Source: Alphaproteobacteria bacterium (lineage in GTDB: Bacteria > Pseudomonadota > Alphaproteobacteria > UBA8366 > Aestuariispiraceae). Taken from it: a stretch of DNA of 64,000 nt. Position 1 is the stretch's first letter. Each line of letters opens with the position of its first letter. A model generated the notes under the pieces. That model made no database searches, was not told the origin of the DNA, and saw only the letters and a list, made by a program, of their open reading frames with translations. The stretch is taken from positions 1,736,001-1,800,000 of the forward strand of contig JAWPMN010000001.1 of NCBI GenBank assembly GCA_033344895.1, in the 5' to 3' direction. The position numbers were made by a program, and so were the translations under genes. Positions 1-64,000 of the stretch are shown here, one piece after another.

Positions 1-382
1 GCTGGTGCCGCGCTGGGGGCCGCGCCGGGTCGTCCTGTTCGGATGCTGCTTCCTGCTGAGCGGGTCCGGGCTGCTGCTGGCCCTGTCCGGAGAGCTGACG
101 CTGTTCCGCGTCATCGCGCCGATGAGCGTCTACACGATCGGTTTCGGCATGGTCATTCCGGGCAGTATGGCGGAGGCCCTGCGCCCGTTTCCGCGCGTCG
201 CGGGCAGCGCCTCGGCGGTACTGGGCTTCTTTCAGTTCTTCTGCGCCGCCAGTACCAGCCTGATCGTTCAGCCGCTCTATGACGGAACGGCGCGATTGCT
301 GGCGGTCGTCATCCTGCTGGTCGCGATCACCGCGCTGTGCCAGTTCCTGTTCCTCACCCGCAATGGACCGCCACAAGAATGA
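1..382 (+). CDS. MFS multidrug exporter, Bcr/CflA type (C-terminal part)
   Basis: The reading frame is open from the left edge of the window, so only about the last 126 residues are seen. They contain four hydrophobic segments in the pattern of the C-terminal third of a major facilitator transporter. The piece matches the equivalent part of the next gene in layout (APM then a GxGxVxP stretch, then an AGSASA/AGTASA turn), so the two are probably tandem paralogues. The family exports drugs or small metabolites with protons across the inner membrane. The stop overlaps the next start by four bases (ATGA), so the pair is translationally coupled. Confidence 0.8.
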   Translation, partial: LVPRWGPRRVVLFGCCFLLSGSGLLLALSGELTLFRVIAPMSVYTIGFGMVIPGSMAEALRPFPRVAGSASAVLGFFQFFCAASTSLIVQPLYDGTARLLAVVILLVAITALCQFLFLTRNGPPQE

Positions 383-1584
383 AGTTTCTTTCAGATCCCG
401 CCAGCCGGGCCGCCACGGCCCTGCTGGTCCTGATCGTGGCCATCGGTCCGATCTCAACGGACCTCTATCTGCCCGCCCTGCCGGGTATTCAGGCGGCGTT
501 CGATACCGATGTCGCGACCGTTCAGCTGACCCTGTCGGTCTACATGATCGCCTTCGCCTTCTCCCAGTTGATCTATGGGCCGCTGTCGGACCGGTTCGGG
601 CGGCGGCCGGTCATCCTGTTCGGGCTGGCATTGTATTTCGCGGCCTCCATCGCCTGCATCATGGCCCCGACCATGGAGGTGCTGATCGGGGCGCGTTTCG
701 TCCAGGCCGTCGGCGGTTGTGCCGGGCAGGTGATCGTGCGCGCCATCGTCCGCGACGTGCACGGCCCGGACGGATCCGGCCGGGTCCTGGCCAAGATCGC
801 CGCGGCGATGGGCCTGGCGCCCCTGGTCGGGCCGATTCTGGGGGGCTATCTGACCGATGCCTTCGGCTGGCAGGCATGTTTCGTCGCCCTTTCGGCGGCG
901 GGCGGGTTGGCCCTTCTGGGCGGTGCGCTGATGCTGTCCGAAACCAACCGGATGCGCGATCCGGCGGCGACCTCCCCGCGGCGCATCGCCCGCAATATCG
1001 GCAGCCTCACCGTCGACCCGCGGTTCATCAGCTATACGCTCTGCGCGGCGGGCAGCTATTCCGGCCTGTTCGCCTTCATTTCCGGCTCCAGCTTCGTCTT
1101 CATCTCCGTGTTGGGCCTTGAGCCGACCCAGTTCAGCTTCTGCTTCTCCGCCGCCGTGCTGGGTTTCATCATCGGGGCACGGACCGCATCCCGGATCGCG
1201 GACCGGCGCCGGGCGGTCGGCATCGGCGCAACGTTGAATGCCGTCGGCGGCCTGACAATGCTGCTGTTCCTGCTGGCCGGCGTGGAAAGCGTCGCCACGG
1301 TCCTGGCACCGATGGTGGTCTTCTCCATCGGCATGGGCATCGTATTGCCCCATGCCCAGGCGGGTGCGGTCGCGCCCTATCCCGAAAAGGCCGGTACGGC
1401 ATCGGCCCTTTACGGCACCTTCCAATACGCCATCGCCTCGGGGGTCGGCCTGCTGGTTGGTCATGGATTCGACGGCTCGGCCCTGCCCATGGCCTGGGCC
1501 ATCGCCCTGTCCGGGGTGATCACATTTGCGTGTTTCGCAACCCTGCTTTGGCGCGGCAGACTGGCCCGGATCGCCAGAAATTGA
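379..1584 (+). CDS. MFS multidrug efflux transporter, Bcr/CflA family
   Basis: A 401-residue inner-membrane protein with about 12 hydrophobic segments. The STDLYLPALP stretch at residues 26-35 is typical of Bcr/CflA proteins, and the MFS motif A is GPLSDRFGRRP at 67-77. It probably exports a drug or metabolite by proton antiport; the substrate cannot be read from sequence. I chose the ATG at 379 because it overlaps the previous stop (ATGA) and leads directly into TM1, although the frame stays open upstream. The preceding gene is a partial paralogue, so this is a duplicated exporter pair. Confidence 0.88.
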   Translation: MKFLSDPASRAATALLVLIVAIGPISTDLYLPALPGIQAAFDTDVATVQLTLSVYMIAFAFSQLIYGPLSDRFGRRPVILFGLALYFAASIACIMAPTMEVLIGARFVQAVGGCAGQVIVRAIVRDVHGPDGSGRVLAKIAAAMGLAPLVGPILGGYLTDAFGWQACFVALSAAGGLALLGGALMLSETNRMRDPAATSPRRIARNIGSLTVDPRFISYTLCAAGSYSGLFAFISGSSFVFISVLGLEPTQFSFCFSAAVLGFIIGARTASRIADRRRAVGIGATLNAVGGLTMLLFLLAGVESVATVLAPMVVFSIGMGIVLPHAQAGAVAPYPEKAGTASALYGTFQYAIASGVGLLVGHGFDGSALPMAWAIALSGVITFACFATLLWRGRLARIARN

Positions 1585-1801
1585 GGCGAAACTGTGGCAT
1601 TGCGCCGTCCCGCGGCCAGCCCGCATTGACGGCGCCCGGTTCGCGCACCAAATCGCAGAAGCGCATTTTTCCCGATGCGGCGACTGCCGGACCGGGGACC
1701 GGCCCGGGGAAAACCGGATGCACGTCCGACAGGCCATGTTATCGTAACCCGCGATCAGAGACGCGGCGGCACGCACCGGCGCGAGACTATAGAGGAAGCA
1801 C

Positions 1802-3325
1802 ATGACGCATCTCAGACAGCCCGAAACCTATCGCAGCGGTGTCGACCGGTCGCGGCCGCGCGCCCTGACCCAGGCCGCCGACGGGTCCGCCAGTCAGATC
1901 CGCCTGCTGCGCCTGCTGACCATCATGACGGTCTGCACGGCGGTTTTGTTCCTTGCCGCGCGCCCGGGTTTTGCCCGGGGGGCGCCGGAAAGCTTCGCCG
2001 ACCTGGCGGAGCAGCTGCTGCCGGCGGTGGTGAACATTTCTTCGGAAACCGCGGTGCAGCGGTCGGGCCCGTTCCCCGAGGAGTTTCTGGAGCGCTTCGG
2101 CCGAGGCAATCGGGACGAGCAGCCGCGCCGCGCCCAAAGCCTGGGCTCCGGCTTCATCATTGATGGCACGGAAGGCATCGTCATCACCAACAACCATGTC
2201 ATCGACGGCGCGGATGAGGTGAAGGTCATCCTGCAGGATGATTCCGAATACACGGCCGAAATCGTCGGCTCGGATCCGGCGACGGATGTGGCGGTTCTGC
2301 GCATCAACACCGAGGGCAAGTCCCTGCCGGAAGTGCCATGGGGCGATTCCGACGCGGCGCGCGTCGGCGACTGGGTCGTGGCGATCGGCAATCCGCTCGG
2401 CCTTGGTGGCACCGTGACGGCGGGGATCATCTCCGCGCGCGGCCGCAACATCCAGAGCGGTCCCTATGACGATTACATCCAGACCGACGCCTCCATCAAC
2501 CGGGGCAATTCCGGCGGTCCGCTGTTCAACATGGACGGCAAGGTGATCGGCATCAATACGGCCATCTTCTCGCAGACCGGCGGCTCGATCGGCATCGGAT
2601 TCTCGATCCCGTCGAACCAGGCGGCCAATGTCGTCAGCCAGATCCTGACCTATGGCTCGACCCGGCGCGGTTGGCTGGGCGTTTCCATCCAGGAAGTGAC
2701 CGACGACATCGCGGATTCGCTGGGCATGGCGACGGCGCAGGGCGCGCTGATTTCCACCGTGCATGACGGCGGGCCGGCAGCCGAAGCAGGCTTCCAGGCC
2801 GGCGACATCATCATCGAGTTCGACGGCAAGCCGGTGGCCGATACCCGTGAACTGCTGCGGCTGGTGGCGAATGCCGCCGTCGACGAGCCGGTGGATGTGG
2901 TTGTCTGGCGCAACGGCAAGGAAGTCGACCTGACGCCGACGCTGGGCCAGCGTGAGAAGATCGACCTTGCCTCGCTAACCGGGGAGCAGGGGGGCCAGGG
3001 TAGCGGGTCCGCCCAGGTCAAGAAGCTCGATTCCCTGGGTCTGGAGATTGCGTCCCTGAACGATGTCCTGGCTGAGGAATTTGGCGTGGATCGCGGTGAA
3101 GGCGGCGGCGTCATCATCACCGATGTCGCCAAGGGTTCCGATGCCGAAGAGAAGGATCTGCGTCGCGGCGACGTCATCCTGGAGGTCAACCAGAACAAGG
3201 TCGGCAATCCGGGTGAGGTCGAGAGCGAAGTCAAGCAGGCGCTGGATGCAGGACGGTCCTCCGTTCTGCTGAAGGTGCTGCGCGGCGACCGCAAGATCTT
3301 CATTGCGGTGCGTTTCGCCCGCTAG
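1802..3325 (+). CDS. degP: Do-family periplasmic serine protease (DegP/HtrA-like)
   Basis: A 507-residue protease and chaperone that degrades misfolded envelope proteins. An N-terminal hydrophobic segment (about residues 35-56) after a basic stretch acts as signal peptide or anchor. The trypsin-like domain carries the triad His132 (TNNHV), Asp162 (TDVAVL) and Ser237 (GNSGGPL). Two PDZ domains follow, about 290-385 and 400-500, which bind exposed C-termini. The length fits the family. The start has a GAGGAA ribosome site six bases upstream. A strong terminator follows at 3349-3382, so the gene is probably monocistronic. The 217 bases before it hold no recognisable gene and presumably carry the promoter. 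Confidence 0.93.
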   Translation: MTHLRQPETYRSGVDRSRPRALTQAADGSASQIRLLRLLTIMTVCTAVLFLAARPGFARGAPESFADLAEQLLPAVVNISSETAVQRSGPFPEEFLERFGRGNRDEQPRRAQSLGSGFIIDGTEGIVITNNHVIDGADEVKVILQDDSEYTAEIVGSDPATDVAVLRINTEGKSLPEVPWGDSDAARVGDWVVAIGNPLGLGGTVTAGIISARGRNIQSGPYDDYIQTDASINRGNSGGPLFNMDGKVIGINTAIFSQTGGSIGIGFSIPSNQAANVVSQILTYGSTRRGWLGVSIQEVTDDIADSLGMATAQGALISTVHDGGPAAEAGFQAGDIIIEFDGKPVADTRELLRLVANAAVDEPVDVVVWRNGKEVDLTPTLGQREKIDLASLTGEQGGQGSGSAQVKKLDSLGLEIASLNDVLAEEFGVDRGEGGGVIITDVAKGSDAEEKDLRRGDVILEVNQNKVGNPGEVESEVKQALDAGRSSVLLKVLRGDRKIFIAVRFAR

Positions 3326-3348
3326 TCCGACAGGGCATTCTTGAACCG

Positions 3349-3382
3349 AAAACCCCCGGCGGGTAGCTCGCCGGGGGTTTTT
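3349..3382 (+). terminator. Rho-independent terminator of the degP-like gene
   Basis: A 13-bp perfect stem, AAAACCCCCGGCG paired with CGCCGGGGGTTTT, encloses a short loop and ends in a T run 24 bases after the protease stop. Because the stem starts with A and ends with T it could act in both directions, but both neighbours read rightward. Confidence 0.88.
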
Positions 3383-3451
3383 CTTGCCCGTTGCGCGCCC
3401 ATCGGGTAGTCAGATCGCCATTCCAATTCACCATAGACGGACGATCGGACG

Positions 3452-3934
3452 ATGAAAGAGCCGCGCATCCGGGACTATCCGGTCTCCTGGGAAGAACTTC
3501 ACCGCAATGCCCGTGCCCTGGCCTGGCGCCTGGCCGACCTGCAGCCGCTGGACGGTGTCGTCGCCGTGACGCGCGGCGGGCTGGTCCCCGCCGCCATCGT
3601 CGCGCGCGAACTGGAAGTGCGCCTGATCGACACGGTCTGCATCGCATCCTACGACCACAAGAAACAGGGCGAAGCCTCGATTCTGAAACCGGCCGATGCC
3701 GGCGATGGTGCGGGCTGGTTGATCGTCGATGATCTGGTCGACACCGGCAAGACCGCCAAGATCGTGCGCGACATGCTGCCGAAGGCCCATTTCGCCACGG
3801 TCTATGCCAAGCCGGCCGGTCGTCCGATGGTCGATACCTTCGTCACCGAGGTCTCGCAGGACACTTGGATCCTGTTCCCCTGGGACGTCGAATTGGCCTA
3901 TGCCGAGCCGATCCGGACGCGCGATCGCGGCTGA
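3452..3934 (+). CDS. gpt: xanthine-guanine phosphoribosyltransferase
   Basis: A 160-residue cytosolic purine-salvage enzyme that transfers phosphoribosyl from PRPP to guanine, xanthine or hypoxanthine. The PRPP-binding signature [11 protein letters not shown] lies at residues 92-102, and [12 protein letters not shown] at 37-48 is the type I PRTase first loop. The C-terminal FPWD stretch, where the base-stacking Trp lies, is also Gpt-like. The length agrees with E. coli Gpt (about 152). It stands alone between two terminator hairpins and is convergent with the peptide-transporter operon. Confidence 0.9.
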
Positions 3935-3935
3935 C

Positions 3936-3959
3936 CTTTCCGACCATCCTGTCGGAAAG
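3936..3959. terminator. Hairpin between convergent gpt and permease genes
   Basis: CTTTCCGAC and GTCGGAAAG form a perfect 9-bp stem around a six-base loop, two bases after the gpt stop and 17 bases beyond the stop of the facing permease gene. There is no long T run on either side. It is best read as a bidirectional terminator or RNA-stabilising hairpin. Confidence 0.6.
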
Positions 3960-3976
3960 TCGGTTAAGCGATACGC

Positions 3977-4804
3977 TCAGATCGCCCGGATCTTGCGCAG
4001 GCGCGGGTCTAGGAAGTCCCGCAATCCGTCACCCAGCAGGTTGAGGCCCAGCACCGCCCACAGGATGGCGAGGCCGGGGAAGATCGCCTGGCGCGGATCG
4101 ACATAGAGCAGGGTCTGGGCGTCGGCCAGCATCTTGCCCCAGCTCGGATTGGGCGGTTTCACGCCGAGACCGAGATAGCTCAACCCGGCCTCCGCCAGGA
4201 TTGCGACCGCGAACTGGATCGTTGCCTGCACCGCGATGACGCCGGCGATGTTGGGCAGCAGGTGCTTCACCGCCACCGACGGCCAGGGTCGGCCCATGGC
4301 CAGGGCGGCCCGCAGGAAGGGCCGCGCCATGACTGACAGCGCCGCGCCGCGCACCACGCGGGCGAAGACGGCGATGTTGAAGATGCCGACGGCGACCACG
4401 ACATTGACGGCGCCCGGCCCATGCACGGCGGCAATCAGAACGGCGGACAACAGCGCCGGGAAGGCGAAAATCAGATCCGCGCCGCGCGCGATCAGCATGT
4501 CGGCCGGCCCGTCGCGGTTCATCGCCGCCGCCAGGCCCAGCGGCAGCCCGCCCGCCAGGCCCAGTGCGATCGCGGCCAGTCCGACCAGCAGTGCCGTGCC
4601 CGCACCGCCCAGAATCCGCGACAGGATATCGCGTCCGAACATGTCCGTGCCCAGCCAGTGGCCGGCACTGGGCCCCTGCAGCCGGTCGACGATCGATTGC
4701 TGATCGATGCCGTAGGGTGTCCAGAACAGCGACACGATCGCGGCCAGCAGGATGATTCCGGTCAGCGCACCGCCGATCCACAATTGCGGGACGCGCGCTC
4801 TCAT
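3977..4804 (-). CDS. peptide ABC transporter permease, DppC type
   Basis: A 275-residue inner-membrane permease with an N-terminal TM (about 10-30) followed by the cytosolic LGTDMFGRDILSR stretch typical of DppC/OppC. The core is five-TM BPD_transp_1, with the coupling loop EAGLSYLGLGVKPPNPSWG near residue 215. It would pair with the DppB-type permease to move a di- or oligopeptide delivered by the binding protein. The start overlaps the upstream permease stop (ATGA). It is the last gene of the operon and no ATPase gene follows. Confidence 0.9.
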   Translation of the reverse strand: MRARVPQLWIGGALTGIILLAAIVSLFWTPYGIDQQSIVDRLQGPSAGHWLGTDMFGRDILSRILGGAGTALLVGLAAIALGLAGGLPLGLAAAMNRDGPADMLIARGADLIFAFPALLSAVLIAAVHGPGAVNVVVAVGIFNIAVFARVVRGAALSVMARPFLRAALAMGRPWPSVAVKHLLPNIAGVIAVQATIQFAVAILAEAGLSYLGLGVKPPNPSWGKMLADAQTLLYVDPRQAIFPGLAILWAVLGLNLLGDGLRDFLDPRLRKIRAI

Positions 4805-5751
4805 CCGCCACTCCTCCGCAGTCTGGGGTCGATGACGCCATAGGCGATGTCGACCAGAAAGCTCAGCAGCACGACGAAACCGGACAGCAGCAGCACCAGA
4901 TCGCGCACCAGGATCAGGTCGCGTTCGAAGATCGCCTGCAGCAGCAGCCGTCCGAGGCCGGGCAGGTAGAAAACGTTCTCCACGATCACCGCCCCGGCCA
5001 CCAGAAAGGCGAATTGCAGGCCCATCAGCGTGGCGATGGGGATCATCGCATTGCCCAGCGCGTGCCCGATCACGATGCGCCCGGCGCTCAACCCCTTTGC
5101 CCGGGCCGTGCGCACGTAATCCTCCCCGAGCGTTTCGAGCATCGAGGCCCGCACCATGCGGGACAGGATCGCGGCCTCCGACAGGGCGAGCGCGAGGGCG
5201 GGCAGGATCAGCGCCCGCAGCCCCGGCCAGACACCGTCCTGCCAGCCGGGGAAGCCCCCCGCCCCGACCCATCCGAGCTGCACCGCGAAGAGGAGGATCA
5301 GCAGAATGCCAAACCAGAAATTGGGGATGGCAAGGCCGATCTGCGCGAAGCCCATGACCAGAACATCGCTCAGTCCCCCGCGCCGGACCGCAGCGGCGAT
5401 GCCGAACGGCAGGGCGATCAGGGTCGACATCGCGAACGCCAGCACCGCCAGCGGCAGGGAGACCGCCAGCCGGTCGCGCACCATCTCCCAGATCGGTACC
5501 CGATAGACCTGGCTGATTCCCAGATCGCCAACCGCCAGGCCGCCGATCCATTCCAGGTACCGGACGGGGGCGGGCCGATCGAGCCCCAGCTGACTGCGCA
5601 GCGCGGCCAGCGTGTCCGGCCGGACCTCCGTCCCCAGCAGCAGCTGCGCGGCATCGCCCGGCAGCAGTTCCAGGGCCAGGAAAACCACGATGGAGGCCGC
5701 CAGCAGGGTCAGGATCAGCGCGGAAAGCCGGCGGATCGTGAACCCGATCAT
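4801..5751 (-). CDS. peptide ABC transporter permease, DppB type
   Basis: A 316-residue permease starting MIGFTIRRLSALI, the usual DppB/OppB opening, with a first TM and then a large periplasmic loop containing the GLDRPAPVRYLEW stretch. Five further hydrophobic segments carry the EEDYVRTARAKG-like coupling region (seen as GEDYVRTARAKG). It forms the membrane channel with the next gene, which it overlaps by four bases. It lies 51 bases after the binding-protein gene. Confidence 0.9.
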   Translation of the reverse strand: MIGFTIRRLSALILTLLAASIVVFLALELLPGDAAQLLLGTEVRPDTLAALRSQLGLDRPAPVRYLEWIGGLAVGDLGISQVYRVPIWEMVRDRLAVSLPLAVLAFAMSTLIALPFGIAAAVRRGGLSDVLVMGFAQIGLAIPNFWFGILLILLFAVQLGWVGAGGFPGWQDGVWPGLRALILPALALALSEAAILSRMVRASMLETLGEDYVRTARAKGLSAGRIVIGHALGNAMIPIATLMGLQFAFLVAGAVIVENVFYLPGLGRLLLQAIFERDLILVRDLVLLLSGFVVLLSFLVDIAYGVIDPRLRRSGG

Positions 5752-5802
5752 CCGGGACCCGTCATGGTGTTGAGACCCCCGACCGTGCCGCGATCACGCC
5801 GG

Positions 5803-7287
5803 TTACTCCCAGCGCGCGGCGGTCATGTCGTTGGCCTGGATCGGCGCATTGGTCCACATGCCCTTCAGTTCCTTTCGGATCACCGCGACCTTGGCGAGCT
5901 GGAACAGGAAGCCGTTGACCGCCTCGTCCGCCAGGATGCGCTGGGCCTGCTTGTACAGCGTGTTGCGCTGCGCCGGGTCGGAAACGCCGTCGATCTTCGC
6001 CATCAGGTCCTTGAACGCCGGATTCTCATAGCCGAAGTAGTATTCGTCCCGGGCATAGATGCCGATATCCAGCGGTTCCGTGTGGGACACGATGGTCAGG
6101 TCGAAATCATGCTCGCCCTTGAACACCTCGGACACCCACTGACCCCAGTCGACGGGGATCTGCTCGACCTCGAAGCCGACTTCGGCCAGTTGCGCCGCGA
6201 CGATTTCCCCGCCGCGCCGGGCATAGGTCGGCGGCGGCAGTTTCAGGACCAGTTTCGTCCCCTCGGCGACCCCGGCTTCCTTCAGCAGGGCCTTGGCCTT
6301 CGCCGGGTCGTATGGGGTCACGCCGGTCAGATCGGTATAGGCCGGGCTGTGCGGCGCGAAATGCGACCCGATGGGCGTGCCGAACCCGAACATGGCACCG
6401 TCGACAATGGCCTTGCGGTTGATCGCATGCTGGATCGCCTTGCGGACCCGGACATCCTGCAGCAACGGGCGGCGATGGTTCATCGACAGGATGGTTTCCC
6501 CTTCCGTCGTGCCTTTCAGAACGGCGAAACGTGGATCGGCCTCGAACTGGGCGACGGTTTCGGGCGCGCCGATATTCGGAATGGCGTCCACGTCACCGGC
6601 CAGCAGGGCCGCGACCTGGGCGGCGGCGTCGTCGATGACCTTGAAGGTGACGCGCTCCAACGCCGGGGCCTTGCCCCAGTAACCGGTGTTCCGAACCAGC
6701 TTGATCGTGTCGCCGCGGGCCCAGTTTTCGAACCGGAACGGGCCGGTGCCGACCGGATTGGTCTTGTTGTTGTCGGCGGAGGCCGGATCGACGATGACCG
6801 CATCGCCCCAGCCCAGATTCCACAGCAGCAGGCCTTCCTTGCGGTTCAGCTTCAGGACGACGGTACGGTCGTCCGGCGCCTCGATGGAATCGATGGCCGA
6901 AAACAGGCCCTTCTGCGCGTTCTCGGAATTCTCCGAGACGGCGCGTTCGAAGGAAAACTTCACATCGGACGCTTCCAGCGTGGCCCCGTCATGGAAGGTG
7001 ACGCCTTCACGCAGGATGAAGCGATAGGTCAGACCGTCATTCTCGATCACCCAGCGTTCGGCCAGACCGGGTTTCACCAGGCCCTGCGCGTCGATCCGGG
7101 TCAGGCCCTCGAACACATTGGCATAGACGACTTCATCGATGGCGGCGGGCGCCCCGGCCGTCGGGTCGAGATGCGGCGGTTCCAGCGTGATCGCCAGCGT
7201 TGCGCCGGTCTTCGCCAATGCGGTTCCGGAAAGGGCGGTCAAACCGAGCGCGGCACCCAGAAGGCACGCTCCGAACATCTTCTTCAT
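5803..7287 (-). CDS. peptide ABC transporter substrate-binding protein (family 5)
   Basis: A 494-residue periplasmic receptor of the SBP_bac_5 family, which captures peptides or related solutes for the two permeases downstream. The start MKKMFG opens a clear Sec signal peptide, with a cleavage candidate after ALA near residue 25. Family hallmarks are LDPTAG near the mature N-terminus, then GLTYRFILREGVTFHDG and the ASDVKFSFERA stretch. An in-frame start 69 bases upstream would spoil the signal peptide and is rejected. The ligand is unknown; the adjacent peptidase genes suggest an unusual peptide. Confidence 0.9.
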   Translation of the reverse strand: MKKMFGACLLGAALGLTALSGTALAKTGATLAITLEPPHLDPTAGAPAAIDEVVYANVFEGLTRIDAQGLVKPGLAERWVIENDGLTYRFILREGVTFHDGATLEASDVKFSFERAVSENSENAQKGLFSAIDSIEAPDDRTVVLKLNRKEGLLLWNLGWGDAVIVDPASADNNKTNPVGTGPFRFENWARGDTIKLVRNTGYWGKAPALERVTFKVIDDAAAQVAALLAGDVDAIPNIGAPETVAQFEADPRFAVLKGTTEGETILSMNHRRPLLQDVRVRKAIQHAINRKAIVDGAMFGFGTPIGSHFAPHSPAYTDLTGVTPYDPAKAKALLKEAGVAEGTKLVLKLPPPTYARRGGEIVAAQLAEVGFEVEQIPVDWGQWVSEVFKGEHDFDLTIVSHTEPLDIGIYARDEYYFGYENPAFKDLMAKIDGVSDPAQRNTLYKQAQRILADEAVNGFLFQLAKVAVIRKELKGMWTNAPIQANDMTAARWE

Positions 7288-7395
7288 CGCTGTATCCCTG
7301 TTGTCCTTTGCGCTGCGGTGAGCCCGCCGGCGCTCTTGTTGCCGGGACAGTACCAAGGGTTCATCCCGGAATGAAGCGTCTTTCCGTTCGCAGAC

Positions 7396-8415
7396 CTATG
7401 ATCCGCCGCCGAACCGGTCCCGCCAGCTCGGCGCCCGGCCGGGATGGGCTGAGGATTCGTAGACACCGCGCGCCACCGCACGGGCGAGACAATCCGCCGC
7501 AATGGCGCCGATCCGGGCGAGCCCGAGCAGATCGACCACCGGTCCCGTGCCGGTCGCGAGGCCGAAGACGGTGTCGCCGTCGAATGGGGTATAGATCGGC
7601 CGCACGGCGCGTCCCAGCCCGGCCTGCGCCATGACCGTCATGCGCTGAACATTGGTATGTCCCAGAATGGCGTCGGTGGCGACGACCGCGATGGTGGTGT
7701 TCTGGCGCGTCGCGGCATGGCCGGACAGTTTCGGAAAGGCGGGTTCCGGATCAGCCGGCCCCGTAGAGGCGCCGAGGCCGCCGAACTCACCGTTCTGTTC
7801 GAAAGGCGCGGCGAAGAAGCGGCCGTCGGGAAAGACCGTCTCCCCAAAGCAGTTCACCGCGACCAGGGCGGCGACAGTCGCGCCGGTGACCGGATCGACG
7901 GCAGACGCGCTGCCCAGCCCCCCGGCCAGGGACCCCGCCCGCGCCCCATATCCCGCGCCGGACCGTCCAAGGGCGAAATCCGCCGATGCGGTTTCGGCGG
8001 CCCTGCGGCCCAGGGCGCGGTAGGGCGGATCCTCGCCCCATTCCTTGTCGCCGCCATTGGCCATGTCATAGAGGATGGCCGCCGGCACGATCGGAACATG
8101 GGTGTCGCCGGTGTTGAAGCCGCGGTGCCGTGCGCCCAGCCAGGCGGCCACGGACCCGGCGGCGTCCAGCCCGTAGGCGGAACCGCCGGACAGGACCACG
8201 GCATCGATCCCGTCGACCAGCCGCGCCGGGGCCAGCGCGTCGGTTTCCCGCGTTCCCGGACCGCCGCCGCGGACATCGGCCGCCGCCACGGCCCGGATGC
8301 TGTCGCACAGGATGACCGTCGTGCCGGTGCGCACGGTCTCGTCCTGCGCATTGCCGACCAGCAGGCCCGCAACGTCGGTCAGACTGTTGCGCGGCCCGGG
8401 ATGAATTCCGCTCAT
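7396..8415 (-). CDS. P1-family (DmpA/NylC-like) N-terminal-nucleophile peptidase
   Basis: A 339-residue member of the P1/S58 family, which includes L-aminopeptidase/D-esterase DmpA and the nylon-oligomer hydrolase NylC. These are made as a precursor that cleaves itself to expose a Ser or Thr nucleophile. Here the likely cut is Asn239/Thr240 in RQNTTIAVVATDA, the same Asn-Thr junction as NylC. The early GGGPGTRETD stretch (51-59) and GGSAYGLDAA (78-87) are family features. It overlaps the upstream M81 peptidase gene by four bases (ATGA) and lies 108 bases before the binding protein, so it probably processes the imported peptide. Confidence 0.87.
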   Translation of the reverse strand: MSGIHPGPRNSLTDVAGLLVGNAQDETVRTGTTVILCDSIRAVAAADVRGGGPGTRETDALAPARLVDGIDAVVLSGGSAYGLDAAGSVAAWLGARHRGFNTGDTHVPIVPAAILYDMANGGDKEWGEDPPYRALGRRAAETASADFALGRSGAGYGARAGSLAGGLGSASAVDPVTGATVAALVAVNCFGETVFPDGRFFAAPFEQNGEFGGLGASTGPADPEPAFPKLSGHAATRQNTTIAVVATDAILGHTNVQRMTVMAQAGLGRAVRPIYTPFDGDTVFGLATGTGPVVDLLGLARIGAIAADCLARAVARGVYESSAHPGRAPSWRDRFGGGS

Positions 8416-9899
8416 TCCGCAGCGCTCCAGGTGGTTTCGGGGTCGAGGGGATAGATCGGCCGACGCAGGTTCCGATAGGTCAGCCGCGTGTTGTCCGATG
8501 TCGTCACCCCGGTTCCGTCCAGGGTCAGCGTGTGCTTGGGCAGGGCACCGAAGCCGGCGCGATAGTGAATGCGGGACTTCAGCAGCAGATACCGTGTCCG
8601 CGCCGGATCGATCCCCATCATGGTGAAGATGCCGGTATCCCAAGGCTCGTGATGCAGCGAGGTCACGATGATCCGGACACCGCGCACCCGCAGCAGCGCC
8701 GTCGGCCCGCAGCGGACCGTTACGCCGGTATACATCGGACCCTCGACGGTGAATTCCCCGTCGGACAGGGCCTCCACGGTGCCGGTGACCCGCAGCGGCT
8801 TGCCGGCCTCCGCAATGCTGGGCATGTCCGTCTTGCCGCCCAGGTCGATGGAAACCGTCGCCCCGATCCCGGCATGCCGCATCCCCTCCACGGCGGCCGG
8901 GTCCCAGACCGCGGCGACCGCGACATCGTCCAGATCCTGGCGCAGCACTTCCGCGATCACCGTCATCACGTCCTGGGTCGCGCCGGACCCGCAATTGTCG
9001 GCATGGTCCAGCAGGATGACCGGCCCGTCATTGTATCCCTTGGCCGTTTCGACGGCGTCGGTGAGATCGCGATGGCGATAGATGAAATCTTCCCGTGCCG
9101 CCCAGGTCCGGGTCAGCAGATCGTCCCGCGCCGCCTCTGCCAGATCCGCGCGGTCCGCGATCACGACCGCGCTGTTTCCGGCATCCGCGATATCCGCCAG
9201 GGCGAATCCGCCGAACACCGTCGCGGCACGGATTCCGTCCCGGGCCTCCCAGTCGCGGCAGGCGGCGACCAACCCGCGCATCGGTTCGTCATCTGTGCCC
9301 TGACACAGAGTCTGGGACAGCAGCGGCACCTGGCCCCAGGCCATGACCGGCGAGGCCGTGCCCTTTGCCGCGTCCAGGACAATTCGTCCGACCTGTTCCG
9401 CGACCTCGTACATGTCGACATGGGGATAGGTCTTGTAGCCGATCAGCGCAGTACAGTTCTCGACCATGTCGGCCGTCAGGTTGCAATGCAGATCGCAGGT
9501 TACCGCGATCGGCAGGTCCGGTGCGATTTCGCGGATTCGCCGCAGCAGCGCCCCTTCGCCATCGGGTTCCGTTTCCGACACCATTGCGCCGTGCAGGTCC
9601 AGCAGCGCGACGTCGCAGCCGCGCGCGACCTCTTCCAGAATGGCACCGTTCAGTCGGTCATAGGCCTCTGCGGTGACTGGCCCGGCGGGCATCGCCTCCG
9701 CCGCGACGGGGGTAACGATCTCGGCCCCCTCCGCCTCGGCGAGCTTGATATAGGCCGCCAGCGGCATCGCGGTGTCGCGATAGGCCGCCGCTGCGTCCGG
9801 GCCGAAATGCAGGCCCCAATCCTCGAACCGCGCAAGATCGGTGCGGATCGGTGAAAAAGTGTTGGTTTCGTGTTTGAGCATCGCGCAGAGAATGCGCAT
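8412..9899 (-). CDS. M81-family metallopeptidase (MlrC/microcystinase-like)
   Basis: A 495-residue cytosolic zinc peptidase of the M81 family. MlrC in sphingomonads breaks the linear peptides derived from microcystin; most M81 proteins have unknown substrates. Visible metal-binding elements are Glu11 in MLKHETNTF, the DLHGAM stretch (Asp-x-His) and CDLHCNLT, plus the later DHADNCGSGATQD segment. The length agrees with the family. It is the first gene of the minus-strand operon M81-P1-SBP-permease-permease. Its place with the P1 peptidase suggests stepwise breakdown of a modified peptide or amide; microcystin itself is not implied. Confidence 0.88.
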   Translation of the reverse strand: MRILCAMLKHETNTFSPIRTDLARFEDWGLHFGPDAAAAYRDTAMPLAAYIKLAEAEGAEIVTPVAAEAMPAGPVTAEAYDRLNGAILEEVARGCDVALLDLHGAMVSETEPDGEGALLRRIREIAPDLPIAVTCDLHCNLTADMVENCTALIGYKTYPHVDMYEVAEQVGRIVLDAAKGTASPVMAWGQVPLLSQTLCQGTDDEPMRGLVAACRDWEARDGIRAATVFGGFALADIADAGNSAVVIADRADLAEAARDDLLTRTWAAREDFIYRHRDLTDAVETAKGYNDGPVILLDHADNCGSGATQDVMTVIAEVLRQDLDDVAVAAVWDPAAVEGMRHAGIGATVSIDLGGKTDMPSIAEAGKPLRVTGTVEALSDGEFTVEGPMYTGVTVRCGPTALLRVRGVRIIVTSLHHEPWDTGIFTMMGIDPARTRYLLLKSRIHYRAGFGALPKHTLTLDGTGVTTSDNTRLTYRNLRRPIYPLDPETTWSAAE

Positions 9900-9938
9900 G
9901 GAACCGGCCTCGCTGACACCGACGAACCGCGGGTCGGA

Positions 9939-10703
9939 TCAGGCCCCTTCCGCCAGATCCTGCAGTTGGTCGACGTCGTTAATCTGAACCCGGCCGCTTT
10001 CCAGCAACCGGATTGTCCCGTCGCGTTTCAGATTGGTGAAGGTGCGGCTCACGGTTTCCGTCGTCAATCCCAGATAGTCGCCAATGTCGTTCCGGCTCAT
10101 CGGCAGATGCAGGATGGATGGGTCGTAACCCCGGTTCTGCGCCCGGCGTGACAGGTTCAAAAGGAAACTGCACAGCTTTTCCAGCGCCGTCTTGCGACCC
10201 AGCAGCAGCATCTGGTCCTGGGCCTGAGCCAACTCGTTGGAGGCCATGGACAGAAGGCGACGTTCCAGCTTGGGGAACCGGTCCAGAAGGCCCTCCAGCT
10301 TGCGGCGGTTGAACCGGCACAGGGAAACATCGCCCACCGCCTCCGCTGAATAGGAATAGGTGTCGTTCATGGCCATGCCGAGGAAATCGCCCTCGAACAG
10401 GAAACCGGTGATCTGGCGCCGACCGTCGGGCAGCAGTTTGAACAGTTTCACCGCGCCGCCGGTCACGTTGAAAACGTAATCCGCCGATTCGCCCTCATCG
10501 ATGATCGGGTCGTGGGTTTCCAGGGTCTGACGGGTCAGAATCTTGACGAGCTCGTCCAGCTCTTCGCAATCCAGCACGCCGCAGATCGACATTTCACGGA
10601 TTTCGCAGGCCGCACAGGGGTTGTCGACGGCGTAGGGCAGCGGCCTCGGGGCGCCAAGGATGTCCAGATCGTCTTGCGATCCCGAAGGGTTGCACCGGTT
10701 CAT
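9939..10703 (-). CDS. fnrL: Crp/Fnr-family oxygen-responsive regulator, FnrL/FnrN type
   Basis: A 254-residue DNA-binding regulator. The N-terminus has Cys30, Cys33 and Cys41 in the C-x2-C-x7-C spacing of alphaproteobacterial FnrL/FnrN, and Cys129 aligns with the fourth FNR cluster ligand, so an oxygen-labile [4Fe-4S] cluster is likely. The effector fold (about 50-150) is followed by a long dimer helix and a C-terminal helix-turn-helix with GLTTETVSRTFTNL, whose ExxSR residues read TTGAT-type half sites. The ATG has AGGATGAA just upstream. A near-perfect FNR box lies 87 bases upstream, so autoregulation is possible. Confidence 0.9.
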   Translation of the reverse strand: MNRCNPSGSQDDLDILGAPRPLPYAVDNPCAACEIREMSICGVLDCEELDELVKILTRQTLETHDPIIDEGESADYVFNVTGGAVKLFKLLPDGRRQITGFLFEGDFLGMAMNDTYSYSAEAVGDVSLCRFNRRKLEGLLDRFPKLERRLLSMASNELAQAQDQMLLLGRKTALEKLCSFLLNLSRRAQNRGYDPSILHLPMSRNDIGDYLGLTTETVSRTFTNLKRDGTIRLLESGRVQINDVDQLQDLAEGA

Positions 10704-10789
10704 TTCATCCTGCCCAGCCAGTTTCGCCGATCATGCCAAATGTAAGAGGAATTGCAACTGTGGGCCCGGTATCCGGGCGATGCGACAGA

Positions 10790-10803
10790 TTGACCTGTAT
10801 CAA
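10790..10803. promoter_or_regulatory. FNR/FixK-type box
   Basis: TTGAC-CTGT-ATCAA matches 9 of the 10 fixed bases of the consensus TTGAT-N4-ATCAA. It is centred about midway between the divergent starts of the FnrL-like gene (10703) and the GNAT gene (10877), so it could serve either gene or both. The encoded regulator is of the right class to bind it. Confidence 0.65.
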
Positions 10804-10876
10804 GGTCTGCCCGCCCGGACCGCGCCATTGTAACCGTGCCCGCCGTTCGGCGGTGAACCGCACCGGAAGACCCGTT

Positions 10877-11374
10877 ATGCAGCCTGTCGACCTTTCCCCC
10901 GCTCTCGTGCATCTGAGGGTCGTGCCGATGCGGCAGGACCTGATCGACATGGCTCTGCCGCTGGTACACGGGCTGCGCGGTGATCTGACGCTGGCGGAAT
11001 GGCGCGCCTTTTGCCGGCCGATCCTGTCCGGCGCGCGCGACGATGTCGGGATGGAGTGCGTCCTGGACGAGAAGGGCTATCTGATGGGGCTGGCCGGCTA
11101 CGATGCCCGCCCGGACCTGCGTCATGGCCGGGTGCTGCAGGTCGACCCCTTCATCGCCGCGGATCTCTATGGCCGCAACCTGGCGGCCCAGATGCTGCTG
11201 GCGCGTCTGGACAGACTTGCCGCCCGTCACGGCTGCGCCGCCGTCCATGTCGCCTATGAGGCGGTCGACGATACCCTGCCGATCAAGGCAGGCCATACCT
11301 TCGAGAAATTCTTTGAAAGCGGCTACCGGGCGGATTCCGTGCGTCTGTGCAGGAATCTGCCGCCAATGGATTGA
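10877..11374 (+). CDS. GNAT-like N-acetyltransferase family protein
   Basis: A 165-residue protein resembling small acetyltransferases. The central YLMGLAGYDARPDLRHGRVLQVDPFIAADLYGRNLAAQML run has the pattern of GNAT strands beta4-beta5 and the acetyl-CoA loop, here D-L-Y-G-R-N-L-A rather than the usual R/QxxGxG/A. The acceptor substrate is not predictable and family assignment is by fold pattern only. The ATG at 877 bases past 10000 is preferred; the frame is open upstream but would run through the FNR box. Divergent from the FnrL gene and possibly under its control. Confidence 0.65.
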   Translation: MQPVDLSPALVHLRVVPMRQDLIDMALPLVHGLRGDLTLAEWRAFCRPILSGARDDVGMECVLDEKGYLMGLAGYDARPDLRHGRVLQVDPFIAADLYGRNLAAQMLLARLDRLAARHGCAAVHVAYEAVDDTLPIKAGHTFEKFFESGYRADSVRLCRNLPPMD

Positions 11375-11535
11375 ACTTTGTGGGAGGGGGTGGACGGCCG
11401 CCGGGCAATGTGGGGGGCAAAGGTCCGGCGACCGTCCCGGCCGATAGGGAAGAGGCCGATACCGCCTATTTGGGGCCGCCTGCGCAATTCTGAAGATGTG
11501 ATCACCGGACTGTGAGAGTCGCGGATCAGGGCCGG

Positions 11536-12897
11536 TCAGGCATCTTCCGGCGTCGGACCGTCCGGCAGCCGCAGGGCAAAGACGGTTCCGCTGGCACCGG
11601 TGCTGCGCAACTCCAGGTCCCCGCCGTGATCCCGCGCCAGTTCCCGCGCGATCGACAGGCCCAGCCCGGTACCGCCGGCCCGGGCGGATCCTTCGAACGG
11701 CTTGAACAGATTTTCCTGCGCCCGTGGCGGCAGGCCCGGCCCGTTGTCGGATACCGTCACCTCCGCCGCCCCGTCTCGGCATTCGGCGGCCACGGCGATT
11801 TCGGTCGCCCCGGCCTCTGCCGCGTTGCGCAGCAGATTGCCGAAGACCCGGAACAACTGCGCCCGGTCGCCGTGCACCGTGGTGGTCGGGTCGATCCGGC
11901 AGGTCAGCCGCGCGCCGTTTGGCAGCCCGAAGCCGGCATCCTCGATCAAGGCCGCCAGCGGCACCGGTTCGAAGCGCATCGTGCCGCCGTCCTGGCTGGC
12001 ATAGTTCAGGGTCCGGCCGCACAGCGCGGCGGCGCGTTCGATGGCGTCCAGGATGCCGGGCGCGATGCGGCGGACTTCGGGATCGTCGGAATTTTCCAGC
12101 CGGTCCGACACGACCAGTGCGCTGGACAGAATTCCGCGCAGATCGTGGTTGATCTTGGCGACAGCGGTGCCCAGCGCGGCCAGATGCTTCCGCTGGGTCA
12201 GCGCATCGCGGATCGTCGTCTGCATCGCGGCCAGCTCGCGCTCCGCCACGCCCACCTCGTCCCGGCGGCCGCTGGGCCGGATGACCAGGTTCTGATTTTC
12301 GGGATGGGACCGGAACCGGGCCATGTTGCGGATCAGCCGTTTCAGCGGCCGGACAAGCTGACGGCGCAATACCAGGAAAACCAGCAACGCGGTGATCAGC
12401 GAGATGGCGAGACTTAACCAGAACACCCGGAAGGCAAAGGCCAGGATCGCCTCACAGAGCGGGCCATCCTCCATGACGATTTCCAGCTCGACCGCCGGGT
12501 TGCGCGGTGACGGTCCGACGATGCGAAGGACGCGGCCTTCCTCCTGGGTCAGGGCCGAAAAGGCTTCCGCGATCATGGTCATCGGGCCTTCCTCAGCCGG
12601 CCGGACGGTGGCATCCACCGCGGGCGGCGACTTCAGCATCAGCGACAGTTTCAGGTCGCCCCGCCGGGCCGCGACGGAATGTGCCTCGACGAACCCCAGC
12701 AGTTCCTGGGTCAGTTCCTCGGACACCATGCCGTCCGGCGTCGCGTCCAGAACCAGCACGGCCAGATGCGCCGCCGCCATGCGGTCGCGGATGTAGGTTT
12801 CGCGGAAACGCGCGACGGAAGGCACGAAAATCAGCACTTCCGCCGCCATTACGAAGATGATGGTCAGCAGCAGAAGCCGCGCTGACAGGCTCTTCAT
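11536..12897 (-). CDS. membrane sensor histidine kinase (orphan)
   Basis: A 453-residue two-TM kinase. TM1 lies at about 8-28 and TM2 at about 155-177, bracketing a periplasmic sensor of about 125 residues. A HAMP linker follows at about 178-235, then a dimerisation region with His251 in [10 protein letters not shown]. The ATPase domain has the N box [11 protein letters not shown]1 SDNGPGLP and G2 GTGLGLSIA. No response regulator is adjacent, so the partner is elsewhere. The start is the ATG before [10 protein letters not shown]; longer in-frame starts would overlap the rpmH promoter. It is convergent with the GNAT gene, with 161 bases of featureless DNA between them. Confidence 0.88.
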
Positions 12898-12975
12898 TCG
12901 GGCCCCCGATCCATCTGTCGTCCCGCCGCTGAAACGATCCTTGCCGGACCCGTGCGGAGAATCGCGCGGATCGCG

Positions 12976-13004
12976 TTGACTTGGGCGGTTCACCCCACTA
13001 TACA
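12976..13004 (+). promoter_or_regulatory. Strong sigma70-type promoter of rpmH
   Basis: The -35 TTGACT (12976-12981) and -10 TATACA (12999-13004) are separated by 17 bases, and match the consensus at four or five of six positions each. It lies 49 bases before the rpmH GTG, as expected for a ribosomal-protein promoter, and reads into rpmH-rnpA-yidC. Confidence 0.75.
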
Positions 13005-13053
13005 GCGGCGTCGAATTCCGGGGTGCAACCCCAAAAGACGTCGGAGACGAACC

Positions 13054-13188
13054 GTGAAACGCACTTATCAACCCAGCCGCCTTGTCCGCAAGCGTCGCCA
13101 CGGCTTCCGTGCGCGCATGGCCACGAAGGCCGGCCGCCGGGTGCTGGCCAACCGCCGCGCCAAGGGCCGCGCGAAGCTGTCCGCCTGA
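13054..13188 (+). CDS. rpmH: 50S ribosomal protein L34
   Basis: A 44-residue, very basic ribosomal protein of the large subunit, at exactly the usual family length. The sequence [20 protein letters not shown] followed by [18 protein letters not shown] is the L34 signature. The start is GTG with GGAG eight bases upstream; longer in-frame starts overlap the promoter and lack homology. It is the first gene of the conserved rpmH-rnpA-yidC-engB-argB cluster. Confidence 0.97.
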
Positions 13189-13232
13189 TCGGAACGGCCC
13201 GCCCGGCTGTTCCCCAACGCCGAATGATCGCC

Positions 13233-13652
13233 ATGACCGAACGGACGATCACTCTGGCGCGGATGAAGAAACGGGCGGAGTTCCTGCGGGTGACGCGGGC
13301 GCGAACCAGCGCGGGCATGCCGGGCCTGGTCCTGCAGGCATGTCCCTGGAGCGACACGATGTCACCCCGCCGGACAGCCGTCGGCAGCGAAGAAGAGTTC
13401 CAGGATGCGGGCGGCGGTGACGGCGCCCGCATCGGTTTTACTGCCAGCAAGAAGGTCGGCAATGCCGTGGCCCGCAACCGGGCCAAACGCCGCCTTCGGG
13501 CATTGAGCGAGGAAGTGATGACCCGGCATGCGGTGCCGGGTCTTGACTATGTCCTGATCGCCCGGCAGAGCACTCCCACCCGTTCCTACGCCGCCCTGCG
13601 CGGCGATCTGGAGCGGGCCCTCAAGCGGCTCAAGCTCTGGCGGGACGTCTGA
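13233..13652 (+). CDS. rnpA: ribonuclease P protein component
   Basis: A 139-residue basic protein subunit of RNase P, which helps the catalytic RNA remove 5' leaders from tRNA precursors. The family signature RIGFTASKKVGNAVARNRAKRRLRAL is clear near residue 65-90. An insert of roughly 20 residues between MKKRAEFLRV and the signature makes it longer than the usual 110-120. Start choice is uncertain: ATG at 13224, 13233 or 13263 are all in frame and none has a strong ribosome site. It lies 44 bases after rpmH. Confidence 0.9.
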   Translation: MTERTITLARMKKRAEFLRVTRARTSAGMPGLVLQACPWSDTMSPRRTAVGSEEEFQDAGGGDGARIGFTASKKVGNAVARNRAKRRLRALSEEVMTRHAVPGLDYVLIARQSTPTRSYAALRGDLERALKRLKLWRDV

Positions 13653-13690
13653 AACCGGGCGGCACCGGCCCCGGAAAGAGGCAAGGCGGA

Positions 13691-15745
13691 ATGAACGATT
13701 CAAAAAACCTGATTCTGGCAATCGGCCTGTCGGTCCTGGTTCTGTTTGCCTGGCCCTTCCTTCAGGAAACCTTTTTCCCGTCACCCCCCGCCCCGCCACA
13801 GCAGACCCAGACCGCCCAGACGGGCCAGCAGGGTCAGGCGCCGGTCGACGGCAGCGAGGCCGGCGTTCCCACGCCCGGCATGGATGACGGTGTCCCCAAT
13901 GTCTCCGGTTCCAGCGATCTGGCCGAGCCGGTGGTCGATCCGGTGAACCGCGCCAATGCGCTGCAGCAGGCGCCGCGGATCGCCATTGAAACGCCCCGTG
14001 TCTCCGGTTCGATCAATCTGCGCGGCGCGCGGGTCGACGATCTGACCCTGAAGGGCTACCACCAGACGATCGAGGACGATTCCCCGCTGATCGATCTGCT
14101 GGAGCCGGCCGGCAGCCGAAAACCCTATCTGGTGCAGTTCGGCTGGGTCGCCGCGGACGGCCTGGAGGTTCCCAATGGCGAGACCGTCTGGGAAGCCGAC
14201 GGCGAGACCCTGTCCCCGGAAAGCCCGGTGACGCTGAGCTGGACCAACGCCGCCGGCGTGACATTCGAGCAGGTGTTCGAAATCGACCGGAACTACATGG
14301 TCACGGTCACGCAGCGTCTGCGCAACGGGTCCGATGCCTCGGTCGCGCCCCAGACCTATGGCCGCATTTTCCGCTCGGGCATGCCGAAGCTGGAAAACTT
14401 CTACATCCTGCATGAAGGCCTGATCGGCGTCTTCGACGGCGTTCTGGAAGAGCGCGACTACGACGAACTGGCCGACAAGCCGAAGGGCACGGAACGCTTC
14501 ACCACGACCGGCGGCTGGATGGGCATTACCGACAAATACTGGCTGGTGGCGCTGGTTCCGGATCAGGGCAGCCCGGTTCAGGCAACCTTCCGCCGGACGC
14601 CGCGCACCGTCGAGGGTCAGTATCACGTCAACTATCTGAACGATCCGCAGACCGTGGCGCCCGGCGCCAGCGCGGAATCCACCGGCCGGTTCTTCGCCGG
14701 CGCGAAGGAAACCACGCTGCTGGACAAATACGGCGAGGATCTGGGAATCACGAATTTCGACCTGGCGGTCGATTTCGGCTGGTTCTACTTCCTGACCAAG
14801 CCGATCTTCCTGGCGATCCACTGGCTGAACGGCATCCTGGGCAATTTCGGCCTGGCGATCCTGGCCCTGACCGTCGCGATCAAGCTGGCCTTCTTCCCGC
14901 TGGCCAACAAGTCCTACAAATCCATGAGCAAGATGAAGCTGCTGCAGCCGAAGATCGTCGAGATGCGCGATCGCCTCGGCGACGACAAGCAGAAGCTTCA
15001 GCAGGAGATGATGGAACTGTACAAGAAGGAAAAGGTGAACCCGCTGTCGGGCTGTTTGCCGATCCTGGTACAGATTCCGGTCTTCTTCGCGCTCTACAAG
15101 GTGCTGTTCGTCACCATCGAGATGCGCCATGCGCCCTTCTATGGCTGGATCGAGGATCTGTCGGCGCCGGACCCGCTGGGCCTGCTGACCGGTTTCGGGC
15201 TGATCGACTGGCAGGTGCCGGCCTGGCTGGTGCTGTTCAACATCGGGCTGTGGCCGATCATCATGGGCTTCACCATGTGGTTCCAGCAGAAGCTGAACCC
15301 GCCGCCCGCCGATCCGATCCAGCAGCGCATCTTCGGTCTGATGCCGATCTTCTTCACCTTCATCCTGGGCGGATTCCCGGCCGGTCTGGTGATCTACTGG
15401 GCCTGGAACAACTCGCTGTCGATCCTGCAGCAATACGTCATCATGCGGCGCATGGGCGTGGCGATCGGCGGCGGCCGTGTCGAGGATGCCGACAAGAAGT
15501 CGGTCGAGGCAAAGTCGAACGAAAAGCGCGCCATCGAGAAGCCTGCCGCGAAGAAGGCTGATTCTGAGAAGTCAGAACCTAAGAAGGCTGAGTCCAAGAA
15601 GGCCGCTGGCAAGAAGGCGAAGGGCAAGAAGGCCCAGAGCAAGAAGGCCGCCACGAAAAAGGCCGCCGCGAAAAAGGCTGGCAACGCGCAGAACGAACCC
15701 GATCAGGCTGACGACGAGAAGGCCGACGAGACCAAGTCGGACTGA
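13691..15745 (+). CDS. yidC: membrane protein insertase YidC with long Lys/Ala-rich tail
   Basis: A 684-residue Oxa1/Alb3/YidC insertase that places proteins in the inner membrane with or without SecYEG. The order is an N-terminal TM (about 6-20), a Pro/Gln-rich linker, a large periplasmic beta domain (about 90-350), and the conserved five-TM core with [21 protein letters not shown] (C1 loop) and [23 protein letters not shown]. After the last TM (about 590) there is an unusual 85-residue tail of KKA-type repeats ending in an acidic stretch; see findings. There is no yidD gene between rnpA and yidC. Confidence 0.96.
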
Positions 15746-15749
15746 CGCG

Positions 15750-16403
15750 ATGCCGGATTTTGAACAGACCGGACCCGACGCCGCGCAGCTTGAAGTGGGC
15801 CGGAAGCTGTTCTCGGGCGAATGCCGCTTCATGCTGGGCTGCGTCGCCATGGCGCAGCTGCCGGACCCGATCCTGCCCGAAGTCGCCTTTGCCGGCCGGT
15901 CGAATGTCGGCAAGTCCAGCCTGATCAACGCGCTGACCGGCCGCAAGACGCTGGCCCGGACCTCGAACACGCCGGGCCGCACGCGTGAGATCAACTTCTT
16001 CGAATACGAGAACCGGCTGCGCCTGGTGGATATGCCGGGCTATGGTTTCGCCAAGGTTCCGAAGCCGATGGTCGAGGGCTGGACGCAGCTGATCCACGAC
16101 TATCTGCGCGGGCGCGCCGTCCTGCGACGGCTTTGTGTCCTGGTCGACAGCCGTCATGGGCTGAAGGCCAATGACGAGCAGTTGCTGACCCTGCTGGACA
16201 AGGCGGCGGTGAACTATCGCGTCGTGCTGACCAAGACGGATAAGCTGGGCGGCGGCGGTGTCCGGAAGGTTGAGGCGGCGGTCACCGAAGCCCTGAAGAA
16301 GCATCCCGCCGCGGTGCCGGTGCCGCTGAGTACCAGTTCCGAAAAAGGCCTGGGCATCGAAGAACTGCGCGCCGAACTGGCAAGCTTCGCCGAGCCGGGG
16401 TAA
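15750..16403 (+). CDS. engB: ribosome biogenesis GTP-binding protein EngB/YihA/YsxC
   Basis: A 217-residue TrmE-Era-EngA-YihA-Septin-like GTPase needed for large-subunit assembly. The G motifs are G1 [10 protein letters not shown] (49-58), the T of NTPGRT for switch I, G3 DMPGYG, and G4 TKTDK. The ATG at 15750 lies four bases after the yidC stop; the frame is open upstream but inside the yidC tail. The gene follows yidC in most alphaproteobacteria. Confidence 0.95.
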
Positions 16404-16453
16404 GGTCCGGCAAACCGGATCGACAAACAATAACAAGGGAGCAGGTTGGGACG

Positions 16454-17386
16454 ATGACGACGGGTGAATCCGGCCATGTAGCGGCGGACAAGGCGCGGCG
16501 GCGCGTCGAATGGCTGGCACAGGCCGGCATCCTGACCGAGGCGCTGCCCTTCATGCGCCGATACAACGACAAGACGCTGGTCGTGAAATATGGCGGTCAT
16601 GCCATGGGCGATGCCCGTCTGGCCCGGCTTTTCGCGCGCGATATCGTGCTGCTGAAACAGGTCGGCGTCGACCCGATCGTCGTCCATGGCGGCGGCCCTC
16701 AGATCGGCGAGATGCTGTCCCGCATGTCGAAGGAAAGCGTCTTCGTCGACGGGTTGCGGGTTACCGATCAGGAAACGGTCGATATCGTCGAAATGGTCCT
16801 GGCGGGCTCGATCAACAAGCAGATCGTCGCCTCGCTGCAGTCGGAGGGCGGTCAGGCGATCGGCCTGTCCGGCAAGGATGGCGGCTTGATCAAGGCGCGC
16901 AAGCTGCAGCGCACGACCAAGGATCCGGAAAGCAATATCGAGAAGGTGCTCGACCTCGGTTTCGTGGGGGAGCCCTATGACTGCGACACGACCATTCTGG
17001 AAATCCTGCGCAAGAGCGACTTCATCCCCGTCATCGCGCCGATCGGCATGGGCGAGAACGGCGAGACCTACAACATCAACGCCGATACCGCGGCGGGCGC
17101 CATCGCCGGCGCGGCCGGGGCGAAACGCCTGCTGCTGCTGACCGACGTCGCCGGCGTGCTGGACAAGAACGGCAACCTGATCCCGGACCTGACCGTCTCC
17201 GAGGCGGAGAAACTGCAGGACCAGGGCGTGATCTCCGGTGGCATGATCCCCAAGATTCAGACCTGCATCGAAGCGGTCCGCGCCGGGGCCGACGGCGCAG
17301 TCATCCTGGACGGCCGCCACCAGCACCAGATCCTGCTGGAACTGTTCACGGAACACGGCACGGGGACGCTGATCCGCGCGGATTGA
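16454..17386 (+). CDS. argB: acetylglutamate kinase
   Basis: A 310-residue amino-acid kinase that phosphorylates N-acetylglutamate, the second step of arginine synthesis. Diagnostic are [12 protein letters not shown] near residue 42-53 (phosphate loop), [12 protein letters not shown] (76-87), and [17 protein letters not shown] in the nucleotide domain. The N-terminal helix ahead of the kinase fold is seen in arginine-sensitive hexameric forms, so feedback inhibition by arginine is likely. It is the last gene of the cluster and converges with the hydroxylase gene 17 bases away. Confidence 0.95.
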
Positions 17387-17403
17387 GCCGGATCCTGGCG
17401 CCT

Positions 17404-18234
17404 TTACTCCGCCGGTGCCTTACCCGTCCCCAGCATGGTCCAGCGGCGGTAATAGATCGACTTGAACGCTGTTGCCGCCCAGGACACGGGGACCATCAGC
17501 GCGCGCAGCAGCGCCGGGACCGGGCTGGGGCGGATCACGTCCATGAAGACGACGTAGCGGCGGCCGTCATGGTCGTTGACGGAGCGGTGCATCAGCGTGT
17601 CGTCGAAGATGAACAGCGGGTCGTCGGCCCAGTAATGCTTGGTCCTGCCGCATTCGATGAAGACCTCGGCATCCTTCACCGGCGTCAGATTGTAGAGCAC
17701 GCGCAGGGTCAGACGCAGCGGGCCGAAGTGGAAATTGGTGCGCTCCGTACCCTGGAAGACCGAGACGGCGATGGTGCGGATATGCCGGAAATCGCCGTTC
17801 AGCGGCGCGAAGTCGCGGTTGTAGCGCTGCCCGAACCAGCGGAACAGGAACATGCCGCGCTTGGCCTCGGTCCCCAGCTCGCCATCGATCCGCCGGATGA
17901 CCGCATCCTTGTTGTCGCGGAAAAAGGACAGGACCGTTTCCAGCTCCGCCTGGCATTCTTCCGAAAAATCCTCCGGGCGGTAGATCTTGCGGTTCCGGTA
18001 GCTGACCAGATCGAGGAGGAGATTCAGGGGCGCGACCAGCCAGGTGGTGAAGCCGTTGCCGCTGAAATAGCGCTGGAACAGGTAGAAATCCCGCCGCTCG
18101 TTGCGGATTACGTCCAGCAGCCCGCAGGCGATGTAGACTACGGTGATGGCGGGGATGAAGGTCAGCGTCACCGCCAGGAACAGGGCGGCGATGATCGCCT
18201 GCTTGACCTTCTTCTTGCCGATGCGGACGGCCAA
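17404..18234 (-). CDS. aspartyl/asparaginyl beta-hydroxylase-family protein (LpxO-like)
   Basis: A 276-residue membrane-anchored, Fe(II)/2-oxoglutarate-dependent oxygenase. N-terminal hydrophobic segments (about 12-40) are followed by the Asp_Arg_Hydrox fold: NFHFGPLRLTLRVLYNL with the first His, then DDTLMHRSVND with the distal His and RRYVVF with the 2-oxoglutarate Arg. LpxO enzymes of this type 2-hydroxylate a lipid A acyl chain; that role is an inference here. The start is TTG, supported by AGGGGG four bases upstream that overlaps the pheT stop. It is therefore the last gene of the pheT unit. Confidence 0.82.
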   Translation of the reverse strand: MAVRIGKKKVKQAIIAALFLAVTLTFIPAITVVYIACGLLDVIRNERRDFYLFQRYFSGNGFTTWLVAPLNLLLDLVSYRNRKIYRPEDFSEECQAELETVLSFFRDNKDAVIRRIDGELGTEAKRGMFLFRWFGQRYNRDFAPLNGDFRHIRTIAVSVFQGTERTNFHFGPLRLTLRVLYNLTPVKDAEVFIECGRTKHYWADDPLFIFDDTLMHRSVNDHDGRRYVVFMDVIRPSPVPALLRALMVPVSWAATAFKSIYYRRWTMLGTGKAPAE

Positions 18235-18242
18235 TAGACCCC

Positions 18243-20654
18243 CTATCGGCGCAGCGTGCCGCCGGTGGATTTGGTGACATTGGCGACGATCTTGTCGCCG
18301 ACCGCCTCGATCTCCTTGTCCGTCAGCGTCGCGTCGACCGGTTGCAGCGTCACGGACAGGGCGATGGACTTCTTGCCGTCCATTTCCGCCCCTTCATAGA
18401 CGTCGAAGACGGTGGCATCGGCCACCAGAGCCTTGTCGGCGCCCAACGCGGCGCGCACCAGCTTCTCCGCCGGGACATCGGCGTCCACCAGGAAGGCGAA
18501 GTCGCGGCCGACCGGCTGGAAGGACGAGGCCTGCAGCAGCGGCCGGGTCTTGCCGGCGCCCTTCTTGGCCTTGGGCTGCGGGATGTTCTCGACGAAGATC
18601 TCGAAGGCCGCGACGCGTCCGCGCAGGTCGTAGCGCTTGGCAACCGCCGGGTGGATTTCACCGAAACGGGCCAGAACGTTCGGGCCCAGGCGGAAACAGC
18701 CGGTCCGGCCGGGGTGATACCAGTCCGGCACATCGCTGTTGTCCGACTGCAGCTTGTCGACCGGCGCGCCGCAGGCCTCCAGCACCGCCAGAACGTCGGC
18801 CTTGGCGTCGAACACGTCCGGTTCGCGCATGGTCTCGTTCCAGTGCCGCGGCACGGCCTTGCCGGAGCGCAGGCCGGTCGCGACCGTGTCCTGATCCTTC
18901 GGCCCGCGCCCGCGATATGTCGGTCCGACCTCGAACAGGGCGACATCGCCGTGGCCGCGCCCGGTATTGCGCTGCGCCGCGGCCAGCAGGTTCGGCAGGA
19001 TGGTCGGGCGCATCGTGTCCAGATCGGCGCTGATCGGGTTGGCGATGGCCAGAAGCTTGGCGTCGCCGCCGAAGGCCACGGCGTCCGCCTTGGCCAGGAA
19101 GGACCAGGTCACCGCCTCGTACATGCCGCGCTGGGCCAGCACCTTCTTGGCGAAGGCGATGCGGCGCTGGGTCAGCGTCAGGATGGGCTGCGGCAATTCC
19201 CCGTCCAGCGTCATGGAAACCGCCGGGATCTGGTCGAAGCCCTTGATCCGCAGCACTTCCTCGATCAGGCACTGCTCGTGCTCGACATCGTTGCGCCAGG
19301 ACGGCGTATTGACGGTGATCATGCCGTAGGGCTGCATGGTGGTGAAGCCCAGCCGCTCTAGAATGTCGACCGCTTCCTCGGTCTTCACGGCCAGTCCGCC
19401 GAAGCTCTTGAGACGCTCCGGGCGCAGCACGACCGTCTTCACATTGTCCGGGATCTTGCCGGCATCGACGACATGAGAGGTCTCGCCGCCGCACCATTCG
19501 GCGATCAGCTTCGCGGCGACGGCGACGCCCCATTCGGCGCCTTTCGGGTCCAGTCCGCGTTCGAAACGGTAGCGCGCGTCGGATTCGATGCCCAGGCGGC
19601 GGCCGGTTTCGGCCACGCGCACCGCATCGAACAGGGCGCATTCCAGGAAGACCTCGGTGGTCTCGTCGGTGCAGCCGCTCAACTCGCCGCCCATGACGCC
19701 GCCGATTCCCTGCGGACCGTTCTCGTCGGCGATGATCGGCATGCCGGCTTCCAGCGTGTACTCCTTGCCGTCCAGCGCCAGGATCGTCTCCCCGGCCTCG
19801 GCGTGACGCATCAGCAGCGTGTCGCCCTTCACCTTGGCGGCGTCGAAGACATGCAGCGGGCGGCCCAGATCATGGGTGACATAGTTGGTGACGTCGACCA
19901 GCGCGGAAATCGGTCGCAGGCCGATGGCGGTCAGCCGGCGCTGAACCCAGGCCGGCGACGGGCCGTTCTTCACGCCCCGGAAATGCCGCCCGGCGACATA
20001 GGAACAATCATCGCCGATCGCGTCCGACCGCGCCCATTTCAGCGGCGAGTCATAGGTCCCGGCGACCGGCTCCAGATCGATCGGCTTCAGCGTGCCCAGA
20101 CCCTTGGCCGCCAGATCGCGCGCGATGCCGCGCACGCCCAGGCAGTCGCCCCGGTCCGGCGTGATGGCGATTTCGATGACCGGATCGTCCAGGCCCATAT
20201 ATTCCGCAAAGGATTTCCCCAGCGGCGCATCTTCCGGCAGGTCGATGATGCCGTCATGGTCGTCCGACAGGCCCATCTCCCGCTCGGAACACAGCATGCC
20301 GTTGGATTCCTCGCCGCGGATGACGCCCGGTTTCAGCAGCAAGTCCGTACCCGGCACATAGGCGCCGGCGGGGGCGAAGACGCCCTTCATCCCGGTCCGC
20401 GCATTGGGTGCGCCGCAGACGACCTGGACCGGCTCGCCGCCTTCCTCGGTCTCGACCATGCAGACGCGCAGCCGGTCCGCATTCGGATGCTGCTTCGCCT
20501 CGCGGACATAGCAGATCGTAAACGGCTTCAGCTTCGCCGCCGGATCGTCGACGCCCTCCAGCTCCAGGCCCAGCGAGGTCAGCGCATCGGTGATCTCCGT
20601 CAGCGACGCCTCGGTTTCCAGATGGTCTTTCAGCCAGGAAAGGGTGAACTTCAT
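18243..20654 (-). CDS. pheT: phenylalanine--tRNA ligase beta subunit
   Basis: An 803-residue subunit that joins PheS to charge tRNA-Phe. The order is an N-terminal domain, an EMAPII-like tRNA-binding domain (about 40-150), B3/B4 editing domain (about 210-385), B5 domain (about 400-475), a degenerate synthetase core, and the C-terminal FDX-ACB anticodon-binding domain (about 705-800). The length is normal. A ParDE pair of genes separates it from pheS. A promoter candidate lies 36-64 bases upstream. Confidence 0.96.
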   Translation of the reverse strand: MKFTLSWLKDHLETEASLTEITDALTSLGLELEGVDDPAAKLKPFTICYVREAKQHPNADRLRVCMVETEEGGEPVQVVCGAPNARTGMKGVFAPAGAYVPGTDLLLKPGVIRGEESNGMLCSEREMGLSDDHDGIIDLPEDAPLGKSFAEYMGLDDPVIEIAITPDRGDCLGVRGIARDLAAKGLGTLKPIDLEPVAGTYDSPLKWARSDAIGDDCSYVAGRHFRGVKNGPSPAWVQRRLTAIGLRPISALVDVTNYVTHDLGRPLHVFDAAKVKGDTLLMRHAEAGETILALDGKEYTLEAGMPIIADENGPQGIGGVMGGELSGCTDETTEVFLECALFDAVRVAETGRRLGIESDARYRFERGLDPKGAEWGVAVAAKLIAEWCGGETSHVVDAGKIPDNVKTVVLRPERLKSFGGLAVKTEEAVDILERLGFTTMQPYGMITVNTPSWRNDVEHEQCLIEEVLRIKGFDQIPAVSMTLDGELPQPILTLTQRRIAFAKKVLAQRGMYEAVTWSFLAKADAVAFGGDAKLLAIANPISADLDTMRPTILPNLLAAAQRNTGRGHGDVALFEVGPTYRGRGPKDQDTVATGLRSGKAVPRHWNETMREPDVFDAKADVLAVLEACGAPVDKLQSDNSDVPDWYHPGRTGCFRLGPNVLARFGEIHPAVAKRYDLRGRVAAFEIFVENIPQPKAKKGAGKTRPLLQASSFQPVGRDFAFLVDADVPAEKLVRAALGADKALVADATVFDVYEGAEMDGKKSIALSVTLQPVDATLTDKEIEAVGDKIVANVTKSTGGTLRR

Positions 20655-20689
20655 GGATCTGTCCGCACGTTTAAAGAAAGGGTGCGCTG

Positions 20690-20718
20690 TCTATACCGCC
20701 GCCGCCGGGACGGGGCAA
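20690..20718 (-). promoter_or_regulatory. Candidate promoter of pheT
   Basis: Read on the minus strand, TTGCCC (20718-20713), a 17-base spacer and TATAGA (20695-20690) lie between parE and pheT. Each hexamer matches consensus at four of six positions. It may supply pheT now that the toxin-antitoxin pair separates it from pheS. Confidence 0.4.
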
Positions 20719-20753
20719 TGCCGGTCCGGCGACAAGGCCCGAAATCCGGGGCT

Positions 20754-21074
20754 TCAGTCGTCGCGCAGGAGGGCGGGGATGTCGCGATGGGCGTGGAGGA
20801 CACGCAGCACCTCGATCCGGTCGGACAAGTCGCGATAGAAAATCAGGTAGGGGAAGTCTCGCAGCGGCCACGCCCGCAAGCCTGGAACAGCCGCCGGCAA
20901 CGCATAGCGCAGGGCGCCGATGGCCGGGTTGTTCGCAATTCGGGCAACCCCGTCCCGGACGGCACCCGTAAAACGCCGCGCCAACGCTTTTCCGCCTTCG
21001 CCGACAAGATACTGCGCCGTATCCCGAAGGTTGGTTTCGGCCGATACCCGGTATCGAACCGGTTTCGCCGTCAC
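20754..21074 (-). CDS. parE: ParE-type toxin (RelE/ParE superfamily)
   Basis: A 106-residue basic protein with the RelE/ParE pattern: an N-terminal YRVSAETNLRDTAQYL helix, a middle GALRYALPAAVPGLRAWPLRDFPYLIFYRD core, and C-terminal IEVLRVLHAHRDIPALL. ParE toxins poison DNA gyrase; RelE toxins cut mRNA in the ribosome. The HxxRD ending favours ParE. It overlaps the antitoxin by four bases (ATGA), the normal antitoxin-first order. Confidence 0.9.
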   Translation of the reverse strand: MTAKPVRYRVSAETNLRDTAQYLVGEGGKALARRFTGAVRDGVARIANNPAIGALRYALPAAVPGLRAWPLRDFPYLIFYRDLSDRIEVLRVLHAHRDIPALLRDD

Positions 21075-21310
21075 CCGCGCTCCATCCGGTCGATTTCGGC
21101 ATCCATCCGGTCGAAGAAGGCGCGATCCATCGCGCCGCCATCCGGCGAGTCCATTCCCTCGGCAATCAGTGCCCGAAAACGCTGAACCTCAAGATCCTTG
21201 CGGATCAGGTCGCGGATATACTCGCTGCTCGACACATAGCCGCGCGTCGACACCGCCGTGTCGACCTCGGCCTTCATCTCGTCCGTCAGGGATATGTTCA
21301 TCGTCGCCAT
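21071..21310 (-). CDS. parD: ParD-type antitoxin (ribbon-helix-helix)
   Basis: A 79-residue antitoxin. The N-terminal half, MNISLTDEMKAEVDTAVSTR followed by GYVSSSEYIRDLIRK, is a ribbon-helix-helix DNA-binding fold that dimerises and represses its own promoter. The acidic C-terminal half would wrap and neutralise ParE. GAGGG lies just upstream of the ATG. The gene starts 55 bases after pheS in the same direction. Confidence 0.9.
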   Translation of the reverse strand: MATMNISLTDEMKAEVDTAVSTRGYVSSSEYIRDLIRKDLEVQRFRALIAEGMDSPDGGAMDRAFFDRMDAEIDRMERG

Positions 21311-21316
21311 GCCCTC

Positions 21317-21345
21317 AAAATAGGGGCGATGGCAAAAATTGGCAA
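21317..21345 (-). promoter_or_regulatory. Candidate parDE promoter
   Basis: On the minus strand TTGCCA (21345-21340), 17 bases and TATTTT (21322-21317) precede parD. The predicted transcript would start almost at the ATG, giving a leaderless or very short-leader message. Read-through from pheS is the alternative. Confidence 0.35.
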
Positions 21346-21365
21346 TGATCGGAAATCGGCAAGCC

Positions 21366-22463
21366 TTACGGCGTCAGTCCCCGCACCAGGCTTGCGGCTT
21401 CCAGCGGGACGAAGCCGTAATGCTTCAGCCAGCGCAGGTCGGCGTCGAAGAAGGTGCGCAGGTCGGGGATGCCGTATTTCAGCATCGCGATGCGTTCGAT
21501 CCCCATGCCGAAGGCGAAACCCTGATATTCGTCGGGGTCGACACCGGACATGGTCAGGACCTTCGGGTTCACCATGCCGCTGCCGAGGATTTCCAGCCAG
21601 CCGTCGCCGTCATTGCCCTGATGGCCGATGGTCAGGCCGCCATCCTTGCGGTTGCAGCCGATATCGACCTCCGCCGACGGTTCGGTGAAGGGGAAATAGC
21701 TGGGACGGAAGCGCAGCGGCACGTCCTCGACCTCGAAATAGGCGCTGCAGAAATCCTGCAGGCAGCCCTTCAGGTGTCCGAAATGGGTCTTCTTATCGAC
21801 GACCAGTGCCTCGACCTGATGGAACATCGGCGTGTGGGTCATGTCGCTATCGGAGCGATAGGTGCGGCCCGGCGCGATGATCTTGATCGGCGGCTTCTGC
21901 TTTTCCATCGTGCGGATCTGCACGGTCGACGTATGGGTGCGCAGCACCGTCGACATGTCCACACCGCCGTTTTCGTCGGCCATGTAGAACGTGTCGTGCA
22001 TCTGACGCGCCGGGTGTTCCGGCGGCATGTTCAGGGCGGTGAAATTGTGGAAATCGTCGTCGATATCCGGGCCTTCGGCGACGGCAAAGCCCATCTCGCC
22101 GAAGATCGCGACGATCTCGTCCAGGGTCTGGCTGATCGGGTGCAGCCGGCCCATCTGGCCCGGCCGCGGCGGCAGCGAGACATCGACCCGGTCGCCGGCC
22201 AGTCTGGCATTCATCTCGGCCAGTTCCAGCGCACCCTTGCGGGCCTCGATCGCTTCCGCGATCCGGTCCTTGACGGCGTTCAGCGCCTGACCGGCGGTCT
22301 TGCGCGCGTCGGGGTCCAGCTTGCCCAGCCCCTTCATCTCGGCGGTGATGCGGCCCTTCTTGCCCAGGGCCTCGACCCGGACCTCGTCCAGCGCCTTCAG
22401 ATCGCCGGCCGAGTCCACCCGGGCCAGCAGTTCGTCGCCTAACGCCTGCGCATCGATCGTCAT
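21366..22463 (-). CDS. pheS: phenylalanine--tRNA ligase alpha subunit
   Basis: A 365-residue catalytic subunit of phenylalanyl-tRNA synthetase. An N-terminal coiled coil binds tRNA (about 1-90). The class II core carries motif 2 (HTPMFHQVEALVVDK with FRPSYFPFTEPSAEVD) and motif 3 (FAFGMGIERIAML). I chose the ATG at 22463, which has GAGGA six bases upstream, over an in-frame TTG 18 bases earlier. It follows a strong terminator after rplT, so some separate transcription start is expected. The usual partner pheT is 711 bases downstream beyond parDE. Confidence 0.95.
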   Translation of the reverse strand: MTIDAQALGDELLARVDSAGDLKALDEVRVEALGKKGRITAEMKGLGKLDPDARKTAGQALNAVKDRIAEAIEARKGALELAEMNARLAGDRVDVSLPPRPGQMGRLHPISQTLDEIVAIFGEMGFAVAEGPDIDDDFHNFTALNMPPEHPARQMHDTFYMADENGGVDMSTVLRTHTSTVQIRTMEKQKPPIKIIAPGRTYRSDSDMTHTPMFHQVEALVVDKKTHFGHLKGCLQDFCSAYFEVEDVPLRFRPSYFPFTEPSAEVDIGCNRKDGGLTIGHQGNDGDGWLEILGSGMVNPKVLTMSGVDPDEYQGFAFGMGIERIAMLKYGIPDLRTFFDADLRWLKHYGFVPLEAASLVRGLTP

Positions 22464-22500
22464 CGTATCCTCAGTCCCCAAAACAAAAGGCTAGGCCCCG

Positions 22501-22553
22501 AAACAAAAACGCCGGCTCTCTGTCCCCGATTGTCGGGATGGGAGAGCCGGCGT
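22501..22553 (-). terminator. Rho-independent terminator after rplT
   Basis: ACGCCGGCTCTC (22509-22520) pairs with GAGAGCCGGCGT (22542-22553) in a 12-bp stem, with a further CCCGA/TCGGG inner stem. On the minus strand it is followed by a TTTTTGTTT tract at 22508-22500. It separates rpmI-rplT from pheS. Confidence 0.88.
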
Positions 22554-22593
22554 CTTCGAACCTGTCGCCTGTGGTCGGCTAAGTGCCGCCGGC

Positions 22594-22965
22594 TCAGTTC
22601 GCGGTCAGAGCTTCCTGCGCCCGGCCGACCAGAGCCTTGAAGGCTTCCGGATCGTGCACCGCGATATCGGCCAGAACCTTGCGGTCCAGCTCGATGTCGG
22701 CCTTGTTCAGGCCGTCGATGAAACGGGCGTAGGTCATGCTGTGATCGGACGCATCCCGGACAGCGGCGTTGATGCGCTGAATCCAGAGCTTGCGGAAGTC
22801 CCGCTTGCGGGCGCGGCGGTCGCGATAAGCGTACTGGCCGGCCTTCTCCACCGCCTGGACGGCAGTGCGGAACGTATTCTTGCGGCGGCCGCGATAGCCG
22901 TCGGCCTGCTTGATGATCTTCTTATGCTTGGCGTGGGTGGTCACACCCCGTTTGACGCGTGCCAT
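22594..22965 (-). CDS. rplT: 50S ribosomal protein L20
   Basis: A 123-residue basic protein that binds 23S rRNA early in assembly of the large subunit. The sequence [20 protein letters not shown] followed by [13 protein letters not shown] is the L20 signature, and the length is typical. GAGGAG precedes the ATG. It follows rpmI by 44 bases in one transcript. In many bacteria L20 represses its own operon by binding the leader RNA. Confidence 0.97.
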
Positions 22966-23009
22966 GGTTCAAGGCTCCTCGAAGTCGAATTTCTGTGGGG
23001 ACGGGGCGC

Positions 23010-23210
23010 TTACTGGCCGCGAAGCCAGTTGCGCTTCACCACCGTCGCATCCGCGTCGCACATGATCTGGCCGCCACGGTTCTGGCGCTTCATCTGCGTC
23101 GGACGATTCGAGGTGTTGTGGCGCAGGTAGGCGCTGTAGAAACGCACCTTGCCGGTACCGGTGATCTTGAACCGCTTTTTGGCGGAACTCTTCGTCTTGA
23201 TCTTGGGCAT
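23010..23210 (-). CDS. rpmI: 50S ribosomal protein L35
   Basis: A 66-residue basic ribosomal protein of normal length; [20 protein letters not shown] is the family start. GGAG lies nine bases upstream of the ATG. It is first in the rpmI-rplT operon here; infC, which often precedes it, is not next to it in this genome. Confidence 0.97.
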
Positions 23211-23347
23211 TTCACACTCCGTCGGTGGGCGGATGACCGTCCGACCGGAAGCCGGGGATCAGGGCCGCTTTTTCGTCTGGCGGCCGGGCATACCCATCAG
23301 GCCCGGACGCGCCGCTACACTGCCCCGGCCGAAACCGGGAACGCGGG

Positions 23348-23376
23348 CTTATACCGGGGCGGCGACGGGCTTGCAA
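23348..23376 (-). promoter_or_regulatory. Promoter candidate for rpmI-rplT with about 130-base leader
   Basis: On the minus strand TTGCAA (23376-23371), a 17-base spacer and TATAAG (23353-23348) form a good sigma70-like promoter. The predicted leader to the rpmI start is about 130 bases and contains a 6-bp GGCCGC/GCGGCC hairpin at 23263-23285. This leaves room for L20-type autoregulation, but no pseudoknot was demonstrated. The rest of 23211-23433 shows nothing else. Confidence 0.55.
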
Positions 23377-23433
23377 GGCCCGATCGACCCGGCCGGCATG
23401 GCCCGATAGGTCCTGGCCGGATGGCGGCCTGTA

Positions 23434-24198
23434 TCAGGCCCGTTCCAGACTGTCCGCCAGACCTGTGAGCCATGCGGTCAGGTTGTCGGTTTCATGATGC
23501 ACGTATTCCGCCTCTCCGCCGGTACCGGACCAGGCGTGGTCGGTCCTGACCCAGACCGTGCGCATGCCGAGCGCGGCCGGCACCATCAGGTTCTTGGCGA
23601 TATCCTCGACCATGACCGCGCGGTCAGCACGCACCGTGTGGCGCTGGACCATGGCGTGATAGGGGGCGGGGTCCGGCTTGGGCACGAACTCCGCATGGGC
23701 GATGTCGAAGATGTCGTCGAAATGTGATGCGATCCCCAGCCGCGCCAGCACGGCCTCGGCATGGGCGACGGTGCCGTTGGTGAAGATCAGCTTCCGGCCG
23801 GGCAGGCGATCCAGCGCCGCGCCCAGGGCTGCGTTGGCCGGGACCGGGCTGTAGTCGATGTCGTGGACATGGCCCAGAAAGGCGTGGGGATCCACCGAAT
23901 GATGCAGCATCAATCCGCGCAGTGTCGTTCCGTGTTCCCGGAAATACCGCTTCTGGATCGCCCGTGCCTCGTCATAGGTAATGCCCAGCAGATCCGAAAT
24001 GAATCCGCCCATCCGCAGGTCGACCTGGTGGAACAGGTTGCACTCGGCGGGATAGAGCGTGTTGTCGAGGTCGAAAATCCAGTCACGCGCCTCCGCGAGG
24101 GCGGGGTCGGAGGCGGGGTCCCTGGCGGGCTCCTTCGCAGGACCGGGCATTGGTCCGGCGTCGGTTCGGTTCGCATCGGCGGTCGATTGATCTGTCAT
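23434..24198 (-). CDS. HAD-superfamily pyrimidine 5'-nucleotidase-like hydrolase
   Basis: A 254-residue phosphatase of the HAD class. Motif I is DLDNTLYP (nucleophile Asp43, acid Asp45), motif II is the TNG of LIFTNGT, motif III the Lys of PKPDPAPY, and motif IV VEDIAKN. The DLDNTLYP form and helical cap fit the Sdt1/Phm8 pyrimidine nucleotidase group, which removes phosphate from UMP or CMP. The first 35 residues are Pro/Ala/Asp-rich and disordered. An in-frame start 63 bases upstream is possible, but its sequence is not HAD-like. Confidence 0.85.
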   Translation of the reverse strand: MTDQSTADANRTDAGPMPGPAKEPARDPASDPALAEARDWIFDLDNTLYPAECNLFHQVDLRMGGFISDLLGITYDEARAIQKRYFREHGTTLRGLMLHHSVDPHAFLGHVHDIDYSPVPANAALGAALDRLPGRKLIFTNGTVAHAEAVLARLGIASHFDDIFDIAHAEFVPKPDPAPYHAMVQRHTVRADRAVMVEDIAKNLMVPAALGMRTVWVRTDHAWSGTGGEAEYVHHETDNLTAWLTGLADSLERA

Positions 24199-24327
24199 GA
24201 GGGTGAAAATGGCGTGCAAACCCTGTGCGGGCAATCCCGAACTGTCTCGATTTATAGGCAAATTAAACCATACCGATTTACCCTTTCTTCACCAGTTATA
24301 GGTATAAGGGTATGAAACGGTAGCCGC

Positions 24328-26064
24328 ATGGTTGCCACGGAACAGTTTCAAAAGGCCGGGTCATCGCCCGGCAGGGTCGGATCAGGCATGGCAGTGGCAG
24401 AACGGACGGGCAAATTGGACCTCCCGGCGCTGACCGGCGCTTTCGACAGCTATCCCGGCCCGGTTCTGGCGTTGGACGAGGACGCGCGGCTGGTGCCGTT
24501 GAATGCCGCGGCGATTCCCGTTGCCGACGATCTGAACGGCGACACCGGGGTTTCGCTGATGCCCGCCATGGTACAACTGGCGGTAAAGACCCGCAGCGAG
24601 AACCGCGCCAAGACCCGCACCTTCACCCTTCCCAGCACCGGCCGTCAGGTCGAGTTCATCATGCTGCCGCAGTCCGACGGATCGCAGTTGCTGATCGGCC
24701 GGGACGCGACGCTTGAAGTCAGCATTCGGTCCGCCCTGGCGGAATCCCGAACCCGGTTCAAGGATCTGGTGGAGGTCGCCGCCGATTTCGCCTGGGAAAC
24801 GGACCGGGACGGTTTGATCTGCTATATCTCGCCGCGCGGTGCCATCGGCTACGCGCCGGAGGAACTTCTGGGCGAGGCGCCGGAAACGCTCCTGCTGGCC
24901 CCGGAATCCGCCCCGAAGCCGTTGCCGTTTCTGGCCGACGTGATCGTCCGCAATGTCGAGGTCTGGGTTCGTACCCGCGGTGGCGAGCCGGCCTGCATCC
25001 TGGTTTCGGCGATTCCGGTCCTCGACAAGGACGGCATTCTGTCGGGGACGCGCGGCATTGCCATCGACGTGACCGAGGAACGCCAGCGCCAGAGCGAACT
25101 GGCGCGCCTGAAGATCCGTGAGCGGCTGGTCTCCTATATCGTCGATTCCCTGCGCAATGAGGTCACGCCGACCGAGATGCTGCACTCCGCGGCTACGGCG
25201 CTGGGCCGATCGACATCGGCATCGGCCTGCATCGTGCAGGTCCGCGGGCCCCATGGCACGCCGCTGGATATCGCGGCTTTCGGCACCGCGCCGGACCCCG
25301 ATCTGGCGGAAGAAGCGATGAACGCCATCCTGGCCAAGCACGGCAGCGCCGTGGAGGGCGGGATCGGTCCGCACAAATATCTGGGAATCGCCACCGACTA
25401 TCGTGGCGAAACCAACGGTGGGATCGTCCTGTGGCGCGACGATGACGGACAGGGTTGGGATGACGAGGAGCATGCCCTGCTGAAGGCGGTCGAGCCGCAA
25501 TTCGGCATTGTGTTCCGTCAGATCGCTGACCAGCACCAGCTGGAGCATCTGTCGCGCACGGACGATCTGACGGGCCTGCGCAACCGCCGCGCCTTCATGG
25601 AAGATCTGTCGCGCGAAATGGCGCGATATGAGCGCTATCGGGAACCGGGGGCGCTTCTGTTTGTCGATCTGGACAATTTCAAGCCCATCAATGATCGCTT
25701 CGGCCATGAAAAGGGCGACGAGGCGCTGAAGGCGATTGCGGACATCCTGTCGGGTGCGACACGGACCTACGACCTGACCTGTCGGCTGGGCGGCGACGAG
25801 TTCGCGGCCTGGATCGAAGGGGCCGACCGGGAGATCGGTGAGGCGCGCGCCGAGAAGTTCCTATCCAGCCTTGAAGTCTGGAAGGCCGAGCATCTGGACC
25901 CCGAAATCGGCTTCGGCATGTCGATCGGGGTTGCGATGTTCGAACCGGGCACCGGAGAGACGGTTGAAGGCTTGATCGCCCGGGCCGATGCGGCAATGTA
26001 CGATGCGAAGAAGGGTGGGAAGAACCGGATCGTGTTCGCGGAATCCCGCATTGCCGATGCTTAG
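24328..26064 (+). CDS. PAS/GAF-containing diguanylate cyclase
   Basis: A 578-residue soluble signalling enzyme that makes c-di-GMP from two GTP. Two PAS-like domains (about 35-130 and 140-250) precede a GAF-like region (about 265-400). The GGDEF domain (about 405-575) has an intact GGDEF at 488-492. The RxxD inhibitory site, Arg479 to Asp482, stands five residues before it, so product feedback is expected. No EAL domain and no TM segment are present, so it senses a cytosolic cue. An AT-rich 129-base divergent region separates it from the nucleotidase. Confidence 0.9.
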   Translation: MVATEQFQKAGSSPGRVGSGMAVAERTGKLDLPALTGAFDSYPGPVLALDEDARLVPLNAAAIPVADDLNGDTGVSLMPAMVQLAVKTRSENRAKTRTFTLPSTGRQVEFIMLPQSDGSQLLIGRDATLEVSIRSALAESRTRFKDLVEVAADFAWETDRDGLICYISPRGAIGYAPEELLGEAPETLLLAPESAPKPLPFLADVIVRNVEVWVRTRGGEPACILVSAIPVLDKDGILSGTRGIAIDVTEERQRQSELARLKIRERLVSYIVDSLRNEVTPTEMLHSAATALGRSTSASACIVQVRGPHGTPLDIAAFGTAPDPDLAEEAMNAILAKHGSAVEGGIGPHKYLGIATDYRGETNGGIVLWRDDDGQGWDDEEHALLKAVEPQFGIVFRQIADQHQLEHLSRTDDLTGLRNRRAFMEDLSREMARYERYREPGALLFVDLDNFKPINDRFGHEKGDEALKAIADILSGATRTYDLTCRLGGDEFAAWIEGADREIGEARAEKFLSSLEVWKAEHLDPEIGFGMSIGVAMFEPGTGETVEGLIARADAAMYDAKKGGKNRIVFAESRIADA

Positions 26065-26140
26065 CGCGGATGAAAAGAGGGAATTCCCCAGGCGCTCCAG
26101 CCTTGTCGGCTGCAAACGGACGGAAAAGGACGACGGCAAC

Positions 26141-27379
26141 TTGGCGACGTATGAGGATCAGAAGCGGCTGGCGCGCGATCCGGACCCTGAGGTCCGGGCG
26201 GCTCTGGCGGCCGATCCGGAGACGCGGCCGGAAATCCTGTACTTCCTGGCCGAGGATGCGGATGCGTCCGTGCGGCGTCAGGTTGCCCTGAACGAAGGGT
26301 CGCCGCGCCAGGCGGATCTGCTGCTCACTCAGGATGCCGATGAAGGAATCCGTACCGACCTGGCCGCCAAGATCGCCCGGCTGACCCCGGACCTTCCGGA
26401 CGATCGTCGGACGGCGCTGTACAAGTTGACGGTCCAGGCGCTGGAGGCGCTGGCCGAGGATCAGTTGGTCCGGGTGCGCGAAATCCTGTCCAATGCCCTG
26501 AAAGATGTGGCCAAGGCGCCGCCCAATGTGATCCTGACCCTGGCGAAGGACCGTTCCCTGACCGTGTCCAGCCCGGTCCTGGAGTTTTCGCCCGTCCTGT
26601 CCGACGCCGATCTGCTGGAAGTCATCAATTCGGGTCCGATCCAGGGCGCGATGAATGCCATTGCAAAGCGGCAATCCCTCAAGGCCAGCGTTTCCGACGC
26701 GATCGCCCGATCCGGCGATGAGGAGGCGATCTCGAACCTGCTCGCCAATGGCAGCGCCCAGATCCGCGAGGATACGCTGGATTTCATCATCGACCGGGCG
26801 CCGAACCATCTGGTCTGGCACGAACCCCTGGTGATGCGTCCGAAACTGTCGCCCCGTGCCGTCCAGCGACTGGCCAGCTTCGTTGCGATGAATCTGCTGG
26901 ACCGTGTTCAGAAGCGCCTGGACCTGGACGACGAGACCCTGGTTGCCGTGGCGGACGCGGTCGAGAAGCGCCTGGCGGAGGATACCAAGCAGAAGCTGGC
27001 AGAGCCGCAATGGGCGGAGAAGGACGATATCGACTCGCAGATCGAGCGTCTGCACAAGACCGGCGGGCTGAACGCGCGCGCCCTGGAAAAGGCACTGGCC
27101 CAGGGCGAAAAGCGGTTCGTGCTGAAGGCACTTGCCAAGCTGGGCGACATTCCGGTTCAGACCGTCAACCGGATCATTGCCAATCGCAGTGCCAAGGCAG
27201 TGGTTGCCCTGACCTGGAAGGCCGGTCTGAAACCGCATTTCGCCTCGCAGCTCCAATCGCAGCTGGTCGGCCTGAGCCCGAGTGAGATCGTGCGCGTCGA
27301 CGAAAACCGCTGGCCGATGTCACCGGAAGCGATGCAGTGGCAGCTCGACTTTCACGCAGAATCCAGCCACGCCGTGTGA
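26141..27379 (+). CDS. DUF2336 domain-containing protein
   Basis: A 412-residue all-helical protein rich in HEAT-like repeats, such as LARDPDPEVRAALAADPETR, which recur through the first half. DUF2336 proteins occur mainly in alphaproteobacteria, often near chemotaxis or c-di-GMP genes, and have no established biochemical role. The start is uncertain. The TTG at 26141 has AAGGA upstream and begins the family-like sequence ATYEDQKRLARD. An ATG at 26057 would overlap the cyclase stop by eight bases, but the 28 added codons use AGG and CTT unlike the rest. Probably co-transcribed with the diguanylate cyclase. Confidence 0.85.
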   Translation: MATYEDQKRLARDPDPEVRAALAADPETRPEILYFLAEDADASVRRQVALNEGSPRQADLLLTQDADEGIRTDLAAKIARLTPDLPDDRRTALYKLTVQALEALAEDQLVRVREILSNALKDVAKAPPNVILTLAKDRSLTVSSPVLEFSPVLSDADLLEVINSGPIQGAMNAIAKRQSLKASVSDAIARSGDEEAISNLLANGSAQIREDTLDFIIDRAPNHLVWHEPLVMRPKLSPRAVQRLASFVAMNLLDRVQKRLDLDDETLVAVADAVEKRLAEDTKQKLAEPQWAEKDDIDSQIERLHKTGGLNARALEKALAQGEKRFVLKALAKLGDIPVQTVNRIIANRSAKAVVALTWKAGLKPHFASQLQSQLVGLSPSEIVRVDENRWPMSPEAMQWQLDFHAESSHAV

Positions 27380-27428
27380 GCGCTGTCGGGGTACCGCCCG
27401 GTTGTTCCGTTTCACCGGTGCACGAACC

Positions 27429-28340
27429 ATGAAATCCCCTTTAAGATCTGCCGAAACGATCCGGATCGATGGACCGTCCGGACCATTGGAGGGGACGCTG
27501 CAGCCTGTCGATGATGCCGGGCATATCGTTTTGATCATACCCGGATCAGGACCGGTTGATCGGGACGGCAACTCTCCGGGGTTGGAGCTTGCGACCGATA
27601 GCTACCGACTTCTGGCGGAAGGACTGGCGGCCGAAGGGATCGCATCGATCCGCGTCGACAAGCGCGGTCTGTTCGGCAGCGCTGCACCTGGGACGGATCC
27701 GAACGATGTCACGATCGGCGCCTATGCGGATGATGCGCTGGCCTGGATCGGTCGCGCCACCGAATGGGCACCAATGGTCTGGTTGGCGGGCCATTCCGAA
27801 GGCGGTCTGGTGGCCCTGGAAACCGCCCGCCGGGCACCGAACGGGGCCCTGGGGGGTCTGATGCTGCTGGCCACGGCGGGTCGGCCGATGGGCCGTTTGC
27901 TGGTCGAGCAATTACGCGTCGTGCCGGGAAACGCCGCATTGATGCCGGAAATTGAAGCAACCGTGGATGCGCTGGAATCCGGCCGGCGACTGCCGGAATC
28001 GAGCCTTTCACCGCCGCTGCGAAGCCTGTTTTCAGACACTCTGCAGGGCTATCTGGTCGATCTGTTCGCCAAAGACCCGGTCGCGCTGGCAAAACACTGG
28101 TCGGGGCCCACCCTGATCCTGCAGGGCGATGCCGATCTCCAGGTCAAACCATTGGATGCGCAGCTTTTGAACGCCGCCCTGCCCCAGGCCGACTGTCGGA
28201 TACTGGGCGGTGTGACCCATATGTTGAAGGCAGATGTTCCCGGGAATCCCTACGCAACCTATACCGATCCGACTCTCCCCCTTCATGCGGACATAATCCC
28301 GACTCTGGTCGCCGCGATAAAGGGTACTGCCGGGAGGTGA
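27429..28340 (+). CDS. alpha/beta hydrolase (serine aminopeptidase S33-like)
   Basis: A 303-residue cytosolic hydrolase. The oxyanion-side strand is HIVLIIPGSGPVDRDGNSPG, the nucleophile elbow GHSEGG, the acid is in ILQGDADLQV, and the His is in GGVTHMLK. The GPVDRDGN stretch is seen in S33-like and YfhR/Bem46-like hydrolases. The substrate is unknown. I took the ATG at 27429; the longer frame runs into the DUF2336 gene. It ends four bases from the facing gene's stop. Confidence 0.85.
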   Translation: MKSPLRSAETIRIDGPSGPLEGTLQPVDDAGHIVLIIPGSGPVDRDGNSPGLELATDSYRLLAEGLAAEGIASIRVDKRGLFGSAAPGTDPNDVTIGAYADDALAWIGRATEWAPMVWLAGHSEGGLVALETARRAPNGALGGLMLLATAGRPMGRLLVEQLRVVPGNAALMPEIEATVDALESGRRLPESSLSPPLRSLFSDTLQGYLVDLFAKDPVALAKHWSGPTLILQGDADLQVKPLDAQLLNAALPQADCRILGGVTHMLKADVPGNPYATYTDPTLPLHADIIPTLVAAIKGTAGR

Positions 28341-28344
28341 AGCC

Positions 28345-31300
28345 CTACTCCCCGTTCTGGGCGTGGACCAGTTCGTTTCGGGCGCGGTTCAGCTCGCTGG
28401 TGGTCAGGATCAGGCGGCGGCCCAGTTCCCGGGTCATTTCGAAGGCGAATTGCGGGTCCTGGCGGGCCATTTCCGAAAAGACTTCGCGGTTCAGTCGCAG
28501 CGCCGTCGTCGTGATGCGGGCGCGGACGGTGGCGGTACGTTTTGAATCGCACAGCAGGGCCAGTTCGCCGACCAGCTTGTTCGCCCCCAGTTCGAACAGG
28601 ACCTGCTCGGAATCCTCCGTCTCGATCACGACTTCGGCGGCGCCGTCCAGGATGACATAGGCGTCTTCCCCGTCATCGCCCTGCTGCATCAGGATCTCGC
28701 CCGGCTTGTAGGTCATCCGTTCGCTGGTGAAGGCCAGGAACTTCAGCTTCGTGGCATCCAGATTCGAGAACAGCGGCAATTCCTGCAGCAGCCGTGCCTC
28801 GGCGCTCAGCGCCTCGCTGGCTTTGGCTGTGGCCGCCGGGGCGGCGCGCTGTTCTTCCGGGCTGGCGGCCTCGCCGTCGGTTCGGGTCAGGACGCGCCCG
28901 TTCTTGATGTCGAAGGTCCGGGCAAAGTCGATGCCCTCCTGGGGTGAGGAGCCGACCCAGATCTGGGTCGTACCGTCCAGCGCATCGTGCAGTTTCCGGG
29001 CAATCCGCTTGCGCTGGCCCGGCTCGATATTGTTCAGCCCGTCTGCCATGACCAGGATGTCCGGACGCTTCAGCGCGACCCGGACCGCATTGAGCTTCTG
29101 GCGCTGGATGCCGGACAGGCGTCCGCCGCCGATGCCGACCTGGAAATTCAGTGCGGTACGCAGAATGGCGGGCTCCAGGCCCAGATCATGCGCGACCTCC
29201 TGAACCAGGGCGCCGACCTTCTCCATGGCATCGGCGCGGCCGTGGACGATGCGCCCGAACAGGATGTTGTCCAGGATGCTGAGACCGCGGTTGATCTGGT
29301 CGTCGCGATACGGGTCGACGCCCCCGCCCGGCTCGAAGATCTCGGGATGTGTGGCATGCAGATCATGGCGCAGGTCAACCAGCCGCTGCTGCATGGCGTC
29401 GTCGATCAGGCCCAGGCGGTGGCGTTGCACGGTCAGATTCAGCGGCAGGCTGATGATCACCTGGCGCTCCGACGGGGTCAGTTCCGACACGCCGCCTTCC
29501 TTCTGGACCTTGCGGATCACGACCTTCAGTTCCGGCAGCACCTCCTCGTTCACGAAACTGTACTGATCGAAGAAGGAATGGCCGGCCGGCACGTCGCGGA
29601 ACAGGTCGACGATCAGTTCGGCGCAGCGCAGTCCGATGTCGAAGAAGTCGTCGATCAATCCATGCTTCTCCAGCATTTCGCGGATGATCGTGTTTTTCGG
29701 CCAGTTCTCGTATTCCCATTCGGGTTTGACCGGCTTGCCGAAGATGATGTTGCCCGCGACGGAGGCATAGGTGTTGTAGCGCTCGAAATCATAGGCCTGG
29801 ACAAGGTCGTCCATGCCGCGCGCATCAAGCAGCTCTCGGATGCGCTCGCGCGCCGACCCGATCTGCTCGGCCAGGTCCGGAACCAGTTTCGGATCGATGC
29901 TCTGGCGCAGGCCCAGGGCGTACATGTCGTCCCGCAGCTCGACGGTCTCGAACAGGTCCAGGGCCTTGTCCAGCACGCCGGTCCGGTCTTCCGCCCCGGC
30001 GCTGTGATAGTCGAGCCAATCCGCCGTCGGGCTGAACGGGCTGTTGCCGGACGCGACCGCTTCCTCGATCTCCTTCAGCCGGTCCTCGTCGGCCTGTTGG
30101 CTTTCCAGTTCCTTGACCGGGGGCAAACGCCGCAGGCCCAGCAGCAGGTTGTCCGCAATGGATTCGTTGAAGAAGATCGGGTCGCTGACGACATAGCCGA
30201 TCCGCGCGCCGGTCACGGCCTCGTGCAGGCCTTCGACCTTGTCGCCGCCGATGGTCAGGCTGCCGCCCGTCGGCATCAGCACGCGCGCCATCAGCCGGGC
30301 GAAAATTTCCTTCGCCGTACCGTTCGGGCTGACCACGGCGACGGCCTCGCCCTCCTCGACGGAGAAGCTGGAATTGTCGATGACGCGCACGCCGTCCTCA
30401 TCGGCCCAGGTCAGGCCGTTGGCCTCCACCGCACCCTTGAGCCGCGGCAGATCGGACGGGGGATCGCGCTGCAGGTCTTCCGGCAGCATGCCGGGCGGTT
30501 CGAACTGGCTGATCAACTGATCGTACTTGATCTTGGAATCCGCCAGCCGCTGGTACCAGCCCAGCAGTTCCTTCCACGGCGCCGCCAAATCCTTGTAGGC
30601 CGCAAGTGCCGCGACCAGCGCCCCGATGGACAGGTCGCCGAACAGGACCAGATAACCGCCGATGGCATAGAACAGGAACGGCGTCATCTGGTTGATGAAG
30701 TTGTTCACGAACTTCATGAAGAACTTGCGTTCGTAGATCTCCAGTCGGACCCAGAAGATCTTGCCGAGACTGCGCGAAATGTCGGACAGGACGAAGCCGG
30801 TATTGTCGTGTGCGCGCACATCCTGAACGCCGCCGACGACTTCACCTATGCGGTTCGACAGCTTGCGGACGTGCTTCACCCGCTCCTTGCCGAGCTGATT
30901 GATCCGCTTCTGCAGCTTCGGAATGATGTAGCCCTGCACCGGCACCAGGGCCGTGGCCGCCAGTCCCATCATCGGGTCCTGCACGAAAAGGAAGGCGATG
31001 ATCGTCAGGAATGTGCCGCCCTGGAAGGCCAGCAGCACGATGGCATCGCCGAAGAACCCGCCCAGGGGCTCGACCTCGGCGGTGACCATGGTCACGACCT
31101 CGCCGGACGAGGTTTTCTGGAACTGCGGCAGGGGGAAACGCAGTGTGCGCTCGATCAGGATGAACCGCAGGCGGCGCAGAAGGCGCTCCGCCATGATCCC
31201 CTTGTAGGTGTTGATCCGCATCTTGAATACGCCGTTGATGCAGACCAGTGCCAGAAACAGGGCGCAGAGCAGGAAGAGATAGGGCAGCCGCTCCATCTCG

Positions 31301-31536
31301 ATGCCGAACATCGCGGTGAGGTCGAAACCGAAGATTTCGACCGGAACGACCTCTTCCGGTACCGGTACGCTGGCATCGTCGGCCTGGGTCGGATCCTTGA
31401 TCGCCTTGTTGACGATGGTCTTGGGCAGATCGAAGGAAAAGTACAGAAACGGAAACGAGATGGCCGTAAGGGCGAGCGCCAGCAATTGCTCGCGCTTCGA
31501 GTACGCCCAGATATAGCCGTACATCGACTTATGCAT
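28345..31536 (-). CDS. ABC-exporter-like membrane protein with degenerate ATPase and C-terminal cyclic-nucleotide-binding domain
   Basis: A 1063-residue protein. Residues 15-335 form an ABC-exporter TM domain. The ATPase region is spread over about 365-890. Its Walker A is SPNGTAKE (403-410): the Lys is kept, but two Gly and the Ser/Thr are lost. An insert of about 290 residues follows before the signature RLSGIQRQ (806-813). Walker B ends ILVMADGL, with Gly for the catalytic Glu. The switch His is absent (IWVGSS, 859-864). NIxFG-type motifs recur at 463-467, 596-600 and 757-761. Residues 915-1045 are a cNMP-binding domain with GELALL and the phosphate-binding Arg1000 followed by Thr. ATP turnover looks unlikely. 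It is downstream of the CHASE2 cyclase. Confidence 0.88.
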   Translation of the reverse strand: MHKSMYGYIWAYSKREQLLALALTAISFPFLYFSFDLPKTIVNKAIKDPTQADDASVPVPEEVVPVEIFGFDLTAMFGIEMERLPYLFLLCALFLALVCINGVFKMRINTYKGIMAERLLRRLRFILIERTLRFPLPQFQKTSSGEVVTMVTAEVEPLGGFFGDAIVLLAFQGGTFLTIIAFLFVQDPMMGLAATALVPVQGYIIPKLQKRINQLGKERVKHVRKLSNRIGEVVGGVQDVRAHDNTGFVLSDISRSLGKIFWVRLEIYERKFFMKFVNNFINQMTPFLFYAIGGYLVLFGDLSIGALVAALAAYKDLAAPWKELLGWYQRLADSKIKYDQLISQFEPPGMLPEDLQRDPPSDLPRLKGAVEANGLTWADEDGVRVIDNSSFSVEEGEAVAVVSPNGTAKEIFARLMARVLMPTGGSLTIGGDKVEGLHEAVTGARIGYVVSDPIFFNESIADNLLLGLRRLPPVKELESQQADEDRLKEIEEAVASGNSPFSPTADWLDYHSAGAEDRTGVLDKALDLFETVELRDDMYALGLRQSIDPKLVPDLAEQIGSARERIRELLDARGMDDLVQAYDFERYNTYASVAGNIIFGKPVKPEWEYENWPKNTIIREMLEKHGLIDDFFDIGLRCAELIVDLFRDVPAGHSFFDQYSFVNEEVLPELKVVIRKVQKEGGVSELTPSERQVIISLPLNLTVQRHRLGLIDDAMQQRLVDLRHDLHATHPEIFEPGGGVDPYRDDQINRGLSILDNILFGRIVHGRADAMEKVGALVQEVAHDLGLEPAILRTALNFQVGIGGGRLSGIQRQKLNAVRVALKRPDILVMADGLNNIEPGQRKRIARKLHDALDGTTQIWVGSSPQEGIDFARTFDIKNGRVLTRTDGEAASPEEQRAAPAATAKASEALSAEARLLQELPLFSNLDATKLKFLAFTSERMTYKPGEILMQQGDDGEDAYVILDGAAEVVIETEDSEQVLFELGANKLVGELALLCDSKRTATVRARITTTALRLNREVFSEMARQDPQFAFEMTRELGRRLILTTSELNRARNELVHAQNGE

Positions 31537-31662
31537 GTCAGTACTGCCCCCCAGCGGTGACCACGCCGACCGGTACCGGGTCTCCCCAAACGCCGCCACC
31601 TTCGCTGACCCCCATTGCGACCTGTCGTGTCTGCCTAGTCAAGCTTGTCACCCGGAATTGCC

Positions 31663-33882
31663 TCATTTCCTGGTCAGGTCCGTGACGCCGTCCCATCCGG
31701 GCGGCGGCGGCTCCTGCAGCCGTATTTCGCAGCGTTCCACGGCCTTGGCGGAGGCAGGGTCCCCGTCCTGGGCCAGCGTCCGGAACGCGTCGCGCGCGGC
31801 CGCGAAGTCGCCGGCCTGGAACCGGTGCAGGGCGGCCTCATAGGCATCGCGCAGGGCCAGTGTCTCGTCCTTCACCGACCCGGCCTCGCCCAGCGGCTCG
31901 TAGAGGCCGACCGGGGAGTCTCGGCCGACGACGCGAACCCGGTCGATCATCCGCCACTCGAACAGGTCGCCGGTGGCCCTTACCGTGTCTTCGCCGGCCA
32001 TCAGCAGGGTGCCGTATTGCTTGTTCACGCTTTCCAGCCGCGCCGCCAGATTTACGGAATCGCCCATGACGGTATAGGTCTTGCGCCGCTCCGCCCCGAC
32101 ATTGCCCGCTGTCATGAAGCCGGTATTGATGCCGATCCGGGTCCGTACAACACGGCCTTCCGGCACATCGAACCGGTCCTGCGCCGCGGCCAGGCCCCGA
32201 TCAATCGCCAGGGCACAGCGAACGGCGCTGACGGCGTGGTTGTCATCCCGTACCGGCGCGCCGAAGACCGAACAGACCGCATCCCCCAGAAAACGTTCGA
32301 TGATGCCGCCATGGGCCTCGATCTCGCGGCCGATGATCTTGAAATACTCGTTCAGGAAAGTGACCAGTTCCGGCGGCCCCATCTTCTCCGAAATGCCGGA
32401 AAACGCTTCGATGTCCGAGAAGAAACAGGACAGCTCGCGGCTTTCCCCGCCCAATTCCGGCACATCGCCGGCATCGATCATCGCCTCGATGACCTTGCGG
32501 TCGAGATATTGCGAGAAGGTCTGACGCACATGACGGCGTTCGCGGTCCGCGGTGACGAAGCGGAATCCCACCATGCCGCCCAGCGCCAGCAGCGCCGCGG
32601 CGCCGGGGTCGGTCAGCGGTAGGACGGTTCCGTCCCTGAACAGGAATGCCGCACCCAGCGCATAGAGGCCCCCGATCGCGATTGTGGCGCCCAGGGCGAC
32701 CGACGGGCGGCGCCAGGCCGCCAGCCCTGCCGCGACAAGGGCCAGCGCGAAGGCGGCACCGAAACGCAGCCCCGGCCCGGGCCGGTCGACCGCCTCGCCG
32801 TCCAGCAGATTTCGCACCGCATGCGCATGTAGATAGACGCCGGCTTCGGTATTGCGGGTCAGGGCGGCGACCGGGGCCGGTGCACCGTCGCAGGCTTCGG
32901 GGGCGCCCGCGAAATCCGGGCGGCGCACGAGACGGTTTGACATCAGCTTGCGGTCCTCGAGATCGGTGACGAAACCGAACAGAACCGCCCGTCCCTCGAA
33001 GGCCCGGCGCAGATACTCCGCGTCGTCGCAGGCCAGAATGTCGTGGAAGGTATAGGACGGCACAGCGCCGGGTGTCGGGTCGAAATTCACCACCATATTG
33101 GTGCCGCGTTCCGCATCCGCCAGAACCGGAACGGATTTTCCCCCGAAGACGAAACGCCTCGGCGGAGACCATTCGAAATCCTGGCCGCTGTGACGCCGCG
33201 CGACTTCCAGCGCAAAGAAAGGGTGCAGCCCGCCATCCGCCGTATCGGCCAGCAGCGGGACGCCGCGCACGATGCCGTCGGCGTCGACATAGGCGTTGAC
33301 GGAATGCAGCGCCGCGCCGCGCCCGATCATCTGGCGCAGGCCCTGATGCGGCAGCACCGGCCCCTGCGCCAGATCGGCATATCCGAGGACTATACGGCCC
33401 TGTCCGCGCCCATAGGTCTTCATGCCGATCAGCAGGTCCCGGTCCAGCCGCCGCAGGGCCCGTTCCGAACCGCTGTCCAGATCGACGCGCCCGCCCAGAA
33501 TGTCGGACATGGATTTGGCCGCGCTGTTCTGCAGGATCACGTCCCAGGCGAAGACCGTCGCCCCGGCCTCCAGGACTTTTGCCTGCACCGCCGCCATCTG
33601 GTCGGTCCAAAGGATGCGGGGAATGCCGGACAGGCCGTCCGCGGCAAAGGTTTCGGGGGTGATCGCGACAACCGCGACGGGGCTGTCTTGTTCGATCCGC
33701 CCGGCGCCGATGGTATCGCGCAGCAGGTGCAGGATATCCTCGTCGAGCGGATGGAACCGGTCAAAGGACGGAATGGCCGTGGCCAAGGCCGCGATCGCGG
33801 CCGCGATGAGGCAGGCCGTCGGATTGCGCCAGCGCCGGAACTGGCGCCGGGCCGTCGGTCGCGATTCCCCGTCCCCGTTCAC
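31663..33882 (-). CDS. CHASE2-containing class III nucleotide cyclase
   Basis: A 739-residue inner-membrane enzyme. After one TM (about 21-38) comes a periplasmic CHASE2 sensor (about 45-360), then three TM segments (about 372-442) and a class III cyclase domain (about 480-680). Metal-binding Asp490 (FFSDIEAFSG) and Asp534 (FLGDAV) are present, as are Asp608, Asn611 and Arg615 in MGDSVNLAARLES. The purine-contacting Lys position is Arg530 (IIERFLGD), which is unusual. The product is probably cAMP, but cGMP cannot be excluded. A short C-terminal helical repeat follows. It begins 14 bases after a secreted-protein gene and lies 126 bases before the cNMP-binding ABC-like gene. Confidence 0.9.
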   Translation of the reverse strand: MNGDGESRPTARRQFRRWRNPTACLIAAAIAALATAIPSFDRFHPLDEDILHLLRDTIGAGRIEQDSPVAVVAITPETFAADGLSGIPRILWTDQMAAVQAKVLEAGATVFAWDVILQNSAAKSMSDILGGRVDLDSGSERALRRLDRDLLIGMKTYGRGQGRIVLGYADLAQGPVLPHQGLRQMIGRGAALHSVNAYVDADGIVRGVPLLADTADGGLHPFFALEVARRHSGQDFEWSPPRRFVFGGKSVPVLADAERGTNMVVNFDPTPGAVPSYTFHDILACDDAEYLRRAFEGRAVLFGFVTDLEDRKLMSNRLVRRPDFAGAPEACDGAPAPVAALTRNTEAGVYLHAHAVRNLLDGEAVDRPGPGLRFGAAFALALVAAGLAAWRRPSVALGATIAIGGLYALGAAFLFRDGTVLPLTDPGAAALLALGGMVGFRFVTADRERRHVRQTFSQYLDRKVIEAMIDAGDVPELGGESRELSCFFSDIEAFSGISEKMGPPELVTFLNEYFKIIGREIEAHGGIIERFLGDAVCSVFGAPVRDDNHAVSAVRCALAIDRGLAAAQDRFDVPEGRVVRTRIGINTGFMTAGNVGAERRKTYTVMGDSVNLAARLESVNKQYGTLLMAGEDTVRATGDLFEWRMIDRVRVVGRDSPVGLYEPLGEAGSVKDETLALRDAYEAALHRFQAGDFAAARDAFRTLAQDGDPASAKAVERCEIRLQEPPPPGWDGVTDLTRK

Positions 33883-33896
33883 CCCCTCGGTTTCCG

Positions 33897-34571
33897 TCAG
33901 AGCGGGACGAGGCGGGCGATCAGCGCGGGCGACCGTTCTTCGGCAAGCTTGGAAACCAGCACGGTCAGGGTTCGATCGCCTCGCCGGATCAGATAGGTCT
34001 GACCCGGTGTCAGGGCGATGCCGGCGTCGCGGAAGTCGGCCAGCCCGTCCGAGGCGCCGACCCGGGCCCAGGTCCCGGACCCGGCTTCGCAGGCGTCGAT
34101 ATAATCGACTGCCGCCGCAGGCTCTGTCAGGCGGACCAGCGGGCTGACGTCATAGACGACAACATCGGGCACCAGACTGTCGCAGGGATTGCCCGGCCGC
34201 ATGACCGTCGTGCCGGCTTCCTGCTGCTGCGCGCTGGACAGGGTGACGACCTGATCGTCGCAGGACACATAGGCGGTTTCCACCGTCCCGCCGGCAACGT
34301 CGCTCTGCATATCGCCGACCGTGACCGTCCCGCCGGTAATGGTCTCCTGGGCGCAACTGATGAAATAGCCGATCGTCAGAACCTCGCCGGGGGCCAGCTG
34401 GATGATCTGTCCCGGCTCCAGATAATCCATCATCTGGACATCGTCGCGGTCGCTGGAGATATCCTCCACCATCGCGGATGGTTCGTCTGCGCCCGCGATT
34501 CCGGCCCAGGCCACCGTTCCGATCAGAAGCGAGATCACCCCGCCCGCGCGTCGATATGCCATATCCGACAA
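33897..34571 (-). CDS. predicted secreted protein of unknown function, upstream of the cyclase
   Basis: A 224-residue protein with an N-terminal signal peptide (hydrophobic core about 10-27, cleavage candidate after AGA). The mature part is rich in short beta-strand patterns such as EPGQIIQLAPGEVLTIGYF and has four Cys (SCAQE, SCDDQ, NPCDS, DACEA), which could pair in the periplasm. It has some resemblance to FecR-type periplasmic proteins, which are often encoded next to CHASE2 cyclases, but I cannot make a firm family call. The 14-base spacing to the cyclase suggests it acts with the CHASE2 sensor. Confidence 0.7.
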   Translation of the reverse strand: MSDMAYRRAGGVISLLIGTVAWAGIAGADEPSAMVEDISSDRDDVQMMDYLEPGQIIQLAPGEVLTIGYFISCAQETITGGTVTVGDMQSDVAGGTVETAYVSCDDQVVTLSSAQQQEAGTTVMRPGNPCDSLVPDVVVYDVSPLVRLTEPAAAVDYIDACEAGSGTWARVGASDGLADFRDAGIALTPGQTYLIRRGDRTLTVLVSKLAEERSPALIARLVPL

Positions 34572-34627
34572 GCCTCCTTGCCCCGTCTTGCGTCCAGTCC
34601 CGTGCCCCGTCCCGCACTATAGCAGGA

Positions 34628-35398
34628 TCAGGTGGCAAATTGCTCCTTCAGGATTCTTTCTTCCAGATTATGCTCGGGATCGAACAGGATCGTGGCCGCC
34701 ATGTCGCGGTCCTCGACAATCTCGACATGGCGCACATCGCGCACTTCGGCCGAATCCGCCACGGCGCTGACCGGCCGCTTGCGGGTGTCGCGGATTTCGA
34801 ACTCGACCTTCGCCGATTGCGGCAGCAGGGCGCCGCGCCAGCGCCGCGGCCGGAAGGCGCTGATCGGCGTCAGGGCCAGCACGCCCGCGCCCAGCGGCAC
34901 GATCGGGCCGTGGGCGGACAGATTGTAGGCCGTGCTGCCCGCCGGCGTGGCCAGCAGAACGCCGTCGCAGACCAGCCCGTTCAGCCGCGCGACCCCGTCG
35001 ACGCGGATATCGATCTTGGCCGCCTGCCGGGTTTCGCGGAAGATCGAGACCTCGTTGATGGCAAGCGCTTCCTCGACCTCTCCGCTGACGCGGGTGGCGC
35101 GCATGCGCAGCGGATGCAGGCGCAGGGCGGTGGCCCGCTTGATCCGCTCCATCAGCGTGTCGTGCACGAATTCGTTCATCAGGAACCCGACCGTGCCGCG
35201 GTTCATGCCGTAGATCGGCTTGCCGCTGCCGATGAACATGCGCAGCGTGTGCAGCATGAACCCGTCGCCCCCCAGCGCGACGATGACGTCCGCATCCTTC
35301 GGATTCTCGACACCCGAATAGGTTCGCCGCAGGCGCGACAGCGCCTCCTTGGCGCGCGGGGCATCGGACGCCACAAAGGCGAGTTTCGGGTCCGCCAT
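34628..35398 (-). CDS. nadK: NAD kinase
   Basis: A 256-residue cytosolic enzyme that phosphorylates NAD to NADP. The GGDG motif is at 43-46 in [10 protein letters not shown], followed by the family stretches [13 protein letters not shown] and [21 protein letters not shown]. The start at MADPKLAF is preferred over a 54-codon in-frame extension that shows no homology. It starts the minus-strand run towards the cyclase genes, 56 bases upstream of the secreted-protein gene. Confidence 0.94.
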
Positions 35399-35504
35399 CG
35401 GGTCGGTCTTCCCTGTTTTCCTCCAAGAAATCGCCCATGCGTGCTTGCCAGGCGTCCCGTGTCGCGGCCACACTAGAGGAATTTCCGACAGGGGGAAACG
35501 CCGT

Positions 35505-36017
35505 ATGTTCCAATCATTTGCGCCGCGCGGGATCGGACCGGCCCTGGTCTGCGCTGCCATTCTGTTGCTGGTCGCCGGGGGGGCTGCGGCGCAGGAACAA
35601 CGCCATGACGGATACTACTATCCGTCGCCTCAGACCGAGGAGCGTTACGCCGCCCGGGTCGGCAATGCGGGCAAGGCGGACCGCCGAACGCGCATCGCCT
35701 TCACGACCGGCCTCACGGCCCAGATGCTGGCCGCCCCGTCGCCACCGCGCTTTGCGATTTTCGCCAAGGGCAGCGACGCGGAGAAGCTGATCATCGTCGG
35801 TCTGCAGGACGATGCCTTCAATACGCTCTACCGGTTGCGGGCGTTGCTGGCCATGCTGACCGCCTATGCCCGGTCCAGCCCGGCCTTCAACAGTCACCCG
35901 AACCCGGAGAACCTGACCTTCCTGGACCTGATATACCTGATCGGTTTTGAGCAGGTGACGGTTTCGGACGGAAGGGAAGTGGCGCATCGTATCTATCTCG
36001 ACCCGCCGGTCCAGTGA
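35505..36017 (+). CDS. small secreted protein of unknown function
   Basis: A 170-residue protein with a signal peptide (cleavage candidate after AAA in GGAAAQEQ, about residue 30). The mature part includes [15 protein letters not shown], a [19 protein letters not shown] strand region and [20 protein letters not shown]. Relatives in other alphaproteobacteria have, as I recall, been labelled molybdopterin-guanine dinucleotide synthesis protein A; the sequence does not support that. GGGGGAA lies eight bases before the ATG. Divergent from nadK. Confidence 0.75.
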
Positions 36018-36036
36018 CCGCCGCAGGAGGGACCCG

Positions 36037-36450
36037 ATGACACAGAGAGACGATGCGGAGATCCTGTTTGCCAACGAACGGTTCTATACCGCCTTCGCCG
36101 GGGGCGATGCGGAGGAGATGGCGCGGCTCTGGGGCCGGTCGGGTGAGACCTGTTGCCTGCATCCGGGATGGGAACCGTTGTTCGGTTTCAACAGAATCCT
36201 GGCCAGCTGGCGCGCGATTCTGCAGTCGCCGCCGCCGGTACGTTGCGTCGACCCGCGCACGGTTCCGGCGGGTGAAAACGGCGGTGCGGTGATCTGCTGG
36301 GAAGAAATCGGTGGCGAATTCCTGATCGCAACCAATCTGTTTCGTCGCGAAGACGGCGAATGGCGGATCGTTCATCATCAGGCCGGACCGGTGCGCGGCG
36401 CGCCGCCGGAACCGGAGGCCGACGCGGGTTCCGGCCGCAGCGTCAATTGA
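36037..36450 (+). CDS. SnoaL/NTF2-like family protein
   Basis: A 137-residue cytosolic protein of the NTF2-like superfamily (DUF4440/SnoaL_3 type). It has the first helix NERFYTAFAGGDAEEMARLW, the HPGWEPLFGFNRILASW turn and the closing strands FLIATNLFRREDGEWRIVHHQAGPV. Such proteins bind or convert small molecules; the role here is unknown. It is 19 bases after the preceding secreted-protein gene. Confidence 0.82.
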   Translation: MTQRDDAEILFANERFYTAFAGGDAEEMARLWGRSGETCCLHPGWEPLFGFNRILASWRAILQSPPPVRCVDPRTVPAGENGGAVICWEEIGGEFLIATNLFRREDGEWRIVHHQAGPVRGAPPEPEADAGSGRSVN

Positions 36451-36515
36451 AAGTGATCCGATCTTTGCCCGAACACGTCATTGGGTTAGATTGGTTAACG
36501 ATAACGGGGGCAGGA

Positions 36516-37004
36516 ATGGAGACGGCGATGCGACGGTTCGCAAGCGTGGCCGCATTGGCATTGTTGGCAGGGTTGGGATTCGCACTGGCATCCGGGCCCG
36601 CCTCCGCCCAGTCGAAGCCGGAATTTCAGCAGGATTTCTACAACGCGTCGCGCTGCATGGACGTGAAGGAATTCAATGACAGCGGTATCCGCACCATTAC
36701 CGCGAAGAACCTGTGCAACGCACAGGTCGCCGCCCTGATCTGCTATCGCATCATCACCGGGTCCGGGGTCTATTCGGTGCCCGGCTGGTACTGCGAGTAT
36801 TCCAATCTCTACAATCCCGGATCGGTCCGGACGATCTCCCGCGGCGGGTTCTATCATCCGAAGCTCAAGATCGCGGCCTGTGCGGCGGCGAATGTGCGCT
36901 GTGACCGGGTGATCCGCTCGATCGACGTGCGCGTTGGCGACAGTTTCGAAGACCCCGAAAAGGTCGCGAAGGCCGTCCGGTCTCAGACCGGCGCCGGCGG
37001 CTGA
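36516..37004 (+). CDS. small Cys-containing secreted protein of unknown function
   Basis: A 162-residue protein with a signal peptide ending near PASAQS (about residue 32). The mature part has six Cys (RCMDV, LCNAQ, ICYRI, YCEYS, ACAAA, RCDRV), which suggests disulfides in the periplasm or outside. No known domain is recognised. The ATG at 36516 follows GGGGGCAGGA; a second ATG at 36528 is also possible. It is 19 bases before fdhD. Confidence 0.72.
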   Translation: METAMRRFASVAALALLAGLGFALASGPASAQSKPEFQQDFYNASRCMDVKEFNDSGIRTITAKNLCNAQVAALICYRIITGSGVYSVPGWYCEYSNLYNPGSVRTISRGGFYHPKLKIAACAAANVRCDRVIRSIDVRVGDSFEDPEKVAKAVRSQTGAGG

Positions 37005-37023
37005 CGGCGGAACCGGGGCAGCA

Positions 37024-37905
37024 ATGACCGATTACATCCTGGGACCCGATCCGGCTGACCCGAAGCTGACCCGCCAGGTCGACGGCGTCGACCAGGACGG
37101 CAATCCGGTGACCGCCGCGGTCGTGGTGGAACGCCCCCTGACCCTGTTCCTGAACGGGCAGGAGATCGTCACGAATATGACGATCGGCGATTACCCGGAT
37201 TATCTGGCGGTCGGCTATCTGCTGAACCAGAACATGCTGCGTCAGGACGATGTGATTACCGCCATCGACTATGACGAGGACCTGGAAACCGTCATTGTCC
37301 GCACCGAGCGCGAGACGAATTACGAAGAGAAACTGAAGAAGAAGGTCCGAACCTCCGGCTGCGCGCAGGGCACGGTGTTCGGCGATCTTATGGAAAAGAT
37401 CGAGGATACCCGGCTGCCGGACGGCGCGGTTTTGCGGACCTCCTGGCTGCAGACCCTGACCAGGGCGATCAACACCACGGACAGCCTCTATCTCCAGGCT
37501 GGCGCCATTCATGGCTGCGTGCTGTGTCAGGAAGACCGGCCGCTGGTCTATATGGAAGATGTCGGCCGCCACAATGCCGTGGACAAGATCGCCGGCTACA
37601 TGTTCCTCAACGGCATCGCCGCCGCCGACAAGATTTTCTACACGACCGGGCGATTGACCTCGGAAATGGTAATCAAGACGGTACAGATGGGCATTCCGAT
37701 CCTGATCTCGCGCTCCGGCTTCACGGCCTGGGGCGTGGAACTGGCGCGGGAGACCAACCTGACCCTGATCGGGCGCGCGCGCGGCAAGCGCTTCACCGCC
37801 CTGGCCGGCCTCGACCGGATCGTTTTCGACGCGACGGCGGATGCGGGTGAGGAAGAGCCGGTCCGTCTGCGCCGCAAGGGGAGCCTGCCGCCGGATGCCG
37901 CCTGA
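37024..37905 (+). CDS. fdhD: formate dehydrogenase accessory protein FdhD
   Basis: A 293-residue protein of the FdhD family, which passes sulfur from a cysteine desulfurase to the molybdenum cofactor of formate dehydrogenase. The family stretches GYLLNQNMLRQDD, AGAIHGCVLC, YMEDVGRHNAVDKIAGYMF and GRLTSEMVIK are present. The two-Cys motif of E. coli FdhD appears as SGCAQG, with Cys113 kept and the second Cys replaced by Gly. The start is supported by GGGGCAGCA before the ATG. It overlaps the next gene by 11 bases. Confidence 0.92.
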   Translation: MTDYILGPDPADPKLTRQVDGVDQDGNPVTAAVVVERPLTLFLNGQEIVTNMTIGDYPDYLAVGYLLNQNMLRQDDVITAIDYDEDLETVIVRTERETNYEEKLKKKVRTSGCAQGTVFGDLMEKIEDTRLPDGAVLRTSWLQTLTRAINTTDSLYLQAGAIHGCVLCQEDRPLVYMEDVGRHNAVDKIAGYMFLNGIAAADKIFYTTGRLTSEMVIKTVQMGIPILISRSGFTAWGVELARETNLTLIGRARGKRFTALAGLDRIVFDATADAGEEEPVRLRRKGSLPPDAA

Positions 37906-38797
37906 CGGTTCGACCCCGCTGGTACCGGCCGACATCCTGCGCGCCGTCGATGCCGCGATCGAGGAGCAGGGACGCTGGATGACCCGGTGGCACCGGGCGC
38001 TGGTCTGTCGCCTGCCCGCAGAGCCGGAACTGGTCGATCCGCGATCCGACGAGCTGACGGAATTCGGGCGCTGGCATCACGACCATCGCGACGATCCGCT
38101 GATGTCCCAGGCCGCCTTCCGCGAGTTGTGGCAGAGCTATCTGGACATGCACAGGGCGGCCCGGCTGGTCGCGGCGGATACCGCGCGGGACCCCGACCCT
38201 GCGGAATACGACGATGTCATCGCGAAGGCGGAGGATTTCCTGACCCAGGCGCGGCGCATCCGCGATGCCTTCCGCAAGGCGGTCTCCGACCTAGACCCGC
38301 TGACCGGGCTGAGCAACCGGACCACGATGACGGCGGAATTGACGGCGGAGTATCAGCGCGCGGTGCGGTCGAAGACGCCCTGCTGTCTGGCGCTGACCGA
38401 TATCGACCATTTCAAGAAGGTCAACGACACCTATGGCCATGCGGTCGGCGATGAGGTCCTGGCCGCAACGGCCGGGCGGTTCCTGTCGCGCATGCGGCCC
38501 TATGACCTGATCTATCGCTATGGCGGGGAGGAGTTTCTGCTCTGCCTGCCCAATGCCGATCCGGCAACGGCGAAGAATGTGCTGGAACGGCTGCGCGAGA
38601 CGCTGGCGGGAAAGCCGATTCCGCTGCAGGACGGGCGGGAACTGCCCGTCACGGCGTCCTTCGGGTACTGCGAAATCGATGGCGGCGTGCCGCTGAAGCA
38701 GGTGATCGAACAGGCGGATCAGGCGCTCTATCGCGCCAAACAGGCGGGCCGGAACCGGGTCGTCGGCTATTCGGAAAGTAAGGACGCGGATGACTAA
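37895..38797 (+). CDS. diguanylate cyclase with DgcZ-like N-terminal domain
   Basis: A 300-residue soluble GGDEF enzyme. Residues 15-125 resemble the CZB zinc-binding domain of DgcZ in length and pattern (FGRW at 57-60, His86), but most zinc ligands appear replaced. The GGDEF domain (about 130-295) has GGEEF at 210-214 and the RxxD product-inhibition site RPYD at 201-204. The ATG overlaps the fdhD stop by 11 bases, and the gene overlaps mobA by eight bases. It is thus translated between two genes needed for molybdenum enzymes. Confidence 0.88.
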   Translation: MPPDGSTPLVPADILRAVDAAIEEQGRWMTRWHRALVCRLPAEPELVDPRSDELTEFGRWHHDHRDDPLMSQAAFRELWQSYLDMHRAARLVAADTARDPDPAEYDDVIAKAEDFLTQARRIRDAFRKAVSDLDPLTGLSNRTTMTAELTAEYQRAVRSKTPCCLALTDIDHFKKVNDTYGHAVGDEVLAATAGRFLSRMRPYDLIYRYGGEEFLLCLPNADPATAKNVLERLRETLAGKPIPLQDGRELPVTASFGYCEIDGGVPLKQVIEQADQALYRAKQAGRNRVVGYSESKDADD

Positions 38798-39413
38798 GGC
38801 AGCGGGATTGCTGTTGGCGGGCGGGCTGGCGCGGCGTATGGGCGGTGGCGACAAGGGCATGCGGGAACTTGGCGGCGTGCCGATCCTGACCCGGATCATC
38901 GACCGGGTGCGCCCGCAGGTCGGGCCGCTGGCGCTCAACGCCAATGGCGATCCCGCCCGTTTCGCGGAATTCGGCCTGCCCGTCCTGCCGGATGCGGTTG
39001 ACGGGTTCGCCGGGCCGCTGGCCGGGGTTCTGACCGGACTGGAATGGGCCGCCAGGGAAGCGCCGGATTGCGAGTATCTGGCGACCTTCCCGACGGATGC
39101 GCCATTCCTGCCGCTCGATCTGGTCGAGAACCTGTTGAGCGCCGTCGAGCAGGGCGGGGCGGACATGGCCTGTGCCGCCTCTTCCGGCCGGGACCATCCG
39201 GTGGTCGGCCTCTGGCCCGTCGACGCGGCGGAGGAACTGCGCCATGCCATGGTCGAGGAGGATATCCGTAAGGTCGACAAATGGACCAGCCGTTACGATC
39301 TGGCCGTCGTCCACTTCTCGACCCATCCGGTCGACCCGTTCTTCAACGCCAACCGCCCGGAAGACCTGGCCGAGGCGGAAGAACTGCTGGCGAAGCTGGA
39401 AGACGGATCCTAG
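38790..39413 (+). CDS. mobA: molybdenum cofactor guanylyltransferase
   Basis: A 207-residue nucleotidyltransferase that attaches GMP to molybdopterin to form the MGD cofactor of DMSO-reductase-family enzymes such as formate dehydrogenase. The motif [17 protein letters not shown] (residues 8-24) binds GTP, and FPTDAPFLP carries the metal-binding Asp. It overlaps the diguanylate cyclase gene by eight bases. Its TAG stop shares the four bases CTAG with the stop of the convergent cobM gene. Confidence 0.93.
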
Positions 39414-40168
39414 GCCTTCGGGCGCAGCACGTGGTGATGGGCGGCATCGTAGAGCTTGCTGTCGTCGAAGCCTTCCGGGTTCAGCACCCGGCCGACCAGG
39501 ATCAGCGCGGTGCGGGTGAAGCCCGCCGCCTTCACCTTGGGACGAATGTCGCCCAGCGTGCCGCGGATGAAGGCCTCGTCCGGCCAGCCGACGCGATAGG
39601 CGACGACGACCGGGCAATCTTCACCGTAATTCGGCACCAGTTCGCGGACCACCTTGGCCAGATTGTTGACCGACAGATGGATCGCCAGGGTCGCGCGACT
39701 GCGGCCCAGCGTTTCCAGATCCTCCCCTTCCGGCATGCCCGACGCGCGGACTGCCGTCCGGGTCAGGATGACCGTCTGGCCGACACCCGCCAGGGTCAGT
39801 TCGGTCTTCAGCGCGGCGGCGGCAGCGGCATAGGCCGACACGCCCGGCGTCACGTCATAGGGAATGCCCAGCACGTCCAGCCGGCGCATCTGCTCCGCCG
39901 TCGCGCCATAGATCGACGGGTCGCCCGAATGCACCCGGGCCACGTCCTGGCCCTTGGCATGGGCGGCCTCGATCTCGGCGATGATCTCTTCCAGGTTCAT
40001 CGGCGCCGTATCCAGCACCCGCGCACCATCGGGCGCGGCGGCGACCACTTCCTCCGGCACCAGCGACCCGGCATAGAGACAGACCGGACAGGACTGGATC
40101 AGCTTCAGCCCCCGCACCGTGATCAAATCCGGCGACCCCGGCCCCGCGCCGATAAAGTGAACGGTCAT
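39410..40168 (-). CDS. cobM: precorrin-4 C11-methyltransferase
   Basis: A 252-residue SAM-dependent corrin methyltransferase (CobM/CbiF). Hallmarks are [18 protein letters not shown] at the N-terminus, [18 protein letters not shown] and [15 protein letters not shown]. With CbiX and CbiG in the operon, the true substrate may be cobalt-precorrin-4. Its ribosome site GGAGG is intact just outside the inverted-repeat element that separates it from cbiG-cobJ. It is the last gene of the cobalamin operon. Confidence 0.93.
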
Positions 40169-40181
40169 GATATACCTCCAA

Positions 40182-40227
40182 GAAAACCGCTAAGGTCGCC
40201 AAGGATGGCGCCAAGGACGCCAAGGGG
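40182..40227 (+). repeat. Left inverted-repeat arm
   Basis: A 46-base arm starting GAAAACCGCTAAGG, made of degenerate CGCCAAGGA-like 9- to 12-mers. It ends two bases from the stop codon of the GxxExxY gene. Its inverted copy is at 40614-40659. Confidence 0.85.
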
Positions 40228-40229
40228 CC

Positions 40230-40613
40230 CTAGCGCTCGTCGAGCCCGTTGACGAAGCGTTGAATGCCGTCCCGGATTCGGGACGAATTGAAATTGATCA
40301 GGAAGCCCAGTTTGAAGTCGCCGAGTTTCAGGTAACTGAGAATCTGCGCCCTGTGGACGTCGACGATCCTATCAACAGATTTGATTTCGACGACGACCGA
40401 TCGGTTAATCAGGAGGTCGAGCCGATATCCCTGATCCACTTCGATATCCTGGTATCGAATGGGGATCGCGACCTGACGCTCGACCTGCCAATTGCGCAGT
40501 TCCAATTCTCGGCACAGGCATGCCTCATACGCACTTTCCAGCAGCCCCGGACCGAGAGCCTTGTGAACCGTCAGGGCGGCGTCGACGACGGAACGGCCGA
40601 TCTCATTCTCCAT
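40230..40613 (-). CDS. GxxExxY-family protein, PD-(D/E)XK nuclease-like
   Basis: A 127-residue protein. The family-naming motif is Gly23-x2-Glu26-x2-Tyr29 in GPGLLESAYE. The order Asp66 (RLDLLI), Glu76 and Lys78 (VVEIKS) matches the PD-(D/E)XK nuclease core to which this family is assigned, and the closing strand LGFLINFNS is typical. Function is not established. The start codon abuts the right repeat arm, which supplies the AAGGGA ribosome site, and lies four bases after the cbiG-cobJ stop. Confidence 0.88.
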   Translation of the reverse strand: MENEIGRSVVDAALTVHKALGPGLLESAYEACLCRELELRNWQVERQVAIPIRYQDIEVDQGYRLDLLINRSVVVEIKSVDRIVDVHRAQILSYLKLGDFKLGFLINFNSSRIRDGIQRFVNGLDER

Positions 40614-40659
40614 TCCCTTAGCGTCCTTTGCGCCATTCTTGGCGTTCTTCGCGGTTCTC
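40614..40659 (-). repeat. Right inverted-repeat arm
   Basis: Inverted copy of the left arm, with eight mismatches in 46. It touches the start codon of the GxxExxY gene and encodes the last 13 residues and the stop of cbiG-cobJ, so the element has replaced the original 3' end of that gene. Confidence 0.85.
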
Positions 40660-42459
40660 TTCCCCGTCCCACTTCCCGGCATAGCCGCGTGGGGTGAAGG
40701 CGCGTGGGGTGCCGGAATGGTTGAAGGCGCGGGTTTCGCTGGAGCCGAAGACGACGAGGGTGAACATGTCGACCACCGAGGGGTCGAATTCGCGCAGGGT
40801 GGTGACCGTGACGCTTTCTTCCGGCCGGCCGAGCTGGCGGCACAGCGCAACCGGCGTGTCGTCCGGGCGATGGGCCAGGAAGGCCTCCCGGGCTTCGGGC
40901 AGCAGAGTACGGCGGCGCTGGCTTTGCGGGTTGTAGAAGGCGGTGACGAAATCGCCGCGCGCGGCGGCGTCCAGGCGCTTTCGGATCGCCGCGACCGGGG
41001 TCAGCAGGTCGGACAGGCTGATCAGGCAGAAATCGTGGCCCATCGGCGCGCCCAGCCGCGCGGCGGCCAGCTGGAAGGCGGAAATGCCGGGGACAACCTC
41101 GACATCGACGCCGCGCAGGGCCCGGTCTTCGGATTTCTCGGTCAGCTCGAACACCAGGGTCGACAGGGCGTAGATGCCGGGATCGCCGGAACAGATCAGC
41201 GAAACCGTCTGTCCTTCGGCAGCCAGGGCCAGGGCCTTGGCTGCGCGCGCTTCCTCCGCGCCCAGATCGCTGTCATGGGTCGGGCGGTCGCCGATCAGAT
41301 CGGCGGCGAGGTCGAGATACAGCTTATAGCCGACCACCGCGTCAGAGGCGAGGATCGCCCGTGCCGCCGCGCCGGTTCGGTACTCCGCATCGCCCGGCCC
41401 GATACCGACCACGAACAGGCGGCCCGGCGACCGGCCCGCAGCCACATCGACCGCCTTGTCCCGCGACCGGGCGATGGCGCAGGTATAGGGGCCGCGCCGC
41501 TTCTTCTCGACCGCGAAACGGGCATCGCGCCCGGCCAGCGCCAGGGCCGAGGCTTCGGCCACGCCGTGACAGCCGATTTCCTGAAAGACCACATCGGACG
41601 GGTTCGGCAGATGCGGCGTCAGGGCTTCCAATTCCACGGCGCTGAACAGGCGGATCGGGCGATCCAGATGCCGGGAGGCCGCTTTCAACGCCGCTTCGTC
41701 GCCTTTCAGATCGACCGTTCCGATGGCCGCGACGGCGGACGGGTCCAGCCCTTCCTCCGCAAAGACATCGTTCAGGAAATCGATCAGCCCCTCCGCCGGG
41801 GCATGGCGTTCGCAGCCGATCCCGAGCGCCAGTGTCGGCGGGGTCAGAACAACCTGCCCGTCCGTCGCGGTGACGGTCCGGTCGGTGATCAGCACATTCG
41901 GGGAGTCGCCCGGTCCAGCCGGAGAGAAGGAAGCGTCGTCCGGCCAATCGGTGGCCCCGCATTCGCGGCGCAGGCTGACGGGTTCCCCGGCCAGCAGGCG
42001 CGCGGTGACGCCCTTGACCGCGCCCGGCGTCTTCAGGGTCCAGCCGTCGGGCGGATCGTCCAGGGCGAAGCCCAGGCGCCGATCTCCGGCGGTGGTCACG
42101 GCTGCCGCGCCGCCCAACCCCTGTGCCAGTCTTTCCGCCAGCGCGTTCGCGCCGCGATGACCGCCCAGCAGCGGGACGGCGGTCGCGCCGTCTTCCGAGA
42201 CGGCAAGCACCGGCGCGTCCTGCCATTTGTCGTTCAGGACCGGCGCCAGGGCCCGGATCAGGATGCCTGCCGCGCAGAGGCCGATGATGCTCCAACCCTC
42301 GGCATGGAGCGTCCGGATGCAGGACATGGCATCGTCGAATTCGCGATCCGCGCCGTCGACACGGCCCGCCCGTCCGAAGATCACCGCGTCTGGGATCAGG
42401 GATTTGACGCGCCGGGCGGTCTCGCCGCCGCGCGCGGTCAGGGCCAGGATCGCAATCAT
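40618..42459 (-). CDS. cobJ: CbiG-CobJ fusion: cobalt-precorrin-5A hydrolase / precorrin-3B C17-methyltransferase
   Basis: A 613-residue two-enzyme fusion. Residues 1-340 are CbiG (N, middle and C parts), with LCAAGILIRALAPVL and LLGGHRGANALAERLA in the N-terminal part and LGIGCERHAPAE then EIGCHGVAEASALA in the C-terminal part. Residues 347-590 are CobJ/CbiH, with GRLFVVGIGPGDAEYRT and LICSGDPGIYAL. The two steps are ring contraction and delta-lactone opening. The tail from about residue 600 is encoded by the inverted-repeat arm and is not CobJ sequence. It overlaps cobI by four bases. Confidence 0.92.
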   Translation of the reverse strand: MIAILALTARGGETARRVKSLIPDAVIFGRAGRVDGADREFDDAMSCIRTLHAEGWSIIGLCAAGILIRALAPVLNDKWQDAPVLAVSEDGATAVPLLGGHRGANALAERLAQGLGGAAAVTTAGDRRLGFALDDPPDGWTLKTPGAVKGVTARLLAGEPVSLRRECGATDWPDDASFSPAGPGDSPNVLITDRTVTATDGQVVLTPPTLALGIGCERHAPAEGLIDFLNDVFAEEGLDPSAVAAIGTVDLKGDEAALKAASRHLDRPIRLFSAVELEALTPHLPNPSDVVFQEIGCHGVAEASALALAGRDARFAVEKKRRGPYTCAIARSRDKAVDVAAGRSPGRLFVVGIGPGDAEYRTGAAARAILASDAVVGYKLYLDLAADLIGDRPTHDSDLGAEEARAAKALALAAEGQTVSLICSGDPGIYALSTLVFELTEKSEDRALRGVDVEVVPGISAFQLAAARLGAPMGHDFCLISLSDLLTPVAAIRKRLDAAARGDFVTAFYNPQSQRRRTLLPEAREAFLAHRPDDTPVALCRQLGRPEESVTVTTLREFDPSVVDMFTLVVFGSSETRAFNHSGTPRAFTPRGYAGKWDGEENREERQEWRKGR

Positions 42460-43193
42460 TCCGCCGCTTCCCCCTTGCCGTCGATCCAGGCGTCCTTGCG
42501 GCGATGGACCAGAACCATGCTGAAATAGGGCGCCGTCTCGTTGGGATAGTCGGCCAGCGGGCAGACGGTTTGCCGGTCGCCCATCGTGGCGTGTCCGACA
42601 TAGCGCGCGGCATCCATCAGGCCCGCCGCCTTCAGGGCGCGGCGCAGCTTCGGCAGATGGCGGCCGACCTTGATCACCGCCGCAGCGTCGATCTGGCTCA
42701 GGCGGCGGATCAATTCGTCCTCCTCCAGCGGCGCGGGCAGGACGGTCAGCACGTCGTTTCGGGCGGCCAGCGGCGCGCCGGTCGCGGCGGCGGTCGCCAT
42801 CAGGCTGGAGACGCCGGGCACGACCTCGACGGAATAGGCCTCCGACAGCCGCCCGAACAGGTACATGAAAGAGCCATAGAAGAACGGGTCACCCTCGCAC
42901 AGGACCGCAACGTCGTTTCCGGCATCCAGTTCGGCGGCGATCTCGACCGCGGCCTCGTCATAGACCTGCTGTGCCGGGAAGCGTTTCACATCCATCGGCA
43001 TGCGGATCGGGATTTCCCGGTGATGGCCGTCCAGATGCGGCGCGGCGATCCCGCGCGCCATGGACTCGCCCTCCAGCGGCGCGGGCCAGGCCAGAACATC
43101 CGTTTCGCGCAGAATGCGCAGGGCCTTCAGCGTGATCAGTTCCGGGTCGCCGGGGCCGACGCCCAGGCCATACAGGGTGCCTTTGGTGCTCAA
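42456..43193 (-). CDS. cobI: precorrin-2 C20-methyltransferase
   Basis: A 245-residue corrin methyltransferase (CobI/CbiL). The N-terminus GTLYGLGVGPGDPELITLKA and the CEGDPFFYGSFMYLF and VEVVPGVSSLMA stretches are characteristic. The start is TTG, chosen because TTGA overlaps the cobL stop in the same style as the other joints and begins the family sequence directly. The stop overlaps the next gene start (ATGA). Confidence 0.93.
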   Translation of the reverse strand: MSTKGTLYGLGVGPGDPELITLKALRILRETDVLAWPAPLEGESMARGIAAPHLDGHHREIPIRMPMDVKRFPAQQVYDEAAVEIAAELDAGNDVAVLCEGDPFFYGSFMYLFGRLSEAYSVEVVPGVSSLMATAAATGAPLAARNDVLTVLPAPLEEDELIRRLSQIDAAAVIKVGRHLPKLRRALKAAGLMDAARYVGHATMGDRQTVCPLADYPNETAPYFSMVLVHRRKDAWIDGKGEAAE

Positions 43194-44401
43194 ACGGGTT
43201 TCCTTACGCTGAATTGGGTCACTGTCATCAGGGGCTTCCAGCCGCGATAGGGGCCGACCGGCTCCATCCGCGAAACGGCGATGCGGGCCAGGTCTCCGCC
43301 CCAATCGGATTGCAGCCGGGTCAGGATCGTCTCGCCTTCCAGGGTCACGACATTGGCGACCAACACGCCGCCGGGGGCCAGCCGCTCCCAGCAGCGCGCC
43401 GCCATGTCCGGGCCGGTCAGACCGCCGCCGATGAAGATCGCATCCGGCGCGTCCTCGGCCTCGTCCAGGGCGTCCGGTGCGGGGCCCTCGATCAGATCCA
43501 GATGCGGGACGCCCAATGTCGCGGCGTTGCGGGCGATCAGGCGGCAGCGCGTCTTGTCGCGTTCGAAGGCGACCGCGTGGCCGCCCGCGCGCATCCATTC
43601 GATGGCGATGGACCCGCAGCCCGCGCCGACATCCCACAGGGTGGCGCCGCGCCGGGGCATCAGCTTCGCCAGGGTCGCTGCGCGGACTTCTCGCTTGGTC
43701 AACTGGCCGTCATGGTGGAAGGCGTCGTCCGGCAGGCCCGGGCCGCGATACAGGATGCGCGTACCCGGTTCTGCGCGGCATTCGACAGCGATGGTGTTCA
43801 AATCGGCGCCGGGCGCCGCGTCCCATCCGCGCGCGGTGCCGTCGAATATCCGCTCCTTCGCGCCGCCCAGATGTTCCAGCACCCAGATTCGGCTGGCGCC
43901 ATAGCCTTCGGCGGTCAGCATCCCGGCGACCTCTGCCGGGGTCCGGGCGTTTTCGGACAGGATGAACAGTTTCGCGCCCGGCTCGATATGCGCCGCCAGC
44001 AGGCTCAGCGGTCGGCCGTGCAGGGTCATCCGCGTCACGTCTTCAAGGGGCCAGCCCAGCCGTGCGGCGGCCAGGGAGAAGGCGCCTGGCGCGGGCAGCA
44101 CGGTCAGCGCCTCGCGCCCGAATTCCCGACCCAAAGTGACGCCGATGCCGTAGCTCATGGGGTCTCCGGTCGCCAGGACGCAGACCGCCTTGCCCTTGCG
44201 CGCCGCGATGTCGCCGACGGTGTCCGTCAGCGGCACGCGCCAGGTCAGGCGCTCGGCCGGATGCGTTTCCGGGATCATCGCCAGATGGCGCTTGCCGCCC
44301 AGCAGGACCTCCGCGCCGTCGATCAGCGCACGGCCCGCCGGGGGCACGCCGTCGAGACCGTCTTCCCCGATCCCGACGATGGACAGCCAGGCGTCGCTCA
44401 T
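43190..44401 (-). CDS. cobL: precorrin-6Y C5,15-methyltransferase (decarboxylating)
   Basis: A 403-residue fusion of CbiE (about 1-205, tetrapyrrole methylase) and CbiT (about 215-400, Rossmann methyltransferase with DVGAGCGSIAIEWMR as the SAM-binding motif). It methylates C5 and C15 and removes the acetate carboxylate at C12. Visible CbiE features are LSIVGIGEDGLDG and LATGDPMSYGIG. It has four-base overlaps with both neighbours. Confidence 0.94.
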   Translation of the reverse strand: MSDAWLSIVGIGEDGLDGVPPAGRALIDGAEVLLGGKRHLAMIPETHPAERLTWRVPLTDTVGDIAARKGKAVCVLATGDPMSYGIGVTLGREFGREALTVLPAPGAFSLAAARLGWPLEDVTRMTLHGRPLSLLAAHIEPGAKLFILSENARTPAEVAGMLTAEGYGASRIWVLEHLGGAKERIFDGTARGWDAAPGADLNTIAVECRAEPGTRILYRGPGLPDDAFHHDGQLTKREVRAATLAKLMPRRGATLWDVGAGCGSIAIEWMRAGGHAVAFERDKTRCRLIARNAATLGVPHLDLIEGPAPDALDEAEDAPDAIFIGGGLTGPDMAARCWERLAPGGVLVANVVTLEGETILTRLQSDWGGDLARIAVSRMEPVGPYRGWKPLMTVTQFSVRKPV

Positions 44402-45030
44402 GTCTCAAGTTCTCCGCACAGGGCGTTGACCGCCGCCGCCGCATAGGCGCTGCCGCCTTCGCGGCCGGTCAGGGCGATATGGGGCAGGCCGCTGGCGACC
44501 AGCGCCTCTTTCGATTCCGCCGCGCCGACGAAGCCGACGGGAAAGCCCAGGATCAAGGCGGGCTTCGGGAAGCCCTGATCGATGCGCTCCAGCAGGTGGA
44601 ACAGCGCGGTCGGCGCGTTGCCGATGGCGACAACCGCACCCTCCAGCCAGGGCTCCCACAGGTCGACCGCCGCCGCCGATCGGGTCGTGCCCAGGCGCTG
44701 GGCCAGCGGCGCGACAGCGCCCAGACACAGGGTACACAGCACATCGTTCTTGGCGGGCAGCCGGGACCGGATGACGCCCTTGCTGACCATCTCCACATCG
44801 CACAGGATCGGTCGCCCGGTCTTCAGCGCGTCCCGGCCCGCCGTAACCGCACCGTCGCTGGCGGTCAGGTTGGCCAGGATATCGGGCCGTCCGCCGGTAT
44901 GGACCAGTCGGATCGCAACCGTGTGCAGGTCCTCCGGCACGCCGCTCAGATCCGTCGCCTCGCGGATCAGCCGCGCGCTTTCGCGATAGATCGCGGCCGG
45001 GTCCTTGATGTAGTCGTAGGGCGGCTTCAT
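44398..45030 (-). CDS. cobH: precorrin-8X methylmutase
   Basis: A 210-residue enzyme that moves the C11 methyl to C12 to give hydrogenobyrinic acid (CobH) or its cobalt form (CbiC). Features are the N-terminal YIKDPAAIYRESARLIREAT, the catalytic His in VAIRLVHTGG, and GFPVGFVGAAESKEAL. Length is standard. It overlaps the DUF429-like gene and cobL by four bases each. Confidence 0.94.
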   Translation of the reverse strand: MKPPYDYIKDPAAIYRESARLIREATDLSGVPEDLHTVAIRLVHTGGRPDILANLTASDGAVTAGRDALKTGRPILCDVEMVSKGVIRSRLPAKNDVLCTLCLGAVAPLAQRLGTTRSAAAVDLWEPWLEGAVVAIGNAPTALFHLLERIDQGFPKPALILGFPVGFVGAAESKEALVASGLPHIALTGREGGSAYAAAAVNALCGELET

Positions 45031-45944
45031 GCGGCGGCCTCCAGGGGTTCCGGCCGGTCGGTCACGCCCAGGATCCAGGCTTCCTCCGTCTCGACGGCCC
45101 GGCGTTCCGCGTCGGTCAGGGCCGGGTCGGCGGCGAACAGGGCGGGCAGACGTCCGGCCGCATCCCAGCGCGCCAGCGCCTTCGCCATGGCGGAGACCTG
45201 GCCCGCATCCTTCGGCAGGCCGGGCAGCGCCTCAGGCGGCACCAGGGATGGATAGATTTCCGCCAGGATCACTTGCGCCTCCGGGCAATCCGCCAGCCCG
45301 GTCTCGAACGGCCAGATCTGCGTGCGGAAGGCCAGCCGCCCGTCGGTGCGCAGGGCCCAGACCCGGGGAATACCGGTCAGCGCCTGACTGCCGACGGATC
45401 CGGTATAGGCCAGTTTCCAGACCGGCTGGGTGGTGCGCACCCGCGCTTCGCACAGGCGGCGTTCGGACAGATCCTCCGGCCCATGCCGGCGCCGGTCCCG
45501 GCGCAGCAAGTAGGGGCGATCCTTGTTGCCGTCATGGCCCCAGAAGGGAAAGGCTTCGCCGGTCAGCGCCCGGTTCAGCGCTTCGCCGACATCGAAGCGG
45601 TTGTTGGCATTGTCTGCCGTATCGTCCAGCAGCGCGTCGATCTGGGCCCAGATCCGCCGCCAGACCAGCCCGTCATGGCCCAGCGCCGCCCCGGTGCCGC
45701 GCGGATAGCCAAAGGGGAAGTCGAAGCCCGTCAATACCCGCTTACCCCGGTCGGCCCGGTCCGCGATCAGCCCCGCCAGACGGTCCGTGGCCTCGGCACG
45801 GGTCGCCGGATTTTCCAGAACGCTGCGCCGGACCCGCCCGTCGGACAGGCGGTCGACACAGGCGATCCAGATCGAATCCTTGCCCCGACGCGGCACGGTG
45901 GCGGCGGACCAGTCGACCATGATGTAGCTGTCGAAAGCGGGCAT
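45027..45944 (-). CDS. conserved protein of the cobalamin cluster (DUF429-like)
   Basis: A 305-residue cytosolic protein. An early IMVDWSAA stretch and LTGFDFPFGYPRGTG resemble the RNase H-like fold of DUF429 proteins, but the assignment is tentative. Its translational coupling to cobH (ATGA) and the 17-base gap after cbiX tie it to cobalamin synthesis. No catalytic role can be assigned. Confidence 0.72.
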   Translation of the reverse strand: MPAFDSYIMVDWSAATVPRRGKDSIWIACVDRLSDGRVRRSVLENPATRAEATDRLAGLIADRADRGKRVLTGFDFPFGYPRGTGAALGHDGLVWRRIWAQIDALLDDTADNANNRFDVGEALNRALTGEAFPFWGHDGNKDRPYLLRRDRRRHGPEDLSERRLCEARVRTTQPVWKLAYTGSVGSQALTGIPRVWALRTDGRLAFRTQIWPFETGLADCPEAQVILAEIYPSLVPPEALPGLPKDAGQVSAMAKALARWDAAGRLPALFAADPALTDAERRAVETEEAWILGVTDRPEPLEAAA

Positions 45945-45961
45945 GACGGTTGCGTTCCGGC

Positions 45962-47134
45962 CTAGTCGGACTGCGGCAGTTTCACGCCCTCTTTCATGCT
46001 GCGCGGCCCATGGGGATGGTCCGCCTGCGGATAGGGGTGATGATGGTGGTCGTGCCCATGCCCATGATCATGCCCATGCCCATGCCCGTGGGAATGCCCA
46101 TGGGAATGGTCATGCCCGTGATCGTGATCATGCGAATGGCCGTGATGGTGGTGATGGTGATCGTGCCCATGGTCATGATGGTGATCCGTTTGGGCCGGGC
46201 CGGTGCCGATGCCTTCCACATGATGGTGGTGGCTTTCCTGCGGCAGGCCGACTTCGTCCTCGAAACCCAGGACCTGGGCGCGGAACTTGCACATCTGGCA
46301 GTTCATGTTGTTCGCGCCTTGCAGGATCTCCATCACCCGTTCGACGAAGGTATCCATCACCGACGGGTGGTCGTTCAGATAGCCCGCCTTGACGAATTCG
46401 ATCTCCGGATGCCGTTCCGCGACCTTGTCGGTGTAGTCATAGATCCGGTTCACCAGAATGCCGGTGAACAGGAAGTAGGGGAAAACGACGATCCGCTTGT
46501 AGCCCATGCGCGCACAATGCTCGAGCGCCGGTTCGGTCAGCGGGAAGGTGACGCCGGAATAGCCGACCTCGCACCAGCCGAAGCCCAGGCCCTCCCACAG
46601 CATGCGGGCGACCTTGGCGACGTTGGAATTCGCGTCCGGGTCCGACGCGCCGCGCCCGATGACACACAGCAGCGTATCGTGACGCGCGACACTGTCGTCG
46701 CATTTGGCCAGCGCTTCCTCGATGCGCGCGCCCGCCGCCTGCAGCATCTTCAGATCGACCGCCAGTTCGCGGGCATAGGTGATGGTCAGACCGGGATTCT
46801 GTGCCTGATAGGTGTTCAGCACCGACGGAATGTCGTTCTTGGCATGACCGGCGGCGAACAGCATGCCCGGCACCGCCAGAACCCTGGTCACGCCCTGGTC
46901 GCGCAGCTTGTCCAGCCCAGTGCGGATGATCGGCGTGGCGAATTCCAGAAAGCCGTACTCGACCGGCAGATGCGGCCAGCGTGCCTTCAGCGTCTCGCCG
47001 ATCTGCTGGAATTCGGAAACGGCCCCGGTATCGCGGCTGCCATGGCCGCAGACCATGATGCCGACCTTCTCGCCGTCGATATGGGTGGGAATTTCATTGG
47101 CGGACGCCGTCACCGGCGCGCTTGCTACGGACAT
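45962..47134 (-). CDS. cbiX: sirohydrochlorin cobaltochelatase CbiX, long form with His-rich tail
   Basis: A 390-residue chelatase that inserts cobalt into sirohydrochlorin. Two CbiX-type lobes carry metal-site His31 (VCGHGSRD) and His97 (FAAGHAKND), and the second lobe reads VFPYFLFTG. At 277-282 the MxCxxC motif MNCQMC, known from CbiX-long, may hold an iron-sulfur cluster. Residues 302-375 contain about 36 His, mostly HD/HG/HS pairs, probably a cobalt reservoir. The ATG at 47134 has GGGGG upstream; ATGs at 47176 and 47188 are alternatives. First gene of the cobalamin operon; no B12 riboswitch was found upstream. Confidence 0.92.
   Translation of the reverse strand: MSVASAPVTASANEIPTHIDGEKVGIMVCGHGSRDTGAVSEFQQIGETLKARWPHLPVEYGFLEFATPIIRTGLDKLRDQGVTRVLAVPGMLFAAGHAKNDIPSVLNTYQAQNPGLTITYARELAVDLKMLQAAGARIEEALAKCDDSVARHDTLLCVIGRGASDPDANSNVAKVARMLWEGLGFGWCEVGYSGVTFPLTEPALEHCARMGYKRIVVFPYFLFTGILVNRIYDYTDKVAERHPEIEFVKAGYLNDHPSVMDTFVERVMEILQGANNMNCQMCKFRAQVLGFEDEVGLPQESHHHHVEGIGTGPAQTDHHHDHGHDHHHHHHGHSHDHDHGHDHSHGHSHGHGHGHDHGHGHDHHHHPYPQADHPHGPRSMKEGVKLPQSD
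46037..46180. repeat. CAT/GCC hexamer-rich low-complexity DNA inside cbiX
   Basis: About 145 bases made of near-repeats such as CATGCCCATG, encoding the His-rich tail on the minus strand. Such DNA can gain or lose units by slippage in steps of six bases without breaking the frame. Confidence 0.75.
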
Positions 47135-47303
47135 ATTTGCCCCCGTCCTGACCTGTGGGTTCGCATTATGGTTCATCCGGCGCCGCATTTGCCCCCGCGT
47201 CCGGTAGGGTGCTCATAAGCGAAAGACCTAACAGAGCGCCCGACGCCCGTCAGCCCCAAAACCGCCGAAGAGTTTTGAAATCGCGACTAGATGCGCGGCT
47301 GTC

Positions 47304-47858
47304 TCACCCCCGCGGGGCGTGCTTGTTCAGGATGCGCTGCAGGGTGCGGCGGTGCATTTTCAGGCGGCGCGCAGTCTCAGAGACATTGCGGTTGCACTGT
47401 TCGAAGACGCGCTGGATATGTTCCCAGCGCACTCGGTCGGCGGACATCGGGTCTTCCGGCGGCGGCGGCAGGGGCCGGTCTTCCTCCAGCAGCGCGGCGG
47501 CGATCTGGTCGGCATCGGCGGGTTTGGCCAGATAGTCGACGGCGCCCTTCTTCACCGCGGTGACGGCGCTGGCGATGTTGCCGTAGCCGGTCAGCATCAC
47601 GATGCGGATATCCGGGCGCGCGTCGCGCAGCGCCTCGACCACATCCAGGCCGTTGCCGTCCTCCAGCCGCATGTCGACGATGGCGAAGGCGGGCGGACGC
47701 TCGGCCGCGGCCTCCAGCCCCTCGGCCACACCGGCTGCGCCGGTCACGACGAAGCCGCGCTGTTCCATGGCGCGGCTCAGCCGGTTGCGCAGCGGACTGT
47801 CGTCATCGACGATCAGCAGGGTCTTTTCCCGGAGGTGATTGGGCATCGGTTCGGCCAT
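47304..47858 (-). CDS. regA: redox response regulator, RegA/PrrA/ActR family
   Basis: A 184-residue regulator. The receiver domain (about 10-125) has the acidic pair in IVDDD, phosphoacceptor Asp62 (IVDMRLEDG), and the conserved Lys in YLAKP. A short proline linker leads to a Fis-type helix-turn-helix (NVSETARRLKMHRRTLQRIL). RegA proteins control respiration, photosynthesis, nitrogen and carbon fixation genes in response to redox. It lies 39 bases after the kinase gene. Confidence 0.93.
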   Translation of the reverse strand: MAEPMPNHLREKTLLIVDDDSPLRNRLSRAMEQRGFVVTGAAGVAEGLEAAAERPPAFAIVDMRLEDGNGLDVVEALRDARPDIRIVMLTGYGNIASAVTAVKKGAVDYLAKPADADQIAAALLEEDRPLPPPPEDPMSADRVRWEHIQRVFEQCNRNVSETARRLKMHRRTLQRILNKHAPRG

Positions 47859-47897
47859 GCGGGCTATCCTTACGAAATCGGCGCTCTTGTACGCCGG

Positions 47898-49217
47898 CTA
47901 TAATAGCGTTTCCGCCGGGGCTTCCAAGTCGTCACGATCCCAATGGACCAGCGCCTCGGCCCCGCGGCGGTTGCGGAAGGCGGTACGACCGCCGATCCGT
48001 TCCAGCAGCGTCGTCGCGATGAAGACGCCCAGACCCATATGGCCGTCCTGCCCGGCGCGGGTCGACATGTAGGGCTCGCCCAGCATCTGCAGCACGGAAT
48101 GAGAGAAGCCCGGCCCGTCGTCATGGACCGAAATCCAGACATCGCGCGAGGTCCAGTAGATGCGGATCCAGACCTGTTCCTTGGCATACTGCCCGGCATT
48201 GGAGGCGAAATTGCCCAGGCCGTGCAGGAATTCCGGCGTCCGCCGCACCATCGGTTCCGGCCCTTCGCAGGATTCATCGATCAGGATGTCCAGTTCGACA
48301 TGATCGGGTACATGTTCGTCGACCGCCAGTTCGACCAGGTTCGACAGCGGCAGGATGTCGAACGGGTCGCCGGTGGCGTCCGGCTCATGCGACAATCCGA
48401 CCAATATCTCGCGGCACCGGTCGGACTGACTCTTCAGCAATTCGACGTCTTCATAGAGCGGGCTGTCCTTGTCGACCTCACTCATCAGCTCCTTGGAGAC
48501 CACGGCGATGGTGGCCAGCGGCGAGCCGAGCTCATGGGCGGCGGCGGCGGCCAGCGCGCCCAGCGCAGACATCTCCCGCTCGCGTGCCAGGGCGGCGGCC
48601 GATTCCGACAGGGCCTCGCTGAGACGCCGGGAATCCTCCGATGCAGTCCAGACATAGGTCGCCATGAAGACGATCGACATGGCCAGCGCGGTCCAGATGC
48701 CCAGCAGGTAGACCAGCGGCAGCTGCAATCCCTCGTCGCCGCGCCAGGGCAGCGGCAGGTGAAAGAAGGTGATGAAGGTGGCGGAGGCGACGGCCAGCGT
48801 GGTCAGAACGACCGTCGAGCGGCGCGACAGGATGGTGGCGGAAACGGTGACCGGTGCCAGCAGCAGCAGGGCGAACGGGTTCTGCAACCCGCCGGTCAGA
48901 CCGAACAGCGTCGCCAGCTGCAGCAGGTCGAAACCCAGCAGCGTCGCGGCCCGCAGCTCCGTCAGCCGGCGCCGCTTCGAGGCCATCAGGGCGAGGTTCG
49001 AAGCCGCCAGCGCGCCGATCGCCATCAGGCAGGGAAACATCGCGACGTCGAAGCCGAAGGCATAGTGGATCGCCATCAGGGTGGCCATCTGGCCCGCGAC
49101 CGCGATCCAGCGCAGCATGACCAGCGAGGACAGGCTGAGCCCGACCGGCCGTCGGGCCTCGGGCAGGCGTTCGGGGCGTTGCGGCCGCGTATCCCAGGTG
49201 TATTTGCTGATCGCCAT
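47898..49217 (-). CDS. regB: redox sensor histidine kinase, RegB/PrrB/ActS family
   Basis: A 439-residue kinase with six TM segments (about 30-190). The ubiquinone-sensing motif GGxxNPF is at 109-115 (GGLQNPF). The H box is AAAHELGSPLATI with His228, and the redox-active Cys of RegB is present as Cys268 in DRCREIL. The ATPase domain lacks nothing obvious (DDGPGF, GLGVFIATTL). The start at MAISKYTWD is preferred over a 39-codon Pro/Gly-rich extension. It pairs with the RegA gene directly downstream. Confidence 0.93.
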   Translation of the reverse strand: MAISKYTWDTRPQRPERLPEARRPVGLSLSSLVMLRWIAVAGQMATLMAIHYAFGFDVAMFPCLMAIGALAASNLALMASKRRRLTELRAATLLGFDLLQLATLFGLTGGLQNPFALLLLAPVTVSATILSRRSTVVLTTLAVASATFITFFHLPLPWRGDEGLQLPLVYLLGIWTALAMSIVFMATYVWTASEDSRRLSEALSESAAALAREREMSALGALAAAAAHELGSPLATIAVVSKELMSEVDKDSPLYEDVELLKSQSDRCREILVGLSHEPDATGDPFDILPLSNLVELAVDEHVPDHVELDILIDESCEGPEPMVRRTPEFLHGLGNFASNAGQYAKEQVWIRIYWTSRDVWISVHDDGPGFSHSVLQMLGEPYMSTRAGQDGHMGLGVFIATTLLERIGGRTAFRNRRGAEALVHWDRDDLEAPAETLL

Positions 49218-49330
49218 GGCGTCTTGAGTTCCGTGCAACGGTCGTTTCGGCATTCCGGCCGATAATGCAGCAGGCCCGGCAGGCCCGGGCAAGCGGAATG
49301 GCGGCGGCCCGGCCTGGCCGCCGCCCGGAG

Positions 49331-50020
49331 TCATGCGGCCTCGACAAGGTCGCGCATGTCGTCTCCGGTCATCCAGGTGATGTATTCATCCAGCGTTCCG
49401 GCCCCGTCCGTCCGGCGCCAGCGCACGCCGTGCGGATGGAAATGGTTGTAGCCATACCGCGCCGGGATGCCCTTCATCACCAGATCCGGATGCACCAGCC
49501 CGTAGATGTAATCCGGGGCCCAGCGCATCAGGGCGACGGCCACCGCGATCCGCGGCAGGGTAATGGCCAGACCCCGGCCGCGGACATTGCCGCTGGGGCT
49601 CAGCCAGACCTCGCCGTGATAACAGACCGTCCCCGCCATCTCGCGCATGTAGCGGCAGGCACGATAGTTGGATCCTTCCGGGGTCGCCGGGATATGCGGC
49701 GACAGGAACAGCCCGCCGCGCCGCTCCAGATGCTCGGCCAGGTTTTCCTCCCCCAGATCGTCCTTTCGGACTGCCTGGACATGAACGACGGAACCCCGGG
49801 GACATCGGCCGAGAATCCAGAAGGCATTCTCCCCGGACACATCGCTGACGGTATTGTCGAAAATCGGGGTCAGGGGCGCCCGCCCCTCGGTCTCCGCGAC
49901 CACCTGACGCAGCCGGTCGAAATCGCTTAACAATTCTAGGGTGATTCCCTGGTGCTGCGCGGCTTCGACCTGCCGTGCGACATAGCACGAGGCCTTCAAC
50001 TGATCGAATTGAACTGACAT
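49331..50020 (-). CDS. unrecognised protein, possibly GNAT-like
   Basis: A 229-residue cytosolic protein. The middle and end (YHGEVWLSPSGNVRGRGLAI, then a helix, then YGLVHPDLVMKG) have the strand-loop-helix rhythm of an acetyltransferase, with RGRGLA in the place of the acetyl-CoA loop. I cannot name a family. It is divergent from the methyltransferase gene, sharing a 78-base AT-richer spacer, and lies 113 bases before regB on the same strand. Confidence 0.68.
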   Translation of the reverse strand: MSVQFDQLKASCYVARQVEAAQHQGITLELLSDFDRLRQVVAETEGRAPLTPIFDNTVSDVSGENAFWILGRCPRGSVVHVQAVRKDDLGEENLAEHLERRGGLFLSPHIPATPEGSNYRACRYMREMAGTVCYHGEVWLSPSGNVRGRGLAITLPRIAVAVALMRWAPDYIYGLVHPDLVMKGIPARYGYNHFHPHGVRWRRTDGAGTLDEYITWMTGDDMRDLVEAA

Positions 50021-50098
50021 CTCGCTTCTCCTTGTGGTTTATTGCCTGGAGTAGCGAGTGCCCCGTTATTACGTCTTTTTATAGAAAAGATTGGGGTT

Positions 50099-50902
50099 AT
50101 GAAGCGGTACGAGTTCGATCAGTTCGACCGGCTATATGCGACTGTCTGGGGCGACAGCATTCATTTCGGATTTTATGCGGATCGGTGGACCGGATTCGAC
50201 GCCGCCGTGCTGGCGGCAAAGCGGGCCATGGCGCGCGCGGCATCGCTGACATCCGGCGATCTGGTTCTGGAGGTTGCCAGCGGCTGGGGCGCGGCGGCCC
50301 GCTTCCTCGCCGACGAGATCGGCTGCACCGTCGTCGCGACAAACTACGCCCATCGACAGGCCGGGATCGCCGCCGCGCGCTGCGCCGCGCAGATCGCTGC
50401 CGGTACGATCCGGCCGGCCATGGCGGATTATCACGCACTGCCTTTTCGCGATGCATTGTTCGATGCGCACTGGTCCCAGGAATCCCTGGTCCATGCCCGC
50501 GACAAGGCCCGCGTCTTCGCGGAGGCGTACCGCGTTCTCAAACCGGGCGGCGTGATGGTCTTCACGGACCAGATGACCCTGCGTCACCGGCTGACGCAGG
50601 CGGAGGCCGGGCGGATCGCCGCGCGGCACGGCAGTGGCGATCTGTGGTCGGCGGCCGATTTCGAGGCCGGGCTGAGCGCGGCGGGGTTCGAGATCGTGGT
50701 TCATGAAGACTGGACAGGTCACATGGCGCGTCACTTCCGGGCCCTGCATGGCCGGCTTGTGTCCCACCGCGGGGCCCTGTCCCGGGATGTCGACAGCACC
50801 CTGCTGGACGAAAATGCCGACATGTGGCGATGGGGGGCGGAACTGGCGGAAGCGGGGAAGATCGGCTACGCGATGATCGCCGCGCGCAAGCCTGGCGCCT
50901 GA
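50099..50902 (+). CDS. class I SAM-dependent methyltransferase
   Basis: A 267-residue Rossmann methyltransferase. Motif I is LVLEVASGWGAAARFLA, the acidic loop is ADYHALPFRDALFDAHWSQE and motif III is RVLKPGGVMVFTDQM. The overall pattern resembles sarcosine/dimethylglycine or sterol-type methyltransferases. The YATVWGDSIHFGFY opening is common in enzymes acting on small amines or lipids. Substrate unknown. ATG at 50099 is chosen; a longer in-frame start would take up most of the spacer. Confidence 0.85.
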   Translation: MKRYEFDQFDRLYATVWGDSIHFGFYADRWTGFDAAVLAAKRAMARAASLTSGDLVLEVASGWGAAARFLADEIGCTVVATNYAHRQAGIAAARCAAQIAAGTIRPAMADYHALPFRDALFDAHWSQESLVHARDKARVFAEAYRVLKPGGVMVFTDQMTLRHRLTQAEAGRIAARHGSGDLWSAADFEAGLSAAGFEIVVHEDWTGHMARHFRALHGRLVSHRGALSRDVDSTLLDENADMWRWGAELAEAGKIGYAMIAARKPGA

Positions 50903-50923
50903 GGTCGGACCTGGTGATGGGAC

Positions 50924-52093
50924 TTATCGCGGCGTCTGGAAATCCTGACCGTTGATCGCGATGATGAAGTCGTAGAACGGCTCCAGATCGATCGATTTCA
51001 GCGGCTTGCTCTTCTTCCCGGTCACATTGGCCCAGGCATTCGCCGTATGGGCCAGAACACCGATTGCCAGACCGACGGTCAGGAAGTTCTTCGGCGCATC
51101 GCGCAGAAAGGCCTGAAACGGCCGCGGGTCGTCATGCTGGATCAACTGATCGAAGGCTTCGTTGTAGTTCTTGATGATGCGGATCACCGTCGAATGGGTG
51201 GCGCGGATCAACTGGCGCGCCCGGTCGCGGCGGAACTTGAACCGGTCCATGGCGGAATCGGTCATGCTCTCGCGGTCGCGCGGCAGCGACGCGGTGGAGC
51301 CCAGCCACTCGAAGAACTGATAGAACAGATCCTTGTGCCGCGAGTACTGGAATTCGTAGTAGTTGATGCCTTTCCAGGCGAACAGGAACTGTTTCGTCTG
51401 TGTTTCGTTCAGACGAAAGCTGCGGATCAGGCTGCGCGACCCTTCGGTTTCCTCACCCTGCCAGATGGCGTCGACGACGGCACTGGTCATCAGGCGCTTG
51501 TCTTCGTCGTCCTGCGCATCGGCTTCGCCGCCGACATATTCCTTGTAGACGTCCAGCTTGTTGCCGGAATTCGCCTTGGCCACCAGAACGCTGATCTTTT
51601 CCAGCACCGGCCGGCGGATCAGCATCCAGTCCGCCTCGGTGATCTCGAAGTAGTTCGCGGAAATGCTGCGTTCGACCTCCAGTTCCCGGCGCTGGGACAG
51701 CAGCAGGAACGGATCGAAGGTCGGCACCTTGGTCAGGATGTCCAGCACCTTCTGATCATGCGCGCTCAGGCTTTCGTCGCGTCGGATCGCGCCGCGCTTG
51801 GCCAGGACGCGCACGATGCGGTCGGGATCGGCCTGCGTCGATTCACCGCCCTGATCGACCTCGTCGTCGTTATACGGAAAATAGACACGGGTCGAGACCA
51901 GGACCTCTTCGTCGTCGTCCAGGGTCACTTCCTTGAAGAAGATGCCCAGATTCAGCGTCGACAGGTCGAACAGCTTGGTTTTCGGAAACTCGTCCTCGGG
52001 CAGGCCGACTTTCAGATCCAGATAAACCGCACGGGCGTCAAAACAGAGAAAGCGACCCGAACGCAACAACGTTTTCAATGCGCGGCGATTCAT
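50924..52093 (-). CDS. protein of unknown function (389 residues)
   Basis: No family is recognised. The protein begins with a basic stretch, has an acidic strand-rich region with LDDDEEVLVSTRVYFPYNDDE, then a long helical region with many charged residues (HKDLFYQFFEWLGSTASLP, MDRFKFRRDRARQLIRA). A single hydrophobic segment near residue 345-365 (FLTVGLAIGVLAHTANAW) may be a C-terminal membrane anchor. Codon use matches the neighbours. It is divergent from the PilZ gene with 228 bases between, which hold TATACT/GTATAC boxes near 52222-52236 but no gene. Confidence 0.75.
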   Translation of the reverse strand: MNRRALKTLLRSGRFLCFDARAVYLDLKVGLPEDEFPKTKLFDLSTLNLGIFFKEVTLDDDEEVLVSTRVYFPYNDDEVDQGGESTQADPDRIVRVLAKRGAIRRDESLSAHDQKVLDILTKVPTFDPFLLLSQRRELEVERSISANYFEITEADWMLIRRPVLEKISVLVAKANSGNKLDVYKEYVGGEADAQDDEDKRLMTSAVVDAIWQGEETEGSRSLIRSFRLNETQTKQFLFAWKGINYYEFQYSRHKDLFYQFFEWLGSTASLPRDRESMTDSAMDRFKFRRDRARQLIRATHSTVIRIIKNYNEAFDQLIQHDDPRPFQAFLRDAPKNFLTVGLAIGVLAHTANAWANVTGKKSKPLKSIDLEPFYDFIIAINGQDFQTPR

Positions 52094-52321
52094 CCGGCCG
52101 AGCGCCTCTCCCAATCGTCGCCTCGGCGACACCTGCCCTGAAACTTCGAAACCGCTACTTTGAATTCGTAACTTCGCAACCGCGTCGCGGATCGGGGGTT
52201 TTCCACCCCGCGAAACGCCTCTTATACTATGTATACAAACGGTCGGCACACAAGGCCGGGCACATGGTAAACGGACGTTATGGTTAATGTCCGGGTTGGG
52301 GGCGAAAGGCAGAGGAAACCC

Positions 52322-52648
52322 ATGCGATTCACCGAGGCTCGGGCAGAGCCGAGATACCCGTTCTCTGCGGGTTTCATCGAAATCGACGACAAGCCGCTGG
52401 CGCTCGACGACCTGAGCGTGAGCGGTCTCGGGTTCCATGCCGAAGCGCCCGAAACCTTCGCCGTTGAACAGGAAATCGACGGGTTTCTGGTGCTCCAGGA
52501 TGCCGAAGAGCAATACGAGATGCCCGTGCATCTGGTGGTTCGGCGGATCGAGGGCACGCGTATCGGCTGTTCGATGAGCTGCAAGATCCCGCATCACGGC
52601 ACGACCGTACGCGAATTCGTTTCAAAACTTGGTATGAATGGCAGGTGA
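52322..52648 (+). CDS. PilZ-domain protein
   Basis: A 108-residue single-domain protein. The RxxxR-like start is EPRYPFSAGF (Arg about 12) and the second c-di-GMP motif is DLSVSGLGF ([D/N]xSxxG). The first motif lacks the full RxxxR pair, so c-di-GMP binding may be weak or absent. GAGGA lies five bases before the ATG at 52322; an ATG at 52280 is also in frame. It is four bases before the hydratase subunit genes, so it is in the same transcript. Confidence 0.82.
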   Translation: MRFTEARAEPRYPFSAGFIEIDDKPLALDDLSVSGLGFHAEAPETFAVEQEIDGFLVLQDAEEQYEMPVHLVVRRIEGTRIGCSMSCKIPHHGTTVREFVSKLGMNGR

Positions 52649-52652
52649 CAGG

Positions 52653-53012
52653 ATGACCACGGAACGGCGTCATCATGACATGGGCGGGCTGGATGCCGGT
52701 CCGGTGCATCGGACGGAGCACAAGTTCGAACCCTGGGAAAACAAGACGGACGCCATCGTGCGCCTTTTGTCGCAACCGCAGCGCGGGCCGCTGATGCGGA
52801 TCGACGAATTGCGCCGCGGGATCGAGGAGATGGGGCCGGGCGTCTATGACGAACTGACCTATTACGAGCGCTGGATCGCGTCGATTGCCAACATCCTGCT
52901 GGAAAAGGGTGTGATCACCGTGGACGAGCTGGGTCGCAAGATCGAAGAGGTCAAGGCCCGCCACGCGCCCCCGAACGGCGTGCCCCCGAACGGCGCGCCT
53001 GCGGAGGGCTGA
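52653..53012 (+). CDS. nitrile hydratase/thiocyanate hydrolase, beta N-terminal half
   Basis: A 119-residue protein matching the N-terminal half of the nitrile hydratase beta subunit: DMGGLDAGPVHR, then RIDELRRGIEEMGPGVYDELTYYERWIASIANIL. In thiocyanate hydrolase the beta chain is likewise split in two (ScnB and ScnA). The protein ends in a PPNG-repeat tail (APPNGVPPNGAP), resembling a former linker. The next gene starts four bases later with the C-terminal half. Confidence 0.87.
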   Translation: MTTERRHHDMGGLDAGPVHRTEHKFEPWENKTDAIVRLLSQPQRGPLMRIDELRRGIEEMGPGVYDELTYYERWIASIANILLEKGVITVDELGRKIEEVKARHAPPNGVPPNGAPAEG

Positions 53013-53016
53013 CGCC

Positions 53017-53298
53017 ATGCCCTACAGCGTCGGAGAAACCGTCCAGGTCCGCTACGCGACCCCGCCGGGTCATGTCCGTACCCCCTATTACTGCCGCGGC
53101 CGTGCCGGCACGGTGGAGCGGGTCTGCGGCCGGTTCCACAATCCGGAAGAGCTGGCCTATGGCCGTGCGGGCGAAAACCTGCTGACCCTCTACCGCGTGC
53201 GGTTCCGACAGCGTGACCTGTGGCCGGACTATACCGGGCCGGTGACGGATACCGTCGAAATCGAACTGTACGAACACTGGCTGGAGCCGCCGCGATGA
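53017..53298 (+). CDS. nitrile hydratase/thiocyanate hydrolase, beta C-terminal half
   Basis: A 93-residue SH3-like barrel equal to the C-terminal domain of the nitrile hydratase beta subunit: YSVGETVQVRYATPPGHVRTPYYCRGRAG, NPEELAYGRAGENLLTLYRVRFRQ and the ending EIELYEHWLEPP. It helps form the active-site pocket and assists metal loading in relatives. It overlaps the alpha gene by four bases (ATGA). Confidence 0.9.
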   Translation: MPYSVGETVQVRYATPPGHVRTPYYCRGRAGTVERVCGRFHNPEELAYGRAGENLLTLYRVRFRQRDLWPDYTGPVTDTVEIELYEHWLEPPR

Positions 53299-53969
53299 GC
53301 CACGATCACACGCATCCGCATGACCATGGGCACGATCACGGGCACGATCACCCGCACCGGCATCCGAACCAGCCCGATCTGGAGGATTCGCCGCCGACCT
53401 ATTACCAGGCCATGGCCGACGCGGTGGCGGAGCTGCTGATCGAAAAGAACGTGTTTTCGGGCGGTGAGCTGCGCGAGACCATCGAATACATGCAGGGCCG
53501 CAACCCGGATCTGGGCGCCAAACTGACCGCCCGGGCCTGGACCGATCCGGATTTCAAGAAACGACTGACCACGAACGCGAAAGAGGCCGCCGCCGAAATC
53601 GGCATCGATACCGGCCCGGCGCCGCTGCTGGTCATGGAAAACACGCCGGACGTCCACAATGTCATCGTCTGCACCCTGTGCAGCTGCTATCCGGTTTTCC
53701 TGCTGGGCAAATCGCCGGACTGGTACAAGAGCCGCGAATACCGCAGCCGCATGGTCCGCGAACCGCGCGCCGTCCTGGCCGAATTCGGCACCGAGATCGC
53801 ACCCGACCGCGAGGTTCGCGTCCACGATTCGACCGCCGACATGCGCTACATGATCCTGCCCATGCGCCCCGAAGGCACCGACGGCATGACCGAGGAAGAA
53901 CTGGCGGCACTGGTGACACGCGACAGCCTGATCGGCGTCATCGAAGTGACGGGCCCGGCGGCAGCCTAG
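53295..53969 (+). CDS. nitrile hydratase alpha / thiocyanate hydrolase gamma, cobalt type
   Basis: A 224-residue catalytic subunit. The metal motif is Cys126-Thr-Leu-Cys129-Ser-Cys131 (VCTLCSC), the cobalt form in which two Cys become oxidised. The later WYKSREYRSRMVREPRAVLAEFG stretch is diagnostic. The N-terminal 25 residues hold about 11 His (HDHTHPHDHGHDHG), an unusual metal-binding leader. Whether it hydrates nitriles or hydrolyses thiocyanate cannot be told; the split beta chain favours the thiocyanate-hydrolase architecture. No activator gene is adjacent. Confidence 0.9.
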   Translation: MSHDHTHPHDHGHDHGHDHPHRHPNQPDLEDSPPTYYQAMADAVAELLIEKNVFSGGELRETIEYMQGRNPDLGAKLTARAWTDPDFKKRLTTNAKEAAAEIGIDTGPAPLLVMENTPDVHNVIVCTLCSCYPVFLLGKSPDWYKSREYRSRMVREPRAVLAEFGTEIAPDREVRVHDSTADMRYMILPMRPEGTDGMTEEELAALVTRDSLIGVIEVTGPAAA

Positions 53970-53974
53970 GAGTT

Positions 53975-54295
53975 CTACCCGAACGTGCCCGCCCGCCAAT
54001 GGGCGCCCAGCAGGCACAGCGAAACGCCGGCAATCAGGCTGAGGATGGTGCGGCCGGTCCAAAGGTAGAGACCGAAGGTCAGTGCCACGCCGGCGATGTC
54101 GGTCGGGGTGCCGCGCATGGCGGCGGGTGCGACGATGGCGGCCATGGCGCAGCCGGGCAGTGCATTGACGATGCGCTGGGTCTTCGCGCCGCCGCTGGAC
54201 AGGGCCGCGCCCAGGATCATGCCACCGATGCGCATGCCGAAGACGGTCAGCGCGACCAGGGCGATGGTCAGATAGGCGGTATAATTATCGGGCAT
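53975..54295 (-). CDS. azlD: branched-chain amino acid exporter small subunit, AzlD family
   Basis: A 106-residue inner-membrane protein with about four TM segments. AzlD with AzlC exports branched-chain amino acids or analogues. Sequence features are the N-terminal YLTIALVALTVFGMRIGGM and RIVNALPGCAMAAIVAP. It overlaps the azlC end by 11 bases and converges with the hydratase operon five bases away. Confidence 0.87.
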   Translation of the reverse strand: MPDNYTAYLTIALVALTVFGMRIGGMILGAALSSGGAKTQRIVNALPGCAMAAIVAPAAMRGTPTDIAGVALTFGLYLWTGRTILSLIAGVSLCLLGAHWRAGTFG

Positions 54296-55010
54296 CGCGC
54301 ATGACCTCCGATGCCAGGGCGGTGACGGCCCCGGCCGCAACCGCAACCAGGATGGCCGCGCCCGGCTCGATCACGCCGTCCAGCGCGATACCGACCCCGG
54401 CGGAGACGGCCAGCGGCGCGCGCGGCGCATCGACGCCGCGCACGACGACGCCGACCAGACTGGCCAGAAAGACGATCCCGGCAAAGGCGAGGCTCTGCGC
54501 GGTTACCGGATCGATCAGCCCGGCGGAGAACACTCCGACCGCCGTTGCCGCGACCCAGATCACATACATCGGCGCCGAGACACCCATGTAATAGGCTGAC
54601 TTGTTCGGAATCGACCGCGCCTGCAGGGTCAGCGCCCAGGCCGCGTCGTTGATCACGAAGACCGCAGGCGGGCGCAGTGGACCGGGCAGACCGCGAATCG
54701 TCGGGCCCAGCGACAGCCCCATCAGGGTCAGCCGGCTGGTCACCATGGCGGCGGAAATCAGGACGGCGAAATAGGGCATCTGATCCGACCAGAGGGCCAG
54801 GGTCGCGAACTGGGCCGTGCCGGCGAAGATGAAGGCACTCATGGCGACGGTCTGTCCCATGTCCAGCCCCGCGACGCTGGCGGCCGATCCGAACAGCATG
54901 CCGAACAGCAGAGCGCCGAAGAACATGCCGGACGCGTCGCGGATTCCCGCAAGAAAGCTTGCGCCGGAGCAGTTCGGCGGGATGCCGAGAGTATCTGTGG
55001 AAAAGGCCAT
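54285..55010 (-). CDS. azlC: branched-chain amino acid exporter large subunit, AzlC family
   Basis: A 241-residue protein with about seven TM segments. The family stretch is FAGTAQFATLALW, followed by DAAWAL. It would form the export pathway with AzlD. It lies 77 bases after the sulfatase-like gene on the same strand. Confidence 0.88.
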   Translation of the reverse strand: MAFSTDTLGIPPNCSGASFLAGIRDASGMFFGALLFGMLFGSAASVAGLDMGQTVAMSAFIFAGTAQFATLALWSDQMPYFAVLISAAMVTSRLTLMGLSLGPTIRGLPGPLRPPAVFVINDAAWALTLQARSIPNKSAYYMGVSAPMYVIWVAATAVGVFSAGLIDPVTAQSLAFAGIVFLASLVGVVVRGVDAPRAPLAVSAGVGIALDGVIEPGAAILVAVAAGAVTALASEVMRDAR

Positions 55011-55087
55011 TGGCGCGACTTAATCCTTTCGCGTCCCGGGCGAAACCTTCGCTTCGGCACAGCATTTCCGACGGCGGGGAAGCAAAG

Positions 55088-56650
55088 TCACCAGACACCC
55101 ATCTTGATGCGGCCGCCAAAGGTGTAATCGGCGGTTTCGGCCTCGACCTCGGCGGCGGTGAAACTGGTCCGTGTCAGGCGCTGTGCAAAGTGGTCGAACA
55201 ACAGATCGCGCATCTCCCGAACGGTCTCCGCATGGTTCGGGTCGCGGCCCAGATCGTGAAGTTCCTGCGGATCGTCGACCATATCGTAAAGCTGCGGCGG
55301 CAGGTCGAGCCAATGGACGTATTTCCAGCGCGGCCCGCGCAGCATCCAGCCCCGCGCCCGCCTCGCCGCGATGCCCAGCGCCTTTCGGGCCTCCCGCGTT
55401 GCGTAGTCCAGCTCGCAGCAGGCGGCCGTGCGCCAGTGGGCCGGTGCCTCCCCCTTCAGGAAGGGCATCAGGGAATATCCATCCAGCATCTGGATGTCGT
55501 CCGGGTCGCCGCCCAGCGCGTCCAGGAAGGTCGGAACCAGATCGATTCCCTCTACCGGCGCGTCGGAAACCTGATCGCCCGGCAGATCGGGATGGACGAT
55601 GAAGAAGGGAATCCGGGCGGAGACATCGTGGAACAGCTGCTTCTCGCCCAGCCCGTAATCGCCCAGATAATCGCCGTGATCGCTGACGAAGGCGATCAGG
55701 GTGTCGTCCAGCCGTCCGCGATCCGCCAGAAAGGCCGTCAGGCGGCCGATATGGTCGTCCAGTTCCCGGATCAGGCCCAGATAGGTCGGGATCACGCGCT
55801 CGCGGGCGCCGTCACGTCGGAAACCGACACTTTCCGTATGATCCAGAAAGGCGCGGTAGACCGGATGCGGGTCGTCCGCGACTGGCGGGGCCGGCCAGAC
55901 GCTGTCCGGCCCGAACAGTCCGCAATAGGGTTTCGGCGCGATATACGGCCAGTGCGGCTTGATATAGCTGAGATGCAGGCACCAGGGCGCATCGCCCTGT
56001 TCGTCGATGAAGGCCATAGCCCGGTCGGTGGTCCAGGCGGTCTCGGAATCCTCCGGCGCGACGCGGGCCGGCTTGTCGGCGTGGCGCAGATACCAGCCGG
56101 ACAGGATCTCGCCCTCCGGCCCCAATGCGCTGTTCGCATGGTCGTGCCAGGGATTGTCGCCGTCATAGCCCTTCTGACGCAGATAGGCATTGTAGCCCTT
56201 GTTCGGCGGCTTATCCAATGGGTGGAGCCCGTCGTCGCGGGCAAAGGGTTCGAAGCCGCACTCCGCCGCCAGCACGCCCTGATCGGAAATGTCGGACAGG
56301 CCCATCCGCATCATGCCCTCGCGGTCGGCCTTCATATGGGTCTTGCCGGCCAGGGCCGTGCGCAGGCCCAGCTTCCGCATCCGGTCGCCGAGCGTCACCG
56401 TGCCGACAGGCAGCGGCGCCTGATTGACGGTCGCGCCATGGGTAGAGGGATAGAGTCCGGTATAGAATCCCATGCGCGACGGCCCGCAGATGGGGGCCGG
56501 ACAATAGGCCCGATCAAAGCGCGTTCCGCGCCGGGCCAGCGCTTCCAGATGCGGCGTTTCAAGCTTTGCGCCGGGCACGCCGATTCCCGCGCCCCAGGAA
56601 TCGGCGCGCAACTGATCGGCCATGATGAATAGGATGTTCCGAACCGGCAT
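55088..56650 (-). CDS. sulfatase-superfamily hydrolase (arylsulfatase / phosphonate monoester hydrolase type)
   Basis: A 520-residue metal-dependent hydrolase of the alkaline phosphatase superfamily. The formylglycine motif CxPSR is Cys55-Gly-Pro-Ser-Arg, with metal-binding Asp12 in MADQLRAD and the later SDHGDYLGDYGLGEKQ. The absence of a signal peptide and the domain layout resemble cytosolic phosphonate monoester hydrolases and choline-sulfatase-like enzymes. The Cys must be oxidised by a maturation enzyme, not encoded nearby. The substrate is a sulfate ester or phosphodiester of unknown kind. Confidence 0.87.
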   Translation of the reverse strand: MPVRNILFIMADQLRADSWGAGIGVPGAKLETPHLEALARRGTRFDRAYCPAPICGPSRMGFYTGLYPSTHGATVNQAPLPVGTVTLGDRMRKLGLRTALAGKTHMKADREGMMRMGLSDISDQGVLAAECGFEPFARDDGLHPLDKPPNKGYNAYLRQKGYDGDNPWHDHANSALGPEGEILSGWYLRHADKPARVAPEDSETAWTTDRAMAFIDEQGDAPWCLHLSYIKPHWPYIAPKPYCGLFGPDSVWPAPPVADDPHPVYRAFLDHTESVGFRRDGARERVIPTYLGLIRELDDHIGRLTAFLADRGRLDDTLIAFVSDHGDYLGDYGLGEKQLFHDVSARIPFFIVHPDLPGDQVSDAPVEGIDLVPTFLDALGGDPDDIQMLDGYSLMPFLKGEAPAHWRTAACCELDYATREARKALGIAARRARGWMLRGPRWKYVHWLDLPPQLYDMVDDPQELHDLGRDPNHAETVREMRDLLFDHFAQRLTRTSFTAAEVEAETADYTFGGRIKMGVW

Positions 56651-56794
56651 GGCGCGAGATTAGTGCGGTTTTCTCCGGACGGAAAGGCGGGTTGGTCGAA
56701 ACGGGAAAGGACGAACGCGGAGGACACAGAGCCGTTCCTGTTACTTTTCGCGTGCTCCTGCGAAGGCAGGAGCCTCGGTCGTTCTCTGTCGGGT

Positions 56795-56995
56795 TCAGCC
56801 CTGGCGGAAAAGGGTGCGGAAAACGGCCTTAACCGCCCGTACAGGGGCAAGCCTGGAAGCATCGGCCTCGATTTCGCCGAACGCGTCCTCGACCCAATCC
56901 ACGGCGGCCTGGACCTCGCCTTCGATATCGGCCATGGCGACGGCGAAATCGCGCCCGTCAAAGTCGCTGTAATCCAAGCGGTTGGCGTCGATCAT
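56795..56995 (-). CDS. small acidic protein of unknown function
   Basis: A 66-residue protein starting MIDANRLDYSDFDGRDFA, with an acidic first half and a basic C-terminus (RAVKAVFRTLFRQG) that could be an amphipathic helix. AAGGA lies ten bases before this ATG. A longer start at 57025 is possible. No homology is recognised. It is flanked by 144 and 183 bases without recognisable genes. Confidence 0.5.
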   Translation of the reverse strand: MIDANRLDYSDFDGRDFAVAMADIEGEVQAAVDWVEDAFGEIEADASRLAPVRAVKAVFRTLFRQG

Positions 56996-57178
56996 GGTGT
57001 TCAATCCTTCGCTTCGGTCCCACATGGGGTGCAGGGCATGGGATTAACAGTCTTGTGTTACGAAACGGCGTCCCTTTGCTGACTCTTCGGCGACGTCTTC
57101 GGATCGAACGCACCCCCTTTTACCGTCCCGCCGCCTGACGTAGGCTGCAGGGAAACCCTTGGCGAGAAAGAGGTTCCG

Positions 57179-57697
57179 ATGGCCGACCTGACACTCGATG
57201 TCTGGCAGTTCGTCCGCCTGATGGTGGGCATGGAAGACACGCTGAACGCCCATGGCGGCGGCCGCGGGTCGGATTTGAAGAAGCTTTACGACAAGTGGGA
57301 GGATCTCTGGGTCGATCTGGATGCAAGACTGATCGACCTCGGCAAGCACGACATGGATGCCTTCGCCGATCTGATGATGGATCAGGAAGTCGTGCTGGAG
57401 GAGATCACGCCCCGCGAGAAGGAGCTGGTTGCCCAGGAGTTGGAAAAGGTATTGCGTCAGATCAAGGCGCGCCTGACCCAGACCGACGATCCTGGTGAGG
57501 TCGAGGATTTGAGTTTCGAGCGTGACGAACTGGTGCTGACCATCCGCTCCCTGACGGGGAAGGCGCCGGCCCCTGGAAAGGGAGCGGCCGGCAAGGCGCC
57601 CGGTGCGAAGCGGGCCACCGGCAAATCCTTCGGGGGCAAATCGTTCGGCGGTCGGAAACCGGGCGGCAAAACGGGATCCGGAAAGCCGCAGCGGTGA
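57179..57697 (+). CDS. protein of unknown function with basic Gly/Lys tail
   Basis: A 172-residue protein. Residues 1-120 are helical and acidic (LKKLYDKWEDLWVDLDARL; a charged coiled-coil-like stretch with ELEKVLRQIKARL). Residues 128-172 are a disordered basic tail built from GK-, GG- and SFGGK/RK-type repeats with no acidic residue, suggesting nucleic-acid or polymer binding. AGAGG precedes the ATG. Its neighbour phaB and its acidic helical body allow a phasin-like or nucleoid-associated idea, but neither is shown. Confidence 0.68.
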   Translation: MADLTLDVWQFVRLMVGMEDTLNAHGGGRGSDLKKLYDKWEDLWVDLDARLIDLGKHDMDAFADLMMDQEVVLEEITPREKELVAQELEKVLRQIKARLTQTDDPGEVEDLSFERDELVLTIRSLTGKAPAPGKGAAGKAPGAKRATGKSFGGKSFGGRKPGGKTGSGKPQR

Positions 57698-57853
57698 CGA
57701 AGCGCACCCGACCCGGTCGCATCCGGGGCCGGGATGTGGAAAAGTGGTGATGGCAACGCGTTTGATGTCGGGGAGGGCGCGACGCGGCGCCGGGAGCTAA
57801 GAGAGCGTTTTTAAGAAGCAACGGTACAAACAAGCCTCAGAAGGAGGAGTCTC

Positions 57854-58576
57854 ATGAGCAGAGTGGCACTGGTTACGGGCGGCACACGCGGTATCGGCGC
57901 GGCGATATCGACCGGCTTGAAGGACGCGGGCTATACCGTCGCGGCGAATTACGGCGGGGATGATGCGCGCGCGAATGCCTTCAACAAGGAAACCGGCATC
58001 GCGGTCTACAAGTTCGATGTCTCGAATTTCGACGCCGTGCAGGCGGCGGTGAAGAAGATCGAGGCGGATCTGGGGCCGATCGAGGTTCTGGTGAACAATG
58101 CCGGGATCACGCGCGACGGCACCATGCACCGCATGTCGGCCGAACAATGGCAGGCGGTTCTCGATACCAATCTGGGATCCTGCTTCAACTGCTGCCGTGC
58201 CGTCATCGACGGCATGCGTGAGCGCAAATTCGGCCGCATCGTGAATATCGGCTCGGTCAATGGCCAGGCCGGTCAGTACGGTCAGGTAAACTATGCCGCT
58301 GCGAAGTCGGGCATCCACGGCTTCACCAAGGCGCTTGCCCAGGAAGGCGCGCGGGCCGGCATCACGGTCAACGCCATTGCGCCGGGCTATATCGACACCG
58401 ACATGGTCCGCGCCGTGCCGGAGGAGGTTCTGGAAAAGATCGTCGCCCGCATCCCGGTCGGCCGTCTGGGTCATGCCGAGGAGATCGCCCGCGGCGTCAA
58501 GTTCCTGGTTGCCGACGATGCCGGCTTCATCACCGGCTCGACCCTGTCGATCAACGGTGGCCAGCACATGTATTAA
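57854..58576 (+). CDS. phaB: acetoacetyl-CoA reductase (SDR family)
   Basis: A 240-residue NADPH-dependent short-chain dehydrogenase that reduces acetoacetyl-CoA to (R)-3-hydroxybutyryl-CoA for polyhydroxybutyrate. The TGGTRGIG nucleotide motif is at 8-15, NNAG at 81-84, and the catalytic set is Ser134, Tyr147 and Lys151. IGSVNGQAGQYGQVNYAAAK is PhaB-specific in style. A perfect AAGGAGG ribosome site precedes the ATG. phaA and phaC are not in the window. Confidence 0.93.
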   Translation: MSRVALVTGGTRGIGAAISTGLKDAGYTVAANYGGDDARANAFNKETGIAVYKFDVSNFDAVQAAVKKIEADLGPIEVLVNNAGITRDGTMHRMSAEQWQAVLDTNLGSCFNCCRAVIDGMRERKFGRIVNIGSVNGQAGQYGQVNYAAAKSGIHGFTKALAQEGARAGITVNAIAPGYIDTDMVRAVPEEVLEKIVARIPVGRLGHAEEIARGVKFLVADDAGFITGSTLSINGGQHMY

Positions 58577-58612
58577 GGCCGTCGGGCGCTTCCCTCATCC
58601 GGCGCTGCACCA

Positions 58613-58680
58613 CCCTCTCCCCTTCGACGATGTCGCGGGGGGAGAGGGGCGGGGGAGAGGGGCGGGGGAGAGGGGATGAG
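58613..58680. repeat. Hairpin plus triple 13-bp G-rich repeat between phaB and chvG
   Basis: CCCTCTCCCC (58613-58622) pairs with GGGGAGAGGG (58639-58648), with an inner CGAC/GTCG. The right arm is the first of three tandem 13-bp units GGGGGAGAGGGGC at 58638, 58651 and 58664, the last with one change. It sits between convergent genes and may act as a terminator or as a dispersed intergenic repeat. Confidence 0.7.
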
Positions 58681-58685
58681 GCGGG

Positions 58686-60458
58686 TCAAACCGCGGGCAG
58701 ACGTACCACGAAGCGGGCGCCTTTCGGATTGCCGTCCGCGCCGGTGCGGTTTTCGGCATGGATGGCGCCGCCATGGGCCTCGACGATCTGCTTGCAGATC
58801 GACAGGCCCAGGCCCGAATGGGCGCCGAACTTCTCGTGCTGCGGGCGCTCGGAATAGAAGCGGCTGAAAATCTCCTCCAGCTTGGCGGGCGGGATTCCGG
58901 GGCCCTCGTCTTCGCAGGTCGCGACGATCCAGCCGCCTTCGCGGGCGATGGATACCGTTATGGTGCCGTCGCGCGGGCTGAAGCTTTCGGCGTTGCCGAT
59001 CAGGTTCTGGAAGACCTGGACCAGCCGGCTTTCCATGCCGCCGACCCGGAACGGTCCGTCACTCAGGCGGGTGAACCGGACCACGGGTCCCTGACCCCTG
59101 GCGTCCGGCACGTCCTCGCCGCGCGCGGTGCGGTGCATGCCGACCAGCATCTCCAGCATCTCGGCGAGGTTGATTTCCTCGGTCTGGACCCGGCCCAGCT
59201 CGGCATCCAGGCGCGACGCGTCGGAAATATCGGTAATCAGCCGGTCCAGGCGCTCCACATCCTCCTTCACGATGCGCAGCAATTCGCGCTGATGGTCGGG
59301 GTCCTTGACCCGCTGCACCGTCTCGATCGCGCTTTTCAGGGAGGTCAGCGGATTCTTGATCTCATGGCTGACATCGGCGGCAAATCGTTCGATTGCCGTG
59401 ATCCGCATGGTCAGGGCCGAGGTCATCTCCCGCAGCACCGCCGACAGATCGCCGATCTCGTCCCGCCGTCCGGTGAGGTCCGGAATGGTGTCCGGATCGC
59501 GGCCGACGGAATGGCGTACCTTCTCCGCGGCCTCCGCCAGCCGGTGCAGCGGCCGGGCGATGGTGCTGGCGAAATACAACGACACCAGGGTCGTGATGAC
59601 CAGCGCGCCGGCAAACACCGCCAGGATGGTCAGCCGGACATCGCGCATCGCCTCGTCAATTCGCGCGCCGTCGCGGGACAGCATCAGGCTGCCGAAGACA
59701 TGGACGTAGCGCTGAACCGGCAGGGCGACGGTCAGGACCAGATTGCGATCTTCGGTACGGCGCACAGCGTAGGCGCTTTCACCCTGCAGGGCGCGGACGG
59801 ATTCCGGATAATCGGTGACGGTCGGGTTCAGATGGTCGCGATAGAGCGGATAATCCCGGTTCTCGATCCAGTGCGACAGGCTGTCCAGCCAGGACAGGAC
59901 GGGGTTCACCACGGGTTCGATCGGGTCGTCGGAAATCGGGTCATCCAGTTCCTCGACCAGAATCTGCTGGCCGGTCGACCCAAGCTGACGGCTGTCGACG
60001 GCCAGGGACCCGTCGGCCAGGAAGAATCGGGCACGGACCTCGCTGGCAGCCGACAGGCGGCGAACCAGATCGCGCGCCGGGACGATGTTCAGGACCTCCT
60101 GACCGTTGTCCAGCAGGCCGATCGCCCCTTCGCCCAGCGCGCCAGAGAAGATTTCCCCCTGTTCGCGCAGCGCGTCGATTTCCTGCGCGATCAGGCTTTC
60201 GCGATACGGCCCCAGATACAGCATCCCGACAACGGGGATCAGCAGGGCCAGCAGGTTCACGACCAGGATCTTGCGGGTCAGCGGCGACAGTCGCTGACGC
60301 CGCCGCAGGCGCCGGACCGCCCGGGAACGACGCTTGTCGGCACGTTTCCCATCGCGCGCCGCCTGCTTTTCGGCACGGATTTCATCCTCGCGGGAAACGG
60401 GTCTCTCGGCGGTGAGGCTGCCCAAGTCGGTCGCCCTTTGCTGGCTGTACGGGGTCAA
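58686..60458 (-). CDS. chvG: sensor histidine kinase ChvG/ExoS
   Basis: A 590-residue two-TM kinase of the alphaproteobacterial acid and envelope-stress pair. A very basic cytosolic N-terminus (to residue 62) precedes TM1 (about 63-82). The periplasmic ChvG-specific sensor runs to TM2 (about 274-297), then HAMP and His365 in [15 protein letters not shown]. The ATPase motifs are [18 protein letters not shown] and GLGLSIC. In rhizobia the periplasmic protein ExoR controls this kinase. It overlaps chvI by four bases. The pckA and hprK genes often near it are absent here. Confidence 0.93.
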
Positions 60459-61162
60459 TCCTCGTCCTTGTAGCGGTAGCCGACGCCGTAAAGCGTTTCA
60501 ATCTTGTCGAATTCTCCGTCCGCCGCGCGCAGCTTCTTGCGCAGGCGCTTGATGTGGCTGTCGATGGTGCGATCATCGACATAGATATTCTCGCCATAGG
60601 CGGCATCCATCAGCTGGTCGCGGTTCTTCACATGGCCGGGACGCTGCGCCAGCGCCTTCAGCAGCAGGAACTCCGTCACCGTCAGCTTCACCGGCTCGCC
60701 TTTCCAGGTGCACAGATGGCGGTCGCCATCCATCACCAGTTCGCCGCGGGTGAAGGCGCCCTGGGACTTGCTGCCGCCCTCGGCGGTGCGCTGTTCCAGT
60801 TCCGCCCGGCGCAAAAGCGCGCGAATGCGTTCGATCAGCAGGCGTTGGGAAAACGGTTTCTTGATGTAATCGTCCGCGCCCATGCGCAGGCCCAGCAGTT
60901 CGTCGACCTCGTCATCCTTGGATGTCAGGAAGATCACCGGCAGCTCCGACGACTGGCGCAGCTTCTGCAGCAGTTCCATGCCGTCCATGCGCGGCATCTT
61001 GATGTCCAGCACCGCCAGGTCCACCGGCCGCGTCGTCAGGCCGCGCAGCGCGGTCTCGCCGTCGGTATAGGTGGTGACCTTGAATCCTTCCGCCTCCAGG
61101 GCGATCGAAACGGAGGTCAGAATATTCCGGTCGTCATCGACCAGGGCGATCTGCTGGGACAT
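60455..61162 (-). CDS. chvI: response regulator ChvI
   Basis: A 235-residue OmpR-type regulator. The receiver domain has the acidic pair Asp10/Asp11 and phosphoacceptor Asp53 ([11 protein letters not shown]). A winged helix follows with [19 protein letters not shown] and [17 protein letters not shown], the ChvI signature. The ATG at 61162 has GAGGAAG; an earlier ATG at 61180 is weaker. It is the first gene of the pair, with 187 bases of non-coding DNA upstream. Confidence 0.94.
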
Positions 61163-61349
61163 CGGCTCTTCCTCGTTCACCGCGATAATCAGGGGCCCGT
61201 TGCCGGGGTCCGTTTCCGGTAGCCGTCTGGGAAACCGGTGTCGGACGCTGTCCCTTACACCGTCGCAACAGGGCGGAATTAAGGCAAGGGCGCGGCAGTT
61301 ATTGGAAAATACTTGTCATAATTCGCCGATGATTCAACCGGCGAAAGGG

Positions 61350-61925
61350 CTATTCTGCGGCTTTCGGGTCCGGATCGTCCACCGGCACCTGCTCGGTCCG
61401 GAACCGCTGCTTTCCGTGAATATGGGGCGCCAGCGCGGCATGCGGGCCGCCGGCCTTGACCGGCCGTTCGGCGAAACGTCCGCGGCTGATCATCCGGTCA
61501 TAGAGGGTGATCGCCCCCGCGATCCCGACATTGATGCAGAAGGCCATCGGGATTTTCACCACGAAGTCGCAGCGGCCGACCATTTCGTCCGACAGGGATC
61601 CGCGCTCCGGCCCCAGAATGTAGGCGGCGCGGTCCGGATGGCGGAAGGACGGCAGTTCCACCGCATCCTCGGTCAGTTCCACCCCGACCAGCTGGCAGCC
61701 CTTCGGCAGCGCGATCTCACCGGCGGATTCCCACTGGTAATAGGGGACCTGGTTCGCCGTGCCCGACGTGTCGGACTTGTTCAGCCCGCGCATGTTCACA
61801 TAGGGCGATACGGCGAAGACGAAACTGGCGCCGAAGGCATGGGCGGTGCGCAGCAGGCTGCCCGCATTCATGGGTTTCGAGATGCCTTCGACCCCCAGGC
61901 CGAAATATCCGCGTGTCTGCGCCAT
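61350..61925 (-). CDS. TrmH/SpoU-family RNA methyltransferase
   Basis: A 191-residue SPOUT methyltransferase. Motif 1 is SKPMNAGSLLRTAHAFGAS with the catalytic Arg, motif 2 is ILGPERGSLSDE, and motif 3 is KIPMAFCINVGIAGAITLYDRM, part of the trefoil knot. It probably 2'-O-methylates a ribose in tRNA or rRNA; the site is not known. The start at MAQTRGYF is chosen over an extension without homology. It runs in the same direction as chvI. Confidence 0.86.
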   Translation of the reverse strand: MAQTRGYFGLGVEGISKPMNAGSLLRTAHAFGASFVFAVSPYVNMRGLNKSDTSGTANQVPYYQWESAGEIALPKGCQLVGVELTEDAVELPSFRHPDRAAYILGPERGSLSDEMVGRCDFVVKIPMAFCINVGIAGAITLYDRMISRGRFAERPVKAGGPHAALAPHIHGKQRFRTEQVPVDDPDPKAAE

Positions 61926-62034
61926 GACGCCGTTCCGTGACTTTGTGTGAACCGGATCGCGGCCTTCTTGCACAAAGCGTCCGGGCAAGGCAAGTTTCCG
62001 GCCCCCAAGCACATGGAACAGAAAGCCTCGCGCG

Positions 62035-63078
62035 ATGCCCGACGACGCCATTACCCTATCCGGCAGCAATGCCAATCCGCTGACCGTCGAAGTCACCCGC
62101 AACGGCGTGGTGGAAAGCCGCCATCGCGGCAGCGCGGCTGTGGTCGACGTGGCCGGAAAGCTGCAGGCCGCCTGGGGTGAAATCGCCCGGCCGACCTATC
62201 CGCGTTCCGCCATCAAGGCGATCCAGGCCCTGCCGATGGTCGAAACCGGCGCGGCCGACGCCTTCGGCTTCACCGATGCCGAAGTCGCGCTGGCCTGCGC
62301 CTCCCATAACGGCGAAAAGGGCCACACTGACGGCACGGCATCGATGCTGTCCAAGATGGGCCTGTCCGAGGAAGATCTGGAATGCGGGTCGCACTGGCCG
62401 TATCGGGAGGCCGACGCCCATGCTTTGGCGCGGGCGGCGGTGGAGCCGAACCAGCTGCACAACAATTGTTCGGGCAAGCATGCGGGCATGCTGGCGCTGG
62501 CCAAGCAGCTCGGCGTGCCGACCAAAGGCTACACCGATCAGACCCATCCGGTGCAGCAGCGCATCATGGGCGCGATGGAACAGATGTGCGGCACCGATCT
62601 GTCCGGCGTGCAGCCCGGAATCGATGGCTGTTCCGCGCCGAACTGGCCGATTCCTCTGGAAAACCTGGCCTATGGCTTTGCCCGCGTGGCCGATCCGAAG
62701 GACCTGCCGGAGGAGCGCGCCAAGGCGGTACGCCGCATCACCTCCTCGGTCATGGCACATCCCTTCATGGTCGCGGGGACGGACCGGTTCTGTACCGAGG
62801 TCATGAAGATCCTGGGCACGCGCGCCTTCATCAAGACCGGGGCCGAGGGCGTGTTCTGCGCCGCGCTGCCGGAATACGGGCTGGGCGTCGCGTTGAAATG
62901 CGATGACGGCGCAACCCGGGGGGCGGAAACCATGATGGCCGCGCTGCTGCGTGAAATCGGCGTCATCGAGGACGAGCACATGGAGGCCATGGCCCCGTGG
63001 CTCAATCCGAAGCTCAGAAACCGCATGGAAACCGTCGTCGGCGATATCCGCCCGGCCGAGACCTGGCTGGCCTTCTGA
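62035..63078 (+). CDS. L-asparaginase, rhizobial (ReAII-like) type
   Basis: A 347-residue cytosolic asparaginase of the family represented by Rhizobium etli ReAII, unrelated to bacterial type I/II enzymes and similar to serine beta-lactamase-fold proteins. The Ser-x2-Lys pair is Ser58 and Lys61 (YPRSAIKA). Two conserved Cys lie at 145 (NNCSGKHAGM) and 199 (DGCSAPNW), the zinc-ligand region in ReAII. It hydrolyses asparagine to aspartate and ammonia. It ends one base before the next start, so the two are coupled. Confidence 0.9.
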   Translation: MPDDAITLSGSNANPLTVEVTRNGVVESRHRGSAAVVDVAGKLQAAWGEIARPTYPRSAIKAIQALPMVETGAADAFGFTDAEVALACASHNGEKGHTDGTASMLSKMGLSEEDLECGSHWPYREADAHALARAAVEPNQLHNNCSGKHAGMLALAKQLGVPTKGYTDQTHPVQQRIMGAMEQMCGTDLSGVQPGIDGCSAPNWPIPLENLAYGFARVADPKDLPEERAKAVRRITSSVMAHPFMVAGTDRFCTEVMKILGTRAFIKTGAEGVFCAALPEYGLGVALKCDDGATRGAETMMAALLREIGVIEDEHMEAMAPWLNPKLRNRMETVVGDIRPAETWLAF

Positions 63079-63079
63079 G

Positions 63080-64000
63080 ATGTCGGGCGATCCGGTCCGG
63101 GCCCAGTACGAGGTCTATCCCTATCCGGCCCGCGATCCGAGGGACGAGGCGAAACGCCTGATCACCGGCTCACCCAGCCAGTTGCGGGAACTGACCCATT
63201 GGCTGTTCGCCGGGCGCCTGCCCCAGGGTAAGGCCGCGGGAGAATCCCGGGATCGGCCCTTTCGGGTTCTGGTCGCCGGCGGCGGCAGTGGCGACGCGCT
63301 GACCATGCTGGCGCAGCAGACGGCCGATGCCGGCATCGTCGCCGACATCCACTATGTCGACCTGTCGGAGGCAACCCGCAAGGTCGCCGAGGCGCGGATC
63401 GCGGCGCGCGGCCTGACCGATCGGGTAACCTTCCGGACGGGGTCGCTGCTGGACGCCGCGGAATGGGGGCCGTTCGATTACATCGATTGCTGCGGCGTCC
63501 TGCATCATCTGCCGGTGCCGCAGGACGGGTTCCGGGCGCTGGCCGATGCGCTGGCGCCACAGGGCGGCATGGGCATCATGGTCTATGGCGAGACCGGCCG
63601 GACCGGCGTCTACGAGACCCAGGCGGCGCTGCGCCTTCTGGCGAGGGACGACGAGACCCCGGAAAGAAAGGTCGCGCTGGCGAAGCGCTATCTGAATGCC
63701 TTGCCCGCCAGCAACCGGCTGGTGCGCAATCCGCTGGTGCGCGATCACAAGACGGGGGGCGATGCGGGGCTGTACGACCTGCTGCTGCATTCGACCGACC
63801 GCGCCTATACCGTACCGCAACTGGAGGCGGAGATCGCGGCGGCGGGGCTGCGCACCGTGACCTATATCGATCCCGCCCGCTATGCGCCGGAAACCTATAC
63901 CCGTGAACAGGATCTGCGGAGCCGTGCGGCTGCCATGACGCCGGACGACCGGGCGGCGCTGGCCGAGGCCATGGCCGGAAACATGCCTGTCCATATCGCC
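63080..64000 (+). CDS. SAM-dependent methyltransferase, partial at the right edge
   Basis: An open frame of 307 codons runs from an ATG two bases after the asparaginase stop to the window edge. It starts MSGDPVRAQYEVYPYPARDP, has the SAM-binding motif VLVAGGGSGDALTML, the acidic ribose residue in HYVDLSEATRKVAEARI, and DYIDCCGVLHHLPVPQDG as motif II. The YEVYPYP opening occurs in class I methyltransferases with an extra C-terminal domain. Function unknown. Confidence 0.85.
   Translation, partial: MSGDPVRAQYEVYPYPARDPRDEAKRLITGSPSQLRELTHWLFAGRLPQGKAAGESRDRPFRVLVAGGGSGDALTMLAQQTADAGIVADIHYVDLSEATRKVAEARIAARGLTDRVTFRTGSLLDAAEWGPFDYIDCCGVLHHLPVPQDGFRALADALAPQGGMGIMVYGETGRTGVYETQAALRLLARDDETPERKVALAKRYLNALPASNRLVRNPLVRDHKTGGDAGLYDLLLHSTDRAYTVPQLEAEIAAAGLRTVTYIDPARYAPETYTREQDLRSRAAAMTPDDRAALAEAMAGNMPVHIA

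Follow-up and report, generated by a model that had tools for sequence, protein, structure and literature searches.

A predicted cyclic-nucleotide-sensing pseudo-ABC exporter that accompanies glycan genes in Alphaproteobacteria

In the window, as we call the whole 64,000-nucleotide stretch of alphaproteobacterial DNA analyzed, an ABC-exporter-like protein with a decayed ATPase and a C-terminal cNMP-binding domain is encoded downstream of a CHASE2 class III nucleotide cyclase. The constant partner of this pseudo-ABC family is a GT28/GT4 glycan cluster and not the cyclase. On balance, we consider it probable that the protein is a cNMP-sensing pseudo-ABC exporter belonging to a surface-glycan pathway conserved in alphaproteobacteria, and that the window clade pairs it with a local CHASE2 cyclase; we infer the nucleotide binding, the identity of the nucleotide, the choice between a transport and a scaffold role, and the glycan. 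A literature search of open-licence papers retrieved no description of the family or of a cNMP-gated pseudo-ABC exporter.

The genes described here are on the minus strand. The cyclase (31663-33882, 739 aa; Pfam PF05226, 1.4e-18, and PF00211, 2.1e-20) is followed, after a spacer of 126 bases, by the pseudo-ABC gene, the ORF of which (28345-31599) extends upstream as far as a GTG at 31599. Read from that GTG the protein would have 1084 aa; the family alignment starts at the ATG at 31536, giving 1063 aa (28345-31536). ORFs and Pfam matches thus bear out the originally predicted order of a CHASE2 cyclase, 126 bases and a 1063-aa exporter-like protein with a C-terminal cNMP domain, and the Pfam matches together with family-wide conservation rule out chance ORFs. 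Upstream of the cyclase is a 224-aa protein (33897-34571) without a Pfam match, probably exported judging by eye from its N-terminus; its cluster, c67, has two members seen, both beside the same cyclase (loci L038 and L046). Scans for promoters and terminators gave counts at or below those of shuffled controls.

The cyclase combines a CHASE2 sensor domain (residues 54-374, 32761-33723) with a Guanylate_cyc catalytic domain (residues 483-654, 31921-32436). Aligned to solved cyclases, the catalytic domain retains SDI (in SDIEAF), GDAV and VNLAARLE, motifs that hold the two metal Asp residues and the transition-state Asn and Arg. With the metal Asp pair and the transition-state Asn and Arg in place, the protein is predicted to be a class III cyclase. 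Its best PDB matches (6fht, 2w01 and 3r5g, the last being CyaB) are all named adenylate cyclase or CyaB; in the alignment to 3r5g the purine-specifying columns (Lys and Asp/Thr) hold Arg in place of Lys and Thr in place of Asp, a pair that does not predict the product.

The pseudo-ABC protein matches ABC_membrane (PF00664, 3.7e-21), part of ABC_tran (PF00005, 3.8e-10) and cNMP_binding (PF00027, 5.3e-19). Its six-helix exporter TM domain (residues 5-345, 30502-31524) is the most conserved part of the family. It is followed by the N-terminal half of a degenerate ATPase domain (residues 366-470, 30127-30441; Walker A SPNGTAKE at 30307-30330), an insert of ~295 aa common to the aligned relatives (residues 471-765, 29242-30126), the C-terminal ATPase half (residues 766-880, 28897-29241; RLSGIQRQ, VMADG, IWVGSS) and the cNMP-binding domain (residues 941-1027, 28456-28716; GELALL at 28552-28569, KRTATV at 28525-28542). 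The insert, of which the original prediction made no mention, repeats the post-Q-loop element of the ATPase domain, as seen in the divergent repeat SIADNLLLG (459), SVAGNIIFG (592) and SILDNILFG (753).

With an exporter-type TM domain ahead of its ABC ATPase domain, the protein has the type IV ABC exporter fold, and PDB profiles matched P-gp, Sav1866 and MsbA. The AF2 model (pLDDT 84.1, pTM 0.71) has a helical, confidently modelled insert. Foldseek searches of the PDB with this model reached E-values of 2.4e-16 with low TM-scores (0.22-0.33 by query length); the model was aligned along whole P-glycoproteins (TM 0.22-0.25, rmsd mostly ~29-35) and to TmrAB (TM 0.32-0.33), and for the modelled structure the search added nothing beyond the exporter fold. 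Although the TM domain and ATPase halves resemble those of MsbA and other type IV exporters, the NCBIfam TIGR02203 score (121.6 bits) is far under the cut-off of 602, and the lost ATPase, the insert and the cNMP domain further set the protein apart, so that we rejected an ordinary MsbA-type exporter.

As had been predicted, the cNMP domain retains GELALL (residues 990-995, including pocket Glu991) and Arg1000. Given its PF00027 match and this pocket Glu and Arg, the window protein is predicted to bind a cyclic nucleotide, and the domain is similar in sequence to the CNBD of SthK. Across the family, the pocket Glu is present in 77/77 sequences and the Arg in 74/77; in the three exceptions, all fused forms, Thr replaces the Arg. 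The cNMP domain is fused or encoded in the next downstream frame at 32/35 class-wide loci, with no cNMP frame at the other three, and the fused or split state changes once on a 61-row tree.

The ATPase domain has decayed. In the window protein, Walker A reads SPNGTAKE, the Walker B Asp is replaced by Ala and the Q-loop Gln column holds Ser; the columns of the catalytic Glu and switch His hold D and S, confirming the predicted loss of both. By these residues, it would not be an active, hydrolytic ABC transporter. The full catalytic set, which joins the Walker A K/R and S/T to the Walker B Asp, the catalytic Glu and the switch His, was found in 0/80 aligned family sequences, one of which (L117) is truncated and so unable to show it. 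The switch His is present in 0/35 fused and 20/41 split forms, and the split forms have the P-loop Lys/Arg in 37/41 and the catalytic Glu in 29/41. Conservation is inverted relative to a canonical exporter: in 14 genomes, mean pairwise identity of the pseudo-ABC family was 0.722 for the TMD, 0.470 and 0.476 for the ATPase halves and 0.685 for the cNMP domain, compared with 0.517 for the TMD and 0.680 for the NBD of an ordinary exporter from the same genomes, chosen as a matched control, in which Walker A, signature and Walker B motifs are intact in 14/14.

The family was found in 37/104 genomes sampled across Alphaproteobacteria, as a single match in 36 of the 37. GT28 is present in 36/37 genomes with the pseudo-ABC gene and 0/67 without it, so that GT28 never occurs alone in the 104 genomes (Fisher 3e-27, without correction for phylogeny). 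GT28 and/or GT4 genes flank the pseudo-ABC gene at 26/35 class-wide loci; in the window genome the GT28/GT4 cluster is present and unlinked, ~180 kb away. This co-occurrence and linkage place the family with a PPP-type glycan set. The original prediction had missed these constant partners, namely the fused or adjacent cNMP module and the glycan cluster.

The name PPP comes from S. meliloti, where a relative of the pseudo-ABC protein sits inside the "phazolicin-protecting polysaccharide" gene interval (smb21252-smb21271, pSymB; PMC10128002), with the locus tags of the S. meliloti relatives assigned solely from gene order relative to named neighbours, on another strain than 1021. As in the window family, a 903-aa relative is found there alongside GT28 and GT4 genes; the gene after it encodes a cNMP protein, and ~12 kb away lies a class III cyclase. 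The sensor is, however, a separate protein, and the cyclase differs in type and position. PPP is a putative surface polysaccharide, and it contributes to the protection of S. meliloti against an antimicrobial peptide (PMC10128002). Nine genes of the interval matter; the available text of that paper, which names glycosyltransferases and not the ABC gene, does not state which nine, and they may not include the ABC gene. The same text reports that a cyaA mutation altered phazolicin sensitivity only a little, and the cAMP/Clr targets described in the available part of PMC5498481 fall outside the PPP interval, in the adjacent cluster (up to smb21248).

Partnership with the cyclase is optional. The original prediction proposed counting cyclase adjacency among homologues, and no general rule emerged: cyclases are nearby, within at most ~8.6 kb, at 4/35 class-wide loci, near background (4 genes versus 1.9 expected, Poisson 0.13), which rules out a universal partner. 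In the set of relatives closest to the window, 11/79 loci have a cyclase nearby (15 genes versus 2.6 expected). The CHASE2 cyclase ortholog is present in 4/14 family genomes, directly upstream of the ABC gene in 4/4 and in two genera, and is absent from the other 10, all of which have the ABC gene. Its optional character follows from four other genomes of the same genus that have the transporter and no full-length cyclase match. Other cyclases are also close by in several lineages, and a class III cyclase lies within 14 kb in 7/7 annotated Rhizobium, Sinorhizobium and Phyllobacterium regions inspected. Of the proposed relay from cyclase to receptor, the degenerate ATPase, the conserved cNMP pocket and the upstream position of the ortholog stand; general adjacency does not.

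These distributions leave a fair opening, if short of an even chance, for the gene order being incidental, with the cyclase and c67, which occur together, forming their own signalling module and the pseudo-ABC protein reading the general cellular nucleotide pool. The 10 genomes without the ortholog and the lack of significant class-wide enrichment agree with this possibility, against which stand the fixed upstream position in two genera and the other cyclases near the gene in several lineages and in rhizobia. Somewhat unlikely, in our judgement, is a membrane scaffold or regulator, no longer a transporter, that holds or activates glycosyltransferases upon nucleotide binding. The decayed ATPase, the tightly conserved TMD with the helical insert, and the strict co-occurrence with GT28 would suit such a role, but an exporter TMD that is the most conserved part suggests that a ligand or passage is still handled, and TMD-only relatives exist elsewhere in the genome.

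Continued ATP-driven function, whether at a non-canonical site or in a pair with an intact half-transporter, appears unlikely. Heterodimers with one degenerate site are known (the available part of PMC12038006), and split forms often retain the P-loop Lys/Arg and catalytic Glu; even so, nearly all genomes with the family have a single match, and the Walker A, Walker B, Q-loop and switch residues of the window protein are all changed. That the exporter fold serves here as a cyclic-nucleotide-gated channel we regard as quite improbable. The C-terminal CNBD follows the membrane domain as in SthK-type channels, and ATPase decay and the TMD-only relatives are in line with a channel; nevertheless, the membrane domain is an ABC exporter TMD and not of the SthK kind, and strict coupling to a glycan gene set is unexpected for a simple ion channel. 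Another parallel in domain content is HetC, in which, according to the available text of PMC10986499, an ABC exporter fold and a cNMP-type domain share one chain, although that domain is N-terminal, beside a C39 peptidase, and HetC needs its ATPase catalytic residue. As the ligand of the HetC domain is ppGpp rather than cAMP, cAMP binding cannot be assumed for every cNMP-type domain.

In the surface-glycan reading that we favor, an exporter-type membrane domain with a decayed ATPase would have a cyclic-nucleotide-type sensor as its conserved input, in the route known from S. meliloti as PPP. At the inner membrane, a glycan intermediate may be moved, released or organized once the nucleotide binds, and in the window clade the upstream-fixed CHASE2 cyclase would supply nucleotide locally in response to an extracytoplasmic cue. 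More tentatively, the exporter-fold family as a whole may have abandoned ATP hydrolysis to become a cyclic-nucleotide-gated, obligatory membrane step of this pathway, with a dedicated cyclase in some lineages. If so, an exporter fold would have second-messenger binding as its conserved input where ATP hydrolysis normally serves, and proteins of this type would be driven or controlled in a new manner. The family also offers candidates for a membrane component and for a signal of PPP, the gene set for which occurs in about one third of the sampled alphaproteobacterial genomes, and makes the question testable in a laboratory symbiont, S. meliloti.

In the window, a minus-strand gene for a 739-aa CHASE2 class III cyclase (31663-33882) is followed, after 126 bases on the same strand, by the gene for a 1063-aa pseudo-ABC protein (ATG at 31536, end at 28345), both delimited as ORFs and assigned by Pfam. 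The pseudo-ABC protein joins an ABC exporter membrane domain (TMD) to an ABC ATPase domain, with a cNMP-binding domain at the C-terminus, and its ATG lies approximately where the alignment of relatives begins. An AlphaFold2 model had a mean pLDDT of 84.1 and a pTM of 0.71. The family profile (881 positions, numbered closely to but differently from window residues) matched solved exporters in two blocks, typically ~60-460 and 766-873 (best 60 of 550 matches). An insert between the ATPase halves (window residues 471-765), common to the relatives, is modeled as mostly helical, mostly with high confidence. By profile-profile comparison, the segments around SIADNLLLG (first), SVAGNIIFG (second) and SILDNILFG (third) appear to form a divergent repeat, with a probability of 97.6 over 60 columns for copies 2 and 3. 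The corresponding values were 79.6 for copies 1 and 3 and 84.1, over only 21 columns, for copies 1 and 2, so that the triplication is least secure for the first copy.

The ATPase is degenerate across the family. The window protein has SPNGTAKE at Walker A, Ala in place of the Walker B Asp, Asp in the catalytic Glu column, and Ser in both the Q-loop and switch His columns, in agreement with the original observation that the catalytic Glu and switch His had been lost. We aligned 80 sequences, the window protein and 79 of the 80 best-match loci (L115, with no open frame called, was dropped; L117 ends at a contig edge without the later motifs and L081 is a 555-aa piece), and none carried all five catalytic letters tested together. 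The switch His was retained in 0/35 relatives with the cNMP domain in the same chain (fused) and in 20/41 with it in a separate downstream frame (split). The Walker A Ser/Thr column was Asp or Glu in 20 fused and 33 split forms, and Ser in 11 and 4, respectively. As a matched control, we examined an ordinary exporter encoded by the same 14 family genomes, for which the motifs of Walker A, Walker B and the signature were intact in 14/14 and identity was higher in the ATPase domain (0.680) than in the membrane domain (0.517). This order was reversed in the pseudo-ABC protein (membrane domain, 0.722; ATPase halves, 0.470 and 0.476; insert, 0.530; cNMP domain, 0.685), and the same was true of 61 wider sequences (TMD, 0.596; ATPase halves, 0.384 and 0.388; insert, 0.411).

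The window genome also encodes two proteins resembling the exporter membrane domain alone and not long enough to include an ATPase or sensor: a 408-aa protein 49% identical to family TMDs (L127 5868-7094, C1 near 4.600 Mb) and a 320-aa protein 29% identical (L128 6555-7517, C1 near 4.256 Mb), only the latter of which matched Pfam ABC_membrane. TMD-limited matches were present in three further genomes (G008, G013 and G015). These relatives would be consistent with a membrane domain able to work without the ATPase. By eye, their neighbors at L127 and L128 include MerR-like regulators and NhaA-like and SbtA-like genes.

The cNMP sensor, as judged from domain matches and pocket residues, is kept across the family. 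Among 79 loci, drawn from the best 80 of 577 matches and thus favoring full-length relatives, the domain was fused in 35, in the frame directly downstream in 41 and absent in two; the remaining locus ended at a contig edge. With the two rows lacking the domain left out, a single state change separates fused from split forms on a 61-row tree, which was built by a quick method with 12/58 inner branches unresolved; L107, lacking the domain, was placed among fused forms. The pocket Glu was present in 77/77 matches and the pocket Arg in 74/77, with Thr replacing Arg in three fused relatives (L091, L099 and L108), which may sense something else or nothing. Class-wide, the cNMP frame was either fused or the next same-strand frame downstream at 32/35 loci, and was not found at L166 (a 5-kb contig), L167 or L169. 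In the window domain, the residue after the pocket Arg is Thr, which work on PKG has linked to cGMP preference. HetC gives reason for caution here: its cNMP-type domain is reported to bind ppGpp rather than cAMP (PMC10986499), and the window domain may likewise have another ligand. A second ABC and cNMP-like frame in the window genome (L005, C1 near 4.057 Mb) is 26% identical over query residues 803-1058 and contains an internal TAG.

Linkage to the cyclase is more restricted. Full-length orthologs of the window cyclase were detected in 4/14 family genomes, from two genera, and each lies immediately upstream of the transporter; the other ten have the transporter, with matches confined to the cyclase domain and adjoining sequence. 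Class III cyclases were found in the flanks of 11/79 nearest loci (15 genes across 1031 kb, varied in type and orientation), compared to 2.6 expected from 348 in 137 Mb of 30 genomes, an approximate contrast given related loci, two different profiles (own and PF00211), and a background raised by inclusion of all 11 positives. Class-wide, adjacency among homologues, the check proposed in the original note, did not generalize: only 4/35 loci had a cyclase (4 genes in 541 kb, compared to 1.9 expected from 521 in 145 Mb; Poisson 0.13). In ten plasmid regions, a non-random set picked mostly for annotation and including several close relatives, a cyclase was <14 kb away in 7/7 annotated Rhizobium, Sinorhizobium and Phyllobacterium regions and directly upstream of the transporter in unannotated UR115 (L069), and none was seen in the Ruegeria and Azospirillum thermophilum regions. 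A further unannotated region, Rm41, has a cyclase-domain match ~12 kb from the transporter. We therefore conclude that the cyclase is an optional partner, now fixed in some lineages.

At the purine site of the window cyclase, the columns that we take to be the Lys and its partner carry Arg and Thr. Some record titles do not appear to fit their contents: a 92% identical relative of the pseudo-ABC protein with the same cyclase upstream (L038, CP051228.1) is in a record titled Mesoflavibacter, whose alphaproteobacterial content indicates that the title is likely wrong. Two proteins with GGDEF-like motifs (GGDEF and GGEEF, by eye) flank the window cyclase locus on both sides (24328-26064 and 37841-38797). 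A cyclase annotated as hypothetical (L138 18242-19942) has a 2Fe-2S ferredoxin domain ahead of its catalytic domain, suggesting a redox-read cyclase in a rhizobial version of the cluster.

The constant partner of the transporter is instead a glycan gene set. The transporter was found in 37 members (36/103 genera) of an even sample of 104 genomes from the class. Neighbors, here and at the loci above, were assigned with our own crude gene calls. We took flanks for 35, excluding the window genome and another genome from its genus; with flanks shortened at ten loci, Pfam glycosyltransferases GT28 and/or GT4 were present within up to ~8.6 kb at 26/35. A GT28 gene was found in 36/104 genomes, all with the transporter, and only G108 had the transporter without GT28 (Fisher 3e-27, a value that ignores shared ancestry and the small size of many genomes with neither). 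In the window genome, the glycan set is unlinked, ~180 kb from the pseudo-ABC gene, and its GT28 shares 66% identity with that of L113. At L126 775-6806 and L132 3378-9340, the set is accompanied by an Opp/Yej-like peptide importer (long binding protein, permeases and double ATPase).

The Sinorhizobium meliloti pSymB relative, for which the cNMP protein is the next gene (Pfam), is flanked by GT28 and GT4 genes and by the gene for a LacI regulator. Gene order alone, on strain ml46, places it within smb21252-smb21271, using as landmarks SMb21247-49 and LacI SM_b21272, as given in PMC5498481 and PMC11387232, respectively. Nine genes of this interval are said, in PMC10128002, to be needed for a putative polysaccharide, PPP, and to matter for phazolicin tolerance; the relative may or may not be among them. 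According to the same paper, cAMP has been reported to regulate genes with a potential role in PPP; cyaA insertions were strongly depleted in its screen, but a constructed cyaA mutant changed little. Those Clr targets of PMC5498481 that we noted lie in the neighboring nodP2-smb21248 cluster, outside the PPP interval, and PMC10315480 reports up-regulation of seven of the nine PPP genes upon Myxococcus attack. Two GT28-type frames near the ml46 transporter (L132 9438-13008), absent from the gene table, match in two pieces each; those of Rm41 (L140) match in one piece, reflecting a strain difference or sequencing error.

All that we say of the functions of the cyclase and pseudo-ABC protein is what we infer from sequence. 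Most likely, the membrane domain would perform or organize a step on a glycan intermediate, with the timing of this step set by the cNMP sensor rather than by ATP turnover. CHASE2 in the window clade would respond to a periplasmic signal, with the cyclase increasing nucleotide levels beside the receptor.
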